This document shows positions 1 through 64,000 of a DNA stretch of 64,000 bases, piece after piece. Below the pieces are notes generated by a model. The model searched no databases. It saw only the letters and a list, made by a program, of their open reading frames with translations, and was not told the origin of the DNA. Every line of letters begins with the position of its first letter. Position 1 is the stretch's first letter. Location of the stretch: positions 1 through 64,000 of the forward strand of contig JACPWY010000054.1 in the NCBI GenBank assembly GCA_016196825.1. The letters run 5' to 3'. The translations under genes and the position numbers were made by a program. The stretch is from Deltaproteobacteria bacterium (lineage in GTDB: Bacteria > Bdellovibrionota > FAC87 > UBA2466).

Positions 1-429
1 ATGCTTCTGAGTCACAATGAACTTCTCCTCTTCGATAATCTGGGGGATTTCCGTTCGAGCCGGGTGCTGAAGCTTTCTCTGGGCATCCCTCCCAACGTAT
101 TTGTCCACCAAATCTTGAGACCCACTGAATCGTTGCGTTGCCACACGCGGGGAAGCGCCTACCCGCTCCCCAATGGTCACACGCTCGCTTTCTTTCCGTC
201 GCCCTTTACCCATCGGAACGCGAAGAAGGGCCTTGATGACACGCTCATTGAATTTGCCGGGGATGGATCCGAGGTGGCTCGCATGGAGATCGATAATCCA
301 TTCTTGTCCGTTGCGGATGGGTTTCGCGCTGAGCCTATTCACTCGTTAGGGCGGGAGGAACCATTTGAGTTTTTGGGCCCGCGAGAACCGCGTAGAGATA
401 ATACTTTGCGTTTGAGTAGATCGGAGTGA
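1..429 (+). CDS. C-terminal part of an arylsulfotransferase-like protein (5' end outside window)
   Basis: The frame is open from the first base, so the gene begins before the window; only about 142 residues are visible. The segment LLLFDNLGDFRSSRVLKL followed by YPLPNGHTLAFF and a late FRAEPI resembles the end of arylsulfotransferase (ASST-type) beta-propellers, which typically show FDNG...SRV, LPNGNTL and a final RAxR motif. Such enzymes move sulfate between phenolic compounds in the periplasm. The last 95 bp overlap the end of the convergent membrane-protein gene, so the natural stop may have been displaced. The family call rests on these motifs only. Confidence 0.45.
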   Translation: MLLSHNELLLFDNLGDFRSSRVLKLSLGIPPNVFVHQILRPTESLRCHTRGSAYPLPNGHTLAFFPSPFTHRNAKKGLDDTLIEFAGDGSEVARMEIDNPFLSVADGFRAEPIHSLGREEPFEFLGPREPRRDNTLRLSRSE

Positions 430-1837
430 AGTTTGTAAAGGGATGCTCCGTCAGCAGGTATCGAGATCCATACTTTTTCGAAATGGCCCGCAGCTCTCCC
501 TCCTCGAGTTTGTGGAACCCCTCTCGCACCTTCCTCAAGCAGCCAAAACCCTGGCAGGCGTCCAATGAGTTGTGGGTGATTGCATCGATGCGCTCCTTCC
601 ATTTCAAGAAGGAAATGGTTCCTGAGTTCGGGCTGGTCTTAAAATCGGCCACCTGCCTCCGTCGAGCGTTCCACACAAACCCCTCTTCATAGGGCGGCGC
701 GATGAATACTGCGCTCTGATCGGTATTCTCACGGACCCAATAACAAACATCCATCCACTCCCTCTGCACGGGCCCATGGATTCCTGCCTCATGACGGTAG
801 ACCGCCAGCGAGGTCAGGACCAACAATCCAATGCCTGGCCATGCCTTCCGCAACCGCTCCGATAAAATAGCAAGAAAATAGGCAACCTCAACAAAGCTAA
901 TGATAGCCGAAAGCCGCGGGGGCTGTAAGCGCGTCACTAGTCCCCATTTCACAATCGAGTAGTCCAGATAATGAAGTCCACAGAGGACAAAGAGCGCCGC
1001 CATCTGAAGAAAGATCAAGCGATCCGCAGAATCGCTCTTCAGCAATCGAATCCATAAGCCATGACACAAAAGCATCGCGCTCACTAAGAGAAATGGTATC
1101 GGGCGAATGGCATAGTGATGGGGGAGCCTCAGGTGTAAGAATTGGTTCCACGTCTCACCGAACATCCCCGGTTCATGCGCCGGGAAATAAAACAGAAGTG
1201 ACAAGAGCGTCATTGGGATCGCCCAGACTGAAAGCTCCCACAAACTTCGGATTTTTTTCGACCGTTTGTCCCTCTGGCCGAAAACTACCCCGAAGGTGGC
1301 AAGAGCATAACCCAGCAAGCCCAGTTGAATGTGGAGCAAAACTGCCACTCCGAAAAACAATGAAGAGATCCGAATGCGCCGTCGAAAGAGGAAGCCCCAC
1401 GCCAAAAATAGGAATGGCCAGGCCAGGGATGCGGCCTCGCAGTAAGGCCTGCCAAAGATGCGATTCCCCTCCAACCCAAAACCAAGCAAAAGGCCGGAGC
1501 CGCAGACGGGAAGGGCCTTTCCAAACGGCATCCATCGCGCGAGTAACCAGGCTCCCGTGATCAATAAGAAAAAAATTTGAGTGTAATGGAGCCACCGTGA
1601 AAAGGGTTCATAGTCGAAGGTTCCGGCTCCCACCTTCACAAGTGCCAAGAAGACAGGGTGATACCTCTGATAAAGGCCCACGCCGAAGTCGGATTGAAGT
1701 TGAGGAGAATCCAGCTCGGCGGCAATGACGGGCAAGAATAGGGTTTGGTTTCCCACTGCAAATCGGAACGGGGTCACCCAACACAGCAAACAGGCCACTC
1801 CGCCCAAGAGCAGCGCCCGTAAAATGAGCGTTTTCAA
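335..1837 (-). CDS. Polytopic membrane protein, possible GT-C/DUF6798-like
   Basis: This 500-residue protein has roughly ten hydrophobic segments over residues 5-350, then a soluble tail of about 150 residues. The tail, with WMDVCYWVRENT, FIAPPYEEGFVWNARR and DFKTSP, resembles the extracytoplasmic end of DUF6798-type membrane proteins found near polysaccharide genes. The start codon overlaps the end of the upstream glycosyltransferase by 4 bp (ATGA), so the two are translationally coupled. A role in surface glycan synthesis or modification is inferred from this coupling. No catalytic residue can be assigned. Confidence 0.6.
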   Translation of the reverse strand: MKTLILRALLLGGVACLLCWVTPFRFAVGNQTLFLPVIAAELDSPQLQSDFGVGLYQRYHPVFLALVKVGAGTFDYEPFSRWLHYTQIFFLLITGAWLLARWMPFGKALPVCGSGLLLGFGLEGNRIFGRPYCEAASLAWPFLFLAWGFLFRRRIRISSLFFGVAVLLHIQLGLLGYALATFGVVFGQRDKRSKKIRSLWELSVWAIPMTLLSLLFYFPAHEPGMFGETWNQFLHLRLPHHYAIRPIPFLLVSAMLLCHGLWIRLLKSDSADRLIFLQMAALFVLCGLHYLDYSIVKWGLVTRLQPPRLSAIISFVEVAYFLAILSERLRKAWPGIGLLVLTSLAVYRHEAGIHGPVQREWMDVCYWVRENTDQSAVFIAPPYEEGFVWNARRRQVADFKTSPNSGTISFLKWKERIDAITHNSLDACQGFGCLRKVREGFHKLEEGELRAISKKYGSRYLLTEHPFTNFTPIYSNAKYYLYAVLAGPKTQMVPPALTSE

Positions 1838-3279
1838 GGCGAATTCAGAGGCTGCGTGAGCAGACGTTGCAACCTCTTACCGATTGCGACGGTGGGTGCG
1901 ACGATGCCGTTACCAATCTGCCAAGAACGGCTTTGGAATACGGCAACCAAATCTCTGTTCAGCTTTCCGATCTCCCAAAGTGCTTGAGCATTCTCTTGCC
2001 GCAATGTGGCCACCTCGGCTCGCAACCGCCCGACCTCCTCCCTCATCTGCCGAGAGTGCTCTTCCCTCTGCCGAGAATGCTCCCGCGATCTCACCAGCGC
2101 CGGAACCGTTGCCGCGCGCAGTGTATTCACGAGGGCATTTCCAAGAAAATCGGAAACGGGCTGGCGGTGTTGCGCCGCAACCTCCAAGATAATCTTTTCT
2201 GCTGCCACCTGGTATTGCGCCAACGAGAATTTCTCTCTTGCGATCGCAGCGGCTCTTTTTCCAACCTCGCTGACCTGATTGGGAACCGCAATCCACAGCT
2301 CGATGGCACCAGCCAAAGCCACGATATCGCCGGGAGGGACAAGGACCCCAGTCACTCCATCTTCCAGAATCTCTTCCGGGCCTCCAGAGCGTGAGGCGAT
2401 GACCAGTTTTTCCTGGAGCATGGCTTCAACCGCCACTCGAGAAAAGGCCTCAACCTGACTGGGAACCACTACGATGTCAGCGCTCGCAAAATAGGGGCGA
2501 GGGTCTTCGCGATAGCCACAGAAAAGAAAGCGGTGGGTGAGCCCATGGCGTGCCAACTGCGATTGCACGAACCGGGCTTCATCGATATCGGCTCCAATCA
2601 TCGCGAAATACAGATTCGGAAGTTTGGGAACAAGAAGTCTTGCTGCGAGCAGAAGGTCGCCCAACCCCTTTCGTTCACTGAAAGCGCCGGCGAAACAGAC
2701 GACCTTCGCACCCTCGGGAACAGAAAAACATTGAGGATCAAAATGAAAAACCTCGGAATCAAAACCGTTATAGATCACCTCCACGTTACAGTCCGGCGCG
2801 AACGACTCAATTTCTTCCGCCACGGCCCGGGAATTGGCGGTCACTCGATGTGACAGGGAATGAATGACAGAATAGAAGTCCGGCAGAGAGAGCGGAGGGT
2901 GCAGTTCCGAACAATCGAGAAACAGCTCACGGAGGTGCCAGATGTGAGGGATTCCCGCCATGGCGGCCGCAATCGCGCCGTCGCAGACCACTGCGGAATT
3001 GGTGAACACAACATCGACAGCTCTGGCGCGAAACTCTTCGGCAAGACGGGCGGTGCGTTGTTGAATGCCATCGATGAACGCCCTATAAGAATCAAAGTAG
3101 GGGGCGGAATCCACCCACCAGGGAAAGGAAAAATCCACAGTTTCTACACCATCGATGCAGGGCATTCCAAAAACGATGGGGTGAAAGCGGGATCGATCGA
3201 TTGCCTTGACAAGGGCCCTGAGACTGCGTTCCGCGCCTCCCCGCAGAGGCGAGTGTGAGATGAATCCAACCCGAATCAC
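1834..3279 (-). CDS. Glycosyltransferase family 4 with C-terminal coiled coil
   Basis: A GT-B retaining glycosyltransferase that would transfer an activated sugar to a glycan or lipid carrier on the cytoplasmic face. The N-terminal GFISHSPLRGGAERSL loop, the hinge VIYNGFD (about residues 168-174) and the EAFSRVAVE box (EX7E, E277 and E285) followed by SGGPEEIL are GT4 hallmarks. Residues about 398-446 form an added heptad-like coiled coil rich in R, E and Q, which suggests oligomerisation or a partner protein. I chose the GTG at 3279, because homologues begin directly with RVGFISH; a TTG at 3297 is the alternative. It overlaps the downstream membrane gene by 4 bp. Confidence 0.85.
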   Translation of the reverse strand: MIRVGFISHSPLRGGAERSLRALVKAIDRSRFHPIVFGMPCIDGVETVDFSFPWWVDSAPYFDSYRAFIDGIQQRTARLAEEFRARAVDVVFTNSAVVCDGAIAAAMAGIPHIWHLRELFLDCSELHPPLSLPDFYSVIHSLSHRVTANSRAVAEEIESFAPDCNVEVIYNGFDSEVFHFDPQCFSVPEGAKVVCFAGAFSERKGLGDLLLAARLLVPKLPNLYFAMIGADIDEARFVQSQLARHGLTHRFLFCGYREDPRPYFASADIVVVPSQVEAFSRVAVEAMLQEKLVIASRSGGPEEILEDGVTGVLVPPGDIVALAGAIELWIAVPNQVSEVGKRAAAIAREKFSLAQYQVAAEKIILEVAAQHRQPVSDFLGNALVNTLRAATVPALVRSREHSRQREEHSRQMREEVGRLRAEVATLRQENAQALWEIGKLNRDLVAVFQSRSWQIGNGIVAPTVAIGKRLQRLLTQPLNSP

Positions 3280-4039
3280 GATGCGATGGTACTCCAAGGA
3301 TGGCGGATTGGTAAGAAGAGTCCCCCTAATCGAAAAGGCCCTCTACTCGATGGTGCGCCTGAGCATGCGAGCCGGGCTAGTGCATCGCATCATCCGAGGG
3401 CTCTCTGGCGTTGTTTCCCCCAGGACCGCCGCACTTCTCCAACTTGAGGCCGCCCGAGCTCAGGTTCGTAATCGACGCGAGATCACACCAACCACCGGCA
3501 AACTTCACCTAGGCTGTGGCACGAGGATTGTGGAAGGCTGGTTCAACGTCGATCTCTTCGAATCGGATTGTGATGTCGACATACTCAAACACCCGTGGCC
3601 CTGGCCCACTCACAGTTTCGATCATGTGGTTAGCCAACATGTGATCGAGCACCTGGACCTGGACTCAGAGATTTTTCCCTTTCTGTCGGAGTTGCGACGG
3701 GTGGTGCGGCCCGCGGGGGAGGTGTGGTTAACCACTCCGGACATGGAAAAGATCTGCCGGGCGTATTTGGAGAGCCGTTGTGGGACCTTGATCGAGGGGG
3801 CTCAAAGAAGATGGATGAAAGACTGGCCCTATCCGCCGTCGCATTACATCAACCACCTCTTTCACCAAAACGGAGAGCACAAAAACCTTTTCGACTTTGA
3901 GCTCCTCAGCTGGACCGCGAAAAAGGCGGGGTTTGCGAGTTGTGAAAGATTCATTGAAAAAGATCTGCTCTCCCGTTTTCCGGAATTTCCCCCGCGTTGG
4001 GATGACGAGCAAACCCTGGTGGTGCGGCTCCGCAATTAA
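3260..4039 (+). CDS. SAM-dependent methyltransferase (class I)
   Basis: Contains the SAM-binding motif I KLHLGCGTRIVEGW followed by NVDLFESD, and later FDHVVSQHVIEHL and RRVVRPAGEVWLTTPD. This arrangement is typical of small methyltransferases in O-antigen and glycan clusters. The protein is about 260 residues if translation starts at ATG 3260. That start overlaps the divergent GT4 gene by 20 bp, so ATG 3281 or ATG 3350 are reasonable alternatives. Position beside the GT4 gene suggests sugar O- or N-methylation; the substrate cannot be read from the sequence. Confidence 0.75.
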   Translation: MNPTRITMRWYSKDGGLVRRVPLIEKALYSMVRLSMRAGLVHRIIRGLSGVVSPRTAALLQLEAARAQVRNRREITPTTGKLHLGCGTRIVEGWFNVDLFESDCDVDILKHPWPWPTHSFDHVVSQHVIEHLDLDSEIFPFLSELRRVVRPAGEVWLTTPDMEKICRAYLESRCGTLIEGAQRRWMKDWPYPPSHYINHLFHQNGEHKNLFDFELLSWTAKKAGFASCERFIEKDLLSRFPEFPPRWDDEQTLVVRLRN

Positions 4040-4261
4040 ACCTTCCCTGCAGGCCCGGAAGTTTCCAGCCTAGAAATGGGGCTCGAAATTACCCTATTAT
4101 TTAGAGAGAGCACTTATATAGCCATGCACTCCTTAGAACCGAAATACTTGGACAAGCTGACCTTCTTACCAGCCGACTGGGCATGATTCCGTGGAGAGCG
4201 AAGATGGAATCCGAATGGTCCCTTGGACCTATTTCAGTTGATCGCCTTTGCCTATGTAATG

Positions 4262-4279
4262 GTAATAGTGATATATTAC
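4262..4279. promoter_or_regulatory. Inverted repeat, likely autoregulatory operator of TA pair 1
   Basis: GTAATA (4262-4267) and TATTAC (4274-4279) are perfect inverted arms separated by 6 bp, ending one base before the antitoxin ATG. Type II antitoxins commonly repress their own operon by binding such palindromes over the promoter or start. Binding here is inferred from position and symmetry. Confidence 0.5.
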
Positions 4280-4280
4280 T

Positions 4281-4559
4281 ATGACTATGAAGCTGATTAA
4301 TGCATTGAGAGTGAGAACGAAGTTCGGTCAGGTCATGGAGGAGCTCAAGCGAGCCAAGGAACCCTTTCTCCTGACCCGTGATGGACAGATTGAGGCAGCT
4401 CTAGTTCCCATCAAGATGTTCAATGAGCGGTTCGTGGACCTCCTGGGAAAGAGTGCTGTCGAAAAACTTATCGCCGATCTTGCACCTTTACAGGGACCTG
4501 CGCGATCAAAGACGTCCTCTCAAACGACCCTCCGCGCCCTCCGAGGTCAGCTGAAGTGA
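4281..4559 (+). CDS. Phd/YefM-like antitoxin of TA pair 1
   Basis: A 92-residue protein whose N-terminus (LINALRVRTKFGQVMEELKR) followed by EPFLLTRDGQIEAALVPIKMF matches the Phd/YefM fold: a DNA-binding N-terminal domain with the LxxRxxxG-like helix and the beta strands LLTRDGQIEAALVP. The C-terminal tail would wrap the toxin. It overlaps the PIN toxin gene by 4 bp (GTGA), the usual coupling in type II modules. Start may be ATG 4281 or ATG 4287. A palindromic operator ends directly before the first ATG. Confidence 0.8.
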   Translation: MTMKLINALRVRTKFGQVMEELKRAKEPFLLTRDGQIEAALVPIKMFNERFVDLLGKSAVEKLIADLAPLQGPARSKTSSQTTLRALRGQLK

Positions 4560-4966
4560 TTCGGGTCATTGATGCCTCTGTCGCTGTTAAATGGTTCTTG
4601 AATGAATCCGACAGCGGGCCGGCTCGCGAAATACTTCGTGAAATCGGAGACACCCCCCGCGCTTTCGCCGTTCCAGAACTTTTCTACTATGAGGTATACG
4701 CGGTTTGCATGCGTGAGCACCCCAAACCTGAGCTCTTCGCGGAGAAAGGCATGCCGATCTTGTTTAATGTGCCCTGCACCCGTGTGCCCATGACTAACGA
4801 CTTAGCTATGCAAGGAGCAGCCTTTGTAGCTGCGGGACTGACGGGCTACGACGCTGTCTACGCTGCGCTGACCAAACAGCTCGAGGGGATTTGGATTACC
4901 TATGACAAAGCGGCAGCAAAACGGTTGGGGATGCCCAAATGGATCCGGGTGTTGAACGCTTACTAA
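4556..4966 (+). CDS. PIN-domain ribonuclease toxin (VapC-like) of TA pair 1
   Basis: A 136-residue PIN protein. It shows the first acidic motif VIDASVAVKWF (D6), a conserved Glu in LFYYEVYAV, and the last motif LTGYDAVYAALTKQLEGIWITYDKAAAKRL, which supplies the remaining acidic Mg-binding residues. VapC toxins cut tRNA or rRNA. Translation starts at GTG, overlapping the antitoxin stop. The last codons (4960-4966) fall inside a 21-bp sequence repeated exactly at the end of the hairpin element at 63091, and that element also follows a PIN toxin gene. Confidence 0.85.
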   Translation: MIRVIDASVAVKWFLNESDSGPAREILREIGDTPRAFAVPELFYYEVYAVCMREHPKPELFAEKGMPILFNVPCTRVPMTNDLAMQGAAFVAAGLTGYDAVYAALTKQLEGIWITYDKAAAKRLGMPKWIRVLNAY

Positions 4967-4980
4967 TGAGGTCATAAGTA
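4960..4980. repeat. 21-bp sequence identical to the terminal repeat of the 63091-63276 element
   Basis: These 21 bases, starting TTACTAATGAGG, include the stop codon of the PIN toxin gene and the last codons of the convergent exported-protein gene. The same 21 bases occur at 63091-63111 and, inverted, at 63256-63276. No inverted partner lies nearby here, so this may be a solo end or an insertion scar. Confidence 0.6.
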
Positions 4981-5616
4981 GATGCTCATGGAGCTCCGAC
5001 CGCGAAGCCCATCCGTGGGGGGACACCCAATCTCTTTCGAAATCCTTCGATTGATCCACGCTCCCACTTGCCCAGACCACACCCGAACTAGGGCAGCGTT
5101 CACGAGAGTCGTGAGGTGCTCCTCCAAATAATTGGGCAACCACAGCCCGAAATGGAGCCTTCCAAAGACGGTCTCCCTCACCTCGAGACTCTTCACCGGT
5201 GATTCCACCTCCGGAGCATTCAGATAGGTAAAGACCACGAAATGGCCCAAGTCCGATGACAACCCGGTCGCGGCCGACACCGTGACGCAGGCCGAGAGCT
5301 TTGAACGGTAGCTCCCCTCCAAACGACCCCAGATATCCTTCAGATCACCGACTACCTCGATGTAGCCATCGCGCAGCTTGAAATCGATATCCCGAATCTT
5401 GCCCCCAACCAATCCTCGATAAGATGACCGCCCCTGACAAAAGAAGCCCTTCCATTCCCTGGAATCGCCCCAATTTCCCGCAAACCTCTCGTTGTCGAAT
5501 GTGAAATCGTCAGCCCATTCGTTCATCCGAAGCGCCAAATACGGCGCCATCTCAGCGCTGGTCAATCCAAAGGCAAATGATACCCAAAAAAGTCCCAGGA
5601 ACGCGGCAGTTTTCAT
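4972..5616 (-). CDS. Exported protein of unknown function
   Basis: The 214-residue product begins with a classical signal peptide (MKTAAFLGLFWVSFAFGLTSA). The mature part is mixed alpha/beta with Trp/Gly-rich motifs (FDNERFAGNWGDSREWKGFFCQG) and a C-terminal amphipathic region (NYLEEHLTTLVNAALVRVW, then INRRISKEIGC) that could bind membranes or lipids. I do not recognise a family. It is probably periplasmic, and it converges on the TA pair 1 toxin gene with no spacer. Confidence 0.65.
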   Translation of the reverse strand: MKTAAFLGLFWVSFAFGLTSAEMAPYLALRMNEWADDFTFDNERFAGNWGDSREWKGFFCQGRSSYRGLVGGKIRDIDFKLRDGYIEVVGDLKDIWGRLEGSYRSKLSACVTVSAATGLSSDLGHFVVFTYLNAPEVESPVKSLEVRETVFGRLHFGLWLPNYLEEHLTTLVNAALVRVWSGQVGAWINRRISKEIGCPPTDGLRGRSSMSIYL

Positions 5617-5634
5617 ATTCCCCCACTTGAGAGT

Positions 5635-5859
5635 TTAGGGATTTGAAACCAGCTCCCCCGGTTCCGTCAAAAGCACCGCGGCTAAACGCTCCAGGCTTTG
5701 CCGCTTCACAAAGCTGGTCTGCCCAGAGAACCAGCGATAGAGCGTCGTCTTATGAAGCCCGGCCTGTTCCGCTACCCAATAATTCTTGAACCCCCGCTCC
5801 CGAATGATCGCCGCTATTCGCACCCGATTGGGCAGCACAAACCCCACTCCCTCTTCCAT
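5635..5859 (-). CDS. Small HTH (XRE-type) DNA-binding protein
   Basis: About 74 residues, nearly all a helix-turn-helix: NRVRIAAIIRERGFKNYWVAEQAGLHKTTLYRWFSGQ, followed by SLERLAAVLLTEPGEL, as in Cro/C1-type regulators. I chose ATG 5859 because AAGGAGGG lies 4-5 nt upstream; a longer frame from 5877 has no comparable site. It is divergent from the Yej-like binding-protein gene and could regulate it, but no operator is evident. Confidence 0.75.
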   Translation of the reverse strand: MEEGVGFVLPNRVRIAAIIRERGFKNYWVAEQAGLHKTTLYRWFSGQTSFVKRQSLERLAAVLLTEPGELVSNP

Positions 5860-5997
5860 CTCGCCCTCCTTCACCATTCGTCATTGCAAAGCGTGCCAAC
5901 CGCGGCACTGGCTCCCAAAGCGCCCATTTCGTCGACAGAAATGGGGAATTCCGAGCCTGTGGTCCGAATTTCGGTTTCCCCCTCGGAAACGCCCGGC

Positions 5998-6003
5998 TAT
6001 ACT
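5998..6003 (+). promoter_or_regulatory. Possible -10 box of the binding-protein gene (leaderless mRNA)
   Basis: TATACT lies 6 nt before ATG 6010, and no Shine-Dalgarno is present. If this is the -10 box, transcription would begin at or next to the start codon. The -35 region is weak. Confidence 0.35.
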
Positions 6004-6009
6004 CTCGCC

Positions 6010-7680
6010 ATGCGTTGGGCTCTCCTCCTCCACTCGGTTCTGTCGCTGGCGGGGCCACACCCCATCGGAGATCTCCGGGCCGTCCGAGGCGGTACATTTA
6101 CGATCAGTTTTTTCGGCTACCCGAAGTCGCTCAACTATTACTTAGCCGACGAAGAGCTTGCGGAGACTGTAGCGGAGCTCGTCCAGGAGCCCCTCATTGA
6201 GCTGAACCCCGACACCCACGAGCCCAACCCGCGCCTCGCCAAAAGCTGGCGAATCTCGCCGGACAAGCTGACCTACACTTTTCAGATCGATCCCAGCGCG
6301 CGGTTCTCCGACGGCAAACCCGTCACGGCCGAGGACGTTGTCTTCACCTGGTCCGCCATCCACTCCCCCGACCACAAGACCGCCCCTTTTCAGTCCCTTT
6401 TTGATTCCTACCAATCGGTGCGAGCCGTCGATTCGGCGACGGTCGAGTTCAAGGCCAAAATCGCACACTTTCAAAACATCGAGAAACTCAGCAAGCTCTT
6501 CGTCCTTCCCCGGCACGTCTACTCCTCCGGCGATTTCAACAAAGCGTTCAACACCACTCTCACCGGCTCTGGCCCCTACCGGCTCAAGGAAGCGGTCACC
6601 GACGAAAAGATTATCCTGGAACGGCTCCCCAATTACTGGGGCGCCCAACTCACCCAAAACATCGGGCGCTACAACTTTGACAAAATTCTGTTGAAAAGCG
6701 GACGTGACGCCGATGTCAGCCTTGAGATCCTCAAGAAGGGCGAGATCGACTATTTCTACTTTCTCGGCGCCAAGATGTGGTCCACCCAAACAAACTCCCA
6801 ACCCTTTCAAAGCGGATGGATCAAGAAACTCAGGGGGGAAAATCTGTCCCCCGTCGGCACGCAGGGCCTCTTTTGGAATCTGAGGCGCCCTCTTTTTCAA
6901 GATCGTCGGGTGCGATTGGCTCTTTCCCATCTGCTCAACCGCGAACGCTTCATCCATGAAATTTTCTACGACAATTACCGGATCAGCACCGGCGTCGTCG
7001 CTCCCCATTCGCCGTATCAACCAAAGGGCCTCACGCCGATTTCCTACAATCCCAAGAAAGCCAAGGAGCTCCTCACCGCGGCCGGATGGACCTTGAGCCC
7101 CAGTGGCATACTCGTGAAGGAAGGGAAGCCATTCGAGTTTGAGATGCTCATCGAAAATCCACTCCACCAGCGCTATCTGACGATTTACCAGGAGGACCTG
7201 AAGCGCCTCGGAATCACCATGAACATTCGCGTGCAGGATTGGGCGACCTGTTTAAGACTCATCGACGATCGGCAGTTCGATGGCCACCTCGTCGTGCGCA
7301 CGCGCATGGTGGATCCCTACAACATGAACTACGAATGGGGCTCTCGCGAGGCCGACATCAAGGGCAGCGGCAATATCGCGGGCTACAAGAATCCAAGAGT
7401 GGACCGGCTCGCAGTTGAAATCGACCGCACATTTGATCGCAAGAAACGCATTCGCTTGGTCGCCGAGGTGGTCAAACTCATCGCCGACGACGCCCCATTC
7501 ACACCGATGTGGGAGCCGAAATACTTTCGAATCGGCTTTTGGGATCGTTACTCATTCCCCGGTCCGGGTTACTTTCGCTACTCGAAATGGCACGACGCCT
7601 TCCAATATTGGTGGCTCGATCCCGAAAAAGACAGACGCCTCAAGTCGGCGATAGTCAGCGCAATACACATCGCGCAGTGA
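6010..7680 (+). CDS. Extracellular solute-binding protein family 5 (YejA-like peptide receptor)
   Basis: The 556-residue product starts with a short signal peptide (MRWALLLHSVLSLAG). It then shows the SBP_bac_5 fold: RGGTFTISFFGYPKSLNYY, ELNPDTHEPNPRLAKSW, LTYTFQIDPSARFSDGKPVT, VRLALSHLLNRERFI and the late PFTPMWEPKYF. These proteins capture oligopeptides in the periplasm for an ABC importer. The long version and the YejB/YejE-like permeases at 9238-11411 point to the Yej (microcin C/oligopeptide) branch. The longer frame upstream of 6010 lacks signal character. No ATPase gene of this system is in the window. Confidence 0.85.
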   Translation: MRWALLLHSVLSLAGPHPIGDLRAVRGGTFTISFFGYPKSLNYYLADEELAETVAELVQEPLIELNPDTHEPNPRLAKSWRISPDKLTYTFQIDPSARFSDGKPVTAEDVVFTWSAIHSPDHKTAPFQSLFDSYQSVRAVDSATVEFKAKIAHFQNIEKLSKLFVLPRHVYSSGDFNKAFNTTLTGSGPYRLKEAVTDEKIILERLPNYWGAQLTQNIGRYNFDKILLKSGRDADVSLEILKKGEIDYFYFLGAKMWSTQTNSQPFQSGWIKKLRGENLSPVGTQGLFWNLRRPLFQDRRVRLALSHLLNRERFIHEIFYDNYRISTGVVAPHSPYQPKGLTPISYNPKKAKELLTAAGWTLSPSGILVKEGKPFEFEMLIENPLHQRYLTIYQEDLKRLGITMNIRVQDWATCLRLIDDRQFDGHLVVRTRMVDPYNMNYEWGSREADIKGSGNIAGYKNPRVDRLAVEIDRTFDRKKRIRLVAEVVKLIADDAPFTPMWEPKYFRIGFWDRYSFPGPGYFRYSKWHDAFQYWWLDPEKDRRLKSAIVSAIHIAQ

Positions 7681-7736
7681 CAAGCAACCCTACACCCAGT
7701 TCTGCGTTTCGGATTACAGCTTCCTCAAATGCTCCA

Positions 7737-7791
7737 TCATAGACAGAGCCATCAGTTGCGACGCCGTCGCGACCAATGGTTCTGTCTATGA
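7737..7791. repeat. Long imperfect inverted repeat between convergent genes
   Basis: Arms TCATAGACAGAGCCAT (7737-7752) and ATGGTTCTGTCTATGA (7776-7791) pair at 15 of 16 positions. The interior holds a second stem, GTTGCGAC/GTCGCGAC. It lies between the convergent genes ending at 7680 and 7815. No T-tract follows, so a bidirectional transcription block or a small palindromic element are both possible. Confidence 0.5.
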
Positions 7792-7814
7792 TCACTTCGC
7801 TGTGGACTAATCCC

Positions 7815-8492
7815 TCAGCTCGATTGAATTTGGCCACTGGGCGGGTGCCGGAGCCAAAGGCTAGCGAGCGCCGCAAGAACTATGAGCTGGCCGAGCGTCC
7901 AAGAAAGATCGATCGCAGAACCCAGCGGAGAGGTCGGATAGATCTCTGTGATTTGAAAAAAGAGACCGGACAATGCGATGCTGATGTAGCCCACCCCGAT
8001 GGTGCGGCCGAGAGGATTGGAGACAGTGAAGAGATTCACGGCGCCAAATCCGATGATAAGGGAGGTGAGCGCGAAGCAGATCACGTGAAGAATCTGGTTT
8101 TGAAGAGGATTGCCCGTCGCGATCAATCCTTGGAGGAGAAAAGCCAGAATCGCTGTCAACACCACCGTGGATAGGGCGGCAGCTAAAACTCGCTGCCGTG
8201 TCGTTGCAATGATCAACGCCACCACTCCAAGAGCGAAAAACGCAACATAAGGTGCATTGATCACAAGCTCCATGGGCGTCCCCATCGCACTCTTCAATGA
8301 GACTCCAAACCGCTCGGAAAGAATTTGATAGTTCACAGTGGAGAGCACTGTGAAGATAAACGAAACGAGGACCCAGCCCACCACCCGAGATCCGCGCCGA
8401 TAAAGCCAGGCCGCCGCCGCAATGATGGCCCCATCCAACGAAAGTTCTACCGCTAGGGAATGATTAGAATAAAAGCTAAACAAAGCATCCAT
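7815..8492 (-). CDS. Polytopic membrane protein of unknown function (about 7 TM)
   Basis: About 225 residues with seven evenly spaced hydrophobic segments, for example ELSLDGAIIAAAAWLY, VGWVLVSFIFTVLSTVNY, LVINAPYVAFFALGVVALII and LAAALSTVVLTAILAFLL. The start MDALFSFYSNHS at 8492 is chosen because it leads directly into the first segment; the open frame continues upstream to 8909 but there runs antisense to the next gene. A strong 12-bp hairpin lies in its predicted leader. I recognise no family. It is one of two genes separating the Yej-like receptor from its permeases. Confidence 0.6.
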   Translation of the reverse strand: MDALFSFYSNHSLAVELSLDGAIIAAAAWLYRRGSRVVGWVLVSFIFTVLSTVNYQILSERFGVSLKSAMGTPMELVINAPYVAFFALGVVALIIATTRQRVLAAALSTVVLTAILAFLLQGLIATGNPLQNQILHVICFALTSLIIGFGAVNLFTVSNPLGRTIGVGYISIALSGLFFQITEIYPTSPLGSAIDLSWTLGQLIVLAALASLWLRHPPSGQIQSS

Positions 8493-8510
8493 TTCCCCGA
8501 CATACCCCCT

Positions 8511-8539
8511 CCCAGAAAGGTGGTCATCACCTTTCTGGG
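8511..8539. promoter_or_regulatory. Perfect 12-bp hairpin in a divergent leader
   Basis: CCCAGAAAGGTG (8511-8522), loop GTCAT, CACCTTTCTGGG (8528-8539). It lies between the divergent genes at 8492 and 8668. In the minus-strand mRNA the hairpin ends where the purine-rich AGGGGG stretch before ATG 8492 begins, so folding could affect translation. There is no T-tract, so it is not an ordinary terminator. Confidence 0.55.
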
Positions 8540-8667
8540 AGTCCCGTCCGTCACCGAGTTCCAGAATGGCACCAGGGCATTTGCCTGCTGTCGTGCGTAG
8601 AAACTTGGCACACAGGTTGCACAAACAGCTGCCAGGAACAATGACGTTTCCCAAAAGGAGTTCGGAA

Positions 8668-9129
8668 GTGAAAAATTTGTTTTTAGTGGCGGTGATGGTG
8701 GCAGGGTCAACGGGTTGGGCTGCTGCCGGCCGTCCAGGGATTGTGTTGCGCATGGAAGGCAAGGTTGTAAACCAAAACTTCAACGGAACCATGCCGGAGT
8801 TTCGTCTCATGAGCAATGGCGTGGAGCTCAACGGCACCTGCGGGGCCAAGACCCAGCGCTGTGACCTCAAAGAAATTGGCCGCCTGAGCCCTACCGAAAT
8901 GCGCGGCATTCAGGAGAAGGTGGAAGCGGCTCGCTCGGGTCGTGTCGAACGTTGGATCTCGGGCGCGAGGTGTTTCCGAGCCCCTGATTTCTCTCGGCGC
9001 TACACCGCGGGGAATGGCTCAATCATCCTCAAGACGGGTCACATCTGTCTCGGTGGTGGCCTCAAAAACATTTCTCAATCTGCTACCGAACTCGTTGAGT
9101 TCATCACCCAAGAATCCGCCCGTAACTAA
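8668..9129 (+). CDS. Small exported protein of unknown function
   Basis: The 153-residue product has a signal peptide (MKNLFLVAVMVAGSTGWAAA) if translation starts at GTG 8668, which is preceded by AAGGAG at 7-8 nt. The track frame from 8566 or ATG 8641 would bury the signal peptide. The mature domain has four Cys (GTCGAKTQRC, ARCF, HICLGG), probably two disulfides in the periplasm. No family recognised. A GC-rich terminator follows directly. Confidence 0.65.
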   Translation: MKNLFLVAVMVAGSTGWAAAGRPGIVLRMEGKVVNQNFNGTMPEFRLMSNGVELNGTCGAKTQRCDLKEIGRLSPTEMRGIQEKVEAARSGRVERWISGARCFRAPDFSRRYTAGNGSIILKTGHICLGGGLKNISQSATELVEFITQESARN

Positions 9130-9140
9130 CCAATATAAGA

Positions 9141-9160
9141 CGGGGGGCAAAAGCCCCCCG
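9141..9160 (+). terminator. Rho-independent-type hairpin
   Basis: CGGGGGGC, loop AAAA, GCCCCCCG, then a pyrimidine-rich CCCTTTCCTTTC, 12 nt after the stop codon of the exported-protein gene. The T-tract is interrupted by C, but the stem is very stable. Confidence 0.7.
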
Positions 9161-9237
9161 CCCTTTCCTTTCTCCCACCTCATTCCTGCCCACACCGACG
9201 ATAGGCGAGAGGCTCCCCCACGTGGTACGGTCTAGCG

Positions 9238-10329
9238 ATGATGTCGAGGAGGCGAACGCGGAGGACGAAGGGCCTGGGCATTTCTTCCGACCGAGTAGGG
9301 GTTAATCTTGAAATACGCTCTTACGCCCTGCTGAGACTTTTGTCGGCCATCCCCGTGCTCTTCGGGATCAGCGTTATCCTGTTTGCGCTCATTCAGTTCA
9401 CCCCCGGCGGGCCGGTAGAGCAGCTCATGGCTCAGTGGCGCCAGAGCGGCATCGGCGAAACGGGCGGCGGTCGAATCACTGCGATCACCGAGGAACAGAG
9501 GCAACGCCTCGTTGCCTATTACGGTTTCGATAAGCCTCTCACAGTCCGGTACTTCTCTTGGCTTGGCAAAACTCTCCGCGGTGATCTCGGAGAGTCGTAT
9601 CACTCCGATGAGCCGGTCCTCACTCTGCTCAAGCGTCACCTCCCGGTATCGATCGCTCTCGGCCTCCTGAGCTTCCTTCTCACCTACGCTGTTTGCCTTC
9701 CCCTAGGCATTGCCAAGGCGATGCGCCCGCACACCCTCTTTGATCGCCTCACCACCGCCTTCATCATTTTCTTGTATTCGATCCCGCCCTTCACGCTGGG
9801 CATTCTGCTTTTAGTATTTCTCGGGGGCGGCAGCTTTCTCGATCTCTTCCCGCTCGCCGGCGTCACCTCCGATCGCTTCGGTGAACTATCATTTTTCGAC
9901 AAGATTTTCGATCTCGCCCACCACCTCACTCTCCCCGTGTTGTGTTACACGGCAGGCGGATTCGCCTCGCTCACACTCTTGATGAAGAGCTCCCTTCTGG
10001 ATCAACTGCAACAGGACTACCTTCGCACCGCCCGCGCCAAGGGGCTTCCGGGAAATAGGGTCGTTTTCCACCACGCACTCAAAGGAGCACTCATCCCAAT
10101 CGCGACCAGCCTGGGCCACTGGTTGAGTCTCTTTTTCGCCGGGAGCCTCCTCATCGAAACGCTCTTCGGCCTCCCAGGGATCGGTCGCCTGAGCTACGAG
10201 GCCGTTCTCCACCGCGACTACCCGGTGATCCTAGCCACCATCCTCCTGCTGAGTGCGCTCCACATCGCCGGTAACCTTCTCTCCGATTTTCTCTACACTC
10301 GACTCGATCCCCGGATCCGCCTCTCATGA
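9238..10329 (+). CDS. yejB: Oligopeptide ABC transporter permease, YejB-like
   Basis: Membrane permease of a peptide importer. YALLRLLSAIPVLFGISVIL, the FTPGGPVEQ loop typical of YejB, GFDKPLTVRYFSWLG and the EAA-type loop QDYLRTARAKGLPGNRVVFHHAL (ATPase contact) are all present, with about six TM helices. The frame's first 20 codons (MMSRRRTRRTKGLGISSD) lie within a repeat element, and homologues begin near LEIRSYALL. So either the repeat supplies the start (ATG 9238 or 9241) or a non-ATG start is used near 9304. It overlaps yejE by 4 bp. Confidence 0.85.
   Translation: MMSRRRTRRTKGLGISSDRVGVNLEIRSYALLRLLSAIPVLFGISVILFALIQFTPGGPVEQLMAQWRQSGIGETGGGRITAITEEQRQRLVAYYGFDKPLTVRYFSWLGKTLRGDLGESYHSDEPVLTLLKRHLPVSIALGLLSFLLTYAVCLPLGIAKAMRPHTLFDRLTTAFIIFLYSIPPFTLGILLLVFLGGGSFLDLFPLAGVTSDRFGELSFFDKIFDLAHHLTLPVLCYTAGGFASLTLLMKSSLLDQLQQDYLRTARAKGLPGNRVVFHHALKGALIPIATSLGHWLSLFFAGSLLIETLFGLPGIGRLSYEAVLHRDYPVILATILLLSALHIAGNLLSDFLYTRLDPRIRLS
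9240..9303 (+). repeat. Partial copy of the hairpin-element core at the start of the yejB-like gene
   Basis: The stretch GTCGAGGAGGCGAACGCGG followed by AGGACGAAGGGC...GGCATTT...CCGA.CGAGTAGGGG is nearly the same as the core of the element at 49319-49414 read on the minus strand. It also resembles parts of the elements at 17780 and 41928. No terminal inverted repeats are visible here. It overlaps the first codons of the permease gene. Confidence 0.55.
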
Positions 10330-11411
10330 GCTCAGGCCCTCGCCAAAAGTGGGAACGCTTTCGAGAAAACCGGTGGGCCCTGATCGGCGCTGTTTATTTG
10401 AGTTCTGCACTTCTCTTGGCACTCCTGGCTCCGCTTCTTTGCAATTACCGCCCACTGATCCTGTACTGGGACGGTGCCCTCTATTCTCCCGCTCTCTCTC
10501 CTCCCGACGCCACGATTTTCGGTGAAACCATTGCAACGGAGCCCGACTATCGGACCTTGGTGCGGACTCGAGACTCTCGGACACACCGAAGGTGGGCTCT
10601 CTTTCCGGTCATTCCTTATGGCCCGAATGAATCGCACAGACTCAGCACACCGCCGCCTAGCCCACCATCGCGTGCCCACTGGCTCGGCACCGACGATCGC
10701 GGGCGCGACCTCGCGGCCCGACTCCTCTATGGCCTACGCTCGACTCTTCTTTTTTCCGGTCTCGCGTGGCTTCTGATCGCTTTACTCGCCACCACCGTAG
10801 GTTGCCTGCAAGGGTATAGCGGCGGTTGGATCGACTTTGTAATTCAGCGGCTGACAGAAATCTTCAATGCCCTTCCGATTCTTTACGTGATCATTTTTCT
10901 TTTGAGCCTTCTCCAACCGTCTCTGATTGCACTCGCCGCCGTCTGGGGACTCTTCAACTGGGTTGGGCTCGCCGGCTACACGCGCGCCGAGGCGCTCCGC
11001 GTGCGACAACTCGATTACATCGCCGCCGCCAAGAGTGAAGGCCTCTCCACTCCCCGGATTCTCTTGCGCCACGTTCTTCCCAACAGCCTCCTGCCACTCC
11101 TTACCTTCACCCCCTTTATCATCGGAGCGGCCATCACCAGTCTCGCGGCTTTAGACTACTTAGGCCTCGGCCTCCCACCCCCCACCGCCACCTGGGGTGA
11201 ACTTCTCCGTCAAGGCAAAGAAAACCTCTCCGCCTGGTGGCTCTCCCTTTTTCCATTCTTGAGCCTTTCGACCACACTCCTCGCCCTCAACTTCATCGGC
11301 GAAGGCCTGCGCTCGGCAATTGATCCCGCCGACAGGATGACGCGAGTGCGAACCAAAATAAAAAAGGGAAATGCTCCCACCGGAAGTATTGAACAAATGC
11401 TGAGTGATTAA
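10326..11411 (+). CDS. yejE: Oligopeptide ABC transporter permease, YejE-like
   Basis: Second permease of the Yej-like importer, 361 residues. After TM1 comes a periplasmic insert of about 100 residues (with WALFPVIPYGPNES) ending in HWLGTDDRGRDLAARLLYG, which is diagnostic for YejE/OppC. The EAA loop LDYIAAAKSEGLSTPRILLRHVLPN contacts the ATPase. It starts on the ATGA overlap with yejB. No OppD/OppF/YejF ATPase follows; the next gene is convergent, so the ATPase must be encoded elsewhere. Confidence 0.88.
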   Translation: MSSGPRQKWERFRENRWALIGAVYLSSALLLALLAPLLCNYRPLILYWDGALYSPALSPPDATIFGETIATEPDYRTLVRTRDSRTHRRWALFPVIPYGPNESHRLSTPPPSPPSRAHWLGTDDRGRDLAARLLYGLRSTLLFSGLAWLLIALLATTVGCLQGYSGGWIDFVIQRLTEIFNALPILYVIIFLLSLLQPSLIALAAVWGLFNWVGLAGYTRAEALRVRQLDYIAAAKSEGLSTPRILLRHVLPNSLLPLLTFTPFIIGAAITSLAALDYLGLGLPPPTATWGELLRQGKENLSAWWLSLFPFLSLSTTLLALNFIGEGLRSAIDPADRMTRVRTKIKKGNAPTGSIEQMLSD

Positions 11412-12106
11412 GCGGTTTGTTTGAGAAGCGACTCGTGCACGTGGACGATTTCGCCACTTTCCATGAAATGCCAGAGGAGTGCGCTGGGAATCGGCGGGGG
11501 GACGGATCCTAAGAATTGGGTGGCTGCTTGGGTGAATTCGGGGTTGGGCTGGTCGTGGACCACGAGAACCAACTCGTTGGAGTCGGGGAGGATGCCGGTC
11601 TGAATCGGGGCGAATTGGTTGCGCCTCACCCAGCGATCGAGCAGGTGAATTTCAACAGCCTTAATCTCCCGCCCGGGTCCGACCCAAAAGGACAGTTTCA
11701 CCTGCGGGCCGCCTCGGTAGGTGAAGGTGAGAAGCCCGGTGTCGGGGTCCTCAACGCCATTCCCCGGCTCGGCGACGAGGCGCGCGGCGTACTGCGAAGG
11801 CTCGAGAATCGACTCAAAAATCTGGGTGAGCTCCCTGTCGGCCTTGAGAATTTTTAGACCCACATACCCTTTCGTCGAATGCACGACCTCGAGCGTGACC
11901 GGGTGGATCTGGTTATTGATCACGATATCGCCATTCACCTTCGTCTTGGGTGTGAGCCCGAAGGCCTTTTCCTGAGGCACCCAGAGTCCGATTCCTTGTT
12001 CGCTCACGTTGCGCATCAAATAACGTTCGCCGCCAAAAACAAAGTACGGCTGGAGCGTGTCCGGTAGCGTGAGTGAGAGGGCGCGAGGCCGGCGGCGATT
12101 CTTCAT
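11408..12106 (-). CDS. PilZ-domain protein (probable c-di-GMP receptor)
   Basis: The 232-residue protein begins with an Arg-rich stretch (MKNRRRPRALSL) and then NVSEQGIGLWV. Together these give the two c-di-GMP-binding features of PilZ domains, RxxxR and (D/N)xSxxG. The PilZ barrel covers about residues 5-110. A C-terminal domain of about 120 residues (LTFTYRGGPQVKLSFWVGPG, ELVLVVHDQPNPEF) has no family I recognise. c-di-GMP turnover is also represented here by the HD-GYP protein at 51507. It overlaps the end of yejE by 4 bp on the opposite strand. Confidence 0.75.
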   Translation of the reverse strand: MKNRRRPRALSLTLPDTLQPYFVFGGERYLMRNVSEQGIGLWVPQEKAFGLTPKTKVNGDIVINNQIHPVTLEVVHSTKGYVGLKILKADRELTQIFESILEPSQYAARLVAEPGNGVEDPDTGLLTFTYRGGPQVKLSFWVGPGREIKAVEIHLLDRWVRRNQFAPIQTGILPDSNELVLVVHDQPNPEFTQAATQFLGSVPPPIPSALLWHFMESGEIVHVHESLLKQTA

Positions 12107-12108
12107 AG

Positions 12109-12576
12109 TTAATAGCGCGAAACAGCTCCGGCGGTAGTCGAGCGGCCTGTGGTTGTTTCGGTGTACTTGAAAGCCGTGCCATTCGAATAGAGCGAAAATG
12201 TCCAGATCGCGCCCGTGCCGACCGGGATGGAGAATTTAAACGACTGTGGTGCCTTGGTGCCAACAACCGAGCCATTGTAGTGGAGGGTTTCGCCGCTCAT
12301 CTGAAACGAGGCCTCTTGCCACACCGTCTGATAGGAACTGTGGGCACAGGAAAACGTACGCGATGAGATCGAAAGCGACGCCGCGGTTTCGTAGATGGTA
12401 AATTTTGTCGTAGCGCACTGATTGACCGAACCACCCAAAGTATCTGTCGGGTTTGTCACGGTCCACGTCCCTGTCATATCGCCGAGGTTCCCAGCGAAGT
12501 TAGTGAGATTGCCTGGCGACATCTGGTCACAGGAAATGAGGACTAAGCCCACAATGACAAGAAGCGCAATTTTCAT
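12109..12576 (-). CDS. Small lipoprotein
   Basis: A 155-residue protein with a lipoprotein signal peptide ending in the lipobox LISC (Cys16). The mature part is rich in Thr and Ser, with DMTGTWTVTNPTDT and paired Cys (NQCATTKF, TFSCAHSS), suggesting a small beta-barrel of the lipocalin-like or DUF-lipoprotein type. SD GGAGG precedes ATG 12576. It lies two bases upstream of the PilZ gene and may be cotranscribed with it. Function unknown. Confidence 0.65.
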   Translation of the reverse strand: MKIALLVIVGLVLISCDQMSPGNLTNFAGNLGDMTGTWTVTNPTDTLGGSVNQCATTKFTIYETAASLSISSRTFSCAHSSYQTVWQEASFQMSGETLHYNGSVVGTKAPQSFKFSIPVGTGAIWTFSLYSNGTAFKYTETTTGRSTTAGAVSRY

Positions 12577-12670
12577 AGGGCCTCCAAGATTGCCTCACTA
12601 TGCTTTCGGTCGCCGGGTTTGTTTTCTTGAGCCTTTGACAACGAGCACCCCGCCCCGTAGCCCAGAAGGC

Positions 12671-13243
12671 ATGTTTGAGTTGAGGCACCAGACGCCGCCC
12701 GGGTGGGTCAAGACCGCCCTCCAGGATTTCAATGCCTTTCTCATGGATCACGCGAGCTGCGAGCGCAAAGCCTCCGCCGTGGGGATGAGCTTTGTGGTGC
12801 GCTACCCCGATCGGCAGGCCATTCTCGAGCCCATGATCAACTTTGCCCGCGAGGAGCTCGAGCACTTTCACCAAGTCTATCGTCTCATCGCTGCCCGCGG
12901 CCTGACCTTGGCCCCCGATGAACAGGACGCCTACGTAAACCTTCTCATGGACCAGGTCCGCCACGGCCGGGAGGAACGTTTCTTAGATCGCCTTCTTCTC
13001 GCCTCGGTGATCGAGGCTCGTGGCTTTGAGCGCATCTGCCTGGTCGCCGACGAGCTCACCGATCCCAGCCTCAAGACCCTCTACACCCGTCTGGGCCGCG
13101 CCGAAGGGGCGCACAAGATTCTTTTCCTGGAGCTGGCAGCGCTATATTTCCCGATCCCCATCATCAAAGCACGCCTCTCGCAGCTCCTCGATTTCGAAGC
13201 GGAGGCGATCCAAAAGGTTCCCTTCCGCAGTGCACTCCACTGA
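12671..13243 (+). CDS. miaE: tRNA-(ms2io6A)-hydroxylase MiaE
   Basis: Di-iron monooxygenase that hydroxylates 2-methylthio-N6-isopentenyl-A37 of tRNA. The 190-residue protein shows the ferritin-like metal ligands: Glu in MDHASCERKAS, FAREELEHFHQV (ExxH), SVIEARGFERI and LGRAEGAHKILF (ExxH). Start ATG 12671 has AGAAGG just upstream; the extended frame is not conserved in style. It is followed after 8 bp by the GT2-like gene, so the pair may be cotranscribed. Confidence 0.88.
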   Translation: MFELRHQTPPGWVKTALQDFNAFLMDHASCERKASAVGMSFVVRYPDRQAILEPMINFAREELEHFHQVYRLIAARGLTLAPDEQDAYVNLLMDQVRHGREERFLDRLLLASVIEARGFERICLVADELTDPSLKTLYTRLGRAEGAHKILFLELAALYFPIPIIKARLSQLLDFEAEAIQKVPFRSALH

Positions 13244-13251
13244 CGGCCAAC

Positions 13252-14448
13252 ATGAAATCGCGCGATCAATACCTTGCACTCTACGCGGAACCCGAATCGC
13301 GAAACGTTCCGTTGCCCCTCAAGTTCGATCGCGCGGTCACCATCCCGTCTCTCGGGGAAGACCTCGATCGCGTTTTATCGTCGTTGAGGTTTGCGGCCCA
13401 CCACTCTGCCCTGCGACCGCTCTTCATCATCGTGGTGAACAACCGAACAGACCATTCTGCGAGTCTTATCGCGGCCAACCGGCACCTTCTCGATTCAGTT
13501 CTCCCAACGGCAGAACCCCTCACCACCGGTCTCTACTGGGTAGCGCCCGACCGCCTCATCGTGGATCGCTCGACGCTCCCTTTTCCCCCCAAGCAGGGCG
13601 TGGGCCTAGCCCGCAAGATCGGGTGCGACATTGCCCTGCGTCTCATCGCTCAAGGATCGGTTTTATCTAGATGGATCCACTGCACCGACGGCGATTGCGA
13701 AGTGCCCGAAGATTACTTCACTATTGCGCCACCCGACGGCACCGCAGCGTGCGTCTATAATTTTGAACACGTCCTCGACTGGAGCCGACCCTACGAGGCT
13801 GAGGCTTTACAGCTCTATGACCAGTCTCTTCGCTGCTATGTGGAAGGTCTCAAGCACGCTGGATCGCCCTACGCCCACCAAAGTCTGGGCAGCACTCTCG
13901 CCCTTCACAGCGACTCCTACGCAATGGTGCGCGGCTTTCCCAAAACCGCCGCCGCCGAGGATTTCTACCTTCTCAACAAGCTCGCGAAGGTGGGGCGAAT
14001 TGAAACCCTCACCCAACCCACCATCCGCATCCACCAACGAATCTCCGACCGCGTCCCATTCGGCACCGGCGTCTCCACGCGCAAAATCTCCGAGGACCTC
14101 GAAGCCGGCCGCAATTACCAGGTCTACCACCCCGCCATCTTCGACCACCTCGCCACGTTCCTAAAAGGTACGGACTGCCTTTCGAGGCAGCCCCCTTCCC
14201 CAGAGCAGCTCGATACTCTTTGGAAGGAGGGGCCTGAGGGGGCGGAGGAGGCTTGGGAAATCGCCCAGCGGACCCGCACCACCCCCGAACAACGGCGGAA
14301 ACATTTTCATGATTGGTTCGATGCCTTCCGTACGCTCAAATACGTACACCACCTCCGTGATCACCGCTACGGCGTGGCACCTATTGCCACGAGTGTGACA
14401 AAACTCTCTGACAGATTGCCAGGCTCTCAGCCGCTCCCACTGCAGTGA
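13252..14448 (+). CDS. Glycosyltransferase family 2-like protein
   Basis: The 398-residue cytoplasmic protein starts with AVTIPSLGEDLDRVLSSLR and continues FIIVVNNRTDHS, the nucleotide-sugar strand of GT-A enzymes. The DxD-like motif is WIHCTDGDCEVPEDYF, preceded by KQGVGLARKIGCDIA, as in GT2 proteins that handle an acceptor roster. A helical C-terminal part of about 110 residues follows. Substrate unknown. It sits 8 bp after miaE and is convergent with the sensor kinase. Confidence 0.65.
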   Translation: MKSRDQYLALYAEPESRNVPLPLKFDRAVTIPSLGEDLDRVLSSLRFAAHHSALRPLFIIVVNNRTDHSASLIAANRHLLDSVLPTAEPLTTGLYWVAPDRLIVDRSTLPFPPKQGVGLARKIGCDIALRLIAQGSVLSRWIHCTDGDCEVPEDYFTIAPPDGTAACVYNFEHVLDWSRPYEAEALQLYDQSLRCYVEGLKHAGSPYAHQSLGSTLALHSDSYAMVRGFPKTAAAEDFYLLNKLAKVGRIETLTQPTIRIHQRISDRVPFGTGVSTRKISEDLEAGRNYQVYHPAIFDHLATFLKGTDCLSRQPPSPEQLDTLWKEGPEGAEEAWEIAQRTRTTPEQRRKHFHDWFDAFRTLKYVHHLRDHRYGVAPIATSVTKLSDRLPGSQPLPLQ

Positions 14449-14483
14449 CCATTAACGATCTCTTAGGACTCGACGGAATCTTA

Positions 14484-16442
14484 CTACGCCCGACGCACTC
14501 CACTCGTGGCCGGCTGGAGGACGGGGAGCTCGACGGTGAAGCGGGTGCCTCGGCCCACCGCACTCTTCACGCTGACCTCTCCTTGATGCTTCTGGACAAG
14601 ACCGTAGGCGATGCTTAACCCCAATCCGGTCCCTTGGCCCGTCTTCTTCGTGGTGAAAAAGGGATCAAAAATCTTGTCGATGATGGACGCCGGAATCCCT
14701 CGGCCGGTGTCCTCAATTTCAATGAACACGCGCCCATTTTCCGCTCGCGTGCGAATCCAAATCTCACCACGGCCATCGATCGCCTGGGCTGCGTTGGTGA
14801 GAAGGTTCATGAAGACCTGATTGATCTGGGAAAGGTTGCATTCTACCAGTGGTATCTCGCCAAATTCCTCATGAATACTGATTCGGTTTTTGAACTCAGC
14901 TCCAAGGAGCCGCAACGTAGTGCGGATTCCCTCGTGGATGTCAGCTTCCTGGAAGCTCGACTCGTCCATACGAGAGAACGTACGCAGCCCCAAGACGATC
15001 TCCTTGGTCCGGTCGGCACCGTCGAGGCAGCTCCTCGTCAAATCCTCGACATCCTTCAAGAGGTAGTCGAGCTCAATCTCCTTCTCGAGAGCGGTGATCT
15101 TCCCCTGAACCTCCGGTGGAAGCTTTCCGAGGGCCGACTGGTAAGCCAGGATGAGGCGTTTGATCTTCTCGAGGTATTCGAGCAGGTGATGCATATTCGA
15201 GTAGATAAAGGCAATCGGATTGTTGAGCTCATGGGCCACACCAGCCACGAGCTCTCCCAGTGAAATCAATTTCGCGGACTGAACCAAATGGGACTGGGTG
15301 TCTTTTATCTCCGTGTTCGCTTTATGCAACTCCTCAAGCTTGATTTCGAGAGCTCTCTTGGCGGCTCCGACGTTACGGATCATCTCATTAAAGGATCGCA
15401 CCAAATACTCGATCTCATAGGTCGAATCGATCGGTGGAATCTGCTCCACCCGCCCAGTCTTCACTCGCTTCATCGCGTTCACCAGGATCTCGATAGGTTT
15501 CACCAGGCGCTGGGAAAAAAGAAAAATAAGAAGCGTCGATACGAGAATCAGAAAGAGAGTACCGTAAATCGTATTGACCTTGAGCTGTGTGAGAGAAGCG
15601 TCAAGCGATGTCATGGACAGAAAGAGGGCGAGGTAGGCCCAGTCTCGTTTCTTTCCTTGGAGAGCAGGAAGATCGTAGAGATAGACCGCGAATCGGGTCC
15701 CGGCGAGTTCGAGCAACGAGGGCCCCGGCTTGTCGCGAATCTGTTCGAGTGAGGAGAGAGCAATTTTGTTGAGGACAGACTTAGGAATGGCAAACGTGGC
15801 GCTCAGCGGAGCAAGATTTCGCCCGAGAATTGCAATGTCCACCTGGCGACGATTTTTGAGCTCCTGAAGGTCACGTGCTGTAAATCGGTACTGCTCCTCG
15901 AGAAAGCCATAGAACCGATTCTTATCCTTGAGCTCCATTCGCATCAGGATCGTGAAGCCCTCCCCGCCCTCGGTGGGGTAGCGCTCGAGCGTCTCGCCGT
16001 GCGTAAGGAGATAACTCTTAGCCTCTTTGGAAAGATAGGCGATCTGGTTCCAGCTCTCATCCGGTTTGCGCTCAGCGACCAACTTCCCAGCTGTCGAATA
16101 GACTCGCACTCCCACCCTTGTGCGGACGGAATCTAGGATCTCCTCGACACGACTCGTATTTTCGAGCGCTACTCCCGATAGCAAACGATTGGAAGTGCTG
16201 AAGCTCTTCGCCTCACGATAGAGATCGGCCTCAAGCTTGTCGATTTCCGAAATAATCGCGTCTCGCTCTGAATCGGCGCGGCGCTGGAGTGTCTCACGGA
16301 CACTGTCCTCGAATAGGCGGGTAGCGTACAGACTGATCAATGTCGCCGGGATGACGGAGATGGGAATGAAATAGATCGCGAGCGACGTTTTGAGCGAACG
16401 GGTATTGTAGCGCAACCCCTGAATGACTTTAGACCAATTCAA
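14484..16442 (-). CDS. Membrane sensor histidine kinase (sensor-HAMP-HisKA-HATPase)
   Basis: Two TM helices (about residues 18-40 and 290-310) bracket an extracytoplasmic sensor of about 250 residues (CHASE/double-Cache-like in size). HAMP follows (311-363), a short coiled coil, the H-box SLGELVAGVAHELNNPIAF (His about 404), the N-box FMNLLTNAAQAI, and G boxes IEDTGRGIP and GTGLGLSIAYGLVQKH. It is an ordinary, apparently active kinase; no response regulator is adjacent. I place the start at TTG 16442, just after the barrel gene, because the frame upstream is antisense-like noise; the start is uncertain. It is downstream of the MCE operon on the same strand. Confidence 0.85.
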   Translation of the reverse strand: MNWSKVIQGLRYNTRSLKTSLAIYFIPISVIPATLISLYATRLFEDSVRETLQRRADSERDAIISEIDKLEADLYREAKSFSTSNRLLSGVALENTSRVEEILDSVRTRVGVRVYSTAGKLVAERKPDESWNQIAYLSKEAKSYLLTHGETLERYPTEGGEGFTILMRMELKDKNRFYGFLEEQYRFTARDLQELKNRRQVDIAILGRNLAPLSATFAIPKSVLNKIALSSLEQIRDKPGPSLLELAGTRFAVYLYDLPALQGKKRDWAYLALFLSMTSLDASLTQLKVNTIYGTLFLILVSTLLIFLFSQRLVKPIEILVNAMKRVKTGRVEQIPPIDSTYEIEYLVRSFNEMIRNVGAAKRALEIKLEELHKANTEIKDTQSHLVQSAKLISLGELVAGVAHELNNPIAFIYSNMHHLLEYLEKIKRLILAYQSALGKLPPEVQGKITALEKEIELDYLLKDVEDLTRSCLDGADRTKEIVLGLRTFSRMDESSFQEADIHEGIRTTLRLLGAEFKNRISIHEEFGEIPLVECNLSQINQVFMNLLTNAAQAIDGRGEIWIRTRAENGRVFIEIEDTGRGIPASIIDKIFDPFFTTKKTGQGTGLGLSIAYGLVQKHQGEVSVKSAVGRGTRFTVELPVLQPATSGVRRA

Positions 16443-16455
16443 TATTTTTTTCTTT

Positions 16456-16971
16456 TTAAAAGTACCAGAGCATGCCCATGCCGGCGTAGGTGCCGTTGGC
16501 AAGATCCACTAATTTGAAGAGGTACTCGAGCTCAAAATAGAATGACAGACCGGTGTGGTGCATGAACTGCACCCCAAAGGCCGGCGAAAAAAGAGTGATG
16601 TCGAAGCCGTTGCTCAGATCTTGCCCCGGCGTGAGGAATTTATTGGCCAGAACACTTGGTCGTATGTTTCGCTCAGAAGTTCCGTCGGTCCACCAGCGGG
16701 CGAGTGAGGCGGAGAGATAGGGGCTCACCCACTGACCCGAGATGTAGTATCTGGCCTTCACCATCGCAGTCGAGTAATCCACGCCAGTGCCAAATCCACC
16801 GCCCATACTCATCGTCTCGCTGAGATTGATGTCCATTTCAATCCCCATCATCGACAGCTGACCGCCGCCGCAGGCGCCAAAACCAAACCTGCGTTCGAGC
16901 CGCATCTCCTCCACTTTCATCGAACCCATTGCCAATGCCGAGAACGACAATGCCACTGCGAAAAGCTTCAT
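16456..16971 (-). CDS. Outer-membrane beta-barrel-like protein
   Basis: The 171-residue protein has a signal peptide (MKLFAVALSFSALAMG), alternating hydrophobic strands (MVKARYYISGQWVSPYLSAS, GVQFMHHTGLSFYFELEYLF) and a C-terminal aromatic residue (GMGMLWYF). These are typical of small OmpA/OmpW-like barrels. GGAGG precedes the start. It lies 15 bp after the MlaD-like gene and may be the outer-membrane end of that transporter, which is inference from position. Confidence 0.65.
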   Translation of the reverse strand: MKLFAVALSFSALAMGSMKVEEMRLERRFGFGACGGGQLSMMGIEMDINLSETMSMGGGFGTGVDYSTAMVKARYYISGQWVSPYLSASLARWWTDGTSERNIRPSVLANKFLTPGQDLSNGFDITLFSPAFGVQFMHHTGLSFYFELEYLFKLVDLANGTYAGMGMLWYF

Positions 16972-16986
16972 AGGACCTCCAGAATG

Positions 16987-17754
16987 TCAGAACACCCGGG
17001 CGCGAATGCCTTCCTCTTGGAAGAACTTCTTGAGAGTCGGTTTATCGATTTCATGGGCTCGCTCGATGAGAACCATCAATCGATCAAAGAATTCCTCACC
17101 CTGAGGGCCGCGAATTTTTTCGGTCATGAATCGCAGATCGCTTGTGATCTGCGATAGATTATCGATAACCTGCCCAATTTTCTTACGATCGGATTTTTCC
17201 AAAACCTTGGCGGTGTCATCCATCACACGAGCGAGCTGGTTGAGAAAGCTCGTCACGCTCTTCTCATTCTGTTCGAGAAACTCCTGGACCCGGCCAAATA
17301 CCCCATACCCCTGGCTCAACAGCTGATCGATCCGTGGGGGATCCACCGCCCGAATCCGACTCCCGGGTGGAAGGACCGGAGACTCTACGCTGCCTGGGCT
17401 AATCTCGATATAGCGCTCCCCAATGATGCCCGCGATGTTAACGAAAAAGCGCGAATCCTCGTGAATCACCGCAAGAGCTTTGCGCGCGACGGAGATCGTC
17501 ACCTCGATGGCTGTGCGATCCATGCCCTCCACCCCACTCAAAAAATCGATTTTTTCCACCCGCCCCACCTTCACGCCGCTCACGCGGACCGGCGAGCCCA
17601 CCTCTACGCCACCGGCGAACGAAAAACGGAGAAAGTATTGCGGGTTGGACTGCACAAAGCTGAACGATCCCATGAGCCAAAAGAAAAGCATGGCCATGGC
17701 AATGGCCAGAATAACGAATACACCAACCCAAAAATCGCGGGACTTGGTTTCCAT
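16987..17754 (-). CDS. mlaD: MCE-domain protein (MlaD-like) of the lipid transporter
   Basis: Substrate-binding component of an MCE/Mla transporter. One N-terminal TM helix (DFWVGVFVILAIAMAMLFFW) is followed by an MCE domain (about 36-115: YFLRFSFAGGVEVGSPVRVSG, VKVGRVEKIDFL, GIIGERYIEISPG). After it comes a helical tail with amphipathic repeats (LLSQGYGVFGRVQEFLEQ, DRKKIGQVIDNLSQI), as in MCE proteins that build hexameric tunnels. It is separated from the permease genes by 220 bp holding a hairpin element, so expression with the upstream genes may be altered. Confidence 0.88.
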   Translation of the reverse strand: METKSRDFWVGVFVILAIAMAMLFFWLMGSFSFVQSNPQYFLRFSFAGGVEVGSPVRVSGVKVGRVEKIDFLSGVEGMDRTAIEVTISVARKALAVIHEDSRFFVNIAGIIGERYIEISPGSVESPVLPPGSRIRAVDPPRIDQLLSQGYGVFGRVQEFLEQNEKSVTSFLNQLARVMDDTAKVLEKSDRKKIGQVIDNLSQITSDLRFMTEKIRGPQGEEFFDRLMVLIERAHEIDKPTLKKFFQEEGIRARVF

Positions 17755-17779
17755 GTGAGTAAAAGAGGGGAAAATCTTA

Positions 17780-17956
17780 AGAGCCTATCCCAAAATCCTT
17801 TCGTAGGGAGGGGCGAGAAAAAATGGACCGGATCGAAGACGCACAAGGGAGGCCCCGGAGGCGTGCCAATAGGCACGCTGAGGACGCCGACCGCGGAGGA
17901 CGAAGAGCCGGGCCATTTTGACCGCTCCGAGTAGAAAGGATTTTGGGATAGGCTCT
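17780..17956. repeat. 177-bp palindromic element with GGAG-hairpin core (copy 1)
   Basis: Perfect 23-bp terminal inverted repeats (17780-17802 and 17934-17956; outer sequence AGAGCCTATCCCAAAATCC). Internal sequence also pairs imperfectly (AAAATGG-CCGG region). The centre is GGAG (17857-17860), stem GCGTGCC, loop AATA, stem GGCACGC, then TGAGGAC. It shares about 80% of its right half with the element at 41928-42106. It is inserted inside the MCE operon between the second permease and mlaD. Confidence 0.85.
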
Positions 17957-17974
17957 CAGAGAGTACCTGTTACA

Positions 17975-18775
17975 TTATATCGCGTACCACAACCAGCTCA
18001 CTAGGAAATCTAGGAGGATGACGAGCACGCTGTTTTCGACCACTGTGCGGGTGGAAGCACTGCCCACCCCTTCGCTTCCACTCGACGCGTTAAGGCCACG
18101 GAAGCAAGCCACAATCGGTATTGTTAGCCCAAAAAGCGCCCCTTTCACAACACAGATCGTCAGGTCACCCGGCTCGGCAAATAAAAAGAGGTGCGTCAAG
18201 AAGAAGCGCGGCGTGAGGCCGAGCGATTGCGAGGTCGTAAACGCAGTAATGAGAAGCGCCCCACCGGTCGCAAGACAGGTGAGACAGACGGAAGCGATCA
18301 CACACCCCAGGACGCGAGGCACCACGAGAAAATCGATCAGGTTCACGCCACAAAGCTCGAGGGCGTCGAGTTGGCGGGTGGATTTCATTGTCGCTATCTC
18401 CGCGGTGATCGCAGCCCCCACTCGTGATCCCAAGAGCATCGCGGTGACGACAGCCCCGAGCTCTCGCAAAACCAGAAGGCTCGTGAACGACGGGATCATC
18501 GCATCCTGTGGCACGATGAGTCGCAAATGAAACGCGAGTTCGTAAATGAGAACGGCCGTCAAAAAGGCCAGCGACAAGACCGCCGAAGGCGTGCCCAAGA
18601 CGCCCATGATCCAGATGTGGTGGATGACACTCTCGGCCCTCCCACGCAGCGATTGAGAAACGAGATGAGTGAGCGTCCCTCCGAGAAACCAAGTGAAACG
18701 GCCTAACCCGGCGATGCCGCCGTTCACCCGACGGCCCACCATGTCGAGACTGTGTATTGCCGCGCTAATGGCCAA
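17975..18775 (-). CDS. mlaE: MlaE-type permease, second of two
   Basis: MlaE-family inner-membrane permease, 266 residues with about five TM segments. Family motifs are MIPSFTSLLVLRELGAVVTAMLLG and then SRVGAAITAEIATMKSTRQLDAL, where Glu of AEIATM and QLDAL match the conserved AELGTM...QIDAL loop facing the ATPase. It overlaps the first permease gene by 11 bp. The two permeases differ clearly in sequence, so a heteromeric membrane domain is likely, as in YrbE-A/B of actinobacterial Mce systems. Confidence 0.88.
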   Translation of the reverse strand: MAISAAIHSLDMVGRRVNGGIAGLGRFTWFLGGTLTHLVSQSLRGRAESVIHHIWIMGVLGTPSAVLSLAFLTAVLIYELAFHLRLIVPQDAMIPSFTSLLVLRELGAVVTAMLLGSRVGAAITAEIATMKSTRQLDALELCGVNLIDFLVVPRVLGCVIASVCLTCLATGGALLITAFTTSQSLGLTPRFFLTHLFLFAEPGDLTICVVKGALFGLTIPIVACFRGLNASSGSEGVGSASTRTVVENSVLVILLDFLVSWLWYAI

Positions 18776-19550
18776 TCCCCCTTAAAAAATGGCTGATGAT
18801 CCAAGAGATGAAAAAATCGGCCACGATGATCCCGACGAGACTATTGATGGCCGCTTTGCGCACCATCTTGCCGACACCCGCGGCCCCACCCGTCGCCCAG
18901 TACCCCTGATAACAGGCGACGCTTCCGAGCAAAGTACCAAAGGCAAGACTCTTGAAGCCCCCCGTCAGAAGGCTCTCGAGCGAAACAAATTTGGGAATCT
19001 GACTGATGTAGTGCCAGGGGTTCGTTCCAAAGTTGAGCCAAGCCAAAGCACTCCCGCCGCCAACAGAAACGATCAGGCCGATCGTCAAGAGAAGAAAGCA
19101 AGAGATGATCGCGGCGATGAGGCGGGGGGCGACGAGCATTCGGATCGGATCCACACCAAGACAAGTCAGTGCGTCGATCTGATCGGTCACGCGCATCGTG
19201 CCCAGAACAGCCGTCGTCAGCGCCCCCACCTTGCCGACGAGAATGAAGCCAATGAGGACCGGCCCCACATTTCGGATCGTCACGCTCGTCGCCACGCCGC
19301 CCACGGCCCCCTCGGCGCCAAAATTGCGCAGTTGCAATTCGATCTGGATCGCCATGATGGCGCCCACGAAAAATCCACTCACCAGAGTGGTCGGTATGGC
19401 CTTCACACCACATTCAAAGAGTTGTTCCGTGAGAAGCCGTGGAGGGACACCCTCTGTCGCCACCAATCGTAAAGCCTGGAATCCAAACCGCAGGACGGCC
19501 CCGAAGTTCTCAACTTTCGATTTGAGATTCTCAGTGAAGCGGGCGAGCAT
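18765..19550 (-). CDS. mlaE: MlaE-type permease, first of two
   Basis: A 261-residue MlaE homologue: TLVSGFFVGAIMAIQIELQL, ATSVTIRNVGPVLIGFILVG and KVGALTTAVLGTMRVTDQIDALTCLGVDPIRMLVAPR. In the coupling loop the usual AELGTM is AVLGTM, so the conserved Glu present in the second permease is missing here. It overlaps ATPase B by 20 bp upstream and the second permease by 11 bp downstream, so all four genes form one translationally coupled unit. Confidence 0.88.
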   Translation of the reverse strand: MLARFTENLKSKVENFGAVLRFGFQALRLVATEGVPPRLLTEQLFECGVKAIPTTLVSGFFVGAIMAIQIELQLRNFGAEGAVGGVATSVTIRNVGPVLIGFILVGKVGALTTAVLGTMRVTDQIDALTCLGVDPIRMLVAPRLIAAIISCFLLLTIGLIVSVGGGSALAWLNFGTNPWHYISQIPKFVSLESLLTGGFKSLAFGTLLGSVACYQGYWATGGAAGVGKMVRKAAINSLVGIIVADFFISWIISHFLRGIGH

Positions 19551-20274
19551 CGGCCTCCTCCAAGAATTGTCGAATAAGAGGGTGGTTCGAGGATCGGATC
19601 GTCTTCGGCGTCAGGTCGGCCGCGATATGAGCGCCCTCGAGAAGTAAGATTCGGTCGGCCACCGCGAGGGCGCAATGCATGTCGTGAGACACGACCCAGA
19701 TCGTGCGGCCCGCGCGCCCCAGCCCTTCGATGAGCTGATTGATTCTGGCCGTATTGATCGGATCGAGCCCCGTAGTCGGCTCGTCGAAAAGGAGCGCCTC
19801 ACTCCCCACAACAAGTGCGCGCGCGACACTCACCCTCTTTTGCGTGCTGTGGCTCAGCTCGAGCGGGTAGCGCTTCAAAAGACTGAGGTCGAGACCCACC
19901 TGGGCGATCTCACGCTCAATCAGGCCCCGCTCGTTGGAGCGTGAGGCCGCGAGTCCCATCGCGCGAATCCCTAGAGCCAAATTGTCATAGATCGTCATCG
20001 AGTCGATGAGCGCCGGATTCTGAAAAATGAGTGAGCACCGCCGCCTCAGTCCCATCCATTCCTTTTCATCAAGCTCCGCGGTCGATCGTCCATCGAAACG
20101 GATCTCTCCGGCGTCCAGTTTCAGAAGCCCGACCAGACATTTCAGGGAGACGCTCTTCCCTACGCCCGATCGCCCGATCAGAAAAACGATCTCCCCCTTC
20201 TCAATAGTCAGCGACATCTTTTCGAGAACCGCCTGGGCTTCAAATCGCTTGGTGACATTCACAAACTCAATCAT
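19531..20274 (-). CDS. mlaF: MlaF-type ABC ATPase B (canonical Walker motifs, degenerate signature)
   Basis: A 247-residue ATPase with Walker A GRSGVGKS (34-41), Q-loop Q85 (SLIFQNPALI), Walker B LLFDEP (161-166) with catalytic E165, and H-switch H197 (VVSHDMH). The ABC signature is LSHSTQ (140-145) instead of LSGGQ. On its own it could not build a normal composite site in a homodimer. The preceding ATPase A has the opposite set of defects. It overlaps ATPase A by 4 bp and the first permease by 20 bp. Confidence 0.88.
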   Translation of the reverse strand: MIEFVNVTKRFEAQAVLEKMSLTIEKGEIVFLIGRSGVGKSVSLKCLVGLLKLDAGEIRFDGRSTAELDEKEWMGLRRRCSLIFQNPALIDSMTIYDNLALGIRAMGLAASRSNERGLIEREIAQVGLDLSLLKRYPLELSHSTQKRVSVARALVVGSEALLFDEPTTGLDPINTARINQLIEGLGRAGRTIWVVSHDMHCALAVADRILLLEGAHIAADLTPKTIRSSNHPLIRQFLEEADARPLH

Positions 20275-21020
20275 GAGATGGGCCCCTCCGTCCGACTCTC
20301 CAGAAACTGACGAATGTACGGATCGTCTGACTTTTGAAACGCTTCATTGGCCCCGAAGAAGTGCCCACGACCCTCGACCAGGAACAGAACGTGGTCCGCG
20401 AGCCGACGCACATTGGCCGTGTCGCTCGTCGCCAAAACAATCGATGCCGAGCCCCGAAGGCCCGCGATGAGATCCAGAATCTCTCGGCCGGTGACCGGAT
20501 CCAGACCCGCTGTCGGATCATCGAGTATTAGCATCCGCGGGCTCAGAACCAAGGCGCGTGCGAGCGCTAACCGCTTCTGCATTCCGCCGCTCATTTCGTG
20601 GGGGAATCGGCCGCGTGCCCACTCAAGCCCCACACTCGAAAGAGTCGCCACCGCCCGCTCCCCACCCAAGCCTTTGTGACCCGCGTGAGCGATCACAAAT
20701 TCCAGGCATCCCTCGGCCGTCAGCCAATCGAAGTTCCCCAATGGGTTCAGCATGACCCCAATCTGTCGACGCCAAGCAACGAGTTCCGTCCGCGTGAGGG
20801 TCAGCAGTTCACGACCACCCGTGCGGATCGCCCCTCGATAATCACTCTCCAGCGTCGCCAGCAGCCGAAGCAAAGTCGACTTTCCACAACCGGCCGGGCC
20901 GGTCACCACCGTGATTTGATTCTGTGGCGGCGTGAATGAGATGGACTGTAAAGCCACACGACCGCCCCAGGAAAATCCCACGGAATCCATCGAGAGCGAA
21001 CAGTCTGTCATCAGCGCCAT
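20271..21020 (-). CDS. mlaF: MlaF-type ABC ATPase A (canonical signature, degenerate catalytic residues)
   Basis: First gene of the MCE operon, 249 residues. Walker A GPAGCGKST (41-49) and signature MSGGMQ (143-148) are intact. The Q-loop glutamine is replaced by N92 (VMLNPLG), the catalytic Glu after Walker B is D168 (LILDDP), and the switch His is S199 (LATSDTANV). Paired with ATPase B this gives one fully canonical site (B Walker/A signature) and one fully degenerate site. It is divergent from the arginase-family gene. Confidence 0.88.
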   Translation of the reverse strand: MALMTDCSLSMDSVGFSWGGRVALQSISFTPPQNQITVVTGPAGCGKSTLLRLLATLESDYRGAIRTGGRELLTLTRTELVAWRRQIGVMLNPLGNFDWLTAEGCLEFVIAHAGHKGLGGERAVATLSSVGLEWARGRFPHEMSGGMQKRLALARALVLSPRMLILDDPTAGLDPVTGREILDLIAGLRGSASIVLATSDTANVRRLADHVLFLVEGRGHFFGANEAFQKSDDPYIRQFLESRTEGPIS

Positions 21021-21068
21021 TATTCTATCCGGTTTGCCGGGTTATTGTCTTCACGCTACGCTAAGCAA

Positions 21069-22031
21069 ATGCAGGAGATTTTTGTGAAGGGGCGGCCAGG
21101 CGATCCCCGTCTCGGCGAGTGGGTAATCCCGCTCGCTCAGGCAAGCGATCTGCCAAAAAGTCCCCGCACAACCATTGCACTGATGGGCTCGCCCGATGAC
21201 ACCGGCGTGCGACTCAACCACGGCCGACCCGGCGCGCACCAGGGACCCGACGCCATCCGCCGCCAGCTCTACAAGCTCACCCCCCCCGCCGACGTGAACT
21301 GGGAAGCGGCGATTCAACTTTTCGACGGCGGTAATATCCGGCTCTCCGGAGACATTCGTAAGACCCACGAAAACGCCAAGAGACGCGCGCAGGAGCTCAC
21401 CGCCCGGGCCGATGTGATGATAGCCCTCGGCGGAGGGCACGACTTCGCAGCGCCTCATTTCCAGGGCCTCGCCGATGGCCTGCGCGACCGTGGGGGAAAG
21501 CCGCCGCGACTCGGTCTGATCAATGTCGACCCTCACCTCGATGTGCGCGAGCTCGAGGCTGGCAACCCGCACAGCGGCACGCCGTTTCGCGAGTTAGTTG
21601 ACAGCCAATGCCTCAAATCTTCGAACCTCACCCAATTTGGTTACCGCAGAAACCGAAACTCCCGCGCGCATCTGGACTATTGCCGAAAACAAAAGATGGG
21701 GCTCCTCTCCTTTGAGGAGCTGCGATCCGACAAGAAGACGGTGGCGGCCCAATTCAAACAGGCGCTCGATAGGCTAGCTCTGCGCTGCTCCCATGTGGGG
21801 GTGACGATCGATATGGACTCATGCCCCGACGCCGAGGGCACAAGCGCTGCACCGGTTCTGGGATTTTCGGCAGCGGAGCTCTGCGCGTTTGCCGAAGTGG
21901 CGGGAAATCACAAGAAGGTTTGTTATCTGGAGCTAGCGGAAGTGGCTCCACCGCTCGACACTCACGAGCGCTCAGCTCGCATCGCGGCCGAAGTTATCTA
22001 CGCTTTCCTAGTTTCATTGTCTGGCAGGTGA
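21069..22031 (+). CDS. Arginase/agmatinase/formimidoylglutamase family hydrolase
   Basis: Mn-dependent ureohydrolase of about 320 residues. Metal-ligand motifs are ALGGGHDFAAPH, LINVDPHLDVRE (DxHxD with the usual Ala replaced by Pro) and GVTIDMDSCPDAEG (DxD). GSPDDTGVRLNHGRPGAHQGPDAIR is typical of HutG-like enzymes. It may hydrolyse formimidoylglutamate or a guanidino compound; no histidine-degradation gene is nearby. I chose ATG 21069; a TTG at 21045 is possible. A weak promoter TTGCCG-17 nt-TACGCT ends 6 nt before that ATG. It overlaps the end of the next gene by 38 bp. Confidence 0.82.
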   Translation: MQEIFVKGRPGDPRLGEWVIPLAQASDLPKSPRTTIALMGSPDDTGVRLNHGRPGAHQGPDAIRRQLYKLTPPADVNWEAAIQLFDGGNIRLSGDIRKTHENAKRRAQELTARADVMIALGGGHDFAAPHFQGLADGLRDRGGKPPRLGLINVDPHLDVRELEAGNPHSGTPFRELVDSQCLKSSNLTQFGYRRNRNSRAHLDYCRKQKMGLLSFEELRSDKKTVAAQFKQALDRLALRCSHVGVTIDMDSCPDAEGTSAAPVLGFSAAELCAFAEVAGNHKKVCYLELAEVAPPLDTHERSARIAAEVIYAFLVSLSGR

Positions 22032-22464
22032 TCCGATCGCTCGTCTCCACATCGAGCTCAATCATGCCACTGCCCAAGGCGTCGGCCACAACAAGATTCT
22101 CGCAGTTGAGGGCCACCTTGAAACCGAGCGGCTCATGGGCCATCTCGGAAAACTGGATCCGGCAACTCGACTCCGGGATGAGATCCGAAATCGTCCACTT
22201 CTGGTTTTCGCGAAAAAGAATCGAACCGGTTTCAGACCCCTTCAATTTCACCAGGAGGTCCGTATTCTCCGAAAGGCTCTTAAAATCCTTGAGCTTCACG
22301 GTGAGACCATTGTCCCAATGAATGGTGAGCTCGCTCCCTTTCAGCTCACAGGTGACATCATCCCAGGACTGCTCGACCCGCTCGAAGGTCGCCTTCACAC
22401 CGGCAAGACTCACCTGAACCGACAACAGCACCAGAACTGAAAGTATCGCTCGAGACATCATCAC
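21994..22464 (-). CDS. Small exported protein of unknown function
   Basis: A 156-residue protein with signal peptide MMMSRAILSVLVLLSVQVSLA. The mature domain is beta-rich with four Cys (VTCELKGSEL, SSCRIQFS, NCENLVVAD, ITCQTMKLG), likely two disulfides in the periplasm. SD-like GAAGGGG precedes the tandem ATGs. The 3' end overlaps the convergent arginase-family gene by 38 bp. No family recognised. Confidence 0.6.
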   Translation of the reverse strand: MMMSRAILSVLVLLSVQVSLAGVKATFERVEQSWDDVTCELKGSELTIHWDNGLTVKLKDFKSLSENTDLLVKLKGSETGSILFRENQKWTISDLIPESSCRIQFSEMAHEPLGFKVALNCENLVVADALGSGMIELDVETSDRITCQTMKLGKRR

Positions 22465-22533
22465 CCCTTCAGGAGAGACCCATGCTTGTGAGAGCCGGAT
22501 TGTACGGGATCCGCGGTCCCGCGATCAATGCAC

Positions 22534-22567
22534 TCTGTACAAATTCTGGAATTCTGTACAAATTCTG
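22534..22567. repeat. Two direct copies of a 15-bp motif upstream of the 22704 gene
   Basis: TCTGTACAAATTCTG occurs at 22534-22548 and 22553-22567, a 19-bp period. It contains the palindrome TGTACA. It lies about 140 bp before the membrane coiled-coil gene and could be a regulator site, which is inference. Confidence 0.45.
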
Positions 22568-22703
22568 CGGTGTCTACGAATCAAGCGATCGTCTAGCCGA
22601 TTTTCGTCCACGTCCTGAATTCACCATCGAAAAGATTGGGCTAAAACCCGCAGGAAATGTGGAACGACCTTTGCTCTAGGACCACTTGGATGAGGTGGGT
22701 ACG

Positions 22704-24245
22704 GTGACGTTTTTTGGCACCCATAGATTGAAAAGCTTACAAGTAATCGTTCTTGCGCTGTGCCTTTTTCAACAGGTCGGGGCCCGCGCCGAGGACCCGC
22801 CGGCGCCCGTGGACACGACCTCCGACCCCTGGTTCCAGTTCATGAAATGGCCCTATCAGTTCGCCCACTACGATCTCGGCACCCAGATCATGTTGGGCTC
22901 AGTGGTAGTAAGCTTCACGGCCTACACGGTGTGGCGGTCCGTCAGAGAAAAGGCCACCACTGCTAGAACCAAGGCCGAGAGCCTCAGAGAAGAGCAGGAG
23001 GAGTTCGAAAACAGGAAAACTGCCCTCGACGCAGAGATCGCCCGTTGGGAAAAGATCGAAAACCTGGCCAATCGATTCATCGCCGATCTGAAGGAATATT
23101 CGGATCAGCGAGACAAGATCCCACCAGGAGATCGGGCTCAGTGGCTGAAGTCCGACGAAGGCAAGCGCTGGCGCCGAATGGTTCGCTCCCGAACGATGGT
23201 CCTCTATCGAGAGGTCACCAAGCGGTACGACGGCGTTATGGACAAGGCACACGACCTCAACCCGAGCACAAAGCCCTACGTGCCCACAGCCGCGCAGCCG
23301 CATCGAATGACCGAGGATGAGATGGTTCACAGGGACATCATTGCCGCCCACGAAGGGCACCTCCACGATATGGCGCAGCAAATCAATCAGGTGAAACGGG
23401 AATGCATCGCCAATATGCAAAAATTTGGCAGAACCGTCCCGTCAGCTGAGGCAAAAGCCAGGTCCGCGACCAGAGTCGAAAGGATCTCGGGCGGGTTAAC
23501 CGTAGCTGGGGGTGTCACCGCTGGGGGCATGTTCATTTACAAAGGCGATCCCATTAAGAAAGCAGCCCAGGTCTCTACACACAACACGCAACAAACAATC
23601 GCCAAATCCGCGCTCTGCAGCCAATGTGACACCGATGAGGGGCGCGCTGCCCTTGAGCCGGCTTTCCAGATCATTAAGAAGGTTCTCCAGAACCCCGAGA
23701 ATCGATCGAAACTCGTCGCCTCTCTAAACGAGAAGCTGTTGAGTTCCGGAAAAGCGTTTCTCACAGAGGGAAAGGTCAAACACTCGCCAGAGGAGCTCTT
23801 GGGCTTCCTCGATGACGAAGAGCACCTGCGTGAGGCGTTCTACATAGCGGCCTGCACGGCCGGCCAGGAAAATCGCGCAGCCACGGTGAATGAACTCAAC
23901 ACCAAGCTCTTCTTCCCCGCCAGCCAGGCGAAGAGGGACATCAGTCAGCCGAAGTTTATCCATGAGTTCTACGCCCAATTCTTCAACTCCATCTGGGCGA
24001 TCTTGGCTCCAGTGGGCGGCGGCGCAGCCCGCGTAACCAAACTCCTTCAGGAAGAGCTCGACGCCGAGACCGTGGAGCTTCTCAACGCACCTCCGCCGAA
24101 ACCCAAAACGCAGGCGGCCGCCCCGGAGCCCGCAGCGGCCCATGAGGTGCACCACCCAACCGCCAGCGTGAAGAATATTCCAGTTGAGGAGCTCGTGACG
24201 GTCAATTCTGCGATCGCCCCAAGCAATTCTGCCGGTGCAGAATAG
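22704..24245 (+). CDS. Exported or membrane-anchored coiled-coil protein, unknown function
   Basis: About 513 residues. From GTG 22704 the product has a signal-like N-terminus (MTFFGTHRLKSLQVIVLALC), a second hydrophobic segment (GTQIMLGSVVVSFTAYTVW) and then a long charged coiled coil (about 75-150). A third hydrophobic patch (ISGGLTVAGGVTAGGMFIYKG) precedes a Cys pair (SALCSQCDTDEGR) and a helical domain. The C-terminus is Pro/Ala-rich. TTG 22686 is an alternative start. It is the gene immediately upstream of dnaA. No family recognised. Confidence 0.6.
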   Translation: MTFFGTHRLKSLQVIVLALCLFQQVGARAEDPPAPVDTTSDPWFQFMKWPYQFAHYDLGTQIMLGSVVVSFTAYTVWRSVREKATTARTKAESLREEQEEFENRKTALDAEIARWEKIENLANRFIADLKEYSDQRDKIPPGDRAQWLKSDEGKRWRRMVRSRTMVLYREVTKRYDGVMDKAHDLNPSTKPYVPTAAQPHRMTEDEMVHRDIIAAHEGHLHDMAQQINQVKRECIANMQKFGRTVPSAEAKARSATRVERISGGLTVAGGVTAGGMFIYKGDPIKKAAQVSTHNTQQTIAKSALCSQCDTDEGRAALEPAFQIIKKVLQNPENRSKLVASLNEKLLSSGKAFLTEGKVKHSPEELLGFLDDEEHLREAFYIAACTAGQENRAATVNELNTKLFFPASQAKRDISQPKFIHEFYAQFFNSIWAILAPVGGGAARVTKLLQEELDAETVELLNAPPPKPKTQAAAPEPAAAHEVHHPTASVKNIPVEELVTVNSAIAPSNSAGAE

Positions 24246-24583
24246 ATCCGACGCACTTCGAAGGCTCACCACATCTGTGTCACGTCGACAAAAAATATTT
24301 CAGAATCTTAAAGAATCAAACGTGATCATTCAAAAACTGAAGAAAATAATTCTATCCACAGATTGTGGATAGAATTAGTAACAGCAGGAAATCACAGCTG
24401 ATTAATTATTAATAATCTCCTTCTAGGCCACGCAACGATCTCGACCAGACACAATGAATCAACCCTATAGATTTCAAATGCTTAATACTGTGGAGGGGAT
24501 TGTGGCTAACTCAATTCCAATCCTTCATTACCCCCCTTTGAAGGGGCCCCAAACGGATCGCTATAAGAAGAGTTTTGTTAAAT
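24246..24583. other. AT-rich intergenic region before dnaA, possible oriC or dnaA control region
   Basis: This 338-bp gap is much richer in A+T than its surroundings. It holds AT-only or AT-rich tracts (AAAAAATATTTC near 24289, TTAATTATTAATAAT near 24400) around a palindromic pair of DnaA-box-like nonamers (24347-24377). A further small hairpin, CCCCTT-TG-AAGGGG, lies near 24533. The features fit an origin or an autoregulated dnaA promoter. Only two boxes are visible, which is few for a full origin. Confidence 0.45.
24347..24377. promoter_or_regulatory. Palindrome of two inverted DnaA boxes
   Basis: TAATTCTATCCACA (24347-24360), spacer GAT, TGTGGATAGAATTA (24364-24377): perfect 14-bp arms. 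Each arm contains CTATCCACA, one base from the strong DnaA box TTATCCACA. It lies about 200 bp before dnaA. Confidence 0.6.
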
Positions 24584-25975
24584 ATGATGCCCATAGATTG
24601 GAATGCTGCGATTTCGGTAATGCGCGATGCGTTGCCGCCCAATCAGTTCAAGAATTGGGTCGAGCCGCTGAGCCTTCTCCGCTGCGAGGAGAATCGTGTC
24701 ATTTTGGGCGCCCCCAACAAGTTCCACGAGGACTGGGTTCGGGAAAACTACTCGGTCCAGTTGAGCAGTGCTCTCGAGTCCACTTGCGGGCGCCAACTTT
24801 GCCTGGAATTTGAGGTTTCTCAACAGAATCAGGAGTCCGCACTGGGTGAGGGGGCGATGCCGGAGATCGTGATTGCGCCTCCTTCGCGGCCGTTGCTCAG
24901 GGTGGTGGAGCCGTCGGCAGAGCCGCGGAAGGCGATCCCGCCCAACATCCCGCCGTCCAAACACCCGTACTACCCTCTCGAATCCAACCGAATGGCCTAT
25001 CAATGTGCAATGCACATGATTGAGACAGAGGCACAGGATTTTAACCTTCTCATCATCGAAGCCGGCATTGGCATGGGGAAGACGCATCTGATGTCCCACA
25101 TCGCCGAAGGGCTTTACGCCCGCGATCCGATGCTCCGGATCCACTACACCAACACCGAGGCCTTCACCTCTGAGATGTACCAAAGTTATCAAAACCAAGG
25201 CCACCGGGAGTTTCGCAAGAAATATTGGCAGGATATCGACGTGCTCCTTTTCGACGATCTCCACATGATCCCCAAAAAGCAGCGGGCCCAAGAGGAGCTC
25301 TACCATGCCTTCAACGAAATCATTTCGCACGGCGGGCGCATCGTCTTCGGCACCTCGCTCAACGTGAGAAAACTCGAAGAGGTCATGCCTTCCCTGAAGT
25401 CACGGCTTGAGTCGGCCGTGAGCGCTGAAATCCGTTTCCCGAGCTTTGATGATCGCACTCGGCTCCTCGCCCAGATCGCGCTCCACCAACAGCTCGCCTT
25501 GGACGACCTCACACTGCGCTCCATGGCGGACAGGGGCCAAAAGGATATTCGCGACCTGATCTCCACGCTCATGCGGGTGCACCTGCAGGCGCAACTCGCG
25601 AACCGGGCACTCGACACTCACTATCTGGCGGAGATTGGCTTTGCGATCGACACCAAGAAAGAGGCCATCACGCTCGATGAGATCGTGGGCCTGGTAGAGC
25701 ACACCTTTGGCGTGGGCCGCGACGACCTTCTTTCAAAAAGCCGCATGAGCTCAGTGAACTGGGCGCGGCAGGTGGCGATGTACCTCGCGCGCGTATTCAC
25801 GCATCTCTCGATGGAATCGATCGGAAACTACTTCGGACGGGATCACGCCACCGTGGTGCACGCTTACCAGCGCGTTGCCGACGGCATGGAGCAGCAGCCC
25901 ACTAAGCGCTACGAGGTCGCCCATCTGAAACAGAAACTTCAATCACGGGCGCCAAAAAACCATGTCCCTTTTTAG
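24584..25975 (+). CDS. dnaA: Chromosomal replication initiator DnaA (divergent)
   Basis: AAA+ initiator of about 463 residues. Domain I (DWNAAISVMRDALPPNQFKNWVEPL) is followed by a linker and Walker A EAGIGMGKTH (about 160-168), where most DnaA have GGxGxGKTH. Walker B is LLFDDLHMI. Sensor I is GTSLNVRKLEEV rather than the usual TSDRPP. The domain IV signature is GRDHATVVHAYQRV with RQVAMYLAR before it. No dnaN, recF or gyrB follows; hemJ and xseA do. Start at ATG 24584 or 24587, since both lead into the domain I motif. It could be the main DnaA or a divergent paralogue. Confidence 0.88.
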   Translation: MMPIDWNAAISVMRDALPPNQFKNWVEPLSLLRCEENRVILGAPNKFHEDWVRENYSVQLSSALESTCGRQLCLEFEVSQQNQESALGEGAMPEIVIAPPSRPLLRVVEPSAEPRKAIPPNIPPSKHPYYPLESNRMAYQCAMHMIETEAQDFNLLIIEAGIGMGKTHLMSHIAEGLYARDPMLRIHYTNTEAFTSEMYQSYQNQGHREFRKKYWQDIDVLLFDDLHMIPKKQRAQEELYHAFNEIISHGGRIVFGTSLNVRKLEEVMPSLKSRLESAVSAEIRFPSFDDRTRLLAQIALHQQLALDDLTLRSMADRGQKDIRDLISTLMRVHLQAQLANRALDTHYLAEIGFAIDTKKEAITLDEIVGLVEHTFGVGRDDLLSKSRMSSVNWARQVAMYLARVFTHLSMESIGNYFGRDHATVVHAYQRVADGMEQQPTKRYEVAHLKQKLQSRAPKNHVPF

Positions 25976-26396
25976 GACTCTTCTCGCCTTGCACATCATG
26001 GGCATCATCTCCTGGATGGCGGGAATTCTTTATCTCTACCGTCTGTTCGTCTACCACGCGCTGGAGACCGAAAGAGTGGTCAAGGACCGCTTCCAGGTGA
26101 TGGAATGGAAGCTCTACCGCTACATCACCCTCCCCGCGATGGTCGTCGCCACCGGCCTCGGCCTCTTGATGATTCACATGAGCCCGGGCCTCATAGTGGA
26201 ACATTGGATGCACGCAAAACTCGGGCTCGCTGCTATTCTCATCATCGTTACACTGCGAGCTGGCCGATTTGTGCGCTCCTTTCGAGAAGGCCGCGAGACC
26301 CACAGCCACCGTTTCTTCCGAGTGATGAATGAGATTCCGACCCTTCTCATGATTCTCATTGTGCTACTCGTGATCTTGCGCCCCTCATTGACGTAG
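25962..26396 (+). CDS. hemJ: HemJ/UPF0093 family membrane protein (protoporphyrinogen oxidase)
   Basis: A four-TM protein of 144 residues. ALHIMGIISWMAGILYLYRLFVYH gives the conserved His and YLxRLFVYH, followed by MEWKLYRYITLPAM, WMHAKLGLA and RFFRVMNEIPTLLM. All are hallmarks of HemJ, which oxidises protoporphyrinogen IX in the inner membrane. It starts 14 bp inside the end of dnaA, so the two genes are coupled, an unusual pairing. Confidence 0.85.
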   Translation: MSLFRTLLALHIMGIISWMAGILYLYRLFVYHALETERVVKDRFQVMEWKLYRYITLPAMVVATGLGLLMIHMSPGLIVEHWMHAKLGLAAILIIVTLRAGRFVRSFREGRETHSHRFFRVMNEIPTLLMILIVLLVILRPSLT

Positions 26397-26426
26397 AGCC
26401 GACCACCGGCCTAACGTTTCCTCCAC

Positions 26427-27704
26427 ATGCTCGAAACCAAAGAATTGACCAACCAGCCGGTTCTCCCCGTGGATGCGCCACTCACCGCGGACTGGCGTTT
26501 GAAAGTTCCCACCGTCTCGGAACTCACGCGCCGTTTGAGAGGCCACATCGAAAATTCCTTCTTCGACGTGTGGGTGCGAGGAGAGATTAGCACACTGCGA
26601 AAACCTGGTTCCGGCCACTCCTACTTCACTCTCAAAGACACCAACGCCCAACTGAGTGGCGTGCTTTTTCGGGGAGCCGCTTCGAAGCTCAAGTTTCAGG
26701 TCGAGGAGGGCATGGAGGTCCTCGCGCATGGATCGGTGACGGTCTATGAAGCGCGCGGCCAGTACCAATTGGTCTGTGACACTATCGAGCCGTGCGGTGT
26801 TGGAGCATTGCAGCTGGCCTTTGAACAGCTCAAATCGCGCCTCAATCAGGAGGGCCTTTTCGACGCAAAGAAAAAGCGCGTCTTGCCTTTCTTGCCCAAA
26901 CACATCGGTATCGTCACATCCGCCACAGGCGCGGCCGTGCGTGATGTCTTGAAAGTCATCTCGCGCCGATTCCCCGACCGGCAGATTACGATTTTTCCGT
27001 GTGCGGTTCAGGGGGAAAAGGCGGCCAGCGAGATCGTTACAGCACTCAATCTCGCCGAGAAATGGAACAGCCTATGTGCTCAAGGGGGAAGTGGACGTTT
27101 GCCAGTCGAGGTCTTAATCGTCGGTCGAGGCGGCGGTTCGCTTGAGGATCTCTGGCCCTTCAACGAAGAGATTGTCGCCCGTAAGCTCGCAACCTGCTCC
27201 ATTCCCACCATCTCAGCCGTGGGCCATGAGATCGATTTCACTATCGCCGACTTTGTTTCCGATTTGCGAGCCCCAACACCTTCCGCGGCCGCCGAGATCG
27301 TCTTCCCCAAACTGGAAGATTTGATTTACCAAGTTGAAACACGCCGAGAGCGCCTCGAGCTCCTGATGAAAAAGCGCCTCCAACAATTGAGGCTTCACCT
27401 TGGTCACCTCTCGCAGCGCCTCCTCGATCCCCGAGAGCGCATTCGCCAACTGAAAGACCAGTTCAGGAAAGAGATCGACCACCTCACCCAGGCCATGAGA
27501 ACACGCCTCCAATTCGCCCGCCGCCGCCTCGAAAATGGCGCCGGCCTTTTGCAATCCCTCTCACCACTGCAGATTCTGGGGCGCGGCTACTCCGTCACCC
27601 GCACGCCGGAAGGCACGATCGTGAGAAGCGTAAGAGCGGTCAAACCTGGGGACACAATCCAAACCCAACTCCCCGACGGCACCCTCTCCTCGCAGGTCCT
27701 CTAG
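26427..27704 (+). CDS. xseA: Exodeoxyribonuclease VII large subunit
   Basis: A 425-residue catalytic subunit. It has the N-terminal OB-fold (FFDVWVRGEISTLRKPGSGHSYFTLKD), the central nuclease domain (HIGIVTSATGAAVRDVLKVISRR, then VLIVGRGGGSLEDLWPFNEE and PTISAVGHEIDFTIADFVSD), a long coiled coil (310-375) and the C-terminal ILGRGYSVTR. It degrades single-stranded DNA with XseB. No xseB is adjacent. It lies 30 bp after hemJ and probably shares its transcript. Confidence 0.93.
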   Translation: MLETKELTNQPVLPVDAPLTADWRLKVPTVSELTRRLRGHIENSFFDVWVRGEISTLRKPGSGHSYFTLKDTNAQLSGVLFRGAASKLKFQVEEGMEVLAHGSVTVYEARGQYQLVCDTIEPCGVGALQLAFEQLKSRLNQEGLFDAKKKRVLPFLPKHIGIVTSATGAAVRDVLKVISRRFPDRQITIFPCAVQGEKAASEIVTALNLAEKWNSLCAQGGSGRLPVEVLIVGRGGGSLEDLWPFNEEIVARKLATCSIPTISAVGHEIDFTIADFVSDLRAPTPSAAAEIVFPKLEDLIYQVETRRERLELLMKKRLQQLRLHLGHLSQRLLDPRERIRQLKDQFRKEIDHLTQAMRTRLQFARRRLENGAGLLQSLSPLQILGRGYSVTRTPEGTIVRSVRAVKPGDTIQTQLPDGTLSSQVL

Positions 27705-27902
27705 GCAGCGCCACTAGACAACACTCCTAAAACGGCGTCAATATTAGGAGTATGAAATCCTTTAGTCGCTTGTTGGAGCTTGGGAGCAGAGTCTATCTGC
27801 GCATGTCAGGTAGAACGCGCGCAGAACATTGACGGGGTTTGGGCGCTTCCGTGGAAAGAGGCGCTGAAGGAGCTGGGGTTCAGGAAATAGTAGGGCCTGT
27901 GC
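27705..27902. other. Intergenic gap with an 8-bp inverted repeat and a possible decayed short frame
   Basis: ACTCCTAA (27723-27730) and TTAGGAGT (27744-27751) form an inverted repeat after xseA. An ATG at 27753 opens 26 codons (MKSFSRLLELGSRVYLRMSG...). Another frame then reads NIDGVWALPWKEALKELGFRK to a TAG just before the gloB end. This could be a frameshifted remnant of a small gene; evidence is weak. Confidence 0.25.
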
Positions 27903-28667
27903 TTAGATGTTGTCCTTGCGGCGGCGAATTTCCGTGAAGACTTCAAGGTCGGTGCCCTTTTCTAGACCGAGGCGTTTTCGGATGTAGGGGCTTTGGGGGC
28001 GCAGGAAGGGATTGGTTTTGAGCTCTTCGGCCAGGGTGAAGGGGACTGTCGGTTGGCCCGCGGCCCTACACTGCGCGACCTCTGCCCTCCGCCGCTGGAG
28101 ATCAGTATTTTCGGGCTCGAGCGTATTTGCGAACTCACCCAACGCTTGAGTGTATTCGTGACCACAGTAGACGAGGGTTTCCGGCGGCAGCCGGGCGATT
28201 TTCGCGAGGCTTGTGAACATCTGCTGAGGCGTCCCCTCGAAGAGCCGCCCGCAGCCCATCCCAAAAAGAGTGTCCCCGACGCAGACAATGCCGAGAGTGG
28301 GAAAAAAGAAAGCGACGTGGCCCAGCGTATGGCCGGGGATCTCGAGTGGGAGCACGGGAAGAGCCAGAATCTCAATCTGGTAGTTGTCTGAAACGATCGA
28401 GTCGAGCCCCGGCACGCGCGTTTCGTCCCGACGCGATCCGCTTATGGAACAACCCGTTCGCTCTTTGAGCTCAAGATTCCCTCCCACGTGGTCGGGGTGA
28501 TGATGGGTGCACAATATGTGTTTGAGTGTAAGCTGGTGTTCTTTCAACGCGACAAAAATGGGCTCCGCCTCGGAGGGATCCACCGCGATCGTCGCACCAT
28601 TCACGGCGGACAACAGCAACATATAGTTGTCTTTCAAAGCGGGAATGAGGCGACGCGTCCACTTCAT
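27903..28667 (-). CDS. gloB: Hydroxyacylglutathione hydrolase (glyoxalase II)
   Basis: Metallo-beta-lactamase-fold hydrolase of 254 residues that completes methylglyoxal detoxification by splitting S-lactoylglutathione. The binuclear metal motif is LCTHHHPDHVGG. Further ligands lie in EIPGHTLGHVAFFF and VGDTLFGMGCGRLFEG. VYCGHEYTQ and the C-terminal HAGH segment LKTNPFLRP bind glutathione. Length and motifs are ordinary. It is divergent from the following lipoprotein gene. Confidence 0.93.
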   Translation of the reverse strand: MKWTRRLIPALKDNYMLLLSAVNGATIAVDPSEAEPIFVALKEHQLTLKHILCTHHHPDHVGGNLELKERTGCSISGSRRDETRVPGLDSIVSDNYQIEILALPVLPLEIPGHTLGHVAFFFPTLGIVCVGDTLFGMGCGRLFEGTPQQMFTSLAKIARLPPETLVYCGHEYTQALGEFANTLEPENTDLQRRRAEVAQCRAAGQPTVPFTLAEELKTNPFLRPQSPYIRKRLGLEKGTDLEVFTEIRRRKDNI

Positions 28668-28787
28668 AACAAGAAGTCAACAATAACAGGGTCGCCCGCG
28701 GTTGACTCCTCTGTCCTCATTTTGGGAGCACTTCTTGTTTATGGCCTGTCTGTTCCGGTACACTCCGGCCTTATCAGGAGTCATTGA

Positions 28788-29636
28788 ATGCGCCTCGTTT
28801 CCTCTCCCATCTTGGTTTGTCTCTCCCTGGTTCTCGCCATTGGCTGCACGCGCCAGCACAAGAGTCGATCGGGCGAAGCGAAGGCCGCCAAGATCGAGGT
28901 CGCCTACGATGACTCCGTCCCATCCAAACAGCGCAGGCTCCTCGAAAACGATCTCAAGATCCTCTCCGACGCCGGCATCACCGACCATTCCGACACCAGT
29001 ATTCTCGACATCCCAGATTTCACGAACCAATCGCTCCATGACTGGTTTGGTGAAGGAATCCATTTCATTGTCGGTGAGAGTTTTTCCGAGAGCGCGATGA
29101 TCGGGCCCAAGAGTCGGTACCCGGCCGAACTGGCCGCCGATGGCGCCGTCACTGTGATGTTGAACCTGGGCGGCGGATTTTACAAATCAGGGAAAAAAAA
29201 GGGCGCCCTAGCGCAGGTTCCGATCGCCGGGCAATGGGTCAGCGTAACGTCTCCCATGGTGGGCATCCTCAAGATCGGTGCGGGGCTTTTCGGTAAGGTC
29301 TTGAAAGCTCCCCACGCCGGTTCCGATGATCCGGTGAACAGCTACGCTCGATTAGCGGTCTTGGGCCATGAAAAACGCCACAGCCAGGGGCGAGGCAAGA
29401 ACCTCTGTTTCTCACACGAGGTCTGCACGAGTGGAACCTACGCCGGCGAACCCGCCTGCGAAAAATACTACAACGGTCCCTACCGCGTGGAACGCGTGAT
29501 TCTGGAGAAATTCCGAGGCGCCTGCGAAATCTGTAACAAGAAAGACAACGCCTACCTCGACCTCCTCATCGCCGACTCCTACTCCCGCTCCGTCGGCTAC
29601 GAAATGGGCGACCCCACTCCTGAGACCACGCTGTAA
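28788..29636 (+). CDS. Lipoprotein with an HExxH motif (putative zinc metallopeptidase)
   Basis: The 282-residue protein has a lipoprotein signal with lipobox AIGC (Cys20). The segment LAVLGHEKRHSQGRGKN contains HEKRH, a match to the HExxH zinc-binding and catalytic motif. Downstream lie six Cys (NLCFSHEVCTS, PACEKYY, GACEICNKK) and several Glu that could be the third ligand. An AGGAG site precedes ATG 28788. No peptidase family can be named; a structural rather than catalytic role remains possible. Confidence 0.6.
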   Translation: MRLVSSPILVCLSLVLAIGCTRQHKSRSGEAKAAKIEVAYDDSVPSKQRRLLENDLKILSDAGITDHSDTSILDIPDFTNQSLHDWFGEGIHFIVGESFSESAMIGPKSRYPAELAADGAVTVMLNLGGGFYKSGKKKGALAQVPIAGQWVSVTSPMVGILKIGAGLFGKVLKAPHAGSDDPVNSYARLAVLGHEKRHSQGRGKNLCFSHEVCTSGTYAGEPACEKYYNGPYRVERVILEKFRGACEICNKKDNAYLDLLIADSYSRSVGYEMGDPTPETTL

Positions 29637-29681
29637 GGCAGAGAGCAGAACTGGCAATATTGCCTGAGCGTTGGCGTTGGC

Positions 29682-29746
29682 GTGAACATGAACCTACACG
29701 TAGACGTCTGGGCGACGACAACGTGTACGCATAGGTTCATGTTCAC
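29682..29746. repeat. Inverted repeat with 14-bp arms between convergent genes
   Basis: GTGAACATGAACCT (29682-29695) and AGGTTCATGTTCAC (29733-29746) are perfect inverted arms around 37 bp rich in ACGT steps. A related GTGAACGTGAACCT occurs at about 51056, also next to a convergent gene end. It may be a long terminator-like hairpin. Confidence 0.5.
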
Positions 29747-29779
29747 GTTTAGGTCTACGTTTATGTTTTCTTGAGCAGG

Positions 29780-30949
29780 CTATGAGCGGGCGCGATAGGC
29801 GACGATCTTAAGATAGTCCCCTTCTGGGAACCCGACTGGGTGATCATCCTCAGCTTTGAGATTGGCTTCGAGCTTCATGTCGCGGCCTAGTACACGCTGG
29901 ACGAGATCCTCGAATTGTTCGCGCTTGATGCGTGAGGTGCAACAGGCGGCGACGATACGGCCCCCCGGGGAGAGATTTTTCAGCACCTCGTGGTAGAGCG
30001 TCTTATACATGGCCAGGGCCTTGGGCACCTGTTCGATGGCGCTGGCCATCTGCGGCGGGTCCACGATGATGAGATCAAATTTTTCATCCACGTTAAGCGA
30101 ACGAATCCATCGAAAAACATCGGCCTCTATCACCTGAACTTTCGCTTTGCCCAAACTGTGGTGGACTCTGCCGAATTCAAGAGCTGGCTTCGCGCGATCC
30201 ACATTCCAGATCTCTCGCGCTCCCGCCGTTTCGGCCGCGAGTCCCAACGTTCCGGTGTAGCTAAAAAGATTCAAGACACGCTTCCCACCGAGATCCTTCC
30301 TCAGAGAGATCCACTTGCGCAAGTTGCGCAGATCCAGAAAGGCCCCCCCCTTCTGCCCAGAAAGAATGGGTACCGCAATCTTGAGCCCCCCCTCCCGGAT
30401 ATTCGCAATCTCGGGGGCGTAACCAAAAAGAATTTGTGCCTCCTTCTCCGTTTCCCGCCGTCGTTTTGCCGGCAACCTCCACACTATCGACGAGAAGCCA
30501 AGCCTCTGCCGCGCGAGCTGGGTCATATAACGCCCCAGGGAATCCACGGTCGGAGAGTAGGTCTGCAGCATCGCATTCCCACGGTAGACATCGATCACAA
30601 CGCCGGGCACGCCATCATTTTCTCCATGCAACAGACGAAAACCATCTGTGTATTTCAGAAGCTGATCGCGTCGCTGAATGGCCCGATCGAGTCTCGCCGC
30701 CCAGAACTCCCGCGTGGGTTCCTCTTTTTGGCTAAAAACCCGTATGCCAATCGCCCCCTGGCTCTCCCTCAAACCAAATCCGATGTTTCGGTTCTCGGAA
30801 TCCACAAGCCCCAGCCACTGCCCCGCGGGAATCACATCCGCCGCCGTGGAAAGATGACTCTTAAAGATCCACGGATGGCCCGACCGCACGACAGCCGCGG
30901 CCTGCTTGGTGAGTTGGTAGCGTTGAAATTGAAACTTCCGTGACTTCAT
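29780..30949 (-). CDS. rlmI: RlmI-like 23S rRNA cytosine C5 methyltransferase
   Basis: SAM-dependent RNA methyltransferase of 389 residues. An N-terminal PUA-type segment (VVRSGHPWIFKSHLS, VDSENRNIGFGL) is followed by the EEHD-like middle domain and the Rossmann core GKRVLNLFSYTGTLGLAA, IWNVDRAKPAL, DLIIVDPPQMA (motif IV) and IVAACCTSRI. The fold matches RlmI/YccW, which makes m5C1962. ATG 30949 is preferred; the longer frame enters the upstream gene's end. It follows the MATCAP-like gene after 5 bp. Confidence 0.85.
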   Translation of the reverse strand: MKSRKFQFQRYQLTKQAAAVVRSGHPWIFKSHLSTAADVIPAGQWLGLVDSENRNIGFGLRESQGAIGIRVFSQKEEPTREFWAARLDRAIQRRDQLLKYTDGFRLLHGENDGVPGVVIDVYRGNAMLQTYSPTVDSLGRYMTQLARQRLGFSSIVWRLPAKRRRETEKEAQILFGYAPEIANIREGGLKIAVPILSGQKGGAFLDLRNLRKWISLRKDLGGKRVLNLFSYTGTLGLAAETAGAREIWNVDRAKPALEFGRVHHSLGKAKVQVIEADVFRWIRSLNVDEKFDLIIVDPPQMASAIEQVPKALAMYKTLYHEVLKNLSPGGRIVAACCTSRIKREQFEDLVQRVLGRDMKLEANLKAEDDHPVGFPEGDYLKIVAYRARS

Positions 30950-30954
30950 CAGGC

Positions 30955-32247
30955 TTAATACAGACTGTAATCCCACGACTGGAAAATATTCTGACTGTCG
31001 AAATAATTCTGGAAAGCAGAGAGATCGATGTGGTTGAGATAGGCGCTGAAGCTAAAAAAGGAGAGGAGTGCCTCCCAGTTCTCCAGCCATTTCGGAACAA
31101 ATTTAGGGGGATTCAAAATTCCATGTGACCGCAACCAAGCAATCGTCGTCACATCCTCCAGCGCGATTCGACCACAGACGAGGCTCTCGATGAGGAGATG
31201 ATTCTGCGTCTTCACCGCGATCCTCAGGAAGTTGTAGATCCCCAGAAGGCCACCGAGATAAACCACATCCTTTGTGAAGGGGGCGCCGCCCGTCAGAGGC
31301 GCACCCCGAAAGACACGCTGAGTAGCATAAAACGCCTCACTGTCACTCTCGCAACGATCCCGATACCAACGGTAAAGCTCTATGAAATCCGCGCCAGCCT
31401 CTACCTTATCGATCGCCTGAATCCGATGACACAAAGACCAAAACCGATGCTGAGACATCGTGTGCCCGTAGATCTCATGGAAGACCGCAAGCCCTTCCTG
31501 AGTCATTGTCGTGCGCGGGCCACCGGAGGTGAGAAAATCACAGCCATTGTGATGGGCGCCGTTGTGGGCGGTGAGGCAGTGCGATTCGATCTCGTGGTTC
31601 CAAAGGGCATCGAGATCCATCACGGCAAATCGTGCGTCCCGCCGAATCCTCACCCGATTCATTCCGGCGACCACCTTCGCCACGATATCGTCGGTGATCT
31701 CAACCCGAACCGGAATCTCGGGTGTGCGCGCCTTCAATTTGAGCGCGAGCTTCTCCGCAAACTCTTCAGACGAGATCGACGCCTGTTTCTCGGTGATGTC
31801 GTTAATCGACACGGTCTCCAAGCGCGAGAGTAGCGCGGAGGCCAGCGCCAGGTTCGACTTGCCCCCTTCGTAGGGAATGCTTTTGGGGTTCCCGTAGAGG
31901 GCGGACGACACTTCGTGGAAGGTCTTGTTTTCCAGCTCTCCAAGAAGCCGTACGCCATTGCAATAACTCTGGTGCGTTCGCCGGAGCCAAATCAGCGCGG
32001 GATCATCGCCCTTGAGCTTGGGCTCGAGCGCTTTCAGCTGCTCCATTGCCTTCTCTCCGCTCGTTCTATCCACATTGTAGGTGGGCTTAGGGATGACGGT
32101 CCCTTTCGCCGCTAAAAATTCCGCCGCGACCTTGGGATCCCATGAAAGCGAAGCCAAGATCTTAGTCTTCTTCGCGCAGAATTTAAAAACGTCGCTCGCC
32201 TCGGCAATGGTCGAGACCAGCTTGGATTTGGAAACTGTGTTGGCCAT
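30955..32247 (-). CDS. MATCAP/DUF1704 (QEGLA-motif) metallopeptidase-like protein
   Basis: A 430-residue protein of the DUF1704 family. It has DALWNHEIESHCLTAHNG (HExxxH zinc motif, as in MATCAP tyrosine carboxypeptidases) and the name-giving TMTQEGLAVFHEI, followed by YRWYRDRCESDSEAFYATQRVFRG. Bacterial members are uncharacterised; the eukaryotic relatives remove C-terminal tyrosine from tubulin. It starts on the stop codon of leucine dehydrogenase (TGATG) and ends 5 bp before rlmI, forming a three-gene operon. Confidence 0.8.
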   Translation of the reverse strand: MANTVSKSKLVSTIAEASDVFKFCAKKTKILASLSWDPKVAAEFLAAKGTVIPKPTYNVDRTSGEKAMEQLKALEPKLKGDDPALIWLRRTHQSYCNGVRLLGELENKTFHEVSSALYGNPKSIPYEGGKSNLALASALLSRLETVSINDITEKQASISSEEFAEKLALKLKARTPEIPVRVEITDDIVAKVVAGMNRVRIRRDARFAVMDLDALWNHEIESHCLTAHNGAHHNGCDFLTSGGPRTTMTQEGLAVFHEIYGHTMSQHRFWSLCHRIQAIDKVEAGADFIELYRWYRDRCESDSEAFYATQRVFRGAPLTGGAPFTKDVVYLGGLLGIYNFLRIAVKTQNHLLIESLVCGRIALEDVTTIAWLRSHGILNPPKFVPKWLENWEALLSFFSFSAYLNHIDLSAFQNYFDSQNIFQSWDYSLY

Positions 32248-33353
32248 CAACGCTTCACGATGCGGCCCGGGAAGGTGGGCTGCGTTTTCCCGAGGTAGCG
32301 ACCCCTTAGATGGCTAATAGCCGCCATCCGTTTTTCGGCCACTCGGTCGGCGCAACGGTACTCAGGCAGATTCTCCTTCTGGGAGTCATGTAAGATCGTT
32401 TTGATGGCGTAGTAGATATTGCGAATCATTCGATTGGCTCTGAGTTCATCATACCCTTCAAACTCAATCGACACATTCATCAAACCGCCCGCGTTAATGG
32501 CATAGTCCGGCGCGTAAAGAATCTTTTTCGCATACAGGACGTCGCCGCACTCAGGCGTAGCGAGCTGATTATTCGCGCTGCCCGCCACAATCTTGCACCG
32601 CAGTCGTGCAAGCGTCTTTTCATTGATGACGGCTCCCAACGCCGCCGGGCAGAAAATATCGACGTCTGCGTCATAGATTTCATCGGTCGCAACGACCGAA
32701 ATGTTGGGACGATTTTGATACTGGTCACAACGAGAGCGATCGATGTCACAGACAAAGACTCTCATCTCGGAGTCCAAAAAGAGCTCAATCAGCTCGCGCC
32801 CCACGTTGCCGGCGCCCTGAACCGCCACACTCAAACCCTTCAAGGAGTCTTTTCCGAGCTTCACCTCAACGCAGGCCCGAATTCCTTCGAGCACCCCGCG
32901 CGCCGTCCACGGCGAAGGATCACCGGATCCGCCGTGAGTCTTGGCCACTCCCACCACGTTGCTCGTTTCCATGAAGATGAATTCCATGTCGTTGACGTCG
33001 GTGCCGACATCCTCGGCCGTGATGTAGCGGCCATTCAGAGAATCCACGAACGATCCGAAGGTCCGAAAGAGCGCCTCCGACTTGTCGGTCTTTGGATCGG
33101 CGATGATGACAGCTTTGCCGCCGCCGAGGTTCAACCCCGCCACCGCCGCCTTATAGGTCATTCCCCGAGAGAGACGGAGCACATCGTCGATGGCGTGATC
33201 CACGCTATCGTATTTCCACATGCGCAAGCCGCCGAGAGCCGGGCCCAGACGCGTGTTGTGGATAGCAATAATCGATTTGAGACCTGAGTTTTGGTCGTTA
33301 AAGAACACGACCTCTTCGTGATCACTCTTGAAAACCGTTTCAATAGAGGCCAT
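32247..33353 (-). CDS. ldh: Leucine/branched-chain amino-acid dehydrogenase (Glu/Leu/Phe/Val DH family)
   Basis: NAD-dependent oxidative deaminase of 368 residues. The catalytic region is [36 protein letters not shown] (two Lys) and [15 protein letters not shown] (Asp). The Rossmann motif is [16 protein letters not shown], followed by CDIDRSR. Short length and the GGGKAVI motif fit leucine dehydrogenase rather than glutamate dehydrogenase. It would convert Leu, Val and Ile to 2-oxo acids, which fits the neighbouring acyl-CoA mutase and acyl-CoA dehydrogenase. Start is ATG 33353. Confidence 0.88.
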
Positions 33354-33441
33354 ACACGCACTCCTGTCCCCCCCAAAAACGGTGGTCACTCTACCTCAAA
33401 AAGTCTTTGAAAACCAACACCTCTTCAATAGACTGGGGCCC

Positions 33442-34941
33442 ATGGCAGATCCCAAAACGCCTGAACTTCCCGGCGCATTCCCCTTCACCCGCGGTATCCA
33501 CGCCTCGATGTATACGAAAAAACTTTGGACGATGCGCCAATACGCCGGCTTCGGTGACGCGAAGGCCTCGAACGAGCGCTACCGATACCTCCTGAGCCAA
33601 GGAATCACCGGCCTCTCCATCGCTTTCGATCTGCCCACCCAGATGGGTTACGACTCCGACCACGCCATGGCTCGCGGCGAGGTGGGGCGAGTGGGTGTGG
33701 CGATCTCTTCGCTGGATGACATGGGCATCGTACTCGATGGCATCGATCTCGCGACCGTCTCCACCTCGATGACCATCAACTCCACGGCCTCCATTCTCTT
33801 GGCATTCTACCTCGCGGTGGCTGAAAAACAGGGAGTCGCCCCCAACCGTCTGCGGGGGACGATTCAAAATGATGTGTTGAAGGAATACATCGCCCGCGGC
33901 ACATACGTATTTCCGCCCGGGCCCTCGTTGAAGATCACCGCCGACATCATAGAATTCTGCAAAAATGAAGTGCCGGAATGGAATACGATCTCGATCAGTG
34001 GCTATCACATTCGCGAGGCCGGCAGCACGGCCGTCCAGGAAGTCGCTTTTACGCTCGCTAACGGACTGGCCTACGTGCAGACCGCCCTCGATCGGGGACT
34101 TAAGATCGACGAGTTTGCCCCGCGCCTCTCATTCTTTTTCAATGTCCATAACGACTTTTGCGAGGAAATCGCCAAGTTTCGCGCAGCTCGTCGCCTCTGG
34201 GCAAAGTTGATTGAGGAGCGCTTTTCGCCAAAAGATCAGAAATCGCTCATGCTCCGCTTCCACGCTCAAACCGCTGGCAGCACCCTGATCGCCCAGGATG
34301 TCGACTCAAATGTCTGCCGTGTGACCCTCCAATGCATGGCGGCTGTTCTCGGAGGTGCGCAATCGATCCACACCAATTCCCGGGATGAAGCCCTCGGCCT
34401 CCCGACAGTGGAATCGGCGACCCTCGCGTTGCGCACGCAACAGGTGATTGCCTACGAGTCGGGTGTGGCCAATAACGTGGATCCCTTTGGCGGCGCCGAT
34501 CTGATCGAAAAAACGACCGATATGATCGAACGCGAGGCCAGGCAGCTCATCGAGGTCATCGAAAGTAAGGGCGGGGTAGTCGCGTGCCTCCAGGCCGGCT
34601 ACCAGCAGGACTGCATCCAATCAGCCGCCTACCAGTACCAACAAGAGATCGAGAACAAAACCCGAATCATCGTTGGACAGAACAGATTCAATGAAGGGGC
34701 GCAAAGCTCAGCGCCGGTCTTAAAGATCGAGCCGCGGGTTGAGATCGATCAGGTTGCCAGACTCATGGCCTTTAAGAAAAAGCGCAAGGCGGATGCCGCG
34801 AGCAAAGCGCTCATCGAGCTCGACCGTACGGCACGCGAAAATCGCAACCTCATGCCACCCATTCTCGCAGCCGTAAAAGCCCACGTCACACTGGGCGAGA
34901 TCACCGAAACGCTGGTTAAGATTTACGGCCGGCATTCTTAG
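33442..34941 (+). CDS. Acyl-CoA mutase large subunit (methylmalonyl-CoA mutase family)
   Basis: B12-dependent mutase catalytic subunit, 499 residues: [30 protein letters not shown] (Tyr of RQYAGF as in methylmalonyl-CoA mutase), [37 protein letters not shown] (catalytic His) and [16 protein letters not shown]. The cobalamin-binding DxHxxG domain is absent, so a separate small subunit is needed and none is nearby. Methylmalonyl-CoA or another branched acyl-CoA are possible substrates. ATG 33442 is assumed; GTG 33382 would add 20 residues. The stop codon lies in a tandem repeat. Confidence 0.85.
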
Positions 34942-35090
34942 CGTGCCCCTTAGCGTGCCCCTTAGCGTGCCCCTTAGCGTGCCCGTCGTCTTTTGCCTTA
35001 GCGTGCCCGTCGTCTTTTAGGCCTAAAAAGAGCTGGTCACCTCGTGTGACCGCTACCAATTTAGGCCTAAAAAACGACGGGCACGCCTAG
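34937..35090. repeat. Tandem 12-mer array joined to a long inverted repeat
   Basis: CTTAGCGTGCCC is repeated four times head to tail (34937-34984). GTCGTCTTTT and GC follow, then a fifth copy (34997-35008) again with GTCGTCTTTT. The last unit continues into AGGCCTAAA and forms the left arm (34999-35027) of a nearly perfect inverted repeat; the right arm is 35060-35089. The inner loop holds GGTCAC/GTGACC. It spans the stop codon of the mutase gene and ends at the stop of murJ, between convergent genes. Confidence 0.8.
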
Positions 35091-36658
35091 AAGAGGGGTG
35101 AGGCTGTGAGTTTGCGGTAGAGAGTGCGCTGGAGAATGTAGGCCACGCCGAGTGCCAGAGTCGAGAAGAGTACAATCTCATAGAGAGCTGACAGTTGAGT
35201 CTGTCGGTAGATGCCGAGTGAGCCCACCCCTTTGCCAATCCCCCACACCACCGCCAGCACGAAAAACCAGGCCAGGCAAAACCGGTAGAGTTCCCCCATT
35301 CGAAGCTCAGGACAGCTTCGTCGGAAATGGGCCATCAAAAAGCCCCAGAGAATCAAGGTGTACGCTGCAATGCCGAGCGTCCCCGCCATCGCCAACCCAA
35401 CGTAAGAATATTGATTCATCAGGATTAGGTAAACGGGAAAACCCATCACACTCAGCAGAGTGCCGATAATCGACGGGAGCCAAGTGCGTTGGCTTGCGTA
35501 AAAGGCACGCGCGATCAAGACCTGCGCCGTCCAGAAAAACATGCCAATCGAATAGACCACGAGTGCCTGCGCAATCCCCTCGATGTCGACCCTTTGAAGC
35601 TTCCCGCCGCCATAGATGAACTCCGTGATTGGTCGCGCCTCGAAATACAGGATCACCGCGCAGACCGTGGCGAGCGCCCAAAGTTTTTGCGCCTCTAGGA
35701 TCAACGTCCGCCCATAGTCGAGAAATCTCTTTTCCGACCACAGCTGCGCCAAAAAAGGAAAACTCGCGATCCCAGCCGCCTGCCCGATGATGGCTACTGG
35801 GATGCGAAGTTCGGTGCGAGCGTAGGAGAGCCAAGAGAGCAATTTAGGCTCAAGTGAGCTCGCCAGATACTTTGTGATCCACTCGTCGGTAACGACAAGG
35901 GAGAATCCGAGCATGATCGGGAGCGACAACCAAAGATAGCGCTTAAAGCCAGCGCGCACATCGGTGCTCAGCCGCAAAATCGGAGTGAACGTGTACCCGC
36001 ACCGGTAGGCACCATAACCGAGGAGGATTCCATTCCCAACGACACTCCCGGCGAGGACACCCCAGCTGAAGGCCGCCACACCGAGTGATTCGTGAAAGGC
36101 CACACCGAACACAATGATGAACAAATTATAGAGAATCGGCGAGAGAGCGCTCCACCAAAAATGACCGTTCACGTGCTGAACACTGGTCGCCAATCCGCCC
36201 CAATAGAAAAAAATTTGCGCCGGCAAAATGATTCTCAGCAGCTGGGTCAGCATCTCGATCTGCTGAGGATTGAAACCTGGGGCAATGAGCTGGCTCAGCT
36301 GGGGCGCCCATACCTCGGCCACGAAGATGAAAAAAATCAGCCAGCCCCCAAAAATGGTCGCGATCGCCCGAAAGAGTTCGCGAGCCACCGCCTCTTGCCC
36401 TTTCACCTTCAGATCGTTGACGACCGGAATGAAGGAAATGCTCAGCGCGCCAGCCGCCATCATGTAGTTGAGAAAATCGGGGATCGTGAATGACGCATAA
36501 TAGACATCTGTCTGTCCGGAAGCGCCGACCGTACGCGCCAAAATCCACTCCCGAAAGAATCCGACAATCCGCGACAACAGAATGCTCACCATGAGAAGCA
36601 CCGCAGCTCTGCGGATGAGGCGGGCATTCGTTTGGATGGTGTTGGGGCTCTCGGCCAT
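35087..36658 (-). CDS. murJ: Lipid II flippase MurJ (MviN)
   Basis: A 523-residue MOP-superfamily protein with about 14 TM helices. The N-terminal signature LMVSILLSRIVGFFREWILARTVGAS is followed by TDVYYASFTIPDFLNYMMAAGALSISFIPV, and later VAIIGQAAGIASFPFLAQ. MurJ flips lipid II across the inner membrane for peptidoglycan synthesis. Length and motifs are ordinary. The gene is divergent from the 36720 gene; its last codons abut the repeat at 34937-35090. Confidence 0.92.
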   Translation of the reverse strand: MAESPNTIQTNARLIRRAAVLLMVSILLSRIVGFFREWILARTVGASGQTDVYYASFTIPDFLNYMMAAGALSISFIPVVNDLKVKGQEAVARELFRAIATIFGGWLIFFIFVAEVWAPQLSQLIAPGFNPQQIEMLTQLLRIILPAQIFFYWGGLATSVQHVNGHFWWSALSPILYNLFIIVFGVAFHESLGVAAFSWGVLAGSVVGNGILLGYGAYRCGYTFTPILRLSTDVRAGFKRYLWLSLPIMLGFSLVVTDEWITKYLASSLEPKLLSWLSYARTELRIPVAIIGQAAGIASFPFLAQLWSEKRFLDYGRTLILEAQKLWALATVCAVILYFEARPITEFIYGGGKLQRVDIEGIAQALVVYSIGMFFWTAQVLIARAFYASQRTWLPSIIGTLLSVMGFPVYLILMNQYSYVGLAMAGTLGIAAYTLILWGFLMAHFRRSCPELRMGELYRFCLAWFFVLAVVWGIGKGVGSLGIYRQTQLSALYEIVLFSTLALGVAYILQRTLYRKLTASPLF

Positions 36659-36719
36659 GCTAAAATATTTGGAGTAGCTTCATTGTATTTCCTCCGACTC
36701 CACTACTCAATCTTCATCC

Positions 36720-37493
36720 ATGTTCCAGTTGACCAAACAGCTTGGGCCTTTTCTCTACGTGCAGCTGCGCACCCGCAGCGACGGTCCGCAGGCCTACCGT
36801 GTAACGATGAGACGGCTCTACTCCGCCGCCTGGATCCTGGGACTCATCCTGCTCGGCCTGTCGTTTGGTTGTCTTCTTTTCTTCCGAGAGCTCGAGATCA
36901 ATCGCAAGCTTTCTGAGCGCGTGCTGGAGCTCGAGACCGCACTCACGCTGAGCTCAACCACCCGGGCCACCTCGCCCATTGCGCCCGCTCCTCAAGCCCC
37001 CGCAATAATGGAAAACGCAACCGAGGCAGGCCCGAGCCGTGAACCGACTGCGGCCACCGTCGCCGTTCCGGCGCCAGTCACTCAGGCCATCCAAACGGTT
37101 CCAGCGAAAATGAGCGAGCTCTTCTGGGAGTGCAACGACGGAATCTGTGACATCCGCACCTATCTCATCCCCGCCGCTCCCGGCACCGCCGAGGGATCGC
37201 TCGCGCTGGTGCTCGAGGAGGAGATCAGCCGCATCGGAGGAGCCGATCCTAACATTCCGGCCCGCCGCCAATTCGTCTACTACCCCGGCTTCACCGCCAT
37301 GGAGGAATTTGATGCCGAGAAAACGGGCGCTCTCGAAAAAAGGCACTTCCGATTCGCGCGCGCGTTGCCCACGAACGTCCAATTCAATATCGGCAAGCTC
37401 AATCAACCTATCGCTATCAATCTCTATATCTTTGACGCCGAGGACAACCTCGTCCACCACGAACGGAAACCCCTCACAGGTTCTGAGCCATGA
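36720..37493 (+). CDS. Single-pass membrane protein in the bactofilin operon
   Basis: A 257-residue protein with a short cytoplasmic start (MFQLTKQLGPFLYVQLRTRS), one TM helix (SAAWILGLILLGLSFGCLLFF), a short coiled coil (ELEINRKLSERVLELETAL), an Ala/Pro-rich linker and a C-terminal beta domain (ELFWECNDGICDIRTYLIP, LNQPIAINLYIFDAEDN). Its topology resembles the membrane anchors often encoded beside bactofilins, but the peptidase domain common there is absent. It overlaps the bactofilin gene by 4 bp. It may link the bactofilin scaffold to the cell wall, which is inference. Confidence 0.65.
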   Translation: MFQLTKQLGPFLYVQLRTRSDGPQAYRVTMRRLYSAAWILGLILLGLSFGCLLFFRELEINRKLSERVLELETALTLSSTTRATSPIAPAPQAPAIMENATEAGPSREPTAATVAVPAPVTQAIQTVPAKMSELFWECNDGICDIRTYLIPAAPGTAEGSLALVLEEEISRIGGADPNIPARRQFVYYPGFTAMEEFDAEKTGALEKRHFRFARALPTNVQFNIGKLNQPIAINLYIFDAEDNLVHHERKPLTGSEP

Positions 37494-37858
37494 TCACCAA
37501 GCTTTCGCCCCCCTCCCACATCGCTGAAGGTTCTCGCGTGCGCGGCGACCTCTACTTTTTTTCCGAGGCTGAAGTCTTCGGAACGGTCGAGGGGAACATT
37601 CGACAAGAGAGTCTTGAGCCCGTCTCAATCGGCCAGTTCGGCTGGATCCACGGGAATGTGAAAAGCACCGGCCCCATCATTATCTCGGGCCGAGTCGACG
37701 GCGAGGTCTCAAGTGACACCCAGGTCCGCATCCTTCCCACCGCGCGCATCGAAGGGAATGTGAGAGCTCCCTCGATCGAGATTCGCTCGGGCGCCGTCGT
37801 CAACGGCACCTTCGACACTGAGCGAGTTTCCACTACCTCCCTCAAGAAGGCGGCGTGA
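37490..37858 (+). CDS. Bactofilin (polymer-forming cytoskeletal protein)
   Basis: A 122-residue protein made almost entirely of a right-handed beta-helix: regular strands such as GSRVRGDLYFFSEAEVFGTV, GWIHGNVKSTGPIIISGRVD and TARIEGNVRAPSIEIRSGAV. The N-terminal tail is short, as in bactofilins, which form nucleotide-free filaments that position cell-wall or polar functions. It is flanked by genes overlapping it by 4 bp each, so all three are cotranslated. Confidence 0.85.
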   Translation: MITKLSPPSHIAEGSRVRGDLYFFSEAEVFGTVEGNIRQESLEPVSIGQFGWIHGNVKSTGPIIISGRVDGEVSSDTQVRILPTARIEGNVRAPSIEIRSGAVVNGTFDTERVSTTSLKKAA

Positions 37859-40095
37859 TTTCGTCGTCTGTCAGACGCGAACTCGCCCCATTCACAGTCT
37901 TTCTCGCCCTCCTCGCCGCCACCGTCACGATTTGGCTAGTGCTCGGTTGGCGTCCATCGAAACTTCTCATGGCACATGATGGTGTGCTCCAATACGTGCT
38001 CCACGAGCGAGAGATTTCGGAAGTCGGTGGCCGATGGGTTGAGTATCTCTATCGACCGACAATTCTCGGAGGTGTGAAAGGTTATCCACTCGGCCATGTG
38101 CTTCCTCTCATGAGTTGGTTGGCCGCTTTCTCCGTCCCGCACGACATAGCCATCAGTTGGGTGGCTATTCTGCTGCAGGTGGCTTTGGGGTTTCTCTGTG
38201 CGATGAGTGCATCCGATTTCGTATCGGCATTCGAAAATAAAAAGGTTTCCCGCCTCTCTCAAATACTCATTGGCCTTCTCTGCGGATTTGCCCCCATTTT
38301 CGCCTGGCGTCTCTCCTATGGTCACATCAACCTCATGGCGGCCGTTCCCGCTTGTGTGGCGGTCTCGGCAGTCGTCACCGGCCTCCATCAAAAAACACTC
38401 ACCCTCTTCACCGCACTGATTGCACTCGCCGCTCTTCACAATGGACTCGCTTCGGCGGGGCTCCAGCTCATTCTTTATTCCGTGACCCTCGGTGTTCCCA
38501 TTTGGATCGGATTCACGGTTGAGCTCCTCAGGCGAGATCGCTCCTCGGAAACGATCCGGACGACCCTGGTCGGAGTCGCAACCTTTCTCGTTTGCGCATC
38601 GTTCCTATCGGCCCCACGATTCTGGGGAATGCTCACCAACGCCTCCGGCGGCGACTCAGCTCGTTCTCTCAGCCGATCAGATGTCACCTACTCCTACTTG
38701 ACCTCTAGCTTCCTCGATTGGTGGGCCTCCGTTCCCTGGGCCCAACGGTTAATCAACGAGGGCCGAGAGTTTCCGTTTTGGCACGAAGTGAACTACCCCG
38801 TCGGGCCATTTCTAGTCGTTCCCTTGCTGTTTTTTCCGACCGCGCCCTACCTCTCTGGCGGCCTGGTCGTGAGCACCCTCACGTGCGTTTTTTTTAGCTG
38901 CCATACAGAACCGATCTCCTCCCTTCTTCTCCACGCCGCACCACCGCTGGGCGCATTTCGGGTCCCAGCCCGCGCGGCGATCGTGTTTCTTCCTTGGTTC
39001 GCCACTCTGAGCGTGCCGCTGCTTTCCCGTCTCCGAGGGACCAGGAGATCTCTCGGGGCTTTGGGCCTGGGAGTGGTCGCGCTTTCTTTGTCCTCCCCTG
39101 CCACCCGGGAGGTCATGGGGTGGACAATCGTGCTGGCCCCAACGATTCCCCTTCTGCGTCGCCACCTCCCGCTCAGTTTCGCACTGGCCTCTCTCTCTCT
39201 CTTGAGCGTCTTGGCATTTCAGGAACGCCTCTTGGGTTTTCCCGATCGCTCCACTGCCGTTAACAACCAACAACTCGGCGAGGCGCTCCGACGGCAAACA
39301 CCGGCGCTGAACGAACCGTTGAGTCGGGTGACTCTTTCATTCAGCCTCCCGTCGATCGACACCAACGCAGCATTCGATCTAGGGGTCTCGACACTCGATG
39401 GCTACTGGACGCCGCTCAAGCGCTTCGCCCAACTCGTAGCTGGCCTCCAAGGATATCAATTCGATCCAGGAGCCACAGTCTACAAGTTCACCCCAACAGG
39501 GCAGGGGTTCTCACCCTTGAGTGTACTTTACAATATCAACTGGAACCTAGATCGAAAGGGAGAAGTGATCTTGGCGACGCCGATCTCACCCAGCCGCCCG
39601 GTTTGGTTCCCGGAGCGGATCCTACGCTTTCCGTCTGCCGAGAATCTGGGAGCATCGATTCGCCCGTGGAGCGGCGAACAAATCTATTCCACACTCGCGC
39701 TCAATGACGCCGATCCCATTTTTCAAAGCACACCGCGGCGAAGTGATTCTTTGAGCCGCTGTGCGGAGGCCCGGGCTCACAATTTCTCTATTTCGGATCA
39801 TGGCCAGCGTTTTTCGTTTGCGGTTGAGACCCCCGCGCCTTGCGTCGCTGTCGTCGCCACGAACTTCATCGAAGAGTTCCGCGCTTTTTCCGAAGATGGG
39901 AGGAGCTCCGTCCCCACACGGGTTTTTCCCAGCTACGGAAGTCTGGTCGGCGTCGAGGTGCCATCGGGTTCGAAGAGGATCACTATCGTAGCGACTCCCA
40001 ATATTCCGATAGTCACGCGGATCCTTTGGTTCATCGGCCTCCTCGGGTCCGGCGTCGGACTGGCGACACTCAGCAAATTGAGAAGATCTGTCTGA
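37855..40095 (+). CDS. Large polytopic membrane protein, GT-C-like
   Basis: A 746-residue product starting at GTG 37855 on the bactofilin stop. About eleven TM helices occupy residues 10-450. LLMAHDGVLQYVLHEREIS after TM1 carries an Asp where GT-C transferases hold their catalytic acidic residue. The C-terminal 260 residues form a soluble, extracytoplasmic domain (FPERILRFPSAENLG, SRCAEARAHNFSI). A role in transferring a lipid-linked sugar to a surface glycan is plausible but not proven. Together with the two preceding genes it forms one operon. Confidence 0.6.
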   Translation: MISSSVRRELAPFTVFLALLAATVTIWLVLGWRPSKLLMAHDGVLQYVLHEREISEVGGRWVEYLYRPTILGGVKGYPLGHVLPLMSWLAAFSVPHDIAISWVAILLQVALGFLCAMSASDFVSAFENKKVSRLSQILIGLLCGFAPIFAWRLSYGHINLMAAVPACVAVSAVVTGLHQKTLTLFTALIALAALHNGLASAGLQLILYSVTLGVPIWIGFTVELLRRDRSSETIRTTLVGVATFLVCASFLSAPRFWGMLTNASGGDSARSLSRSDVTYSYLTSSFLDWWASVPWAQRLINEGREFPFWHEVNYPVGPFLVVPLLFFPTAPYLSGGLVVSTLTCVFFSCHTEPISSLLLHAAPPLGAFRVPARAAIVFLPWFATLSVPLLSRLRGTRRSLGALGLGVVALSLSSPATREVMGWTIVLAPTIPLLRRHLPLSFALASLSLLSVLAFQERLLGFPDRSTAVNNQQLGEALRRQTPALNEPLSRVTLSFSLPSIDTNAAFDLGVSTLDGYWTPLKRFAQLVAGLQGYQFDPGATVYKFTPTGQGFSPLSVLYNINWNLDRKGEVILATPISPSRPVWFPERILRFPSAENLGASIRPWSGEQIYSTLALNDADPIFQSTPRRSDSLSRCAEARAHNFSISDHGQRFSFAVETPAPCVAVVATNFIEEFRAFSEDGRSSVPTRVFPSYGSLVGVEVPSGSKRITIVATPNIPIVTRILWFIGLLGSGVGLATLSKLRRSV

Positions 40096-40122
40096 CCAAG
40101 TCCCCCCAATGGACATCTGGTG

Positions 40123-40128
40123 TAGAAT
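40123..40128 (+). promoter_or_regulatory. Possible -10 box of the acyl-CoA dehydrogenase gene (leaderless mRNA)
   Basis: TAGAAT sits 6 nt before ATG 40135 and no Shine-Dalgarno is present. No convincing -35 box is seen. Confidence 0.3.
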
Positions 40129-40134
40129 AGCGGC

Positions 40135-41859
40135 ATGGAAGATCGTAGCTTCATGCGTTCACTTTGTATGGGTGAGATTCTCGAGGATCTCATTTTCCCC
40201 TTTCCCTACCTTTCAAACGAGAAGAAGGAAACCGTCCGCTCCCTCGTCAATTCTTTGGAGGCCTGGCTCAAGGACCAGGGCGACAACTTCCGCAAATGGG
40301 ACGTGGCCGGTGGGTTTCCGTCGGAGTTCATCGAACAAATGCGTCAATTTGGTCTTTTCAGCCTCGTGGTCCCGGAGGAGTTCGGGGGCCTCGGTCTCGG
40401 GAGCGCTGCCTATTCCCGCGTCATGCAATGCCTCGCCACTTTCGACGCGAGCCTCGCGGTCACGGCGGGGGCTCACAGCTCCATCGGCATGCGAGGACTG
40501 TTGCTCTTCGGCAATGACGACCAGCGGAAGCGGTATCTGCCCAATCTCGCCTCGGGCAAAATGATTGCGGCCTTTTGTCTGACCGAGGCCGGCGCTGGCT
40601 CGGATGCCAGCGGCATCAAGACCAAGGCGGTCAAGAGCGGCTCGGATTGGATCTTAAACGGAGAAAAGATCTGGATCACCAACGGAGGCATCGCGGATTT
40701 CTTCACCGTCTTTGCCCGCACGGAAACTCAAGCCGGCCAGATGAGCGCCTTCATCGTGACCAAGGAGATGCCCGGCGTGTCAATAGGACCGCATGAAGAC
40801 AAGATGGGCATCCGTGCGAGCTCCACGACGACCGTGAGCTTCGAAAATGTGAAGGTGCCGGCAGTGAACCTCCTCGGCGAAGAGGGTAAGGGATTCAAGG
40901 TGGCGATGAATATTCTCAACGTTGGTCGAACGGGTCTCGGCGGCGGATCGATCGGCGGCATGAAACGCGCCATAGAGCTTGCCACGAAACACGCGAATCA
41001 GCGCCAACAGTTTGGGCGCCCTATCGCTGAGTTTGGTCTCGTGAAACAAAAAATCGGACACATGGTCGTCGAATGCTACGCTACTGAGGCGGCCGTTGGC
41101 ATGGTGGCCGGCCTCGTCGACAACGGGGTTAAAGACTACGCGGTCGAAGCCGCCATCAGCAAGGTGTTTGCCAGCGAGTGTGTCTTTCGCGCTTTTGACG
41201 AAGCTCTTCAGATCGCAGGTGGCGCCGGCTTCATGCGGGAATACCCCTATGAACGCGCCCTTCGCGACTGCCGGATCAACCGCATCTTCGAGGGGGCCAA
41301 CGAAATTTTGAGACTCTTCATCGCGCTCACGGCTATTCAGGATGTGGGATCTTCTCTGAAAGAGGTGGCCTCCACGTTGGGCACTGTCTTGAGCGATCCG
41401 ATCAAGGGCTTCGGTGTGCTCACCCAATACGCCGGCCGCCGCGTAACGCACGCCACGGGAATCGGCGTGGCCACCATGACGAAGGTGCATCCGCTGCTCA
41501 AACCACAGGCCGAGATCTTTGAAGAGTGCTCCCGTTCGTTGGCCGCGACAACGGATCGACTCCTGCGTAAACACGGAAAGAACATCATTGGAAAGCAATT
41601 TGCCACGCGACGCCTGGCCGACATCATGATCGATCTCTTCGTACTCGCCACCACCATCAGCCGAGTCACCAGCTCAATTGAGTCCCAAGGTCAAAGTGGA
41701 GCAGCCAAGGAGATTGAGATAGCCCAGGTCTTCGCCGGCCAAGTCCAGCGCCGCGTACGTTCAAATTTCTCGAAAATCGATCAAAATGACGACGAGCTGA
41801 TCAAATCGCTGGCGGATCACGCTTTGACGCGGGAGAAATTCTCCTGGGACACGATCTGA
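40135..41859 (+). CDS. Acyl-CoA dehydrogenase (long, VLCAD/ACAD9-like)
   Basis: FAD enzyme of 574 residues that starts beta-oxidation or branched-chain acyl-CoA degradation. Motifs: CLTEAGAGSDASGIKTKA and GEKIWITNGGIADFF (FAD and substrate), GRTGLGGGSIGGMKRAIEL, QIAGGAGFMREYPYERALRDCRI and RIFEGANEILRLF (catalytic Glu in the FEGANE position, as in VLCAD). A C-terminal extension of about 170 residues beyond the usual 400 also matches the VLCAD group. It sits 39 bp after the GT-C-like gene, with a possible promoter of its own. Confidence 0.9.
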   Translation: MEDRSFMRSLCMGEILEDLIFPFPYLSNEKKETVRSLVNSLEAWLKDQGDNFRKWDVAGGFPSEFIEQMRQFGLFSLVVPEEFGGLGLGSAAYSRVMQCLATFDASLAVTAGAHSSIGMRGLLLFGNDDQRKRYLPNLASGKMIAAFCLTEAGAGSDASGIKTKAVKSGSDWILNGEKIWITNGGIADFFTVFARTETQAGQMSAFIVTKEMPGVSIGPHEDKMGIRASSTTTVSFENVKVPAVNLLGEEGKGFKVAMNILNVGRTGLGGGSIGGMKRAIELATKHANQRQQFGRPIAEFGLVKQKIGHMVVECYATEAAVGMVAGLVDNGVKDYAVEAAISKVFASECVFRAFDEALQIAGGAGFMREYPYERALRDCRINRIFEGANEILRLFIALTAIQDVGSSLKEVASTLGTVLSDPIKGFGVLTQYAGRRVTHATGIGVATMTKVHPLLKPQAEIFEECSRSLAATTDRLLRKHGKNIIGKQFATRRLADIMIDLFVLATTISRVTSSIESQGQSGAAKEIEIAQVFAGQVQRRVRSNFSKIDQNDDELIKSLADHALTREKFSWDTI

Positions 41860-41927
41860 GGCAGGCGGAGGCGTTTTCGCAGGGTGCCGTGAGCGAGCGA
41901 GCGGAGCATTTCTCTCCAGCCACACTT

Positions 41928-42106
41928 AGAGCCTACCCCAAAATCCCCTCTACTCGGCGCGGTCAAAATGGCCTGGCTCTTCGTCCTCCGCGGTCGTCAT
42001 CCTCGAGCCGTACCTATAGGCGCACCTCCAGCGCCTTCCTTGTGCGTCCTCGATTCAGGTCATTTTGCCACGCCCCTTCCGACGAAAGGATTTTGGAAGT
42101 GGCTCC
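41928..42106. repeat. 179-bp palindromic element with GGAG-hairpin core (copy 2, inverted)
   Basis: Ends AGAGCCTACCCCAAAATCCC and GAAAGGATTTTGGAAGTGGC match those of the 17780-17956 element with a few changes. On the minus strand the centre reads GGAG (42026-42029), stem GTGCGCC, loop TATA, stem GGTACGG, then CGAGGAT, and the flank GACCGCGGAGGACGAAGAGC is shared almost exactly with copy 1. The right end is partly decayed. It lies 480 bp upstream of the RAYT gene. Confidence 0.8.
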
Positions 42107-42551
42107 TAGGGTCGCCACCATCTCGACCTTGAAAGAACCAGTGAAAATGACATGGCCCCGTAAGTCGGTGCACCAACTTGGGAAGCTAGTAGAAAGCCTA
42201 GCGGCGTTCTGCCGCCAGGTTGGCGACGAATGCTAACATCGAGCAGCTTGCGAACCGCGGAGCGACCGGTTGATAAATTGGTAGCTTGAGAGCGAGTGAG
42301 GTGACCGACTGGCCTGTGCACTCACAGTTGCTTAACATTTCATTCGGTCGCTTCTTAAATTCTCGAAATACCGAATCTTTCAACGCTCGGGAAAATGACA
42401 TGGCCCTGGTGACGATCCTTCTCGACGATCTGATTCTTTCCAAAAACGATCACCGCAACGACGTCCTATTTTACCGTCGGCAAATCAGCTACGCTCGTCT
42501 GCATTGCGACGAATAATCGACGATATAACTTGTTTTTTCCCACTTTTTTTA
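42107..42551. other. Repeat-rich gap upstream of the RAYT gene
   Basis: No convincing gene. It contains two direct copies of GAAAATGACATGGCCC (42143-42158 and 42391-42406) and a GCGGC-GTTCT-GCCGC hairpin near 42203. A+T content rises towards 42340-42550. A 76-codon frame (42286-42516) has no recognisable features. The area looks like accumulated small-element debris around the transposase. Confidence 0.4.
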
Positions 42552-42579
42552 TTGACTGTATATTTAGTACAGTTACTAT
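42552..42579 (+). promoter_or_regulatory. Promoter of the RAYT gene
   Basis: -35 TTGACT (42552-42557), 16-bp spacer, -10 TACTAT (42574-42579). The -10 box lies 7 nt before ATG 42587, with no Shine-Dalgarno, so the mRNA would be leaderless. Confidence 0.5.
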
Positions 42580-42586
42580 CGCTCTC

Positions 42587-43135
42587 ATGAAGTCGGCGAG
42601 AGAATATCGATCCAAGCATTTTTCGCGGCCTTTCGGGGTTGGGCAGCCTACTCACATTACTCTGCGATTGCAGATGGCTGTGGGAGAGTACTCACTCTTG
42701 AGGAAGAAGAGTTGGTTGTATGGGTATATTCCGCGGCTCGCTCGGCAGTTGGGAATCCGGGTGCTTCACATGAGCATCAACGGTAACCATCTTCATCTTG
42801 TCATTTCGACTCGGGCTTGTTCGCTTCAGGCTGCGTTCCTTCGCGGTCTGTCCGGTGTTATCGCCAGAAAGACTCTGCGGGCCGAAAAGGGCTGCGCGAA
42901 AGCTACTCGCTTCTGGAGCGAGCGGCCTTACTCGCGTCTTGTGACCTGAGGGCGGGAGTTGCGAAGTGTCCTTTTCTACGTCCAACGAAATTGTCTGGAG
43001 GCGAAAGGGGTGATTCCTTACGTCAGGAGAGAGAAAGTCCTACCACTGAAGTATCGGGAGCTCATCGATGATTCTCTCCGAAAAACCAGCTCGGCTCGCA
43101 TCGACTGGCTGGAGGGACAGTTGAGATTGTTTTAG
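42587..43135 (+). pseudogene. REP-associated tyrosine transposase (RAYT, Y1/HUH) interrupted by an in-frame TGA
   Basis: The first 120 codons encode a Y1-type transposase: KHFSRPFGVGQPTHITLRL, SINGNHLHLVI (HUH motif H68-L69-H70) and ATRFWSERPYSRLV, the last typical of RAYTs. A TGA at 42947-42949 interrupts the frame. The same frame then continues for 61 codons, GRELRSVLFYVQRNCLEAKG and IPYVRREKVLPL, to TAG 43133-43135. The catalytic Tyr of the family lies in the YVxxN motif (Y131), after the TGA, so the truncated product would lack it. The sequence shows one nonsense change rather than a frameshift. It is either a recent pseudogene or depends on readthrough. Confidence 0.8.
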
Positions 43136-43284
43136 AGCACTCTCAGGTAAGTGTCCGCAAGGCCCGTGGAGTTGGCGTGGCCAGGGCATTTCCGCTGAAG
43201 CGAATTGCGCTATATCAGTGGGGCGGATGAAGTGAATGCCAACGTCTGGGTTCTCGTTTTTTTCTACCCACTCATTGGGCTGTG

Positions 43285-44223
43285 ATGTTGGTTCTTGCGC
43301 GGGTCTGTCACACTCTGGCCCGCTCAGCCGTCGTTTTCGGGGAGGCTTTCATTCGGATCGTCTGGTGCGTCGTACTTTCGGCTGCGCTGCACCTTTTTCT
43401 TGTGTTTCGATGGCTCAAAGCGGGCTCTGGGACTAGGAGTAGCGATCCGCCGCTGGTTTTTGTCTCCGAAATTGCCCCGCACTCCAAACCAAAGGGGCCG
43501 GACTTGCTTGGGGCCTCTTCCGCTCGGATGAGTGACCTTGTCCTTCCCTTCCAAACAGGAAACCCGATGGGGCTGACACCGCTCCCCAAAATGGACGACC
43601 TCATCGGGTCGAGTGGCGGCGGGCGCGCGGAATTTGGTCCGATGGGCTCCACCCGGATTCGTTGCGCGGCGTCTTATCGTCCGCTGTTTTCCGTTCTCGA
43701 CAATTTTCTCGGCTACCCGGCTGAATTCATCGACACAAAGTCCGAGGGAACTGTCCGCGTATGGCTCTATTTCGATTCGGTCGGTTCACTTCGGCGCGAT
43801 CGTCTCCGCTCAAGTGGCGGCCCTCGGCCCCTTCAGGTCTATGTCCTGAGAACAATTCTGGCTGCTCTCAAGGACCCCCTTCCTCTCTCATTCGGGTGTG
43901 CCGGACGCGGGCTTGCGACAGTCTTTGTTTTCGAACTCAACCCTGAAATCTCAACCGATGATTTCAGAATGCGCATCGCTGCTTGGGAAGAGGGTCAGGC
44001 CTCCCTCAACGGCGACATGGTCTTCCATCGCACTCTGGCCCCCGTCAAACAGTTACCCATCTCAATTGAACGCACTTCCGGCGAAGGCCTTCGCCACGGC
44101 CTTGATCTCGTGCCACTCTTTAGCCAGGGATACGCCTCAATTCGTCCGAAGCTCTGGAACGCCAGCGGCATTGACCCGTTACAACTCTATCGACTCGACC
44201 CTCTCTACCAAAAAACGGAATGA
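43285..44223 (+). CDS. Membrane-anchored protein with TonB-C-like domain
   Basis: About 312 residues: one N-terminal TM segment (FIRIVWCVVLSAALHLFLVF), a low-complexity linker of about 90 residues, then a domain with GTVRVWLYFDSVGSLRRDRL, RSSGGPRPLQVYVLRTIL and LATVFVFELNP. This order (VxVWLxFDxxG...SSG...VFxFEL) resembles the C-terminal domain of TonB energy transducers. No ExbB/ExbD genes are near. Start at ATG 43285 (or GTG 43282) is uncertain because no clear SD is seen. Confidence 0.5.
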   Translation: MLVLARVCHTLARSAVVFGEAFIRIVWCVVLSAALHLFLVFRWLKAGSGTRSSDPPLVFVSEIAPHSKPKGPDLLGASSARMSDLVLPFQTGNPMGLTPLPKMDDLIGSSGGGRAEFGPMGSTRIRCAASYRPLFSVLDNFLGYPAEFIDTKSEGTVRVWLYFDSVGSLRRDRLRSSGGPRPLQVYVLRTILAALKDPLPLSFGCAGRGLATVFVFELNPEISTDDFRMRIAAWEEGQASLNGDMVFHRTLAPVKQLPISIERTSGEGLRHGLDLVPLFSQGYASIRPKLWNASGIDPLQLYRLDPLYQKTE

Positions 44224-44326
44224 TCAATATGATGATATGCATACTACGGCCACGCCATTCGTGAGATCCGCGTCATGACTTTGCGGCGCGCCAAGAAAAT
44301 CGGGTTTGTTGATGGTATGAGGCAAC

Positions 44327-44935
44327 ATGGGGAAAAAGTGGCGTCTGACCGTGGCAGGGCTGGTGGTTTGGATCGCCGGCATGGCGGTTGGTCAAATTTG
44401 GCTCCGGAAATACGCGCTCACGGCCGGGCCCACGGAGAGAGCCGCCGCCTCATGGCCCAAGCACAGCCAACTGGAGAGGGCCGAAGGCTTCACGGCGATC
44501 CTGTTTCTCCACCCCAAATGCCCTTGCAGCCAGGCGAGCCTTTTAGAGCTCGATAAATTCATGACCCATGCCCCCCGCTCAACGAAAGCCTATGCTGTGT
44601 TCGCAAGGCCAAGCGCCTGGGCGGAGAAGGACGTGAAAGGCTCTCTGTGGAAACAGGCCACCGCCTTTCCGAGGGTTGTGCCCGTTATCGATGAGAAAAA
44701 ACGAGAAGCGGCCCAGTTTGGCGCCTTGACGTCGGGCCATTTCTTTCTTTATCGACCTGACGGCGTATTGGCGTTTCAAGGGGGCATCACCGGCTCCCGA
44801 GGTGACGTGAGTGATAATCCTGGTTTATCCTCGGCACTCGCGCTGGTTAACCACGGCCGAGTTGAGTTGAGAGAGACGCGCGTGTTTGGTTGTGCCCTAT
44901 ATGACAAGAGCGGATCAATTTTTTCGGCAGGATAA
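44327..44935 (+). CDS. RedB-like thioredoxin-fold membrane protein
   Basis: The 202-residue protein has an N-terminal TM helix (GLVVWIAGMAVGQIWL) and a thioredoxin-like domain with ILFLHPKCPCSQASLLEL (CxC in place of CxxC), PRVVPVIDEKKREAAQFGA and SGHFFLYRPDGVLAFQGGITGSRGDV, ending FGCALYD. This matches RedB-family proteins, which are usually encoded immediately before a membrane sensor protein, as here. Function is unknown; a redox role is suggested by the cysteines. It overlaps the following kinase gene by 35 bp. Confidence 0.7.
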   Translation: MGKKWRLTVAGLVVWIAGMAVGQIWLRKYALTAGPTERAAASWPKHSQLERAEGFTAILFLHPKCPCSQASLLELDKFMTHAPRSTKAYAVFARPSAWAEKDVKGSLWKQATAFPRVVPVIDEKKREAAQFGALTSGHFFLYRPDGVLAFQGGITGSRGDVSDNPGLSSALALVNHGRVELRETRVFGCALYDKSGSIFSAG

Positions 44936-46310
44936 GGAGGCGATCCATCGGCACACGGACCGAATGTTCGCATGTCTCCTTTTCCTCCAATACATCGCGG
45001 GCATCGCCGCCGCTTTTTTTATTTCCCCGCAAACCTGGAGTGGATCTCAATCGAGCGTTCACTTTCACGTTTGGGCGGCTACGATTCTGGGAGCTGTCAT
45101 TGTCTCTGCTCCCATTGCCCTGGCCTATTTCATTCCAGGTCAGACCCTCACGCGCCATGTGATCGCGGTCGCCCAAATGCTCGACTCAGCCCTACTGATT
45201 CATCTTTCCGGCGGACGGATCGAAACCCATTTCCACGTCTTTGGATCCTTGGCATTTCTGGGGTTTTATAGAGACAGTTGGGTTCTCGTTTCGGCGTCAA
45301 TTGTGGTGGCCGTAGACCACTTTCTGAGGGGGATCTATTGGCCGCAATCGGTCTACGGCGTCCTAAACCCGTCGACCTGGAGATGGATTGAACACACCGG
45401 CTGGGTTCTCTTCGAAGATTTTTTTATCGCTTTGGGCACTCAGCACAGTTTGCGGGAAATGAAAGAGATAGCCGATCGACGCGCTGACCTTGAGGCCGTG
45501 GCCCAGGAACGAGCCGAGAATATCGTTCGTCTCAAAGAGACACAATCGCAACTCCAGCATTCCCTGGAAATCAGAGACAGCTTTCTGTCATTGTGCGGTC
45601 GTGAGTTGAAATCACCGCTGACCACTCTGAAACTGTTCGCTGAATTGGCGCAGAGAACAATCGAAAAAAGTCCCAGCATCGATAAGGCGAAGCAGTTTAT
45701 TGAGCAATCGCAAATCCACATCACGCGCCTCCATCAGCTGGTTGACGTCATTCTCGAGGTCACCCGCATTCGCGCCGGACTCCTCACTCTCATGCGGGAG
45801 AAATGCGAATTGAATGATCTCATCCAGAACACGGTCTTGCGTTATCGCCATATCGCGCTCAACTCGGGTTGCTCGATTGCAATCGAAAGCACCGAGATCA
45901 TTCACGGGTGGTGCGACCGAGCACGCTTGGACCAGGTGGTGGGACACCTGCTCAGCAACGCCATTAAGTATGGCGCCTTTCACCCCATCACCATTTCCCT
46001 GAGCGCAGAGGGGGTCTCGGCAAAGATTGCCATTCGGGACCAGGGCATGGGCATTTCCAACGAACTTCGCCCACGACTCTTTGATGGGTACGGGGACCTC
46101 AACCGCTCCACGGTGGCTACTGGCTTCGGGCTCGGCCTCTATGTCTCCAAGCAAATCGTGGAAAAACACGGTGGAACTCTCACCGTGGAGTCAGAGCTCG
46201 GAAAGGGATCGGTGTTTGTAGTTCAACTGCCCCTTCACTCAGAAGACCGGGTCCCCAACCCACCGATTCGTGAAGCAAAACCCGTTGGTTTTGAGGCGGG
46301 CCATCAATAA
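44901..46310 (+). CDS. Histidine-kinase-like membrane protein lacking the phospho-acceptor His
   Basis: About 469 residues. The N-terminal membrane sensor has about five TM segments and the RIETHFHVFGSLAFLGFYRD and VVAVDHFLRGIYWPQSVYG motifs found in sensors paired with RedB-like proteins. A coiled coil leads to the HisKA region RDSFLSLCGRELKSPLTTL. Here Arg (about R234, codon CGT) replaces the His of the usual SHELKTPL. The ATPase domain appears intact: VVGHLLSNAIKYG, IRDQGMGIS and GFGLGLYVSKQIVEKHGG. It cannot autophosphorylate in the normal way; a receptor or allosteric pseudokinase role is inferred. It overlaps the RedB-like gene. Confidence 0.8.
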   Translation: MTRADQFFRQDKEAIHRHTDRMFACLLFLQYIAGIAAAFFISPQTWSGSQSSVHFHVWAATILGAVIVSAPIALAYFIPGQTLTRHVIAVAQMLDSALLIHLSGGRIETHFHVFGSLAFLGFYRDSWVLVSASIVVAVDHFLRGIYWPQSVYGVLNPSTWRWIEHTGWVLFEDFFIALGTQHSLREMKEIADRRADLEAVAQERAENIVRLKETQSQLQHSLEIRDSFLSLCGRELKSPLTTLKLFAELAQRTIEKSPSIDKAKQFIEQSQIHITRLHQLVDVILEVTRIRAGLLTLMREKCELNDLIQNTVLRYRHIALNSGCSIAIESTEIIHGWCDRARLDQVVGHLLSNAIKYGAFHPITISLSAEGVSAKIAIRDQGMGISNELRPRLFDGYGDLNRSTVATGFGLGLYVSKQIVEKHGGTLTVESELGKGSVFVVQLPLHSEDRVPNPPIREAKPVGFEAGHQ

Positions 46311-46402
46311 AAGCCGGTGTCTATGTCCGACATCGTTTTTATCTATTGGTGGGCGTAGCTCTTTCCGCCGTAACCTGAATTAAACGTTGGAAAGGACTTC
46401 TC

Positions 46403-46897
46403 ATGAAAACCATTCTGCTCGTCTGGCTTCTTCTGTCCTGCAATGGCCACGCGTCCACGTCGGCTACCTGCTACCTGGCCAGTTCCGTCGGCGCGTTCAT
46501 CAGAACTTACCAGTCCGAAGACAAATTCTCTGTGACCTTTCGCGGCAACGATATCTTTCTTTACGACCTTTACCTAAGCGATCGGCTCCGAAACGTTGGG
46601 CTGCTCAACGCCGGCGAGATCATTCGACAAATCGAGATTAAGGGCACCATCAAAAAAACTTGCCCGTTTCCCTCGGATGAACCTTTCAATTATTCGTGTG
46701 GCATAACCGATCCAGCCCTGCGCATCATGGTTTTTGTAGCGGGCCGCCCCGAGCCTCTGCGCCTCCTCGAAATTCCAGTGCAAGAGTCGCAAGTCTTTCA
46801 AGAAAAGGGACCCGACACGCAGGGCATTGGCATGGTCTTCCATTACCAAGGACAATCCCTCCGCTTCAGTGATGGGCTGATCCACTGCCAACGCTAG
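46403..46897 (+). CDS. Small exported protein of unknown function
   Basis: The 164-residue product has a signal peptide (MKTILLVWLLLSCNGHAS); GCNG-like lipidation is doubtful because the Cys is early in LLSCNG. Mature domain is beta-rich with Cys in ATCYLA, KKTCPFP, YSCGI and the last residues IHCQR, suggesting two disulfides. SD GGAAAGGA lies upstream of ATG 46403. No family recognised. Confidence 0.6.
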   Translation: MKTILLVWLLLSCNGHASTSATCYLASSVGAFIRTYQSEDKFSVTFRGNDIFLYDLYLSDRLRNVGLLNAGEIIRQIEIKGTIKKTCPFPSDEPFNYSCGITDPALRIMVFVAGRPEPLRLLEIPVQESQVFQEKGPDTQGIGMVFHYQGQSLRFSDGLIHCQR

Positions 46898-46929
46898 ATC
46901 TTTCAATTGGCCGTTTCCAACCTATCCCG

Positions 46930-47661
46930 TCATTTGTGAGTTTGTGAGGGTTTCGCGGGCGGTGGTTGAACTTGGTGCTTCTGAGGGGCGGTTGGGGTTT
47001 GAAGTTCACTCCAGGCGGCCTGTGATGAGATATCGGTTCGGAGTGAGAGGGCCTTCAAAAATAACACATCGTCGTCCGTTGGTTCACCCGGGGATGCAGT
47101 TGTCACTTGATTCATCACCGATCGGGCGCTGGGGAACTTGCCAACCGGCGCGCACGACAACTCCGCGTGGAGATCACCCAATTGAGCACAGAGGCCCCAA
47201 AGATGGCCGGCCGCATGAAGAAAGCCCTTGGCGCGCAGTTCGGGGGAGTTTTCACAGTTGAGAAAGCTTCCGCCGATGGGAGCTTGATAGCTGTCCCTGA
47301 TTTTTACCACCGTCGATACCCTGCCGCCTTTGCAAAGGTGGTGTTTCCCGTCGGTTGTCATCACGATGTTTGGCGAATTGACCAGCTTCGCATTGTCGCA
47401 GGACTCTTCAATCTTGATCGCATCATCGCGTTTTAAGATCTTGGCCCAAATCAAGATAGACTTCTTCAGGAGGTCCGCGTCAGCCTTGTTTTGGGAGCAG
47501 ATATAGAGCGTGGAGTTGGGTTTGAGGGAAATGAGGCAATGGTTAAGCTCGGAAAGGCGTGCGAAATGGCCACGGTTTTGGATCGGTTGGTTGGGCGAGT
47601 TGATCGCCTTTGCCACCGGGTTCAAGGAAAGGATTACGATCCAGTAATGAACGAGCTTCAA
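46930..47661 (-). CDS. Exported protein resembling a metallopeptidase with HAAGH in place of HExGH
   Basis: The 243-residue protein has a signal peptide (MKLVHYWIVILSLNPVAKA). KGFLHAAGHLWGLCAQLGD closely follows the zinc helix of metzincin-like peptidases (HELGHxxGLCD) but has Ala instead of the catalytic Glu (codon GCG, one base from GAG). A later SARSVMNQV, then DDDVLFLKAL, resembles the Met-turn region. It is probably an inactive homologue. It sits 2 bp after the Cys-rich gene at 47664-48878 and may share its transcript. Confidence 0.6.
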   Translation of the reverse strand: MKLVHYWIVILSLNPVAKAINSPNQPIQNRGHFARLSELNHCLISLKPNSTLYICSQNKADADLLKKSILIWAKILKRDDAIKIEESCDNAKLVNSPNIVMTTDGKHHLCKGGRVSTVVKIRDSYQAPIGGSFLNCENSPELRAKGFLHAAGHLWGLCAQLGDLHAELSCAPVGKFPSARSVMNQVTTASPGEPTDDDVLFLKALSLRTDISSQAAWSELQTPTAPQKHQVQPPPAKPSQTHK

Positions 47662-47663
47662 AA

Positions 47664-48878
47664 TTACCCCCCTCCACAGAAAGAAGGGGGACCCGTGTGA
47701 ATCTCTTCAATGTGCGCGTGTTCATGCCCATAGAATATGGGGCACTGAGGAGAGCCACTCGTCCAGCTCGAGCAGACCCTATCGTTATCGAAACACCTCT
47801 TATCGCACTCATTGGCCCAGGTCTGCCTTGCGGCCATACTCGCATAATATGCATTGGGGGAGCATCCCACGCACGCCCTGTCGTCTGCGCCCTCCAAGGG
47901 TTGAGGATTAGTCGACGCATCCCTCAGAGACCTCGCGCATACATCGAATGTTTGTCCTGCATAGAATCCCGCCATACAAGCGTCCGAGCAGAGTCGCCGG
48001 GCCTGTGTGCACCCGATAGAGCTGCAGGAAGAACAGGCCGAGGACTTCTCATATTTCATCACTACGCTTACCGCGGTGGCAGCGACGCTACCTAAAAACG
48101 AAGTGCTTGCGACCGTTGCTGCTGTCGCACAGGTAACACCCGCGTGCCACGTGTGATACAGCCATTCCCCAACCTCGGCGGCGTGGGAAATATTTTCGAT
48201 AACATGAACGGTAGCCTCGCCCATTGTGTGGTGGTTGGCTTCCTCTACACAGTGGGCAACACTCTGCCAAATGTCATTAGCTGCCGCCATGAACCGCTGC
48301 ATTCGGTTGAAGTGAGTGGAGACTGAGTAACCGCCCCTCATAGCACTCATGCAGGACCCAGCTTTGGCGCCATTTGGGGGCGCTGCCCCTTCTCTGCAAA
48401 CTGGGGATGCGGTTGTGGAGCAAGAGCGGCTCGGGGGTTGGAATGGGACAGGGGGCGGGGGATCTAAACTTGGACTTGGGTTTGGAGCTGGAGCCTCGTT
48501 TAGAGCTGGAGCCTCGTTTGGAGCTGGAGCTCCCGAAAGATTTTCCTCAGTCATTGAGGCTTGAAAACCAGACAATATGGCTGGGACGACCGCGGCCGGG
48601 AGGGGCGGACCTTGCGTGGCGAAGGAGGTGGTAGAATCGGGGACCGTTGTTGTTTCCGCCGAAAGCGAATCATCGGGTAGAGTGATTCCCACCTGTTGAC
48701 CATCAGTCGACGCGTTAACGTTGTCGATGGCGGCTTGCGTTATGGTATCCGCAACGCTACTTGTGGCGGCCCCGGTGTTCTCGGCAGATGGATCCTCGCC
48801 ACGCAGAGCTGGGCAATTCAGGACATAAACGATGGTAATTGCGTAAACCCAGGCAAGGCCGTGAAAAGGAGTTTTCAT
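47664..48878 (-). CDS. Exported Cys-rich protein with Pro/Ala repeats
   Basis: A 404-residue protein with a signal peptide (about 1-27). An acidic Ser/Thr-rich region contains the imperfect repeat APAPNEAPALNEAPAPN and a PPPP stretch (about 120-150). The C-terminal 250 residues carry about 20 Cys, in pairs such as ACSSCSSIGC, RRLCSDACM and ECDKRCFDNDRVC, plus His-rich YGHEHAHIEEIH near the end. It looks like a disulfide-stabilised, possibly metal-binding surface protein. No family recognised. It overlaps the upstream lipoprotein gene by 1 bp. Confidence 0.6.
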   Translation of the reverse strand: MKTPFHGLAWVYAITIVYVLNCPALRGEDPSAENTGAATSSVADTITQAAIDNVNASTDGQQVGITLPDDSLSAETTTVPDSTTSFATQGPPLPAAVVPAILSGFQASMTEENLSGAPAPNEAPALNEAPAPNPSPSLDPPPPVPFQPPSRSCSTTASPVCREGAAPPNGAKAGSCMSAMRGGYSVSTHFNRMQRFMAAANDIWQSVAHCVEEANHHTMGEATVHVIENISHAAEVGEWLYHTWHAGVTCATAATVASTSFLGSVAATAVSVVMKYEKSSACSSCSSIGCTQARRLCSDACMAGFYAGQTFDVCARSLRDASTNPQPLEGADDRACVGCSPNAYYASMAARQTWANECDKRCFDNDRVCSSWTSGSPQCPIFYGHEHAHIEEIHTGPPSFCGGG

Positions 48879-49231
48879 TAATTAGTCACGAATTTGTTTT
48901 CTTGTTGATTCCAGCAGGCTGCCAAAGCAACTATCGGGGTACCTTGCTGAAATGCCTTCACCAGCAGACACGAGTTTTCAGGACACGAAGTAGGAATGGA
49001 TTTGATGGCCGAAAGTCTGGGAAGGGTGCAATAGTCTTCGGGGCTACTGCCGACTCCCGGGATGTTCTTGCACAGAAGACTCTTTGGAGCGGGGCACCGA
49101 TAGGATTCCGCAGCTTTTATCCGAGAAGCGAGAGCGGAATCGTGAGCGCCAACATTATTTTGTGTGCAGGAAACTAGACACAGACTCGCCGCAACGACAA
49201 AAAATATCCACCCCGCGCTTGGGTTCTTCAT
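48878..49231 (-). CDS. Small lipoprotein
   Basis: A 117-residue product with lipoprotein signal peptide and lipobox LVSC (Cys22). Six Cys follow in the mature part (RCPAPKSLLCKN, YCTLP, TSCPENSCL, AACWNQ). AGGTGC precedes the ATG. The leader contains TGAACACCCGATAA, a 14-mer also found upstream of the subtilase gene. It heads a three-gene set with the 47664 and 46930 genes. Function unknown. Confidence 0.6.
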   Translation of the reverse strand: MKNPSAGWIFFVVAASLCLVSCTQNNVGAHDSALASRIKAAESYRCPAPKSLLCKNIPGVGSSPEDYCTLPRLSAIKSIPTSCPENSCLLVKAFQQGTPIVALAACWNQQENKFVTN

Positions 49232-49237
49232 GCACCT

Positions 49238-49251
49238 TTATCGGGTGTTCA
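49238..49251 (-). promoter_or_regulatory. Shared 14-mer in the lipoprotein leader (copy 1)
   Basis: TGAACACCCGATAA on the minus strand, 7 nt before the ATG of the lipoprotein gene. It is identical to 55313-55326 and followed in both by an AGG/CGG-TGC/CGC-AT context. Possible RNA or protein binding site. Confidence 0.35.
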
Positions 49252-49318
49252 AGAGCGAACCTTTACCTCAAGACTCACCCTCAAAACGTGAAGGTTGCCT
49301 TTAGGCCGTTGGTGACTA

Positions 49319-49414
49319 AGAGCGCGTGGCAGAATTATCTCCTACTCGCTCGGCTGAAATGTCCGAGCCCTTCGTCCTCCGCGCTCACCTCCTCGACGTC
49401 CTGCCACGCGCTCT
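49319..49414. repeat. 96-bp hairpin element (copy 4, inverted, short form)
   Basis: Perfect 14-bp terminal inverted repeats AGAGCGCGTGGCAG (49319-49332) and its complement (49401-49414). On the minus strand the inside reads GTCGAGGAGGTGAGCGCGG and then AGGACGAAGGGCTCGGACATTT...GCGAGTAGG, nearly the same as the fragment at 9240-9303. An inner stem GCTCGG/CCGAGC is present. The termini differ from the other elements. Confidence 0.75.
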
Positions 49415-49453
49415 AAATCTTTCCATGTTTTCAAGAATTTCAGGGGAAATACC

Positions 49454-49459
49454 GATAAT
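49454..49459 (+). promoter_or_regulatory. Possible -10 box of the FHA-TPR gene (leaderless mRNA)
   Basis: GATAAT lies 6 nt before ATG 49466 and no Shine-Dalgarno is visible; TTCAAG about 18 nt upstream is a weak -35 candidate. Confidence 0.35.
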
Positions 49460-49465
49460 GGACCG

Positions 49466-51019
49466 ATGGAGTCTCAGGCACAACTTCAGCCTCGTTTGGT
49501 CATCATTGAGGGGAATGAGAAGGGGAAGATCCTCATCCTCAAGCCGGGCACCCAGACCGTGGGCCGGTCCAAGGCCGACGTGGTCCTCAATGACCCCCGC
49601 ATCAGCCGCTCGCACGTTTCAATCACCTTCGACGCCGAGCAGGGTACACTCTACTTTTCGGATCTGAATAGCCTCAACGGCACTCAGGTCAACGGAGATG
49701 TAAAACCGTCTGGCCCCCTCAAGGACGGCGACCAGATTCAGCTCGGCGACACTCGACTCGATCTTCAAATTCTCTCCGTCTCACCCGAGGTGACGGCCCA
49801 AAAGCACCTCGCTGAGATGCTAAAGCCCAAGGATGCGCCCGCCCCCGTCGAACCCGACAACGACCACACGATACAGCTGGAGCTTCCCAAACGGGCCGGC
49901 CCCTTGGCCCGACTCCCACGACCCGGCCGGCTCGCTCTCGTCGCCACACTCGCAATCGCCGCCACCCTGCTCGTCCTTTTCACCTTTTCCGGGCCGCGAC
50001 CATCGGAGATGAAGACCCAGCTCGCTCACATCTCCGATCTCATCAGGCAGGAACGCACCGACGAGGCGCTCGCCGAAACGATTCAGCTGTGCGCTCAATA
50101 CCCGAATGATCCCACGCCGCAGTTTCAACTCGGTCTCCTCTACGCCAAGCTCAACAAACTGGAACTCGCAATCGGCGCCTTCCAAAAAGCCCATCAATCT
50201 CCGCAGGCGCCCCACTCCGTCCACGCCAAACTCTTGCGGCTCTATGCGATGGGCGGCGCCAAAGAAGGAGCCACGGCCGAGATGGCCCACATCGACAAGT
50301 TGATCCAGGAGGGACCCTATGACAAAGCGACACTTGTCGATGTCGCGCTGGTCTTTCTTGACCTGAGAGAGATGCTCGGCCAATCACTCGAAAAGTCCTT
50401 CATCCTCGCGAAGGCTCTGCAAAAGGAAGTGGCGCCCCAAGATCCCATTGGCTACAAGCTGGAGGCGCAGATCCTCGCGGTGCAAGGAAAATTCCAAGAG
50501 GCCCTGCCGGCGCTCGCCAAGGCGGCCGAGCTCGCCCCCCAAGACGAGTGGCCGCTCGAAAACACGACCTTTGCCTTTCTCAAGTTAGGCAACAGCGAAG
50601 CCACACTCGCCTCCGCGACAGAGTGGATGAAGAAGCACCCCGCCTCGTCCAAGCCGCTCCTGGTGATGGCCTATCTCAAAATGAACTCCGGCAACTCGCT
50701 CGACGCTCTTCCCTTCGCTCAGAAAATCGTCCAGATGCAGGGCGCCAAGAAGACCGATCCGCTCTACCCCGAGGCCCTTTCATTGATGGGCCAGATTTAC
50801 GCCAAGGCCGGCCAAACGGCCGAAGCCAGCGCCTCTCTCACAGAGTCATGCACCCTGGGTTACCAGCCCGCATGCGAATACCAAAAGACATTGGGTGGAT
50901 TTCAGACTCCGAGAGAGAACTCGGGAAAAGCAGACACAAGTTCCAGTCCGTTACCCACAACGAGCGCAACACAGACACCAACGGCCATCCCCGCTACAAC
51001 ACAATCCAAGACACCTTAG
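49466..51019 (+). CDS. FHA-domain membrane protein with TPR-like repeats
   Basis: A 517-residue protein. FHA domain at about 10-105 (KPGTQTVGRSKADVVLNDPRIS, then RSHVSITF and LNSLNGTQVNG), which binds phosphothreonine. One TM helix follows (LALVATLAIAATLLVLFTF, about 157-176), then about 280 residues of TPR-like helical repeats (TPQFQLGLLYAKLNKLELAI; EALSLMGQIYAKAGQTAEAS) and a Ser/Thr/Pro tail. The FHA faces the cytoplasm and the TPR the periplasm. A partner Ser/Thr kinase is not in the window. Confidence 0.85.
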   Translation: MESQAQLQPRLVIIEGNEKGKILILKPGTQTVGRSKADVVLNDPRISRSHVSITFDAEQGTLYFSDLNSLNGTQVNGDVKPSGPLKDGDQIQLGDTRLDLQILSVSPEVTAQKHLAEMLKPKDAPAPVEPDNDHTIQLELPKRAGPLARLPRPGRLALVATLAIAATLLVLFTFSGPRPSEMKTQLAHISDLIRQERTDEALAETIQLCAQYPNDPTPQFQLGLLYAKLNKLELAIGAFQKAHQSPQAPHSVHAKLLRLYAMGGAKEGATAEMAHIDKLIQEGPYDKATLVDVALVFLDLREMLGQSLEKSFILAKALQKEVAPQDPIGYKLEAQILAVQGKFQEALPALAKAAELAPQDEWPLENTTFAFLKLGNSEATLASATEWMKKHPASSKPLLVMAYLKMNSGNSLDALPFAQKIVQMQGAKKTDPLYPEALSLMGQIYAKAGQTAEASASLTESCTLGYQPACEYQKTLGGFQTPRENSGKADTSSSPLPTTSATQTPTAIPATTQSKTP

Positions 51020-51078
51020 AATTCAGCCTTCCACGTCCGCGTCAACGCAGACGTGAACGTGAACCTATCCGTCAACGC

Positions 51079-51471
51079 TCATTTCCCAATCGGTTCCTGC
51101 ATCATCACGCGGACCTTGTAGCTCGCCGTCGATTTGTAGCTCGTCTGGTCGCCCTCTTTGCTCATGATGGGCTGACCACAGTTTACGGAGATCACCCGAT
51201 TCTCCTTGTTCATTTCCCGAAAATTCTTGATCCATTCGGAACAGGCGGCCTTCCAATTCGAAAGGGCCTTCGTCTTGTCGTACTCGGGCCCGGCAAAAAC
51301 ATCCTCATGACCATCGATGATTTCATAACGCGTACAATCCTTCCGGGCGCTCCCCTTCTGGATCGTGATATTCGTTTCCTCACTGGTCGACGGGATATCC
51401 TCCACCTTCACCGAGCTCTTTTCCGCTAATGCCATCACCGAAATCAAAAGCCAAATCGATACAAATCTCAT
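51079..51471 (-). CDS. Small exported protein of unknown function
   Basis: A 130-residue product with a signal peptide (MRFVSIWLLISVMALA). The mature part has three Cys (KDCTRYEI, AACSEWIK, VNCGQPIM) and ends in a short beta stretch (YKVRVMMQEPIGK). A GGAGG-type SD precedes the start. It is convergent with the FHA-TPR gene; the 60-bp gap holds a GTGAACGTGAACCT motif related to the repeat at 29682. No family recognised. Confidence 0.6.
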   Translation of the reverse strand: MRFVSIWLLISVMALAEKSSVKVEDIPSTSEETNITIQKGSARKDCTRYEIIDGHEDVFAGPEYDKTKALSNWKAACSEWIKNFREMNKENRVISVNCGQPIMSKEGDQTSYKSTASYKVRVMMQEPIGK

Positions 51472-51506
51472 AACAACCTCCAGGGATCTATTCAGGCGAG
51501 AGACTA

Positions 51507-52508
51507 CTACCCTGCCTTCTTAATCGCAAAACCCGGCGCGCAGGGGTCGGTCCCCTTGGCCACTTCGACGTCTTGCTTGGTGGGGATCCTCTTCTCGAAG
51601 TAGCGGAAGATGGTGGGATCAAACTTTCCAGGAGACATCTTGAGCATGACATCAAGGGCCAGATCCGCCGTCATGGCCTCTTTGTACGATCGTTTCGTCG
51701 TGAGAGCGTCAAAGACATCCGCGATCGCCGCAATTCGGCTCAACTGCGATATGTTTTCCTCTGTCAGGCCCCGCGGATAGCCGGTGCCATCGAGATGTTC
51801 ATGATGCTCATGCACCACCCGCTTCGCCTCCTCGGAGACGTTAGCCACACCCTTCAGAAGCTCGATGCCATGGCTAGGGTGCCGCTTCATCTCAGCCCAT
51901 TCGCTCTCGTCAAGCTTGCCAGGTTTATTGATGATCTTGTCGTCGACCATTTTCTTTCCGAGGTCGTGGAGAAGCCCCCCGAGCCCGGCTGTCATCAACA
52001 GGTTCTTATCGTCCCCCACCACACGCTTGGCGATGCTGATCGAATACACCGACACATTCACGCAGTGGTTGTAGGTGTAGTAGTCATGGTTCGACAAGCC
52101 CATCAACCGCACGGCCGCCGAGATATCGCTCGATATGAAATTCACCATGTCTTCGACGAGACCCTTGCTGTCCTCAGCCAGGCGCCCGACATTTGGCTGC
52201 GTAAAAAGATCGGTGATGTGATTGAAGGCAGACTCCTTGATGTAGCGCCCACGCTGATCGGCCGAAAGGGTGTCTTGCTGGACCGACTGCTTGAGGAAGG
52301 CCCGGTACTGATCCCGATGCTCCTCGCTGATATAGAAAGCCTTGAGCCCTTTTTGGATAAGCGAGTCGAGGCGATCCAGCGTGAGGACATCCTTTTCCCG
52401 CTTAAAAACGACGTAATTCCCCGCTACCAAGAGAGCGACATCAAAAGGGAGTGGCCGGTCAACCGGGACACTTTGAATGCGAACCGCGAAATAGGATGAA
52501 GCCGACAT
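51507..52508 (-). CDS. HD-GYP domain protein (c-di-GMP phosphodiesterase)
   Basis: A 333-residue protein. The N-terminal part (about 5-70, YFAVRIQSVPVDRPLPFDV) resembles the DUF3391-like region before many HD-GYP domains. The catalytic domain has NHCVNVSVYSISIA, GGLLHDLGKKMVDD (HD pair), HPSHGIELL, VHEHHEHLDGTGYPRGL (the GYP motif) and AAIADVFDALTTKRSYK. All metal ligands seem present, so it should hydrolyse c-di-GMP to GMP. It complements the PilZ receptor at 11408. Confidence 0.92.
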   Translation of the reverse strand: MSASSYFAVRIQSVPVDRPLPFDVALLVAGNYVVFKREKDVLTLDRLDSLIQKGLKAFYISEEHRDQYRAFLKQSVQQDTLSADQRGRYIKESAFNHITDLFTQPNVGRLAEDSKGLVEDMVNFISSDISAAVRLMGLSNHDYYTYNHCVNVSVYSISIAKRVVGDDKNLLMTAGLGGLLHDLGKKMVDDKIINKPGKLDESEWAEMKRHPSHGIELLKGVANVSEEAKRVVHEHHEHLDGTGYPRGLTEENISQLSRIAAIADVFDALTTKRSYKEAMTADLALDVMLKMSPGKFDPTIFRYFEKRIPTKQDVEVAKGTDPCAPGFAIKKAG

Positions 52509-52636
52509 ACTCCCCCGCGAACTCTCTGATTCTTTTTCGGCATTTTTGACCCAGCGCTTTAGCGGAAAACGCCTTGGGTCAGTGGGTCGCCGTGCAGAAT
52601 TTGATGTTGAGAGGGGAGTGACCCCCCGATCGCGAT

Positions 52637-53209
52637 CTATTTTCTGGGTTTAACAGCGTGGCTCTTGTCATCGTCACCGAGGAAGGTTGATTCCGTGTGA
52701 GGACGAAGCGGTCCGTCACTGGAACTCTCAACTGCCTCATGCGTGACCTCAACTTTCACCGTCGCATAGGTGTGCGCGCGAAGGGCTGGATTGCCATACT
52801 TCACGAGCTCAAATCTCCTGGTTGTGACACCAGTGGACTTGAGCTTGAGTGTCGCCGCGGTGTCGGACCCCTGCAGACCCTGAAATCCGTCCATTGAGAC
52901 CGACACGCGCACAGAAGGGCCTTCACCGCAGTAGTGGACCACAATATTCTCAAAGCTGTCCTTCTTGATCTCTATCGTCTTATTCCCAAGAGTGACGGAA
53001 ATGGAGTGATGCTGATTGGTGAGAACGGGCCTATCCACCTTCCCGGAAATCTTGATGACCTTGCGGTCGGAGGCACCTTTTTCACAAAGATCATAGTCAA
53101 CGCGTTGAACTCTCTTTTCGAATTTGATCCGGATCTCAAGGCCAAGGCCCAGCAGATAGAACAGAAATACTATTTCTTGGGGTACGCTCGGTATTGCTGG
53201 CAAAGACAC
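52637..53209 (-). CDS. Putative beta-rich protein, partly antisense to the next gene
   Basis: The open frame gives 190 residues; the part after about residue 40 looks coding (SISVTLGNKTIEIKKDSFEN, VRVSVSMDGFQGLQGSDTAA, RAHTYATVKVEVTHEAVESS), with regular beta alternation. The first 40 residues run antisense to codons of the plus-strand gene that look more convincing there. A GTG at 53038 is an alternative start. No family recognised, and no signal peptide is obvious. One of the two overlapping genes may be shorter than drawn. Confidence 0.4.
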   Translation of the reverse strand: MSLPAIPSVPQEIVFLFYLLGLGLEIRIKFEKRVQRVDYDLCEKGASDRKVIKISGKVDRPVLTNQHHSISVTLGNKTIEIKKDSFENIVVHYCGEGPSVRVSVSMDGFQGLQGSDTAATLKLKSTGVTTRRFELVKYGNPALRAHTYATVKVEVTHEAVESSSDGPLRPHTESTFLGDDDKSHAVKPRK

Positions 53210-53770
53210 TGCGGAATGAATGGGTACCCGATATCAAACTACAACACCAACATGTGTGGTATGGCCGACCCTTACAATCACCTCACACAAGACCTTCATC
53301 AATTGGCCTGTGAGGAGCCCTGCGGACGCGACAACCAGCCCATGTGCAACGCCACTGAGCCGAAGGGCTGCTTTAGCGGCTCCTTGTGCAGCTCGGATGG
53401 TTGGTGCCATTCCGACTGCGGAACCCAGATTGGTAAGCCCTGCTGCATTGTCACAAATGGAGTCGCCGGCGGCTGCGGCGATCCCGCCAACTTTCCTGGC
53501 AATGGCAGCTGCTCCGTCGGAAAGTGTGGACCAGGCGTGGGAGCGGTTTGCAATCCGCTACCCGCCTATCCGATGCCTTACCAGTTACCCTTACCAGTCC
53601 CGCCGTCCTCTCTCACGGGGACTCCCCCAACTTCATCGGCACCCCCACCAACCTTTAATGGCCCTTACGCACCCTCGTACTATGCTCCACCTCTACCAGC
53701 ACCGCCAACGGAACCTAATCCAATGATGGCACCAACCCCCGCGGAAGACGGCGCCTCATCCAGTGAGTAA
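52934..53770 (+). CDS. Cys-rich protein with Pro-rich tail
   Basis: Up to 278 residues. A helical stretch (TFFTKIIVNALNSLFEFDPD, AQQIEQKYYFLGYARYCWQ) leads to a domain with about 20 Cys (RHCGMNGYP, EEPCGRDNQPMCN, GCFSGSLCSSDGWCHSDCG, GKPCCIV), then a Pro/Ala-rich tail. The Cys-rich part resembles disulfide-knotted extracellular modules, but no signal peptide is visible from the GTG start at 52934. ATG 53009 (after GGAG) is an alternative start. About 275 bp overlap the minus-strand frame above. Confidence 0.5.
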   Translation: MDHNILKAVLLDLYRLIPKSDGNGVMLIGENGPIHLPGNLDDLAVGGTFFTKIIVNALNSLFEFDPDLKAKAQQIEQKYYFLGYARYCWQRHCGMNGYPISNYNTNMCGMADPYNHLTQDLHQLACEEPCGRDNQPMCNATEPKGCFSGSLCSSDGWCHSDCGTQIGKPCCIVTNGVAGGCGDPANFPGNGSCSVGKCGPGVGAVCNPLPAYPMPYQLPLPVPPSSLTGTPPTSSAPPPTFNGPYAPSYYAPPLPAPPTEPNPMMAPTPAEDGASSSE

Positions 53771-53799
53771 AGCTTGGAGCGACCCAAATCGACCGTCCC

Positions 53800-55182
53800 T
53801 TAGAACATCGACGGGAGAGGCAGCACGAGCAGATCCTGATCGAGCCGCGCCGGCGGCAAGATCATCGCCCGTGTGTCCTTGACCTCTTTGATGGCCTTCT
53901 GGATCGCGGCGGTGATCGACATCTCTTTGGAGAGCTCGCCCGCCCGCACCGCACGCGCGATGTTTACGATACCGCCCGAGGAGACCTTTCCCTTGAGAAA
54001 GGGCTTCACGTCGACCGTGCCCACGATAATCTGCTTAATGCCAGCCGGGTTGAGAGTAGGGTTCGCATCCTTCACAACGCCACCTACGCGAGTGACGTAG
54101 GGGGTCGCCATGCTGGTGCCGCTCATCGGAAGGTGATCGTCACCAGGAATCGACGAGAGAATCGCCACTCCAGGCGCCGCCACATCAACCGATGTCGCAC
54201 CGTAGTTCGAGAAAGTCGCAAGCGACGCGAAATCCAGTGAAGCCGCCACCGAAATCACGTTGTCCGCCTTAATGTTGGCCGGAGCCGCCGGAAGCACATC
54301 GTTATCAGTGCCGTCATTGCCAGCGGCAAAGACGAACAGCGTATCTTTCGCAGCACCCGGGAAGGTCTCCATCGCCTTCACCATCGCGTTCACAAAAAAG
54401 ATGGAGTAGGTCTTGGTCTCTTCATCACTGGGATCGCGGCCAAGAAGCTGCTTCAGAACCTGTTTAATCACCGGTATCACCGCGTTAACGCTCGCGCCGA
54501 ATGAACCGTTCGCCACATGAGAGTGGGTCGCGGCCACATATTTACCAACCACCTCAAGCATTTGAGCCTGCCGCTGGGCCAGCAGAGTCAGAAAGAGCTC
54601 GACGAGTGGATTCGACTCGCCCGACGTCAGATCCTCGCCAGGGTCCTCCGCCACAGCCTTCTTGTGTTTGGCGAGAAAGGCCCGGGCGTCATTGATCAGG
54701 CCGCCCTGTTCCGTCGGGATCAACTTCATCGCGACCACCCTTGAGCTCTCAGCATCGCGAGTTGCGATGCCCGAGACGTGAGTGCCGTGAACAAAGTTCC
54801 CGAACTTTCCAAGCTCCTTCAAGAACTCCTGGTCCTCTTTCTTGCTTTTGTACCAGGCCTTCTCTTCACTCGTCGCCGTGCCCTTCAGAACTTTCGTCTG
54901 CACCAAAAAAATCTTTGTGCAATCGGGAGAAAAGGTGCCGAGATACTTGTAATCGATCACCTCATTGTTCTGTTCGGCAAAGTTCCAGCCGTGCAGATCG
55001 TCAACATACTTGGTCCCATCGACGTCAACCGTCTGGACCGGATTGGCCTCGTTCACCCACATGTGGGTGGCCAGATCTTGGTGTTTGTAATCGACCCCTG
55101 AATCCACAACCGCAATACTAGCCGCAAAGGCCGATGAAGAAACTGCTAACGCCAATGATAAGAGACGCGAAACTAACCCCAT
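53800..55182 (-). CDS. Subtilisin-family serine protease (S8), without visible propeptide
   Basis: Exported peptidase of about 460 residues. The catalytic triad lies in AVVDSGVDYKHQDL (Asp27), GNFVHGTHVSGIA (His) and MSGTSMATPYVTRVGG (Ser); the oxyanion Asn is in FVFAAGNDGTDND. The Asp motif comes about 6 residues after the signal peptide (LLSLALAVSSSAFAAS), so the usual I9 prodomain of about 80 residues is missing. A long insert (about 170-260) lies between His and the substrate strand. ATG 55182 is preferred over TTG 55194. Confidence 0.88.
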   Translation of the reverse strand: MGLVSRLLSLALAVSSSAFAASIAVVDSGVDYKHQDLATHMWVNEANPVQTVDVDGTKYVDDLHGWNFAEQNNEVIDYKYLGTFSPDCTKIFLVQTKVLKGTATSEEKAWYKSKKEDQEFLKELGKFGNFVHGTHVSGIATRDAESSRVVAMKLIPTEQGGLINDARAFLAKHKKAVAEDPGEDLTSGESNPLVELFLTLLAQRQAQMLEVVGKYVAATHSHVANGSFGASVNAVIPVIKQVLKQLLGRDPSDEETKTYSIFFVNAMVKAMETFPGAAKDTLFVFAAGNDGTDNDVLPAAPANIKADNVISVAASLDFASLATFSNYGATSVDVAAPGVAILSSIPGDDHLPMSGTSMATPYVTRVGGVVKDANPTLNPAGIKQIIVGTVDVKPFLKGKVSSGGIVNIARAVRAGELSKEMSITAAIQKAIKEVKDTRAMILPPARLDQDLLVLPLPSMF

Positions 55183-55312
55183 ATAGACCCCCAAAGGAAA
55201 TAATCCGCGAACTACTCACTAATTATTGGAAAAGAGGAAACGCACCACTGTCAGGATATTGACACCGGATTTCGATTTAACAAACAAAAAACACAGGCTC
55301 GCCAATGCGCCG

Positions 55313-55326
55313 TTATCGGGTGTTCA
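55313..55326 (-). promoter_or_regulatory. Shared 14-mer upstream of the subtilase gene (copy 2)
   Basis: TGAACACCCGATAA on the minus strand, about 130 bp before the subtilase ATG. It is identical to 49238-49251. It lies in the 241-bp gap between the divergent subtilase and HAD-like genes, which is otherwise AT-rich without clear elements. Confidence 0.35.
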
Positions 55327-55423
55327 CGCAATACCCGATACTTGAGAAGGGGACTTGTTTTTGAGGATGCAACGCGCCATGAGTAGAATGCACATTTAGC
55401 CGAAAGTATGGAGACAGGTAACT

Positions 55424-56515
55424 ATGAGAGAAACCGCATTCGTCCTAGCCGCACTCTTCGCAGCATGCGCAGAAGCAACGCCGCGTCAAATTCAGAAATT
55501 CAATTTCGACTTTGATGACAACGTCTTCTCAACAAAGGCCCAGATCTACCTCTCTCATAAAACAACTCACCAGGAGACCCCGGTCTCCACCGCCAAATGG
55601 GCAGAGGTTCGCCAGTTGTTTGGAAAACCGGGACAATGGTTCGAATTCGAACTCCTCCCCACCGGGCTCCGCGATTTCAATGACAAGGGACCAAGGGGAA
55701 CCGACCTTTTTGAAAGTCAGGTTCAGTCGGCGCTCGACGATGCGCTTTGGAACTGGAAGGCGAAAAGCTGGGGAGCCCTGATCGACGCAATGCACAACCC
55801 CGAGAAACTCGAACACACCGCCTTTATCACGGCCCGGATGCATTCCCCCGAAGGAATGATGAAGGGCTTTGAGCTCTTAAGACGCAGAAGGCTTATTGAG
55901 AATGTCCCCCGCATCGACACCCTCTATATCGTCGGCTGGGACGGCTTTGAACCCCAGATGAAAAAGCTCCTCGAGGGCCAGGCGAAGACCGTTGCACAAA
56001 GGACAGACGAGCCGGTTAAGAAGACAGAGGAGATCCCCGCCGATTCCGCCGGGCGAAAGGCGATCGTTATGAAATACCTCCTCGACGCGCTACAGGAGAC
56101 CCCTCTTCCAGTGGGCGCCAAACCGATCACCGACCGCGAGGGCACCGCGAAGGAGCCGCTTCAACTCTGGGGCTTTTCCGACGATGATTTTGGCAATTAC
56201 ATGACCGCCTACTGTGTGCTTTCCCAGGAGGTCGCCGAGAAAAAGTGGCCGCACGTGAAGATCATCTTGTTCTACAGCGGCAAGCTCGGCCCAATGGAAG
56301 TTCCCCGGGACGAGGCCTGCGCCAAGCGCTATGGCCCGATTCCGAAAAAGAAAACTGGGGCGCGTCGGACGAAATCAAAGGCTGGTGGCCCGTTGCCGAC
56401 CGAGGTCTCCGAGGAAGAGTACTCTCAGCTGAGTCTCGTCATCAGACCGGATGGCCGCCCCCGCCAGCTTCTTCCCGAAGAAGGGACTTACATGGGGGCC
56501 AGCGTACCGCGATGA
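55424..56515 (+). CDS. Exported HAD-superfamily-like protein
   Basis: The 363-residue product has a short signal peptide (MRETAFVLAALFAACAEA). Motif I of HAD hydrolases appears as KFNFDFDDNVFSTKAQ (DxD), motif II as TAFITARMHSPEGM, and motif IV as LWGFSDDDFGNYMTA. An acidic Lys-rich linker separates the two halves. It could be a periplasmic phosphatase; the substrate is unknown. The stop overlaps the next start (ATGA). It is first of a four-gene unit ending in eutBC. Confidence 0.65.
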   Translation: MRETAFVLAALFAACAEATPRQIQKFNFDFDDNVFSTKAQIYLSHKTTHQETPVSTAKWAEVRQLFGKPGQWFEFELLPTGLRDFNDKGPRGTDLFESQVQSALDDALWNWKAKSWGALIDAMHNPEKLEHTAFITARMHSPEGMMKGFELLRRRRLIENVPRIDTLYIVGWDGFEPQMKKLLEGQAKTVAQRTDEPVKKTEEIPADSAGRKAIVMKYLLDALQETPLPVGAKPITDREGTAKEPLQLWGFSDDDFGNYMTAYCVLSQEVAEKKWPHVKIILFYSGKLGPMEVPRDEACAKRYGPIPKKKTGARRTKSKAGGPLPTEVSEEEYSQLSLVIRPDGRPRQLLPEEGTYMGASVPR

Positions 56516-57993
56516 CATCAACGCGTATCAGGCTAGGGCCCATCTTGAAGTATTCATCGTCGAGATGCGCCCTCATTCTTGGCATCCTGACCTCCGGGGC
56601 GCTGGCCCAAACTTATCGCGTCGAGACCGCGTCACTGTGGCGAGCTCGCGCCGCGACCGCCGTTCAAAATACCGATCGTTTTTTTTCTGGCCGACAGGCC
56701 TCGCCCGAGACCTACCGCCAAAAGCTTTCCGACGAGCTCGTCCGCCTGCGCGGCGCCAAGGCGAAACCCTCCGAAACGATCCTCTTTCTCGACACCCCCG
56801 TCACCGATGCTTCGGGGGGCTCACTCAACCGGCCCGGTGTAACACTCGTCATTGATCATCATGGCCTCTACTATCCAGAAGCCCCGCTGGACAATACTGT
56901 CTTTCAACTCCTCGCGCGTTTAAGGCAGTCAATGGCCCAATCGCCCACCGCCACGGAGGCTGTCCTCAAGCGTTTCCGTTTTGAACTTTTCGGCGATGCT
57001 GAAGTTGTCACCTTCATCACCGACAATCTCGGCGATGCCGCCGAGACGATTGCGGTGGCCCGCTCCCCTGCGATCCAACAACGTCTCGTGACACACCCCG
57101 AGTGGATCACCCTTCTGGAAGAATCGGGGCGCTACACTGATTTCTATGTTTTCCGCGGCGACCTTTACGAACACAGTCACACCGGCGAGGCCAATCGACG
57201 CGCGATCCTTCTCTCCAAAGCGATCATGCAGAACCACCAACGCCTCCTGCGCGAAGCCGGCGTGCTCTATGGCGATAGACTCGAGTTTCTCTCAAACCCT
57301 GACGCCCAGGCTCGACTCTTAAGAACGGCGACCGATGAATCGGAGGCCCTTCTTCTTGAGGCCCTGTCGCCGAATTTCTCGACCGTGAAGCCCGGGCGAA
57401 TTGGCGCCCTGGCCGCTGATTTCGAAAAACAAAGGGGTGGCCCGCATCTGATCGCCGAAAAATCCTTGTCGACCTCCTATGCCCAGGCCCGGCAGAGTCG
57501 AAAGATTTTCCTCGATTCTCTCAGGTCCGATCTGAGCCTGTTGCTCACGCCCAACCTCGTGGCCGATGCGGAAGGGGCCATCATTCGCTACACCTATGCT
57601 CACCAACCCGTGAGCACGCACAATCAATTCGCCGATTGGTCCGCGAGCGGGCTTGCCAATGAATTTGAACCGGGTGGCTTTCGCCCGATCCAGGTTGAGA
57701 TCTCAGGAAAGACTCCGACCGAGACCGGGCGCCCTGTGATCATCTCCAAAGCAGGAGACCAGGACGTTGATCTGAAGCCTCTCGCGGTGGCGCTCAACCA
57801 AAAGGCCGCCGAAAAACGACGGAACCTCGGGCGTGCGATCGCAGACGAGCGCCCGCCCGAATTCACCTCACGCGGCCACGAGCTGGTCTTCAGCTTTGGC
57901 GGTCACTCCCTCACCCGCGCCGAAATCACGTCGGTGATTGGCCTCACCCTCTCCCGCCTCGGCGCCCAAATCGTTCCCATGGTCGGCAATTGA
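56512..57993 (+). CDS. Exported DHH-phosphoesterase-like protein
   Basis: A 493-residue protein with a signal peptide (about 1-33, CALILGILTSGALA). TLVIDHHGLYYPE carries the DHH motif after ILFLDTPVTDASGG, as in DHH phosphoesterases (RecJ/NrnA group), though export would be unusual for that family. A second region, FITDNLGDAAETIAVA, fits the later Asp ligand. The remainder is unassigned. It overlaps the HAD-like gene by 4 bp and eutA by 1 bp (TGATG). The family call rests mainly on the DHH motif. Confidence 0.5.
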   Translation: MTSTRIRLGPILKYSSSRCALILGILTSGALAQTYRVETASLWRARAATAVQNTDRFFSGRQASPETYRQKLSDELVRLRGAKAKPSETILFLDTPVTDASGGSLNRPGVTLVIDHHGLYYPEAPLDNTVFQLLARLRQSMAQSPTATEAVLKRFRFELFGDAEVVTFITDNLGDAAETIAVARSPAIQQRLVTHPEWITLLEESGRYTDFYVFRGDLYEHSHTGEANRRAILLSKAIMQNHQRLLREAGVLYGDRLEFLSNPDAQARLLRTATDESEALLLEALSPNFSTVKPGRIGALAADFEKQRGGPHLIAEKSLSTSYAQARQSRKIFLDSLRSDLSLLLTPNLVADAEGAIIRYTYAHQPVSTHNQFADWSASGLANEFEPGGFRPIQVEISGKTPTETGRPVIISKAGDQDVDLKPLAVALNQKAAEKRRNLGRAIADERPPEFTSRGHELVFSFGGHSLTRAEITSVIGLTLSRLGAQIVPMVGN

Positions 57994-59354
57994 TGCCCGA
58001 TCGAATCACTGTTTTGGGAATCGACATCGGCTCCACCACCTCCCATTGCATCCTGGTCGAAGCCAGCATCGCCGCTGACGGCATCGAGCGCACCCGCAAC
58101 CGGGTGGTCGATCCCAAGATCCTCTACCAATCCGAAGTCACCTTCACCCCATTTCAAAACGAAACGATCGATACCGCCGCGCTCTCCCATCTCCTCGACA
58201 CATGGCTCCCCAATAGGCAGGTACCTTTTCGGGAGGTAACCAACGTTGGGGCGATTATTACGGGGCTTGCAGCGGTTTCAAGGAATCGCGTGGCGATTAT
58301 CGAGGAGCTTCGGCGACGGTTTCCCAAGGCCTCGGTGATCACAGCCGAGGACCCGAGGCTCGAATCTTGGGTAGCTTGGCATGGCGCTGCCGGTCCACTC
58401 TCACTCGGACGGCCCGGCCAACCCATTCTCAATTTTGACATCGGAGGCGGCACCACCAACCTCGCGCTCGGCGTGGATGGCAGAGTTCTCGCGACGGGTT
58501 CCTATTTCATCGGCGCCCGCCATTTTCTCGTCGACAAAGGCCAACTCATTCCAAGATCCCATTCTGCCCGCGCCATTCTCTCGGCCCGCCCGGAACTCGC
58601 GGCCCTTCCGGCCGCTGACACCGCTCAAGCGCTCGCTCGACTCTACACGGGGCTTCTAGAAAACCTCCTCACAGACGCCCAATCCCCGATTCTCTCTCAG
58701 TTCGAGCAGGCGGCCTTTCCGGCCACGGATCTTTCCTCATGCACTATTACCTTTTCCGGCGGCGTGGGGGAGTTGATCTACGCAAACTCAGATCCACCCC
58801 TTTTCTCGTTCGGTGACATTGGAGGCCATCTGGCGCGCGCGATCCGCTCCTCCCCGCGCCTCTCGCGCGATCTCGCCTCCAGCCGCCCGTCGTTTCGCAC
58901 GCGCGCCACCGCCATCGGGCTCGGTCTCCACAACACCTGGGTCTCAGGGGCTTCGTTTCACATCTCGGATCGCTCCCTTCTCCCCCTGATGGGGATTCCC
59001 ATCGCAGCCCGTTTTCACTTCGGCGCCCCCTGGGATTCAATCACCCAGGCGCTTAATAGCGTGAACACTTTGCCAACGTTTGCCGTCCAAATCCTCGGGC
59101 GCCCAGCAAACACTGACATCATTCGCGAAACGGCCCATTGCCTCGCCAAAACCTTCACACACCAAAAAAACACGCTCGTCCTGCTCACTGAAAGCAACTC
59201 TGGGAAAGTCCTGGGAGACTATGTCACAGAGTGGGGGCGCCTCCCGATCCGGTGCATCGCGCTCGACGAGATCGAGCCCCTGCCCGCCCAATTTGTGTCG
59301 ATAGGCGAGGAGCTGAAAACCTCTGTACCCGTCTCCTTTTTTGGGCTTTATTGA
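57993..59354 (+). CDS. eutA: Ethanolamine ammonia-lyase reactivating factor EutA
   Basis: ASKHA-fold ATPase of 453 residues that exchanges damaged cobalamin in ethanolamine ammonia-lyase. Nucleotide motifs: VLGIDIGSTTSHCILVE (phosphate 1) and LNFDIGGGTTNLALG (phosphate 2), followed by CTITFSGGVGELIY. NVGAIITGLAAVSRN and the EDPRLESWVAWHGA segment are EutA-like. It starts at ATG 57993 on the TGA of the preceding gene and ends overlapping eutBC. Confidence 0.85.
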   Translation: MPDRITVLGIDIGSTTSHCILVEASIAADGIERTRNRVVDPKILYQSEVTFTPFQNETIDTAALSHLLDTWLPNRQVPFREVTNVGAIITGLAAVSRNRVAIIEELRRRFPKASVITAEDPRLESWVAWHGAAGPLSLGRPGQPILNFDIGGGTTNLALGVDGRVLATGSYFIGARHFLVDKGQLIPRSHSARAILSARPELAALPAADTAQALARLYTGLLENLLTDAQSPILSQFEQAAFPATDLSSCTITFSGGVGELIYANSDPPLFSFGDIGGHLARAIRSSPRLSRDLASSRPSFRTRATAIGLGLHNTWVSGASFHISDRSLLPLMGIPIAARFHFGAPWDSITQALNSVNTLPTFAVQILGRPANTDIIRETAHCLAKTFTHQKNTLVLLTESNSGKVLGDYVTEWGRLPIRCIALDEIEPLPAQFVSIGEELKTSVPVSFFGLY

Positions 59355-61527
59355 AACAGTGCTCAAACCCCTTTCCGAGATCCGCCTTCCGGCTGTCGCT
59401 CCCGAGAAACCCTTTTCCCTCGAATTTTTGGGCTTTCACTACGCGTTTCCGTCATTAAAGGCGCTTCTCGGCGCGGCCGATGTCTCTAAGGCCGGCGATC
59501 GCAACGCTGGGCTTGCCGCAAAAAGCGAGGCGCACCGAGAGGCCGCCCGTAAGATCCTGTCAAACCTGACGATGGAATATCTCTTCGATCACCCCCTCAC
59601 CGATCACCAAGGGCGAATCGACTCCGTTACTTGCGTCAACTACGACATCGATTTTACTGCCTTTGAAAGAATCCGAAAGCTGACCCTCGGCCAATTCAAG
59701 AATCTGTGCCTCGAGTCGCCCGGCGAAACGATCGCGCCGCTCGGCTTCGGCCTCACTGGCGTGATGGCCGCCGCAGTCACCAAGCTCTGCGACACCCACG
59801 AGCTCATCTACATTGCCAAAAAGATCGCACGCCCTTCCAAGGCCCGGACTCACCTGGGTCTTCCGGGAACCCTCTCGGCCCGGCTGCAACCCAACCACCC
59901 CACCGACGATCTCAAGTCAATCGAGTTTCTCATCTACGCCGGGCTCTCCATGGGCTCCGGCGACGCCCTCATCGGCATGAACCCCGCCATCGACACCGTC
60001 GAGAATATCGGCGCGGTCCTCACTCATATGGATCAGATCCGACGAAAGACCGGAGCACCGACTCAGGTCTGCGCTCTTTCTCATGTTAAGACACAGATGG
60101 AGTGCTTGAAGCGAGGCGTCCCGGTTGAGATTATTTTCCAAAGCCTTGGCGGAACTGAGGCGACCAACCTCACAGAGTTTGATTTCTCCGTCGACACACT
60201 CGACGCCGCGTTTGCGCTCATGCAGGAGTTGGGGCCGATTCGCGAAGCTGAGAATTTCTTCTACTTTGAAACTGGTCAGGGGAGCGAGTTCACCTACGGA
60301 AAACATGATGGCACCGATATGGCCACACTCGAGGCCAACTGCTACGGTCTCGCCCGCCGCTACCGCCCCTTCATGGTCAACAACGTGACCGGCTTCATTG
60401 GGCCTGAGACCCACGCCGACAATTTTGAGATGGTCTACTCGTCACTCCAAGATCACTTCATGGGGAAGCTCCTCGGCGTGCCGATGGGAATGGCTCCCTG
60501 TTACACCCTCCATTCGAGCATCACGCTCGAGGGGCAACAGATGGCGACCGAGATGCTGACCGCCGCCGGCGCCAATTACTACATGGATGTCTATCTCAAC
60601 ACGGATCGGATGCTCGCTTACTTCGACACAAGCTCACACGACAATCAAACGCTCAGGGAGATTTACGATAAGCGCCCAGCGCCCGAGTTTCTCACCTGGG
60701 CCATTGGACGCGGCATCTATGAGATGGAGAACGGAAGCCCCAAGCGCGGCCCGCAATGGGGGAAGCTCGAGCCCTTCTGCGACTCCCCCGAACATTTCCA
60801 GACGCTCGCACGCTCCACCGCTTCGGTCCACGGCTTTGAAAACGCCGGGCCCCGGCCTGCCGACGGTGTCAGCCGAGATTTGCGACTCCACCAAGGGATT
60901 GCGCGTGACGCCACCTTCAGCGAGCTCGACACAAGCCGACTCAAGTTCCCGTTCCGCGTTCTCAACACGACGGCCGGCAACAAAGCTGCTCACCTCAACT
61001 CTCCCTCGCTCGGAAGCCGAATCCATGAAGAGTCCCGCAAAAAATTTGGAAAGGAATCGGCCGCGGTTCAGGTGGTGCTCTCTGACGGCCTCAGCGCCGA
61101 GGCGATTCACCACAACGCCAGCGATCTCGTGACCGTTCTTTACGATGGATTCAAGGCCACAAACACGACGGTGGGCGAAGCCATCATCGCACCCTTTGGC
61201 CGAGTGAAACTGGCCGAGGCGATCAGCGATGTCTTAGAGCCCCAAGTGATCGTCATGCTGATCGGCGAGCGCCCGGGCGGCGACGCCAACGCCTCCCGCT
61301 CGCTGTCCTGCTATTTTCTCTACCGCCTTTCCGATGAAGCCAAGCGGGCCGCGGCGAAATGGAGCGGCAATCCCAATGTGCGCTTCGAATACACCGTGCT
61401 CTCCAACATCTACGCCAAGGGCGGCATTCCGCCGTGGGAGGCCGGCAGCCTCATCGTCGAAAAGGTGGGCCAGATCTTAAAACACCAAGCCGCCGGCAAC
61501 CGCCTCGAACAGCTGCTTCAGAGGTGA
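59341..61527 (+). CDS. eutBC: Fused ethanolamine ammonia-lyase EutB-EutC
   Basis: A single 728-residue chain. Residues about 25-465 are EutB, the TIM-barrel large subunit (FPSLKALLGAADVSKAGDRN, LGFGLTGVMAAA, GLPGTLSARLQPNHPTDD, EFTYGKHDGTDMATLEANCY). Residues about 510-728 are EutC, the B12-contacting small subunit (LNSPSLGSRIHEESRKKFG, VVLSDGLSAEAIHHNA, APFGRVKLAEAI, VMLIGERPGGDANASRSLS, VLSNIYAKGGIPPWEA). It deaminates ethanolamine to acetaldehyde and ammonia. EutB and EutC are normally separate genes. Start at TTG 59341 (13 bp overlap) or GTG 59359. Confidence 0.9.
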   Translation: MGFIETVLKPLSEIRLPAVAPEKPFSLEFLGFHYAFPSLKALLGAADVSKAGDRNAGLAAKSEAHREAARKILSNLTMEYLFDHPLTDHQGRIDSVTCVNYDIDFTAFERIRKLTLGQFKNLCLESPGETIAPLGFGLTGVMAAAVTKLCDTHELIYIAKKIARPSKARTHLGLPGTLSARLQPNHPTDDLKSIEFLIYAGLSMGSGDALIGMNPAIDTVENIGAVLTHMDQIRRKTGAPTQVCALSHVKTQMECLKRGVPVEIIFQSLGGTEATNLTEFDFSVDTLDAAFALMQELGPIREAENFFYFETGQGSEFTYGKHDGTDMATLEANCYGLARRYRPFMVNNVTGFIGPETHADNFEMVYSSLQDHFMGKLLGVPMGMAPCYTLHSSITLEGQQMATEMLTAAGANYYMDVYLNTDRMLAYFDTSSHDNQTLREIYDKRPAPEFLTWAIGRGIYEMENGSPKRGPQWGKLEPFCDSPEHFQTLARSTASVHGFENAGPRPADGVSRDLRLHQGIARDATFSELDTSRLKFPFRVLNTTAGNKAAHLNSPSLGSRIHEESRKKFGKESAAVQVVLSDGLSAEAIHHNASDLVTVLYDGFKATNTTVGEAIIAPFGRVKLAEAISDVLEPQVIVMLIGERPGGDANASRSLSCYFLYRLSDEAKRAAAKWSGNPNVRFEYTVLSNIYAKGGIPPWEAGSLIVEKVGQILKHQAAGNRLEQLLQR

Positions 61528-61569
61528 GGTTTTGGGCTTGCCACTAGTTTCACCCCCTAATTAAATGAT

Positions 61570-61597
61570 ATACCGTGGTATTGATATACCACGGTAT
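61570..61597. promoter_or_regulatory. Palindromic operator of TA pair 2
   Basis: ATACCGTGGTAT (61570-61581), spacer TGAT, ATACCACGGTAT (61586-61597): perfect 12-bp inverted arms, 30 bp before the antitoxin start. Likely antitoxin-binding operator over the promoter. Confidence 0.65.
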
Positions 61598-61626
61598 CAC
61601 AGGTATAGTGTTATGGGAGGTTGATG

Positions 61627-61890
61627 ATGTCTAGACAGTTTAATGGTCAAATCCACGTGCGAATTCCGCCGGAGGTTCACGAGGAGATTGCAAGAGAGGC
61701 TTTCAACAAAGGCTCCTCTATTAGTGGCATCTGTGCTCAAGCCCTTGTAGTGAGAAAAGCTCTTGCCCACCTCGATCCCTGGAAGATGATTCACCAGATT
61801 TGGGAGTCTAATAAAGACGTGAACCTTAAGACGCTTGAAAAGGACATCTCGGAAGCAATTCGTGAAACGAGAAAGCAAAGCAAAGCCTAG
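61627..61890 (+). CDS. HicB/Arc-like antitoxin of TA pair 2
   Basis: About 87 residues. The N-terminal NGQIHVRIPPEVHEEIAREA segment with SISGICAQALVVRKAL is a ribbon-helix-helix DNA-binding domain of the HicB/MetJ-Arc group; the C-terminal helix (LKTLEKDISEAIRETRKQS) would cover the toxin. GGGAGG lies 6 nt before ATG 61627, with ATG 61624 as alternative. It overlaps the PIN toxin by 29 bp. A strong palindrome lies upstream. Confidence 0.75.
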   Translation: MSRQFNGQIHVRIPPEVHEEIAREAFNKGSSISGICAQALVVRKALAHLDPWKMIHQIWESNKDVNLKTLEKDISEAIRETRKQSKA

Positions 61891-62311
61891 ACTGGTTCTC
61901 GACACCAATGTCTTGGTCAGCGGAATTATTTCTCGCAAGAACGCTCCTGGTGCCATCTTGCAGGCGTTTGAGAAGAAACGATTCACGCTATTGGTGTCCG
62001 AAGCCGTTCTGGATGAGTACCTGAGGGTTTTGAGTTACCCGAAGATTCGCAAATATCCCCAAGTAACCGATAGCGCAATCACCCACATTGCGGCACTTTT
62101 TGTTCAGTTTGCAGAACAGGTTGAGGTAACCTCACAGGCAACCGACAGCCCCGATCCAGAGGACAATAAATTTCTTAATCTGGCGCTCGATGGCAAGGCT
62201 GACAGGCTCGTTACAGGTGATAAGGCCGATGTTTTGAGTCTCAAGGAGATTCACGGGATTCCAATCATTTCTCCCGCAAAATGCGTTGAGATGCTAGGGC
62301 TCAAGAAGTAG
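61862..62311 (+). CDS. PIN-family toxin (COG1569-type) of TA pair 2
   Basis: About 149 residues. LVLDTNVLVSGIISRKNAPG (first Asp), SEAVLDEYLRVLSYPKI (Glu), DSPDPEDNKFLNLALDGKAD (Asp pair) and LVTGDKADVLSL are the acidic and structural motifs of the COG1569 PIN toxins, likely endoribonucleases. GTG 62862 is not used; the start chosen is GTG 61862, giving VKRESKAKPRLVLD. The region 62312-62416 after it holds no feature. Confidence 0.78.
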   Translation: MKRESKAKPRLVLDTNVLVSGIISRKNAPGAILQAFEKKRFTLLVSEAVLDEYLRVLSYPKIRKYPQVTDSAITHIAALFVQFAEQVEVTSQATDSPDPEDNKFLNLALDGKADRLVTGDKADVLSLKEIHGIPIISPAKCVEMLGLKK

Positions 62312-62416
62312 TTGCGCGGGCTTCGGGGATGAAAGACCTTCTTATCGGCTATCTGACTGAGACCTAATTATGAGTTCCTCAAGAACGTGTTATGCAATTC
62401 CCCAGCTACCATATAT

Positions 62417-62445
62417 TTGACTGGTTTTGACCATACTGTCATACT
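62417..62445 (+). promoter_or_regulatory. Promoter of TA pair 3
   Basis: -35 TTGACT (62417-62422), 17-bp spacer, -10 CATACT (62440-62445), 6 nt before ATG 62452. CATACT is repeated (62432-62437), perhaps part of an operator. The mRNA would be leaderless. Confidence 0.5.
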
Positions 62446-62451
62446 AACTTT

Positions 62452-62652
62452 ATGTCAGTGCAAATTAGAAAAATTACCGTGAATGTGCCTGAACACCTCA
62501 TCAAGATGGCTACCCAAGCCACAGGAAAAGGAATTACCGATACCATCGTGGAGGGACTTCAGGAATTGGAGAAGCGTGAGAAGAGAGCCGCCCTGAGAAA
62601 TCTTCGGGGGAAGATTGTTTTGGAGCTCAATTTGGAAAAGACACGGCGGTGA
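62452..62652 (+). CDS. VapB-family antitoxin of TA pair 3
   Basis: A 66-residue protein: RKITVNVPEHLIKMATQATG (ribbon-helix-helix strand and helix) and GITDTIVEGLQELEKREKRA, then RNLRGKIVLELNLEKTRR, which matches short VapB antitoxins that repress the operon and cover VapC. It overlaps the toxin start by 4 bp (GTGA). Confidence 0.78.
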   Translation: MSVQIRKITVNVPEHLIKMATQATGKGITDTIVEGLQELEKREKRAALRNLRGKIVLELNLEKTRR

Positions 62653-63038
62653 TCTTAATCGATACCTCGGCCTGGATAGAGTTCTTTCGGGGTAAGGGCG
62701 AATGTGCGAATTCCGTAGACGTTCTGCTGAGCGAGAACCAAGTAGCACTTTGCGGCCCTGTACTCACCGAAATCACTCGTGGGTTTCGTTCTGAACGAGA
62801 CAAGCAAGATATCATTCCGTTACTTGAAGCGTGCCGTCTCCTCTCACAGCCCGAAAATCTCTGGCAGGACGCCGGAAGTCTCGGATTTCTACTGGGGAAA
62901 CAAAAAAAAAGAGTAAAAACACTGGATTTACTGATCGCCTCAATCGCTATTTTCCACAGAGTTCCCATTCTGACCAACGATACGGACTTCAAACGAATCC
63001 AAGAAATCGCCCCCGCTCTAGCTTTAGTAAGCCAATAA
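62649..63038 (+). CDS. vapC: VapC PIN-domain ribonuclease toxin of TA pair 3
   Basis: A 129-residue VapC: MILIDTSAWIEFFRGKG (Asp5), LCGPVLTEITRGF (Glu), KTLDLLIASIAIFH (Asp) and LTNDTDFKRI (final Asp). All four acidic ligands of the PIN active site are present, so it should be an active RNase. Start is GTG overlapping the antitoxin stop. A palindromic element begins 52 bp after its stop. Confidence 0.88.
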   Translation: MILIDTSAWIEFFRGKGECANSVDVLLSENQVALCGPVLTEITRGFRSERDKQDIIPLLEACRLLSQPENLWQDAGSLGFLLGKQKKRVKTLDLLIASIAIFHRVPILTNDTDFKRIQEIAPALALVSQ

Positions 63039-63090
63039 CCCGAAGGCCCGACGCCACTTGAGAACAAGCAGATTGAAGATTTGAAACCCA

Positions 63091-63276
63091 TTACTAATGA
63101 GGTCATAAGTAAGTAGACATACGAGATGGGTGATAAGAATGCCACCGCGAGGAAGACGAAAAAAAGGCCCGGAGGCGGCCCCATAGGGCCGTTGAGGACC
63201 TTTTTTTCGGCTGACGAAGTCGGGGGCGTTCTTAGCGCCCATCGCAGTGTCTACTTACTTATGACCTCATTAGTAA
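63091..63276. repeat. 186-bp palindromic element with GGAG-hairpin core (copy 3)
   Basis: Perfect 29-bp terminal inverted repeats (63091-63119 and 63248-63276; sequence begins TTACTAATGAGGTC). Inside, AAAAAAAGG/CCTTTTTTT pair, and the centre is GGAG (63171-63174), stem GCGGCCC, loop CATA, stem GGGCCGT, then TGAGGAC, as in copies 1 and 2. The terminal sequence differs from those copies, but its first 21 bases recur at 4960-4980, at the end of another PIN toxin gene. Confidence 0.85.
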
Positions 63277-63319
63277 GCAGCGCATTAAGGCCAGATCTCG
63301 TCAGGCGAGTGGCATTGGG

Positions 63320-63325
63320 TATAAT
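63320..63325 (+). promoter_or_regulatory. Probable -10 box of the phage-like gene (leaderless mRNA)
   Basis: TATAAT, a consensus -10 hexamer, lies 7 nt before ATG 63333 with no Shine-Dalgarno between; no good -35 is evident. Confidence 0.45.
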
Positions 63326-63332
63326 TGTTCTC

Positions 63333-64000
63333 ATGAGGAAAGCACTCGTCTTTACTTTCATAGCTCTGTTTGCATTTGGTGTGAACGCCACGGAATCGCT
63401 CGAAAGAATTGAGGACGAGATATTTGACGAGCTACCGGAAGAGTTTGAACTGTTGGGGCCCGAGGTGTTTCACGCTCTTATCGAGTATTTGGGTGATCAG
63501 AATCTAGCTACCTCCGATTCACCCGCCGTTTGTACCGCAAGGCTCACGCTCACCTCGGGAACCGCCATTACGACGAGCGATGTCACTGCCGCTACAACGA
63601 TCTATTTCACGCCATATGAAGGAGCGTTGTGCAGCCTTTACAGTGGGGCCATTTGGCAATTGGTCAGTTTTTCGGAAACATCGGTTGCGGTGCCCTCTAC
63701 TACTACAACTCCGTTTGATATCTTTGCATATAACAACAGCGGTATTCTGACTCTGGAGACATTGGATTGGACCAATGATACAACGCGTGCAACAGCACTC
63801 ACCACGCAAAACGGAACGCTGGTAAAAACCGGTGATGCCACCCGCCGGTATTTGGGAACAGGGCGAACGACAGGGGTATCGGGGCAAACCGAGGATAGCA
63901 CCTCAAAGAGGTTTCTTTGGAACATGTATAACCGCGTGCCGCGAAAGCTTATGGCTTACTACAATGTCCAGAACTTCGATAACACTAGCACCTCTTGGAA
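63333..64000 (+). CDS. Start of an exported phage-structural-like protein (3' end outside window)
   Basis: The frame is open from ATG 63333 to the end of the window (222 codons). After a signal peptide (MRKALVFTFIALFAFGVNA) and an acidic stretch comes a Thr/Ser-rich beta domain: CTARLTLTSGTAITTSDVTA, IYFTPYEGALCSLYSGAIW, FDIFAYNNSGILTLETLDW, RRYLGTGRTTGVSGQTEDST and FLWNMYNRVPRKL. This series is familiar from hypothetical phage tail/virion-associated proteins and prophage-encoded surface proteins. With a signal peptide it may be a domesticated surface protein. No other phage gene is in the window. Confidence 0.7.
   Translation, partial: MRKALVFTFIALFAFGVNATESLERIEDEIFDELPEEFELLGPEVFHALIEYLGDQNLATSDSPAVCTARLTLTSGTAITTSDVTAATTIYFTPYEGALCSLYSGAIWQLVSFSETSVAVPSTTTTPFDIFAYNNSGILTLETLDWTNDTTRATALTTQNGTLVKTGDATRRYLGTGRTTGVSGQTEDSTSKRFLWNMYNRVPRKLMAYYNVQNFDNTSTSW

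Follow-up and report, generated by a model that had tools for sequence, protein, structure and literature searches.

How might an MCE transporter be driven by two ATPases, each of which lacks what the other retains, and is such an arrangement a property of a lineage or of one genome? The question is raised by an operon on the minus strand of the stretch of DNA analysed here (64,000 nucleotides, hereafter the window), where the genes follow one another in the order A, B, E1, E2, M and O:

20271..21020, minus strand: ATPase A, an ABC ATPase with a canonical signature and a degenerate Walker side (N92, D168, S199); from the open reading frame, Pfam ABC_tran, a residue check and orthologues
19531..20274, minus strand: ATPase B, an ABC ATPase with canonical Q85, E165 and H197 and the degenerate signature LSHSTQ; from the open reading frame, Pfam ABC_tran and a residue check
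18765..19550, minus strand: permease E1 of the MlaE family, with Val115 in place of the coupling-loop Glu; from the open reading frame and Pfam MlaE
17975..18775, minus strand: permease E2, MlaE family, TEQ replaced by TRQ; from the open reading frame and Pfam MlaE
17780..17960, minus strand: an inserted MITE-like element that parts E2 from M, outside the conserved operon
16987..17754, minus strand: MCE protein M, with an N-terminal transmembrane helix, one MlaD-type MCE domain and a helical tail of ~110 residues; from Pfam MlaD and predicted structure
16456..16971, minus strand: O, the sixth gene, a small outer-membrane protein with a predicted 8-stranded beta-barrel and C-terminal WYF

The window operon and its two ATPases

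All six reading frames are intact. The first four genes overlap (A/B by 4 bases, B/E1 by 20 and E1/E2 by 11), and a gap of 220 bp separates E2 from M. The permeases score 4e-62 and 4e-53 against PF02405 (MlaE) and M scores 2e-17 against PF02470 (MlaD), while A and B both match PF00005 (ABC_tran). The ATPases are separate proteins of 247-249 aa that share 31% identity, and the two permeases share 30%. With an MlaE permease, an MlaD-type MCE domain and an ABC ATPase in one operon, the locus qualifies as a member of the MCE (Mla-type, type VIII) systems; in the absence of biochemistry or a phenotype, the movement of lipid between membranes by this transporter is inferred.

The original prediction, made from the window alone, attributed complementary defects to the two ATPases, and every residue that it named lies exactly where it was placed, as do both reading frames on the minus strand. 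ATPase A combines the Walker A motif GPAGCGKS and a canonical signature with N92 at the Q-loop, D167-D168 and S199, and ATPase B combines GRSGVGKS, Q85, E165 and H197 with a signature that starts at L140 and has lost its glycines. The positions that matter, with their states across the family described below, are as follows:

20745..20747, minus strand: N92 of A, replacing the Q-loop Gln; private to the window genome
20577..20594, minus strand: signature MSGGMQ of A (from M143), the half that would complete the canonical ATP site; from SGGM in 96/96 readable A proteins and column entropy
20517..20519, minus strand: D168 of A, replacing the catalytic Glu (family: D 62, E 34, S 1)
20424..20426, minus strand: S199 of A, replacing the switch His (family: N 74, S 18, T 2, G 1, H 2)
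19840..19857, minus strand: degenerate signature LSHSTQ of B (family, first Gly: Y 81, F 18, H 2, L 1)

Because A is without the pair of catalytic Glu and switch His and B is without the signature Gly, only an A·B heterodimer can form a canonical ATP site. The same logic bears on the idea that the operon encodes two homodimeric transporters, A2 working with one permease and B2 with the other. Two permeases and two ATPases are indeed encoded, as that idea needs; however, neither site of an A-A dimer would have Glu/His and neither site of a B-B dimer the signature, there is a single MCE protein to serve them, and the gene order is fixed, so that we regard this arrangement as extremely unlikely.

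Conservation of the complementary split in Bdellovibrionota

An E1 alignment was run against 291 Bdellovibrionota genomes, with E below 1e-66 taken to define a strong orthologue, and E1 orthologues were found in 134 of the 291, counted among the matches listed. We read 104 distinct operons, and A was readable in 97 of them, which gives 97 A/B pairs. The order A-B-E1-E2-M is retained in nearly all operons read, and tandem MlaE pairs occur in nearly all of the 15 genomes searched in the window's order, where the loci read again run A-B-E1-E2-M. A scan of named genomes with an MCE alignment returned matches only from Bdellovibrionales, Bdellovibrio, Oligoflexia and related MAGs, that is, Bdellovibrionota and allies, and two plasmid MlaE loci (Azospirillum and Ruegeria) each have one ATPase gene adjoining one permease gene. 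In one genome of the window's order (G001) the heteromeric operon occurs twice, each time on its own contig (L037, L038).

Homologous operons in which both ATPases were canonical would have refuted the original prediction; we looked for them in the 97 A/B pairs and saw none, and every pair shows the same split. On the A side the signature SGGM is invariant, and the Glu and His positions are occupied by D/N (52 proteins), E/N (22), E/S (10), D/S (8), E/T (2), D/G (1), D/H (1) and S/H (1); the combination E/H was found in none of the 97 readable A proteins. Both A proteins that bear the His are without the Glu, indicating that lineages arrived at the same state via different residues. On the B side, Glu and His are present in 104/104 and the Q-loop Gln in 102/102, and the first signature Gly is absent from all 102 readable proteins, replaced by Tyr, Phe, His or Leu; in six operons including that of the window both glycines are gone (HS, FS, FA, YV). 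The pattern that defines heterodimeric ABC ATPases with one degenerate site (one ATPase without the Glu/His pair, the other with a deviant signature) is thus met in 97/97 orthologous pairs, which is more than chance. Judged from these alignments, the complementary split is a conserved design across the phylum and not a one-genome oddity.

Canonical relatives provide the background for this pattern. The ATPase of a single-permease MCE locus from the same order has the full set of motifs (Q, SGGM, E, H) in 13/13 genomes, and E. coli MlaF is likewise canonical (LSGGMARR, Glu, His). In the tree, A and B each form one clade (support 99/84 and 100/98), apart from the canonical MlaF-like ATPases.

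The distribution of constraint agrees with the split. Column entropy, averaged over 96 A/B pairs and expressed in bits, is lower at the signature in A (0.19 vs 0.57 in B) and lower in B at Walker A (0.43 vs 0.67), the Q-loop (0.37 vs 0.57), Walker B (0.13 vs 0.40) and the switch (0.23 vs 1.35), with whole-protein means of 1.75 for A and 1.43 for B. The constrained half-sites, the A signature and the B Walker side, are therefore those of the canonical composite site. Nor does A depend on adjacency to be kept: four genomes in which it does not adjoin B have it all the same and with N/D as usual, at a distance of 1.7 to 4 kb in three cases, whereas G217 has the two genes on separate contigs, and it was found in 5/5 genomes checked whole. 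An apparent absence of A from four loci (L166, L170, L150, L099) proved to be an artefact of the short stretches read, A being found in all four genomes.

These observations also weigh on a simpler scheme in which B hydrolyses ATP by itself, as a homodimer whose variant signature is active, and A, a pseudo-ATPase without catalytic function, serves for regulation. Such a scheme draws on the retention of all hydrolytic residues in B and on the existence of active importers with one signature Gly replaced: a lone Gly-to-Tyr change at the first signature Gly occurs in working ABC ATPases of the LivG/UrtD type, and since it is tolerated there, the defect of B may be only partial in lineages with LSYG. 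Yet a regulator would not need the signature that A keeps in 96/96 proteins while that of B varies more, the window copy of B and five others have lost both glycines, and A is never missing where whole genomes were checked. We therefore consider the scheme improbable, and return to a heteromeric motor as the preferred reading.

Not everything seen in the window belongs to the conserved pattern. Two distinct MlaE permeases had been predicted, one of them without the conserved Glu of the coupling loop, and in the window this is so, E1 having Val for the usual Glu of AELGTM; as a general trait it does not hold, because the Glu is present in 102/103 E1 proteins and the Val is found in this one alone. 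Similarly, the Q-to-N change in A is confined to 1/92 readable A proteins, and E2 with TRQ for TEQ stands alone among ~100 aligned E2 proteins. The Q-to-N change in A and the Glu-to-Val change in E1, private as they are to one genome, fall outside the conserved pattern. In E. coli MlaE, Ala mutants of Arg97, Glu98, Lys205 and Asp250 each lack an SDS/EDTA phenotype (PMC7790496), and the equivalence of Glu98 to the Glu of E1 is not established. No branch of the tree is longer than that of the window A (2.04), and the window copy is the most derived, fast-evolving member of the operon family; with three private losses, it might be partly relaxed. Carried further, these features, together with the MITE between E2 and M, could be read as an operon in decay whose split residues reflect random relaxation. 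We find this very unlikely, as the six frames are intact and the split, common to every orthologue in the phylum, is older than any decay, which could account only for the private extras.

A proposed asymmetric motor

Taken together, our analysis makes it highly likely that the operon encodes a heteromeric MCE lipid ABC transporter composed of A-B, E1-E2 and M, in which one canonical site hydrolyses ATP, as the original prediction had held. Across the phylum, the motif pattern very probably denotes a conserved MCE motor of heteromeric build, in which one composite site is canonical and the other degenerate. The A·B heterodimer itself is inferred from the logic of the motifs, gene linkage and conservation, without physical evidence, and the dimer composition, one-site hydrolysis, the pairing of ATPases with permeases, the lipid cargo and its direction are all likewise inferences.

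We propose that A and B would form an obligate heterodimer below an E1/E2 permease heterodimer, which would feed or drain a probably hexameric MCE ring formed by M; the helical tail of M would extend into the periplasm. The canonical site, made of the Walker A, Q-loop, Glu and His of B and the signature of A, should hydrolyse ATP, and the degenerate site, made of the Walker side of A and the Tyr/Phe/His signature of B, is expected to hold ATP with slow or no hydrolysis and so to serve as a lasting hinge, like that of TM287/288 and CFTR. By analogy with TM287/288, hydrolysis at the site of B would push two different permeases asymmetrically. Some hydrolysis at the degenerate site remains possible, since 34/97 A proteins retain the catalytic Glu. 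At the far side, O, whose gene comes next in roughly half of the operons that we read, is a likely partner.

How the ATPases sit under the permeases is suggested by a natural gene fusion. In one genome (G167, L164:1939-3651) B and E1 form one 570-aa frame with a linker of ~70 residues, which suggests that B lies beneath E1 and hence A beneath E2, a placement inferred from this one fusion. Mutual information among A, B, E1 and E2 in 87 operons (Neff ~76, 967 columns) gave no clear signal for an A-B or an ATPase-permease interface. A long E1 frame in G040 was set aside as a fusion, as it overlaps B in a different frame; among the loci read, the only real B-E1 fusion is that of L164.

Relation to known systems and the outer-membrane side

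The MlaFEDB transporters of E. coli and others share with the window operon MlaE-type permeases, MlaF-like ATPases and an MlaD-type protein with a single MCE domain. In contrast, MlaFEDB is built of identical pairs, MlaF2 (a homodimer; PMC7790496) and MlaE2, whereas the window-type operon is heteromeric in both and its ATPases have complementary defects. Mla in the strict sense, with a single MlaF and MlaE and the partners MlaB and MlaC, is thus not matched by two ATPases and two permeases, and the window operon showed no gene for MlaB, MlaC or MlaA; it has instead the gene for a small outer-membrane beta-barrel. The minimal Mla of Veillonella parvula (MlaEFD, a transenvelope bridge; PMC10665443) likewise has no MlaA, MlaB or MlaC, and its helical-tail MCE protein has been proposed to span the envelope, but it has a single MlaE and MlaF and an MlaD of 419 aa vs 255 aa for M. 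Mycobacterial Mce1 shares the permease heterodimer (YrbE1A/YrbE1B), an MCE ring and a post-MCE helical extension; it differs in that MceG is a homodimer under YrbE1A/B and the MCE proteins are six different ones (PMC9882608), while the window-type operon has differing ATPases and one MCE gene.

A split into one canonical and one degenerate site, with one subunit lacking the catalytic Glu, is shared with TM287/288 (where it is Asp), BmrCD, TAP and CFTR. In TM287/288 hydrolysis takes place at the consensus site while nucleotide remains bound at the degenerate one, which combines the Walker B Asp with a deviant signature (PMC5216877). These exporters, however, have transmembrane domains fused to their ATPases, a defining trait that A and B do not meet as separate subunits of an MCE system with permeases of the MlaE family; the likeness is convergence with heterodimeric ABC exporters, not membership.

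The MCE ATPases that we found in the literature are all homodimers, as had been expected, and no description of a heterodimeric one was found in the open-access literature searched. A phylum-wide motor with one site would contrast with these, and would represent a separate evolutionary origin of the split known from CFTR and TAP. A natural one-site MCE motor would reveal the number of ATP hydrolysis events that power lipid transport and whether the permease halves have different jobs, and the A/B asymmetry can be broken, unlike in homodimeric Mla. The system also lies in a phylum of bacterial predators where envelope lipid traffic has been little studied. The predicted 8-stranded outer-membrane barrel of the sixth gene, the natural B-E1 fusion and the retention of A even when unlinked are new here; the original prediction had missed both the sixth gene and the phylum-wide conservation.

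O follows M in 46/84 loci with enough sequence past M. It has a signal-like N-terminus and a C-terminal aromatic-Phe beta-signal (YYF, WYF, YFF), its model is an eight-stranded barrel (mean pLDDT 91) resembling those of OprF, Ail, OmpX and OmpA, and seven members match Pfam OMP_b-brl. From linkage only, we infer that O may be the outer-membrane partner of the transporter. The predicted structure of M, for which Mce1 and MlaD are the best matches and Mce1 ranks first, comprises an N-terminal helix, a confident MCE domain and a helix tail of ~110 residues; pLDDT in the tail is mostly below 65, so that bridging of the periplasm is not demonstrated. We entertain, without yet favouring it, the broader idea that Bdellovibrionota possess a distinct MCE class in which an asymmetric A-B motor, E1-E2 and an MCE ring, joined in many lineages by a dedicated outer-membrane barrel, make up an envelope-crossing lipid conduit with one-site hydrolysis, separate from the ordinary Mla-type system.

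The MITE-like element, one copy of which separates E2 from the MCE gene, is ~181 bp long. Its terminal inverted repeats match perfectly over 23 bp, and it forms a very stable hairpin (-93 kcal/mol, z -8.2). A second copy lies at ~41925-42105, the window genome holds ~20 near-full-length and ~20 partial copies, and three further genera of this order show weak traces of it. Downstream of O lies a sensor histidine kinase (14484-16502, minus strand) whose family is found near the operon in 12/32 loci compared, and a DnaA-like protein of 466 aa, identified by eye, is encoded nearby at 24575-25975 on the plus strand.
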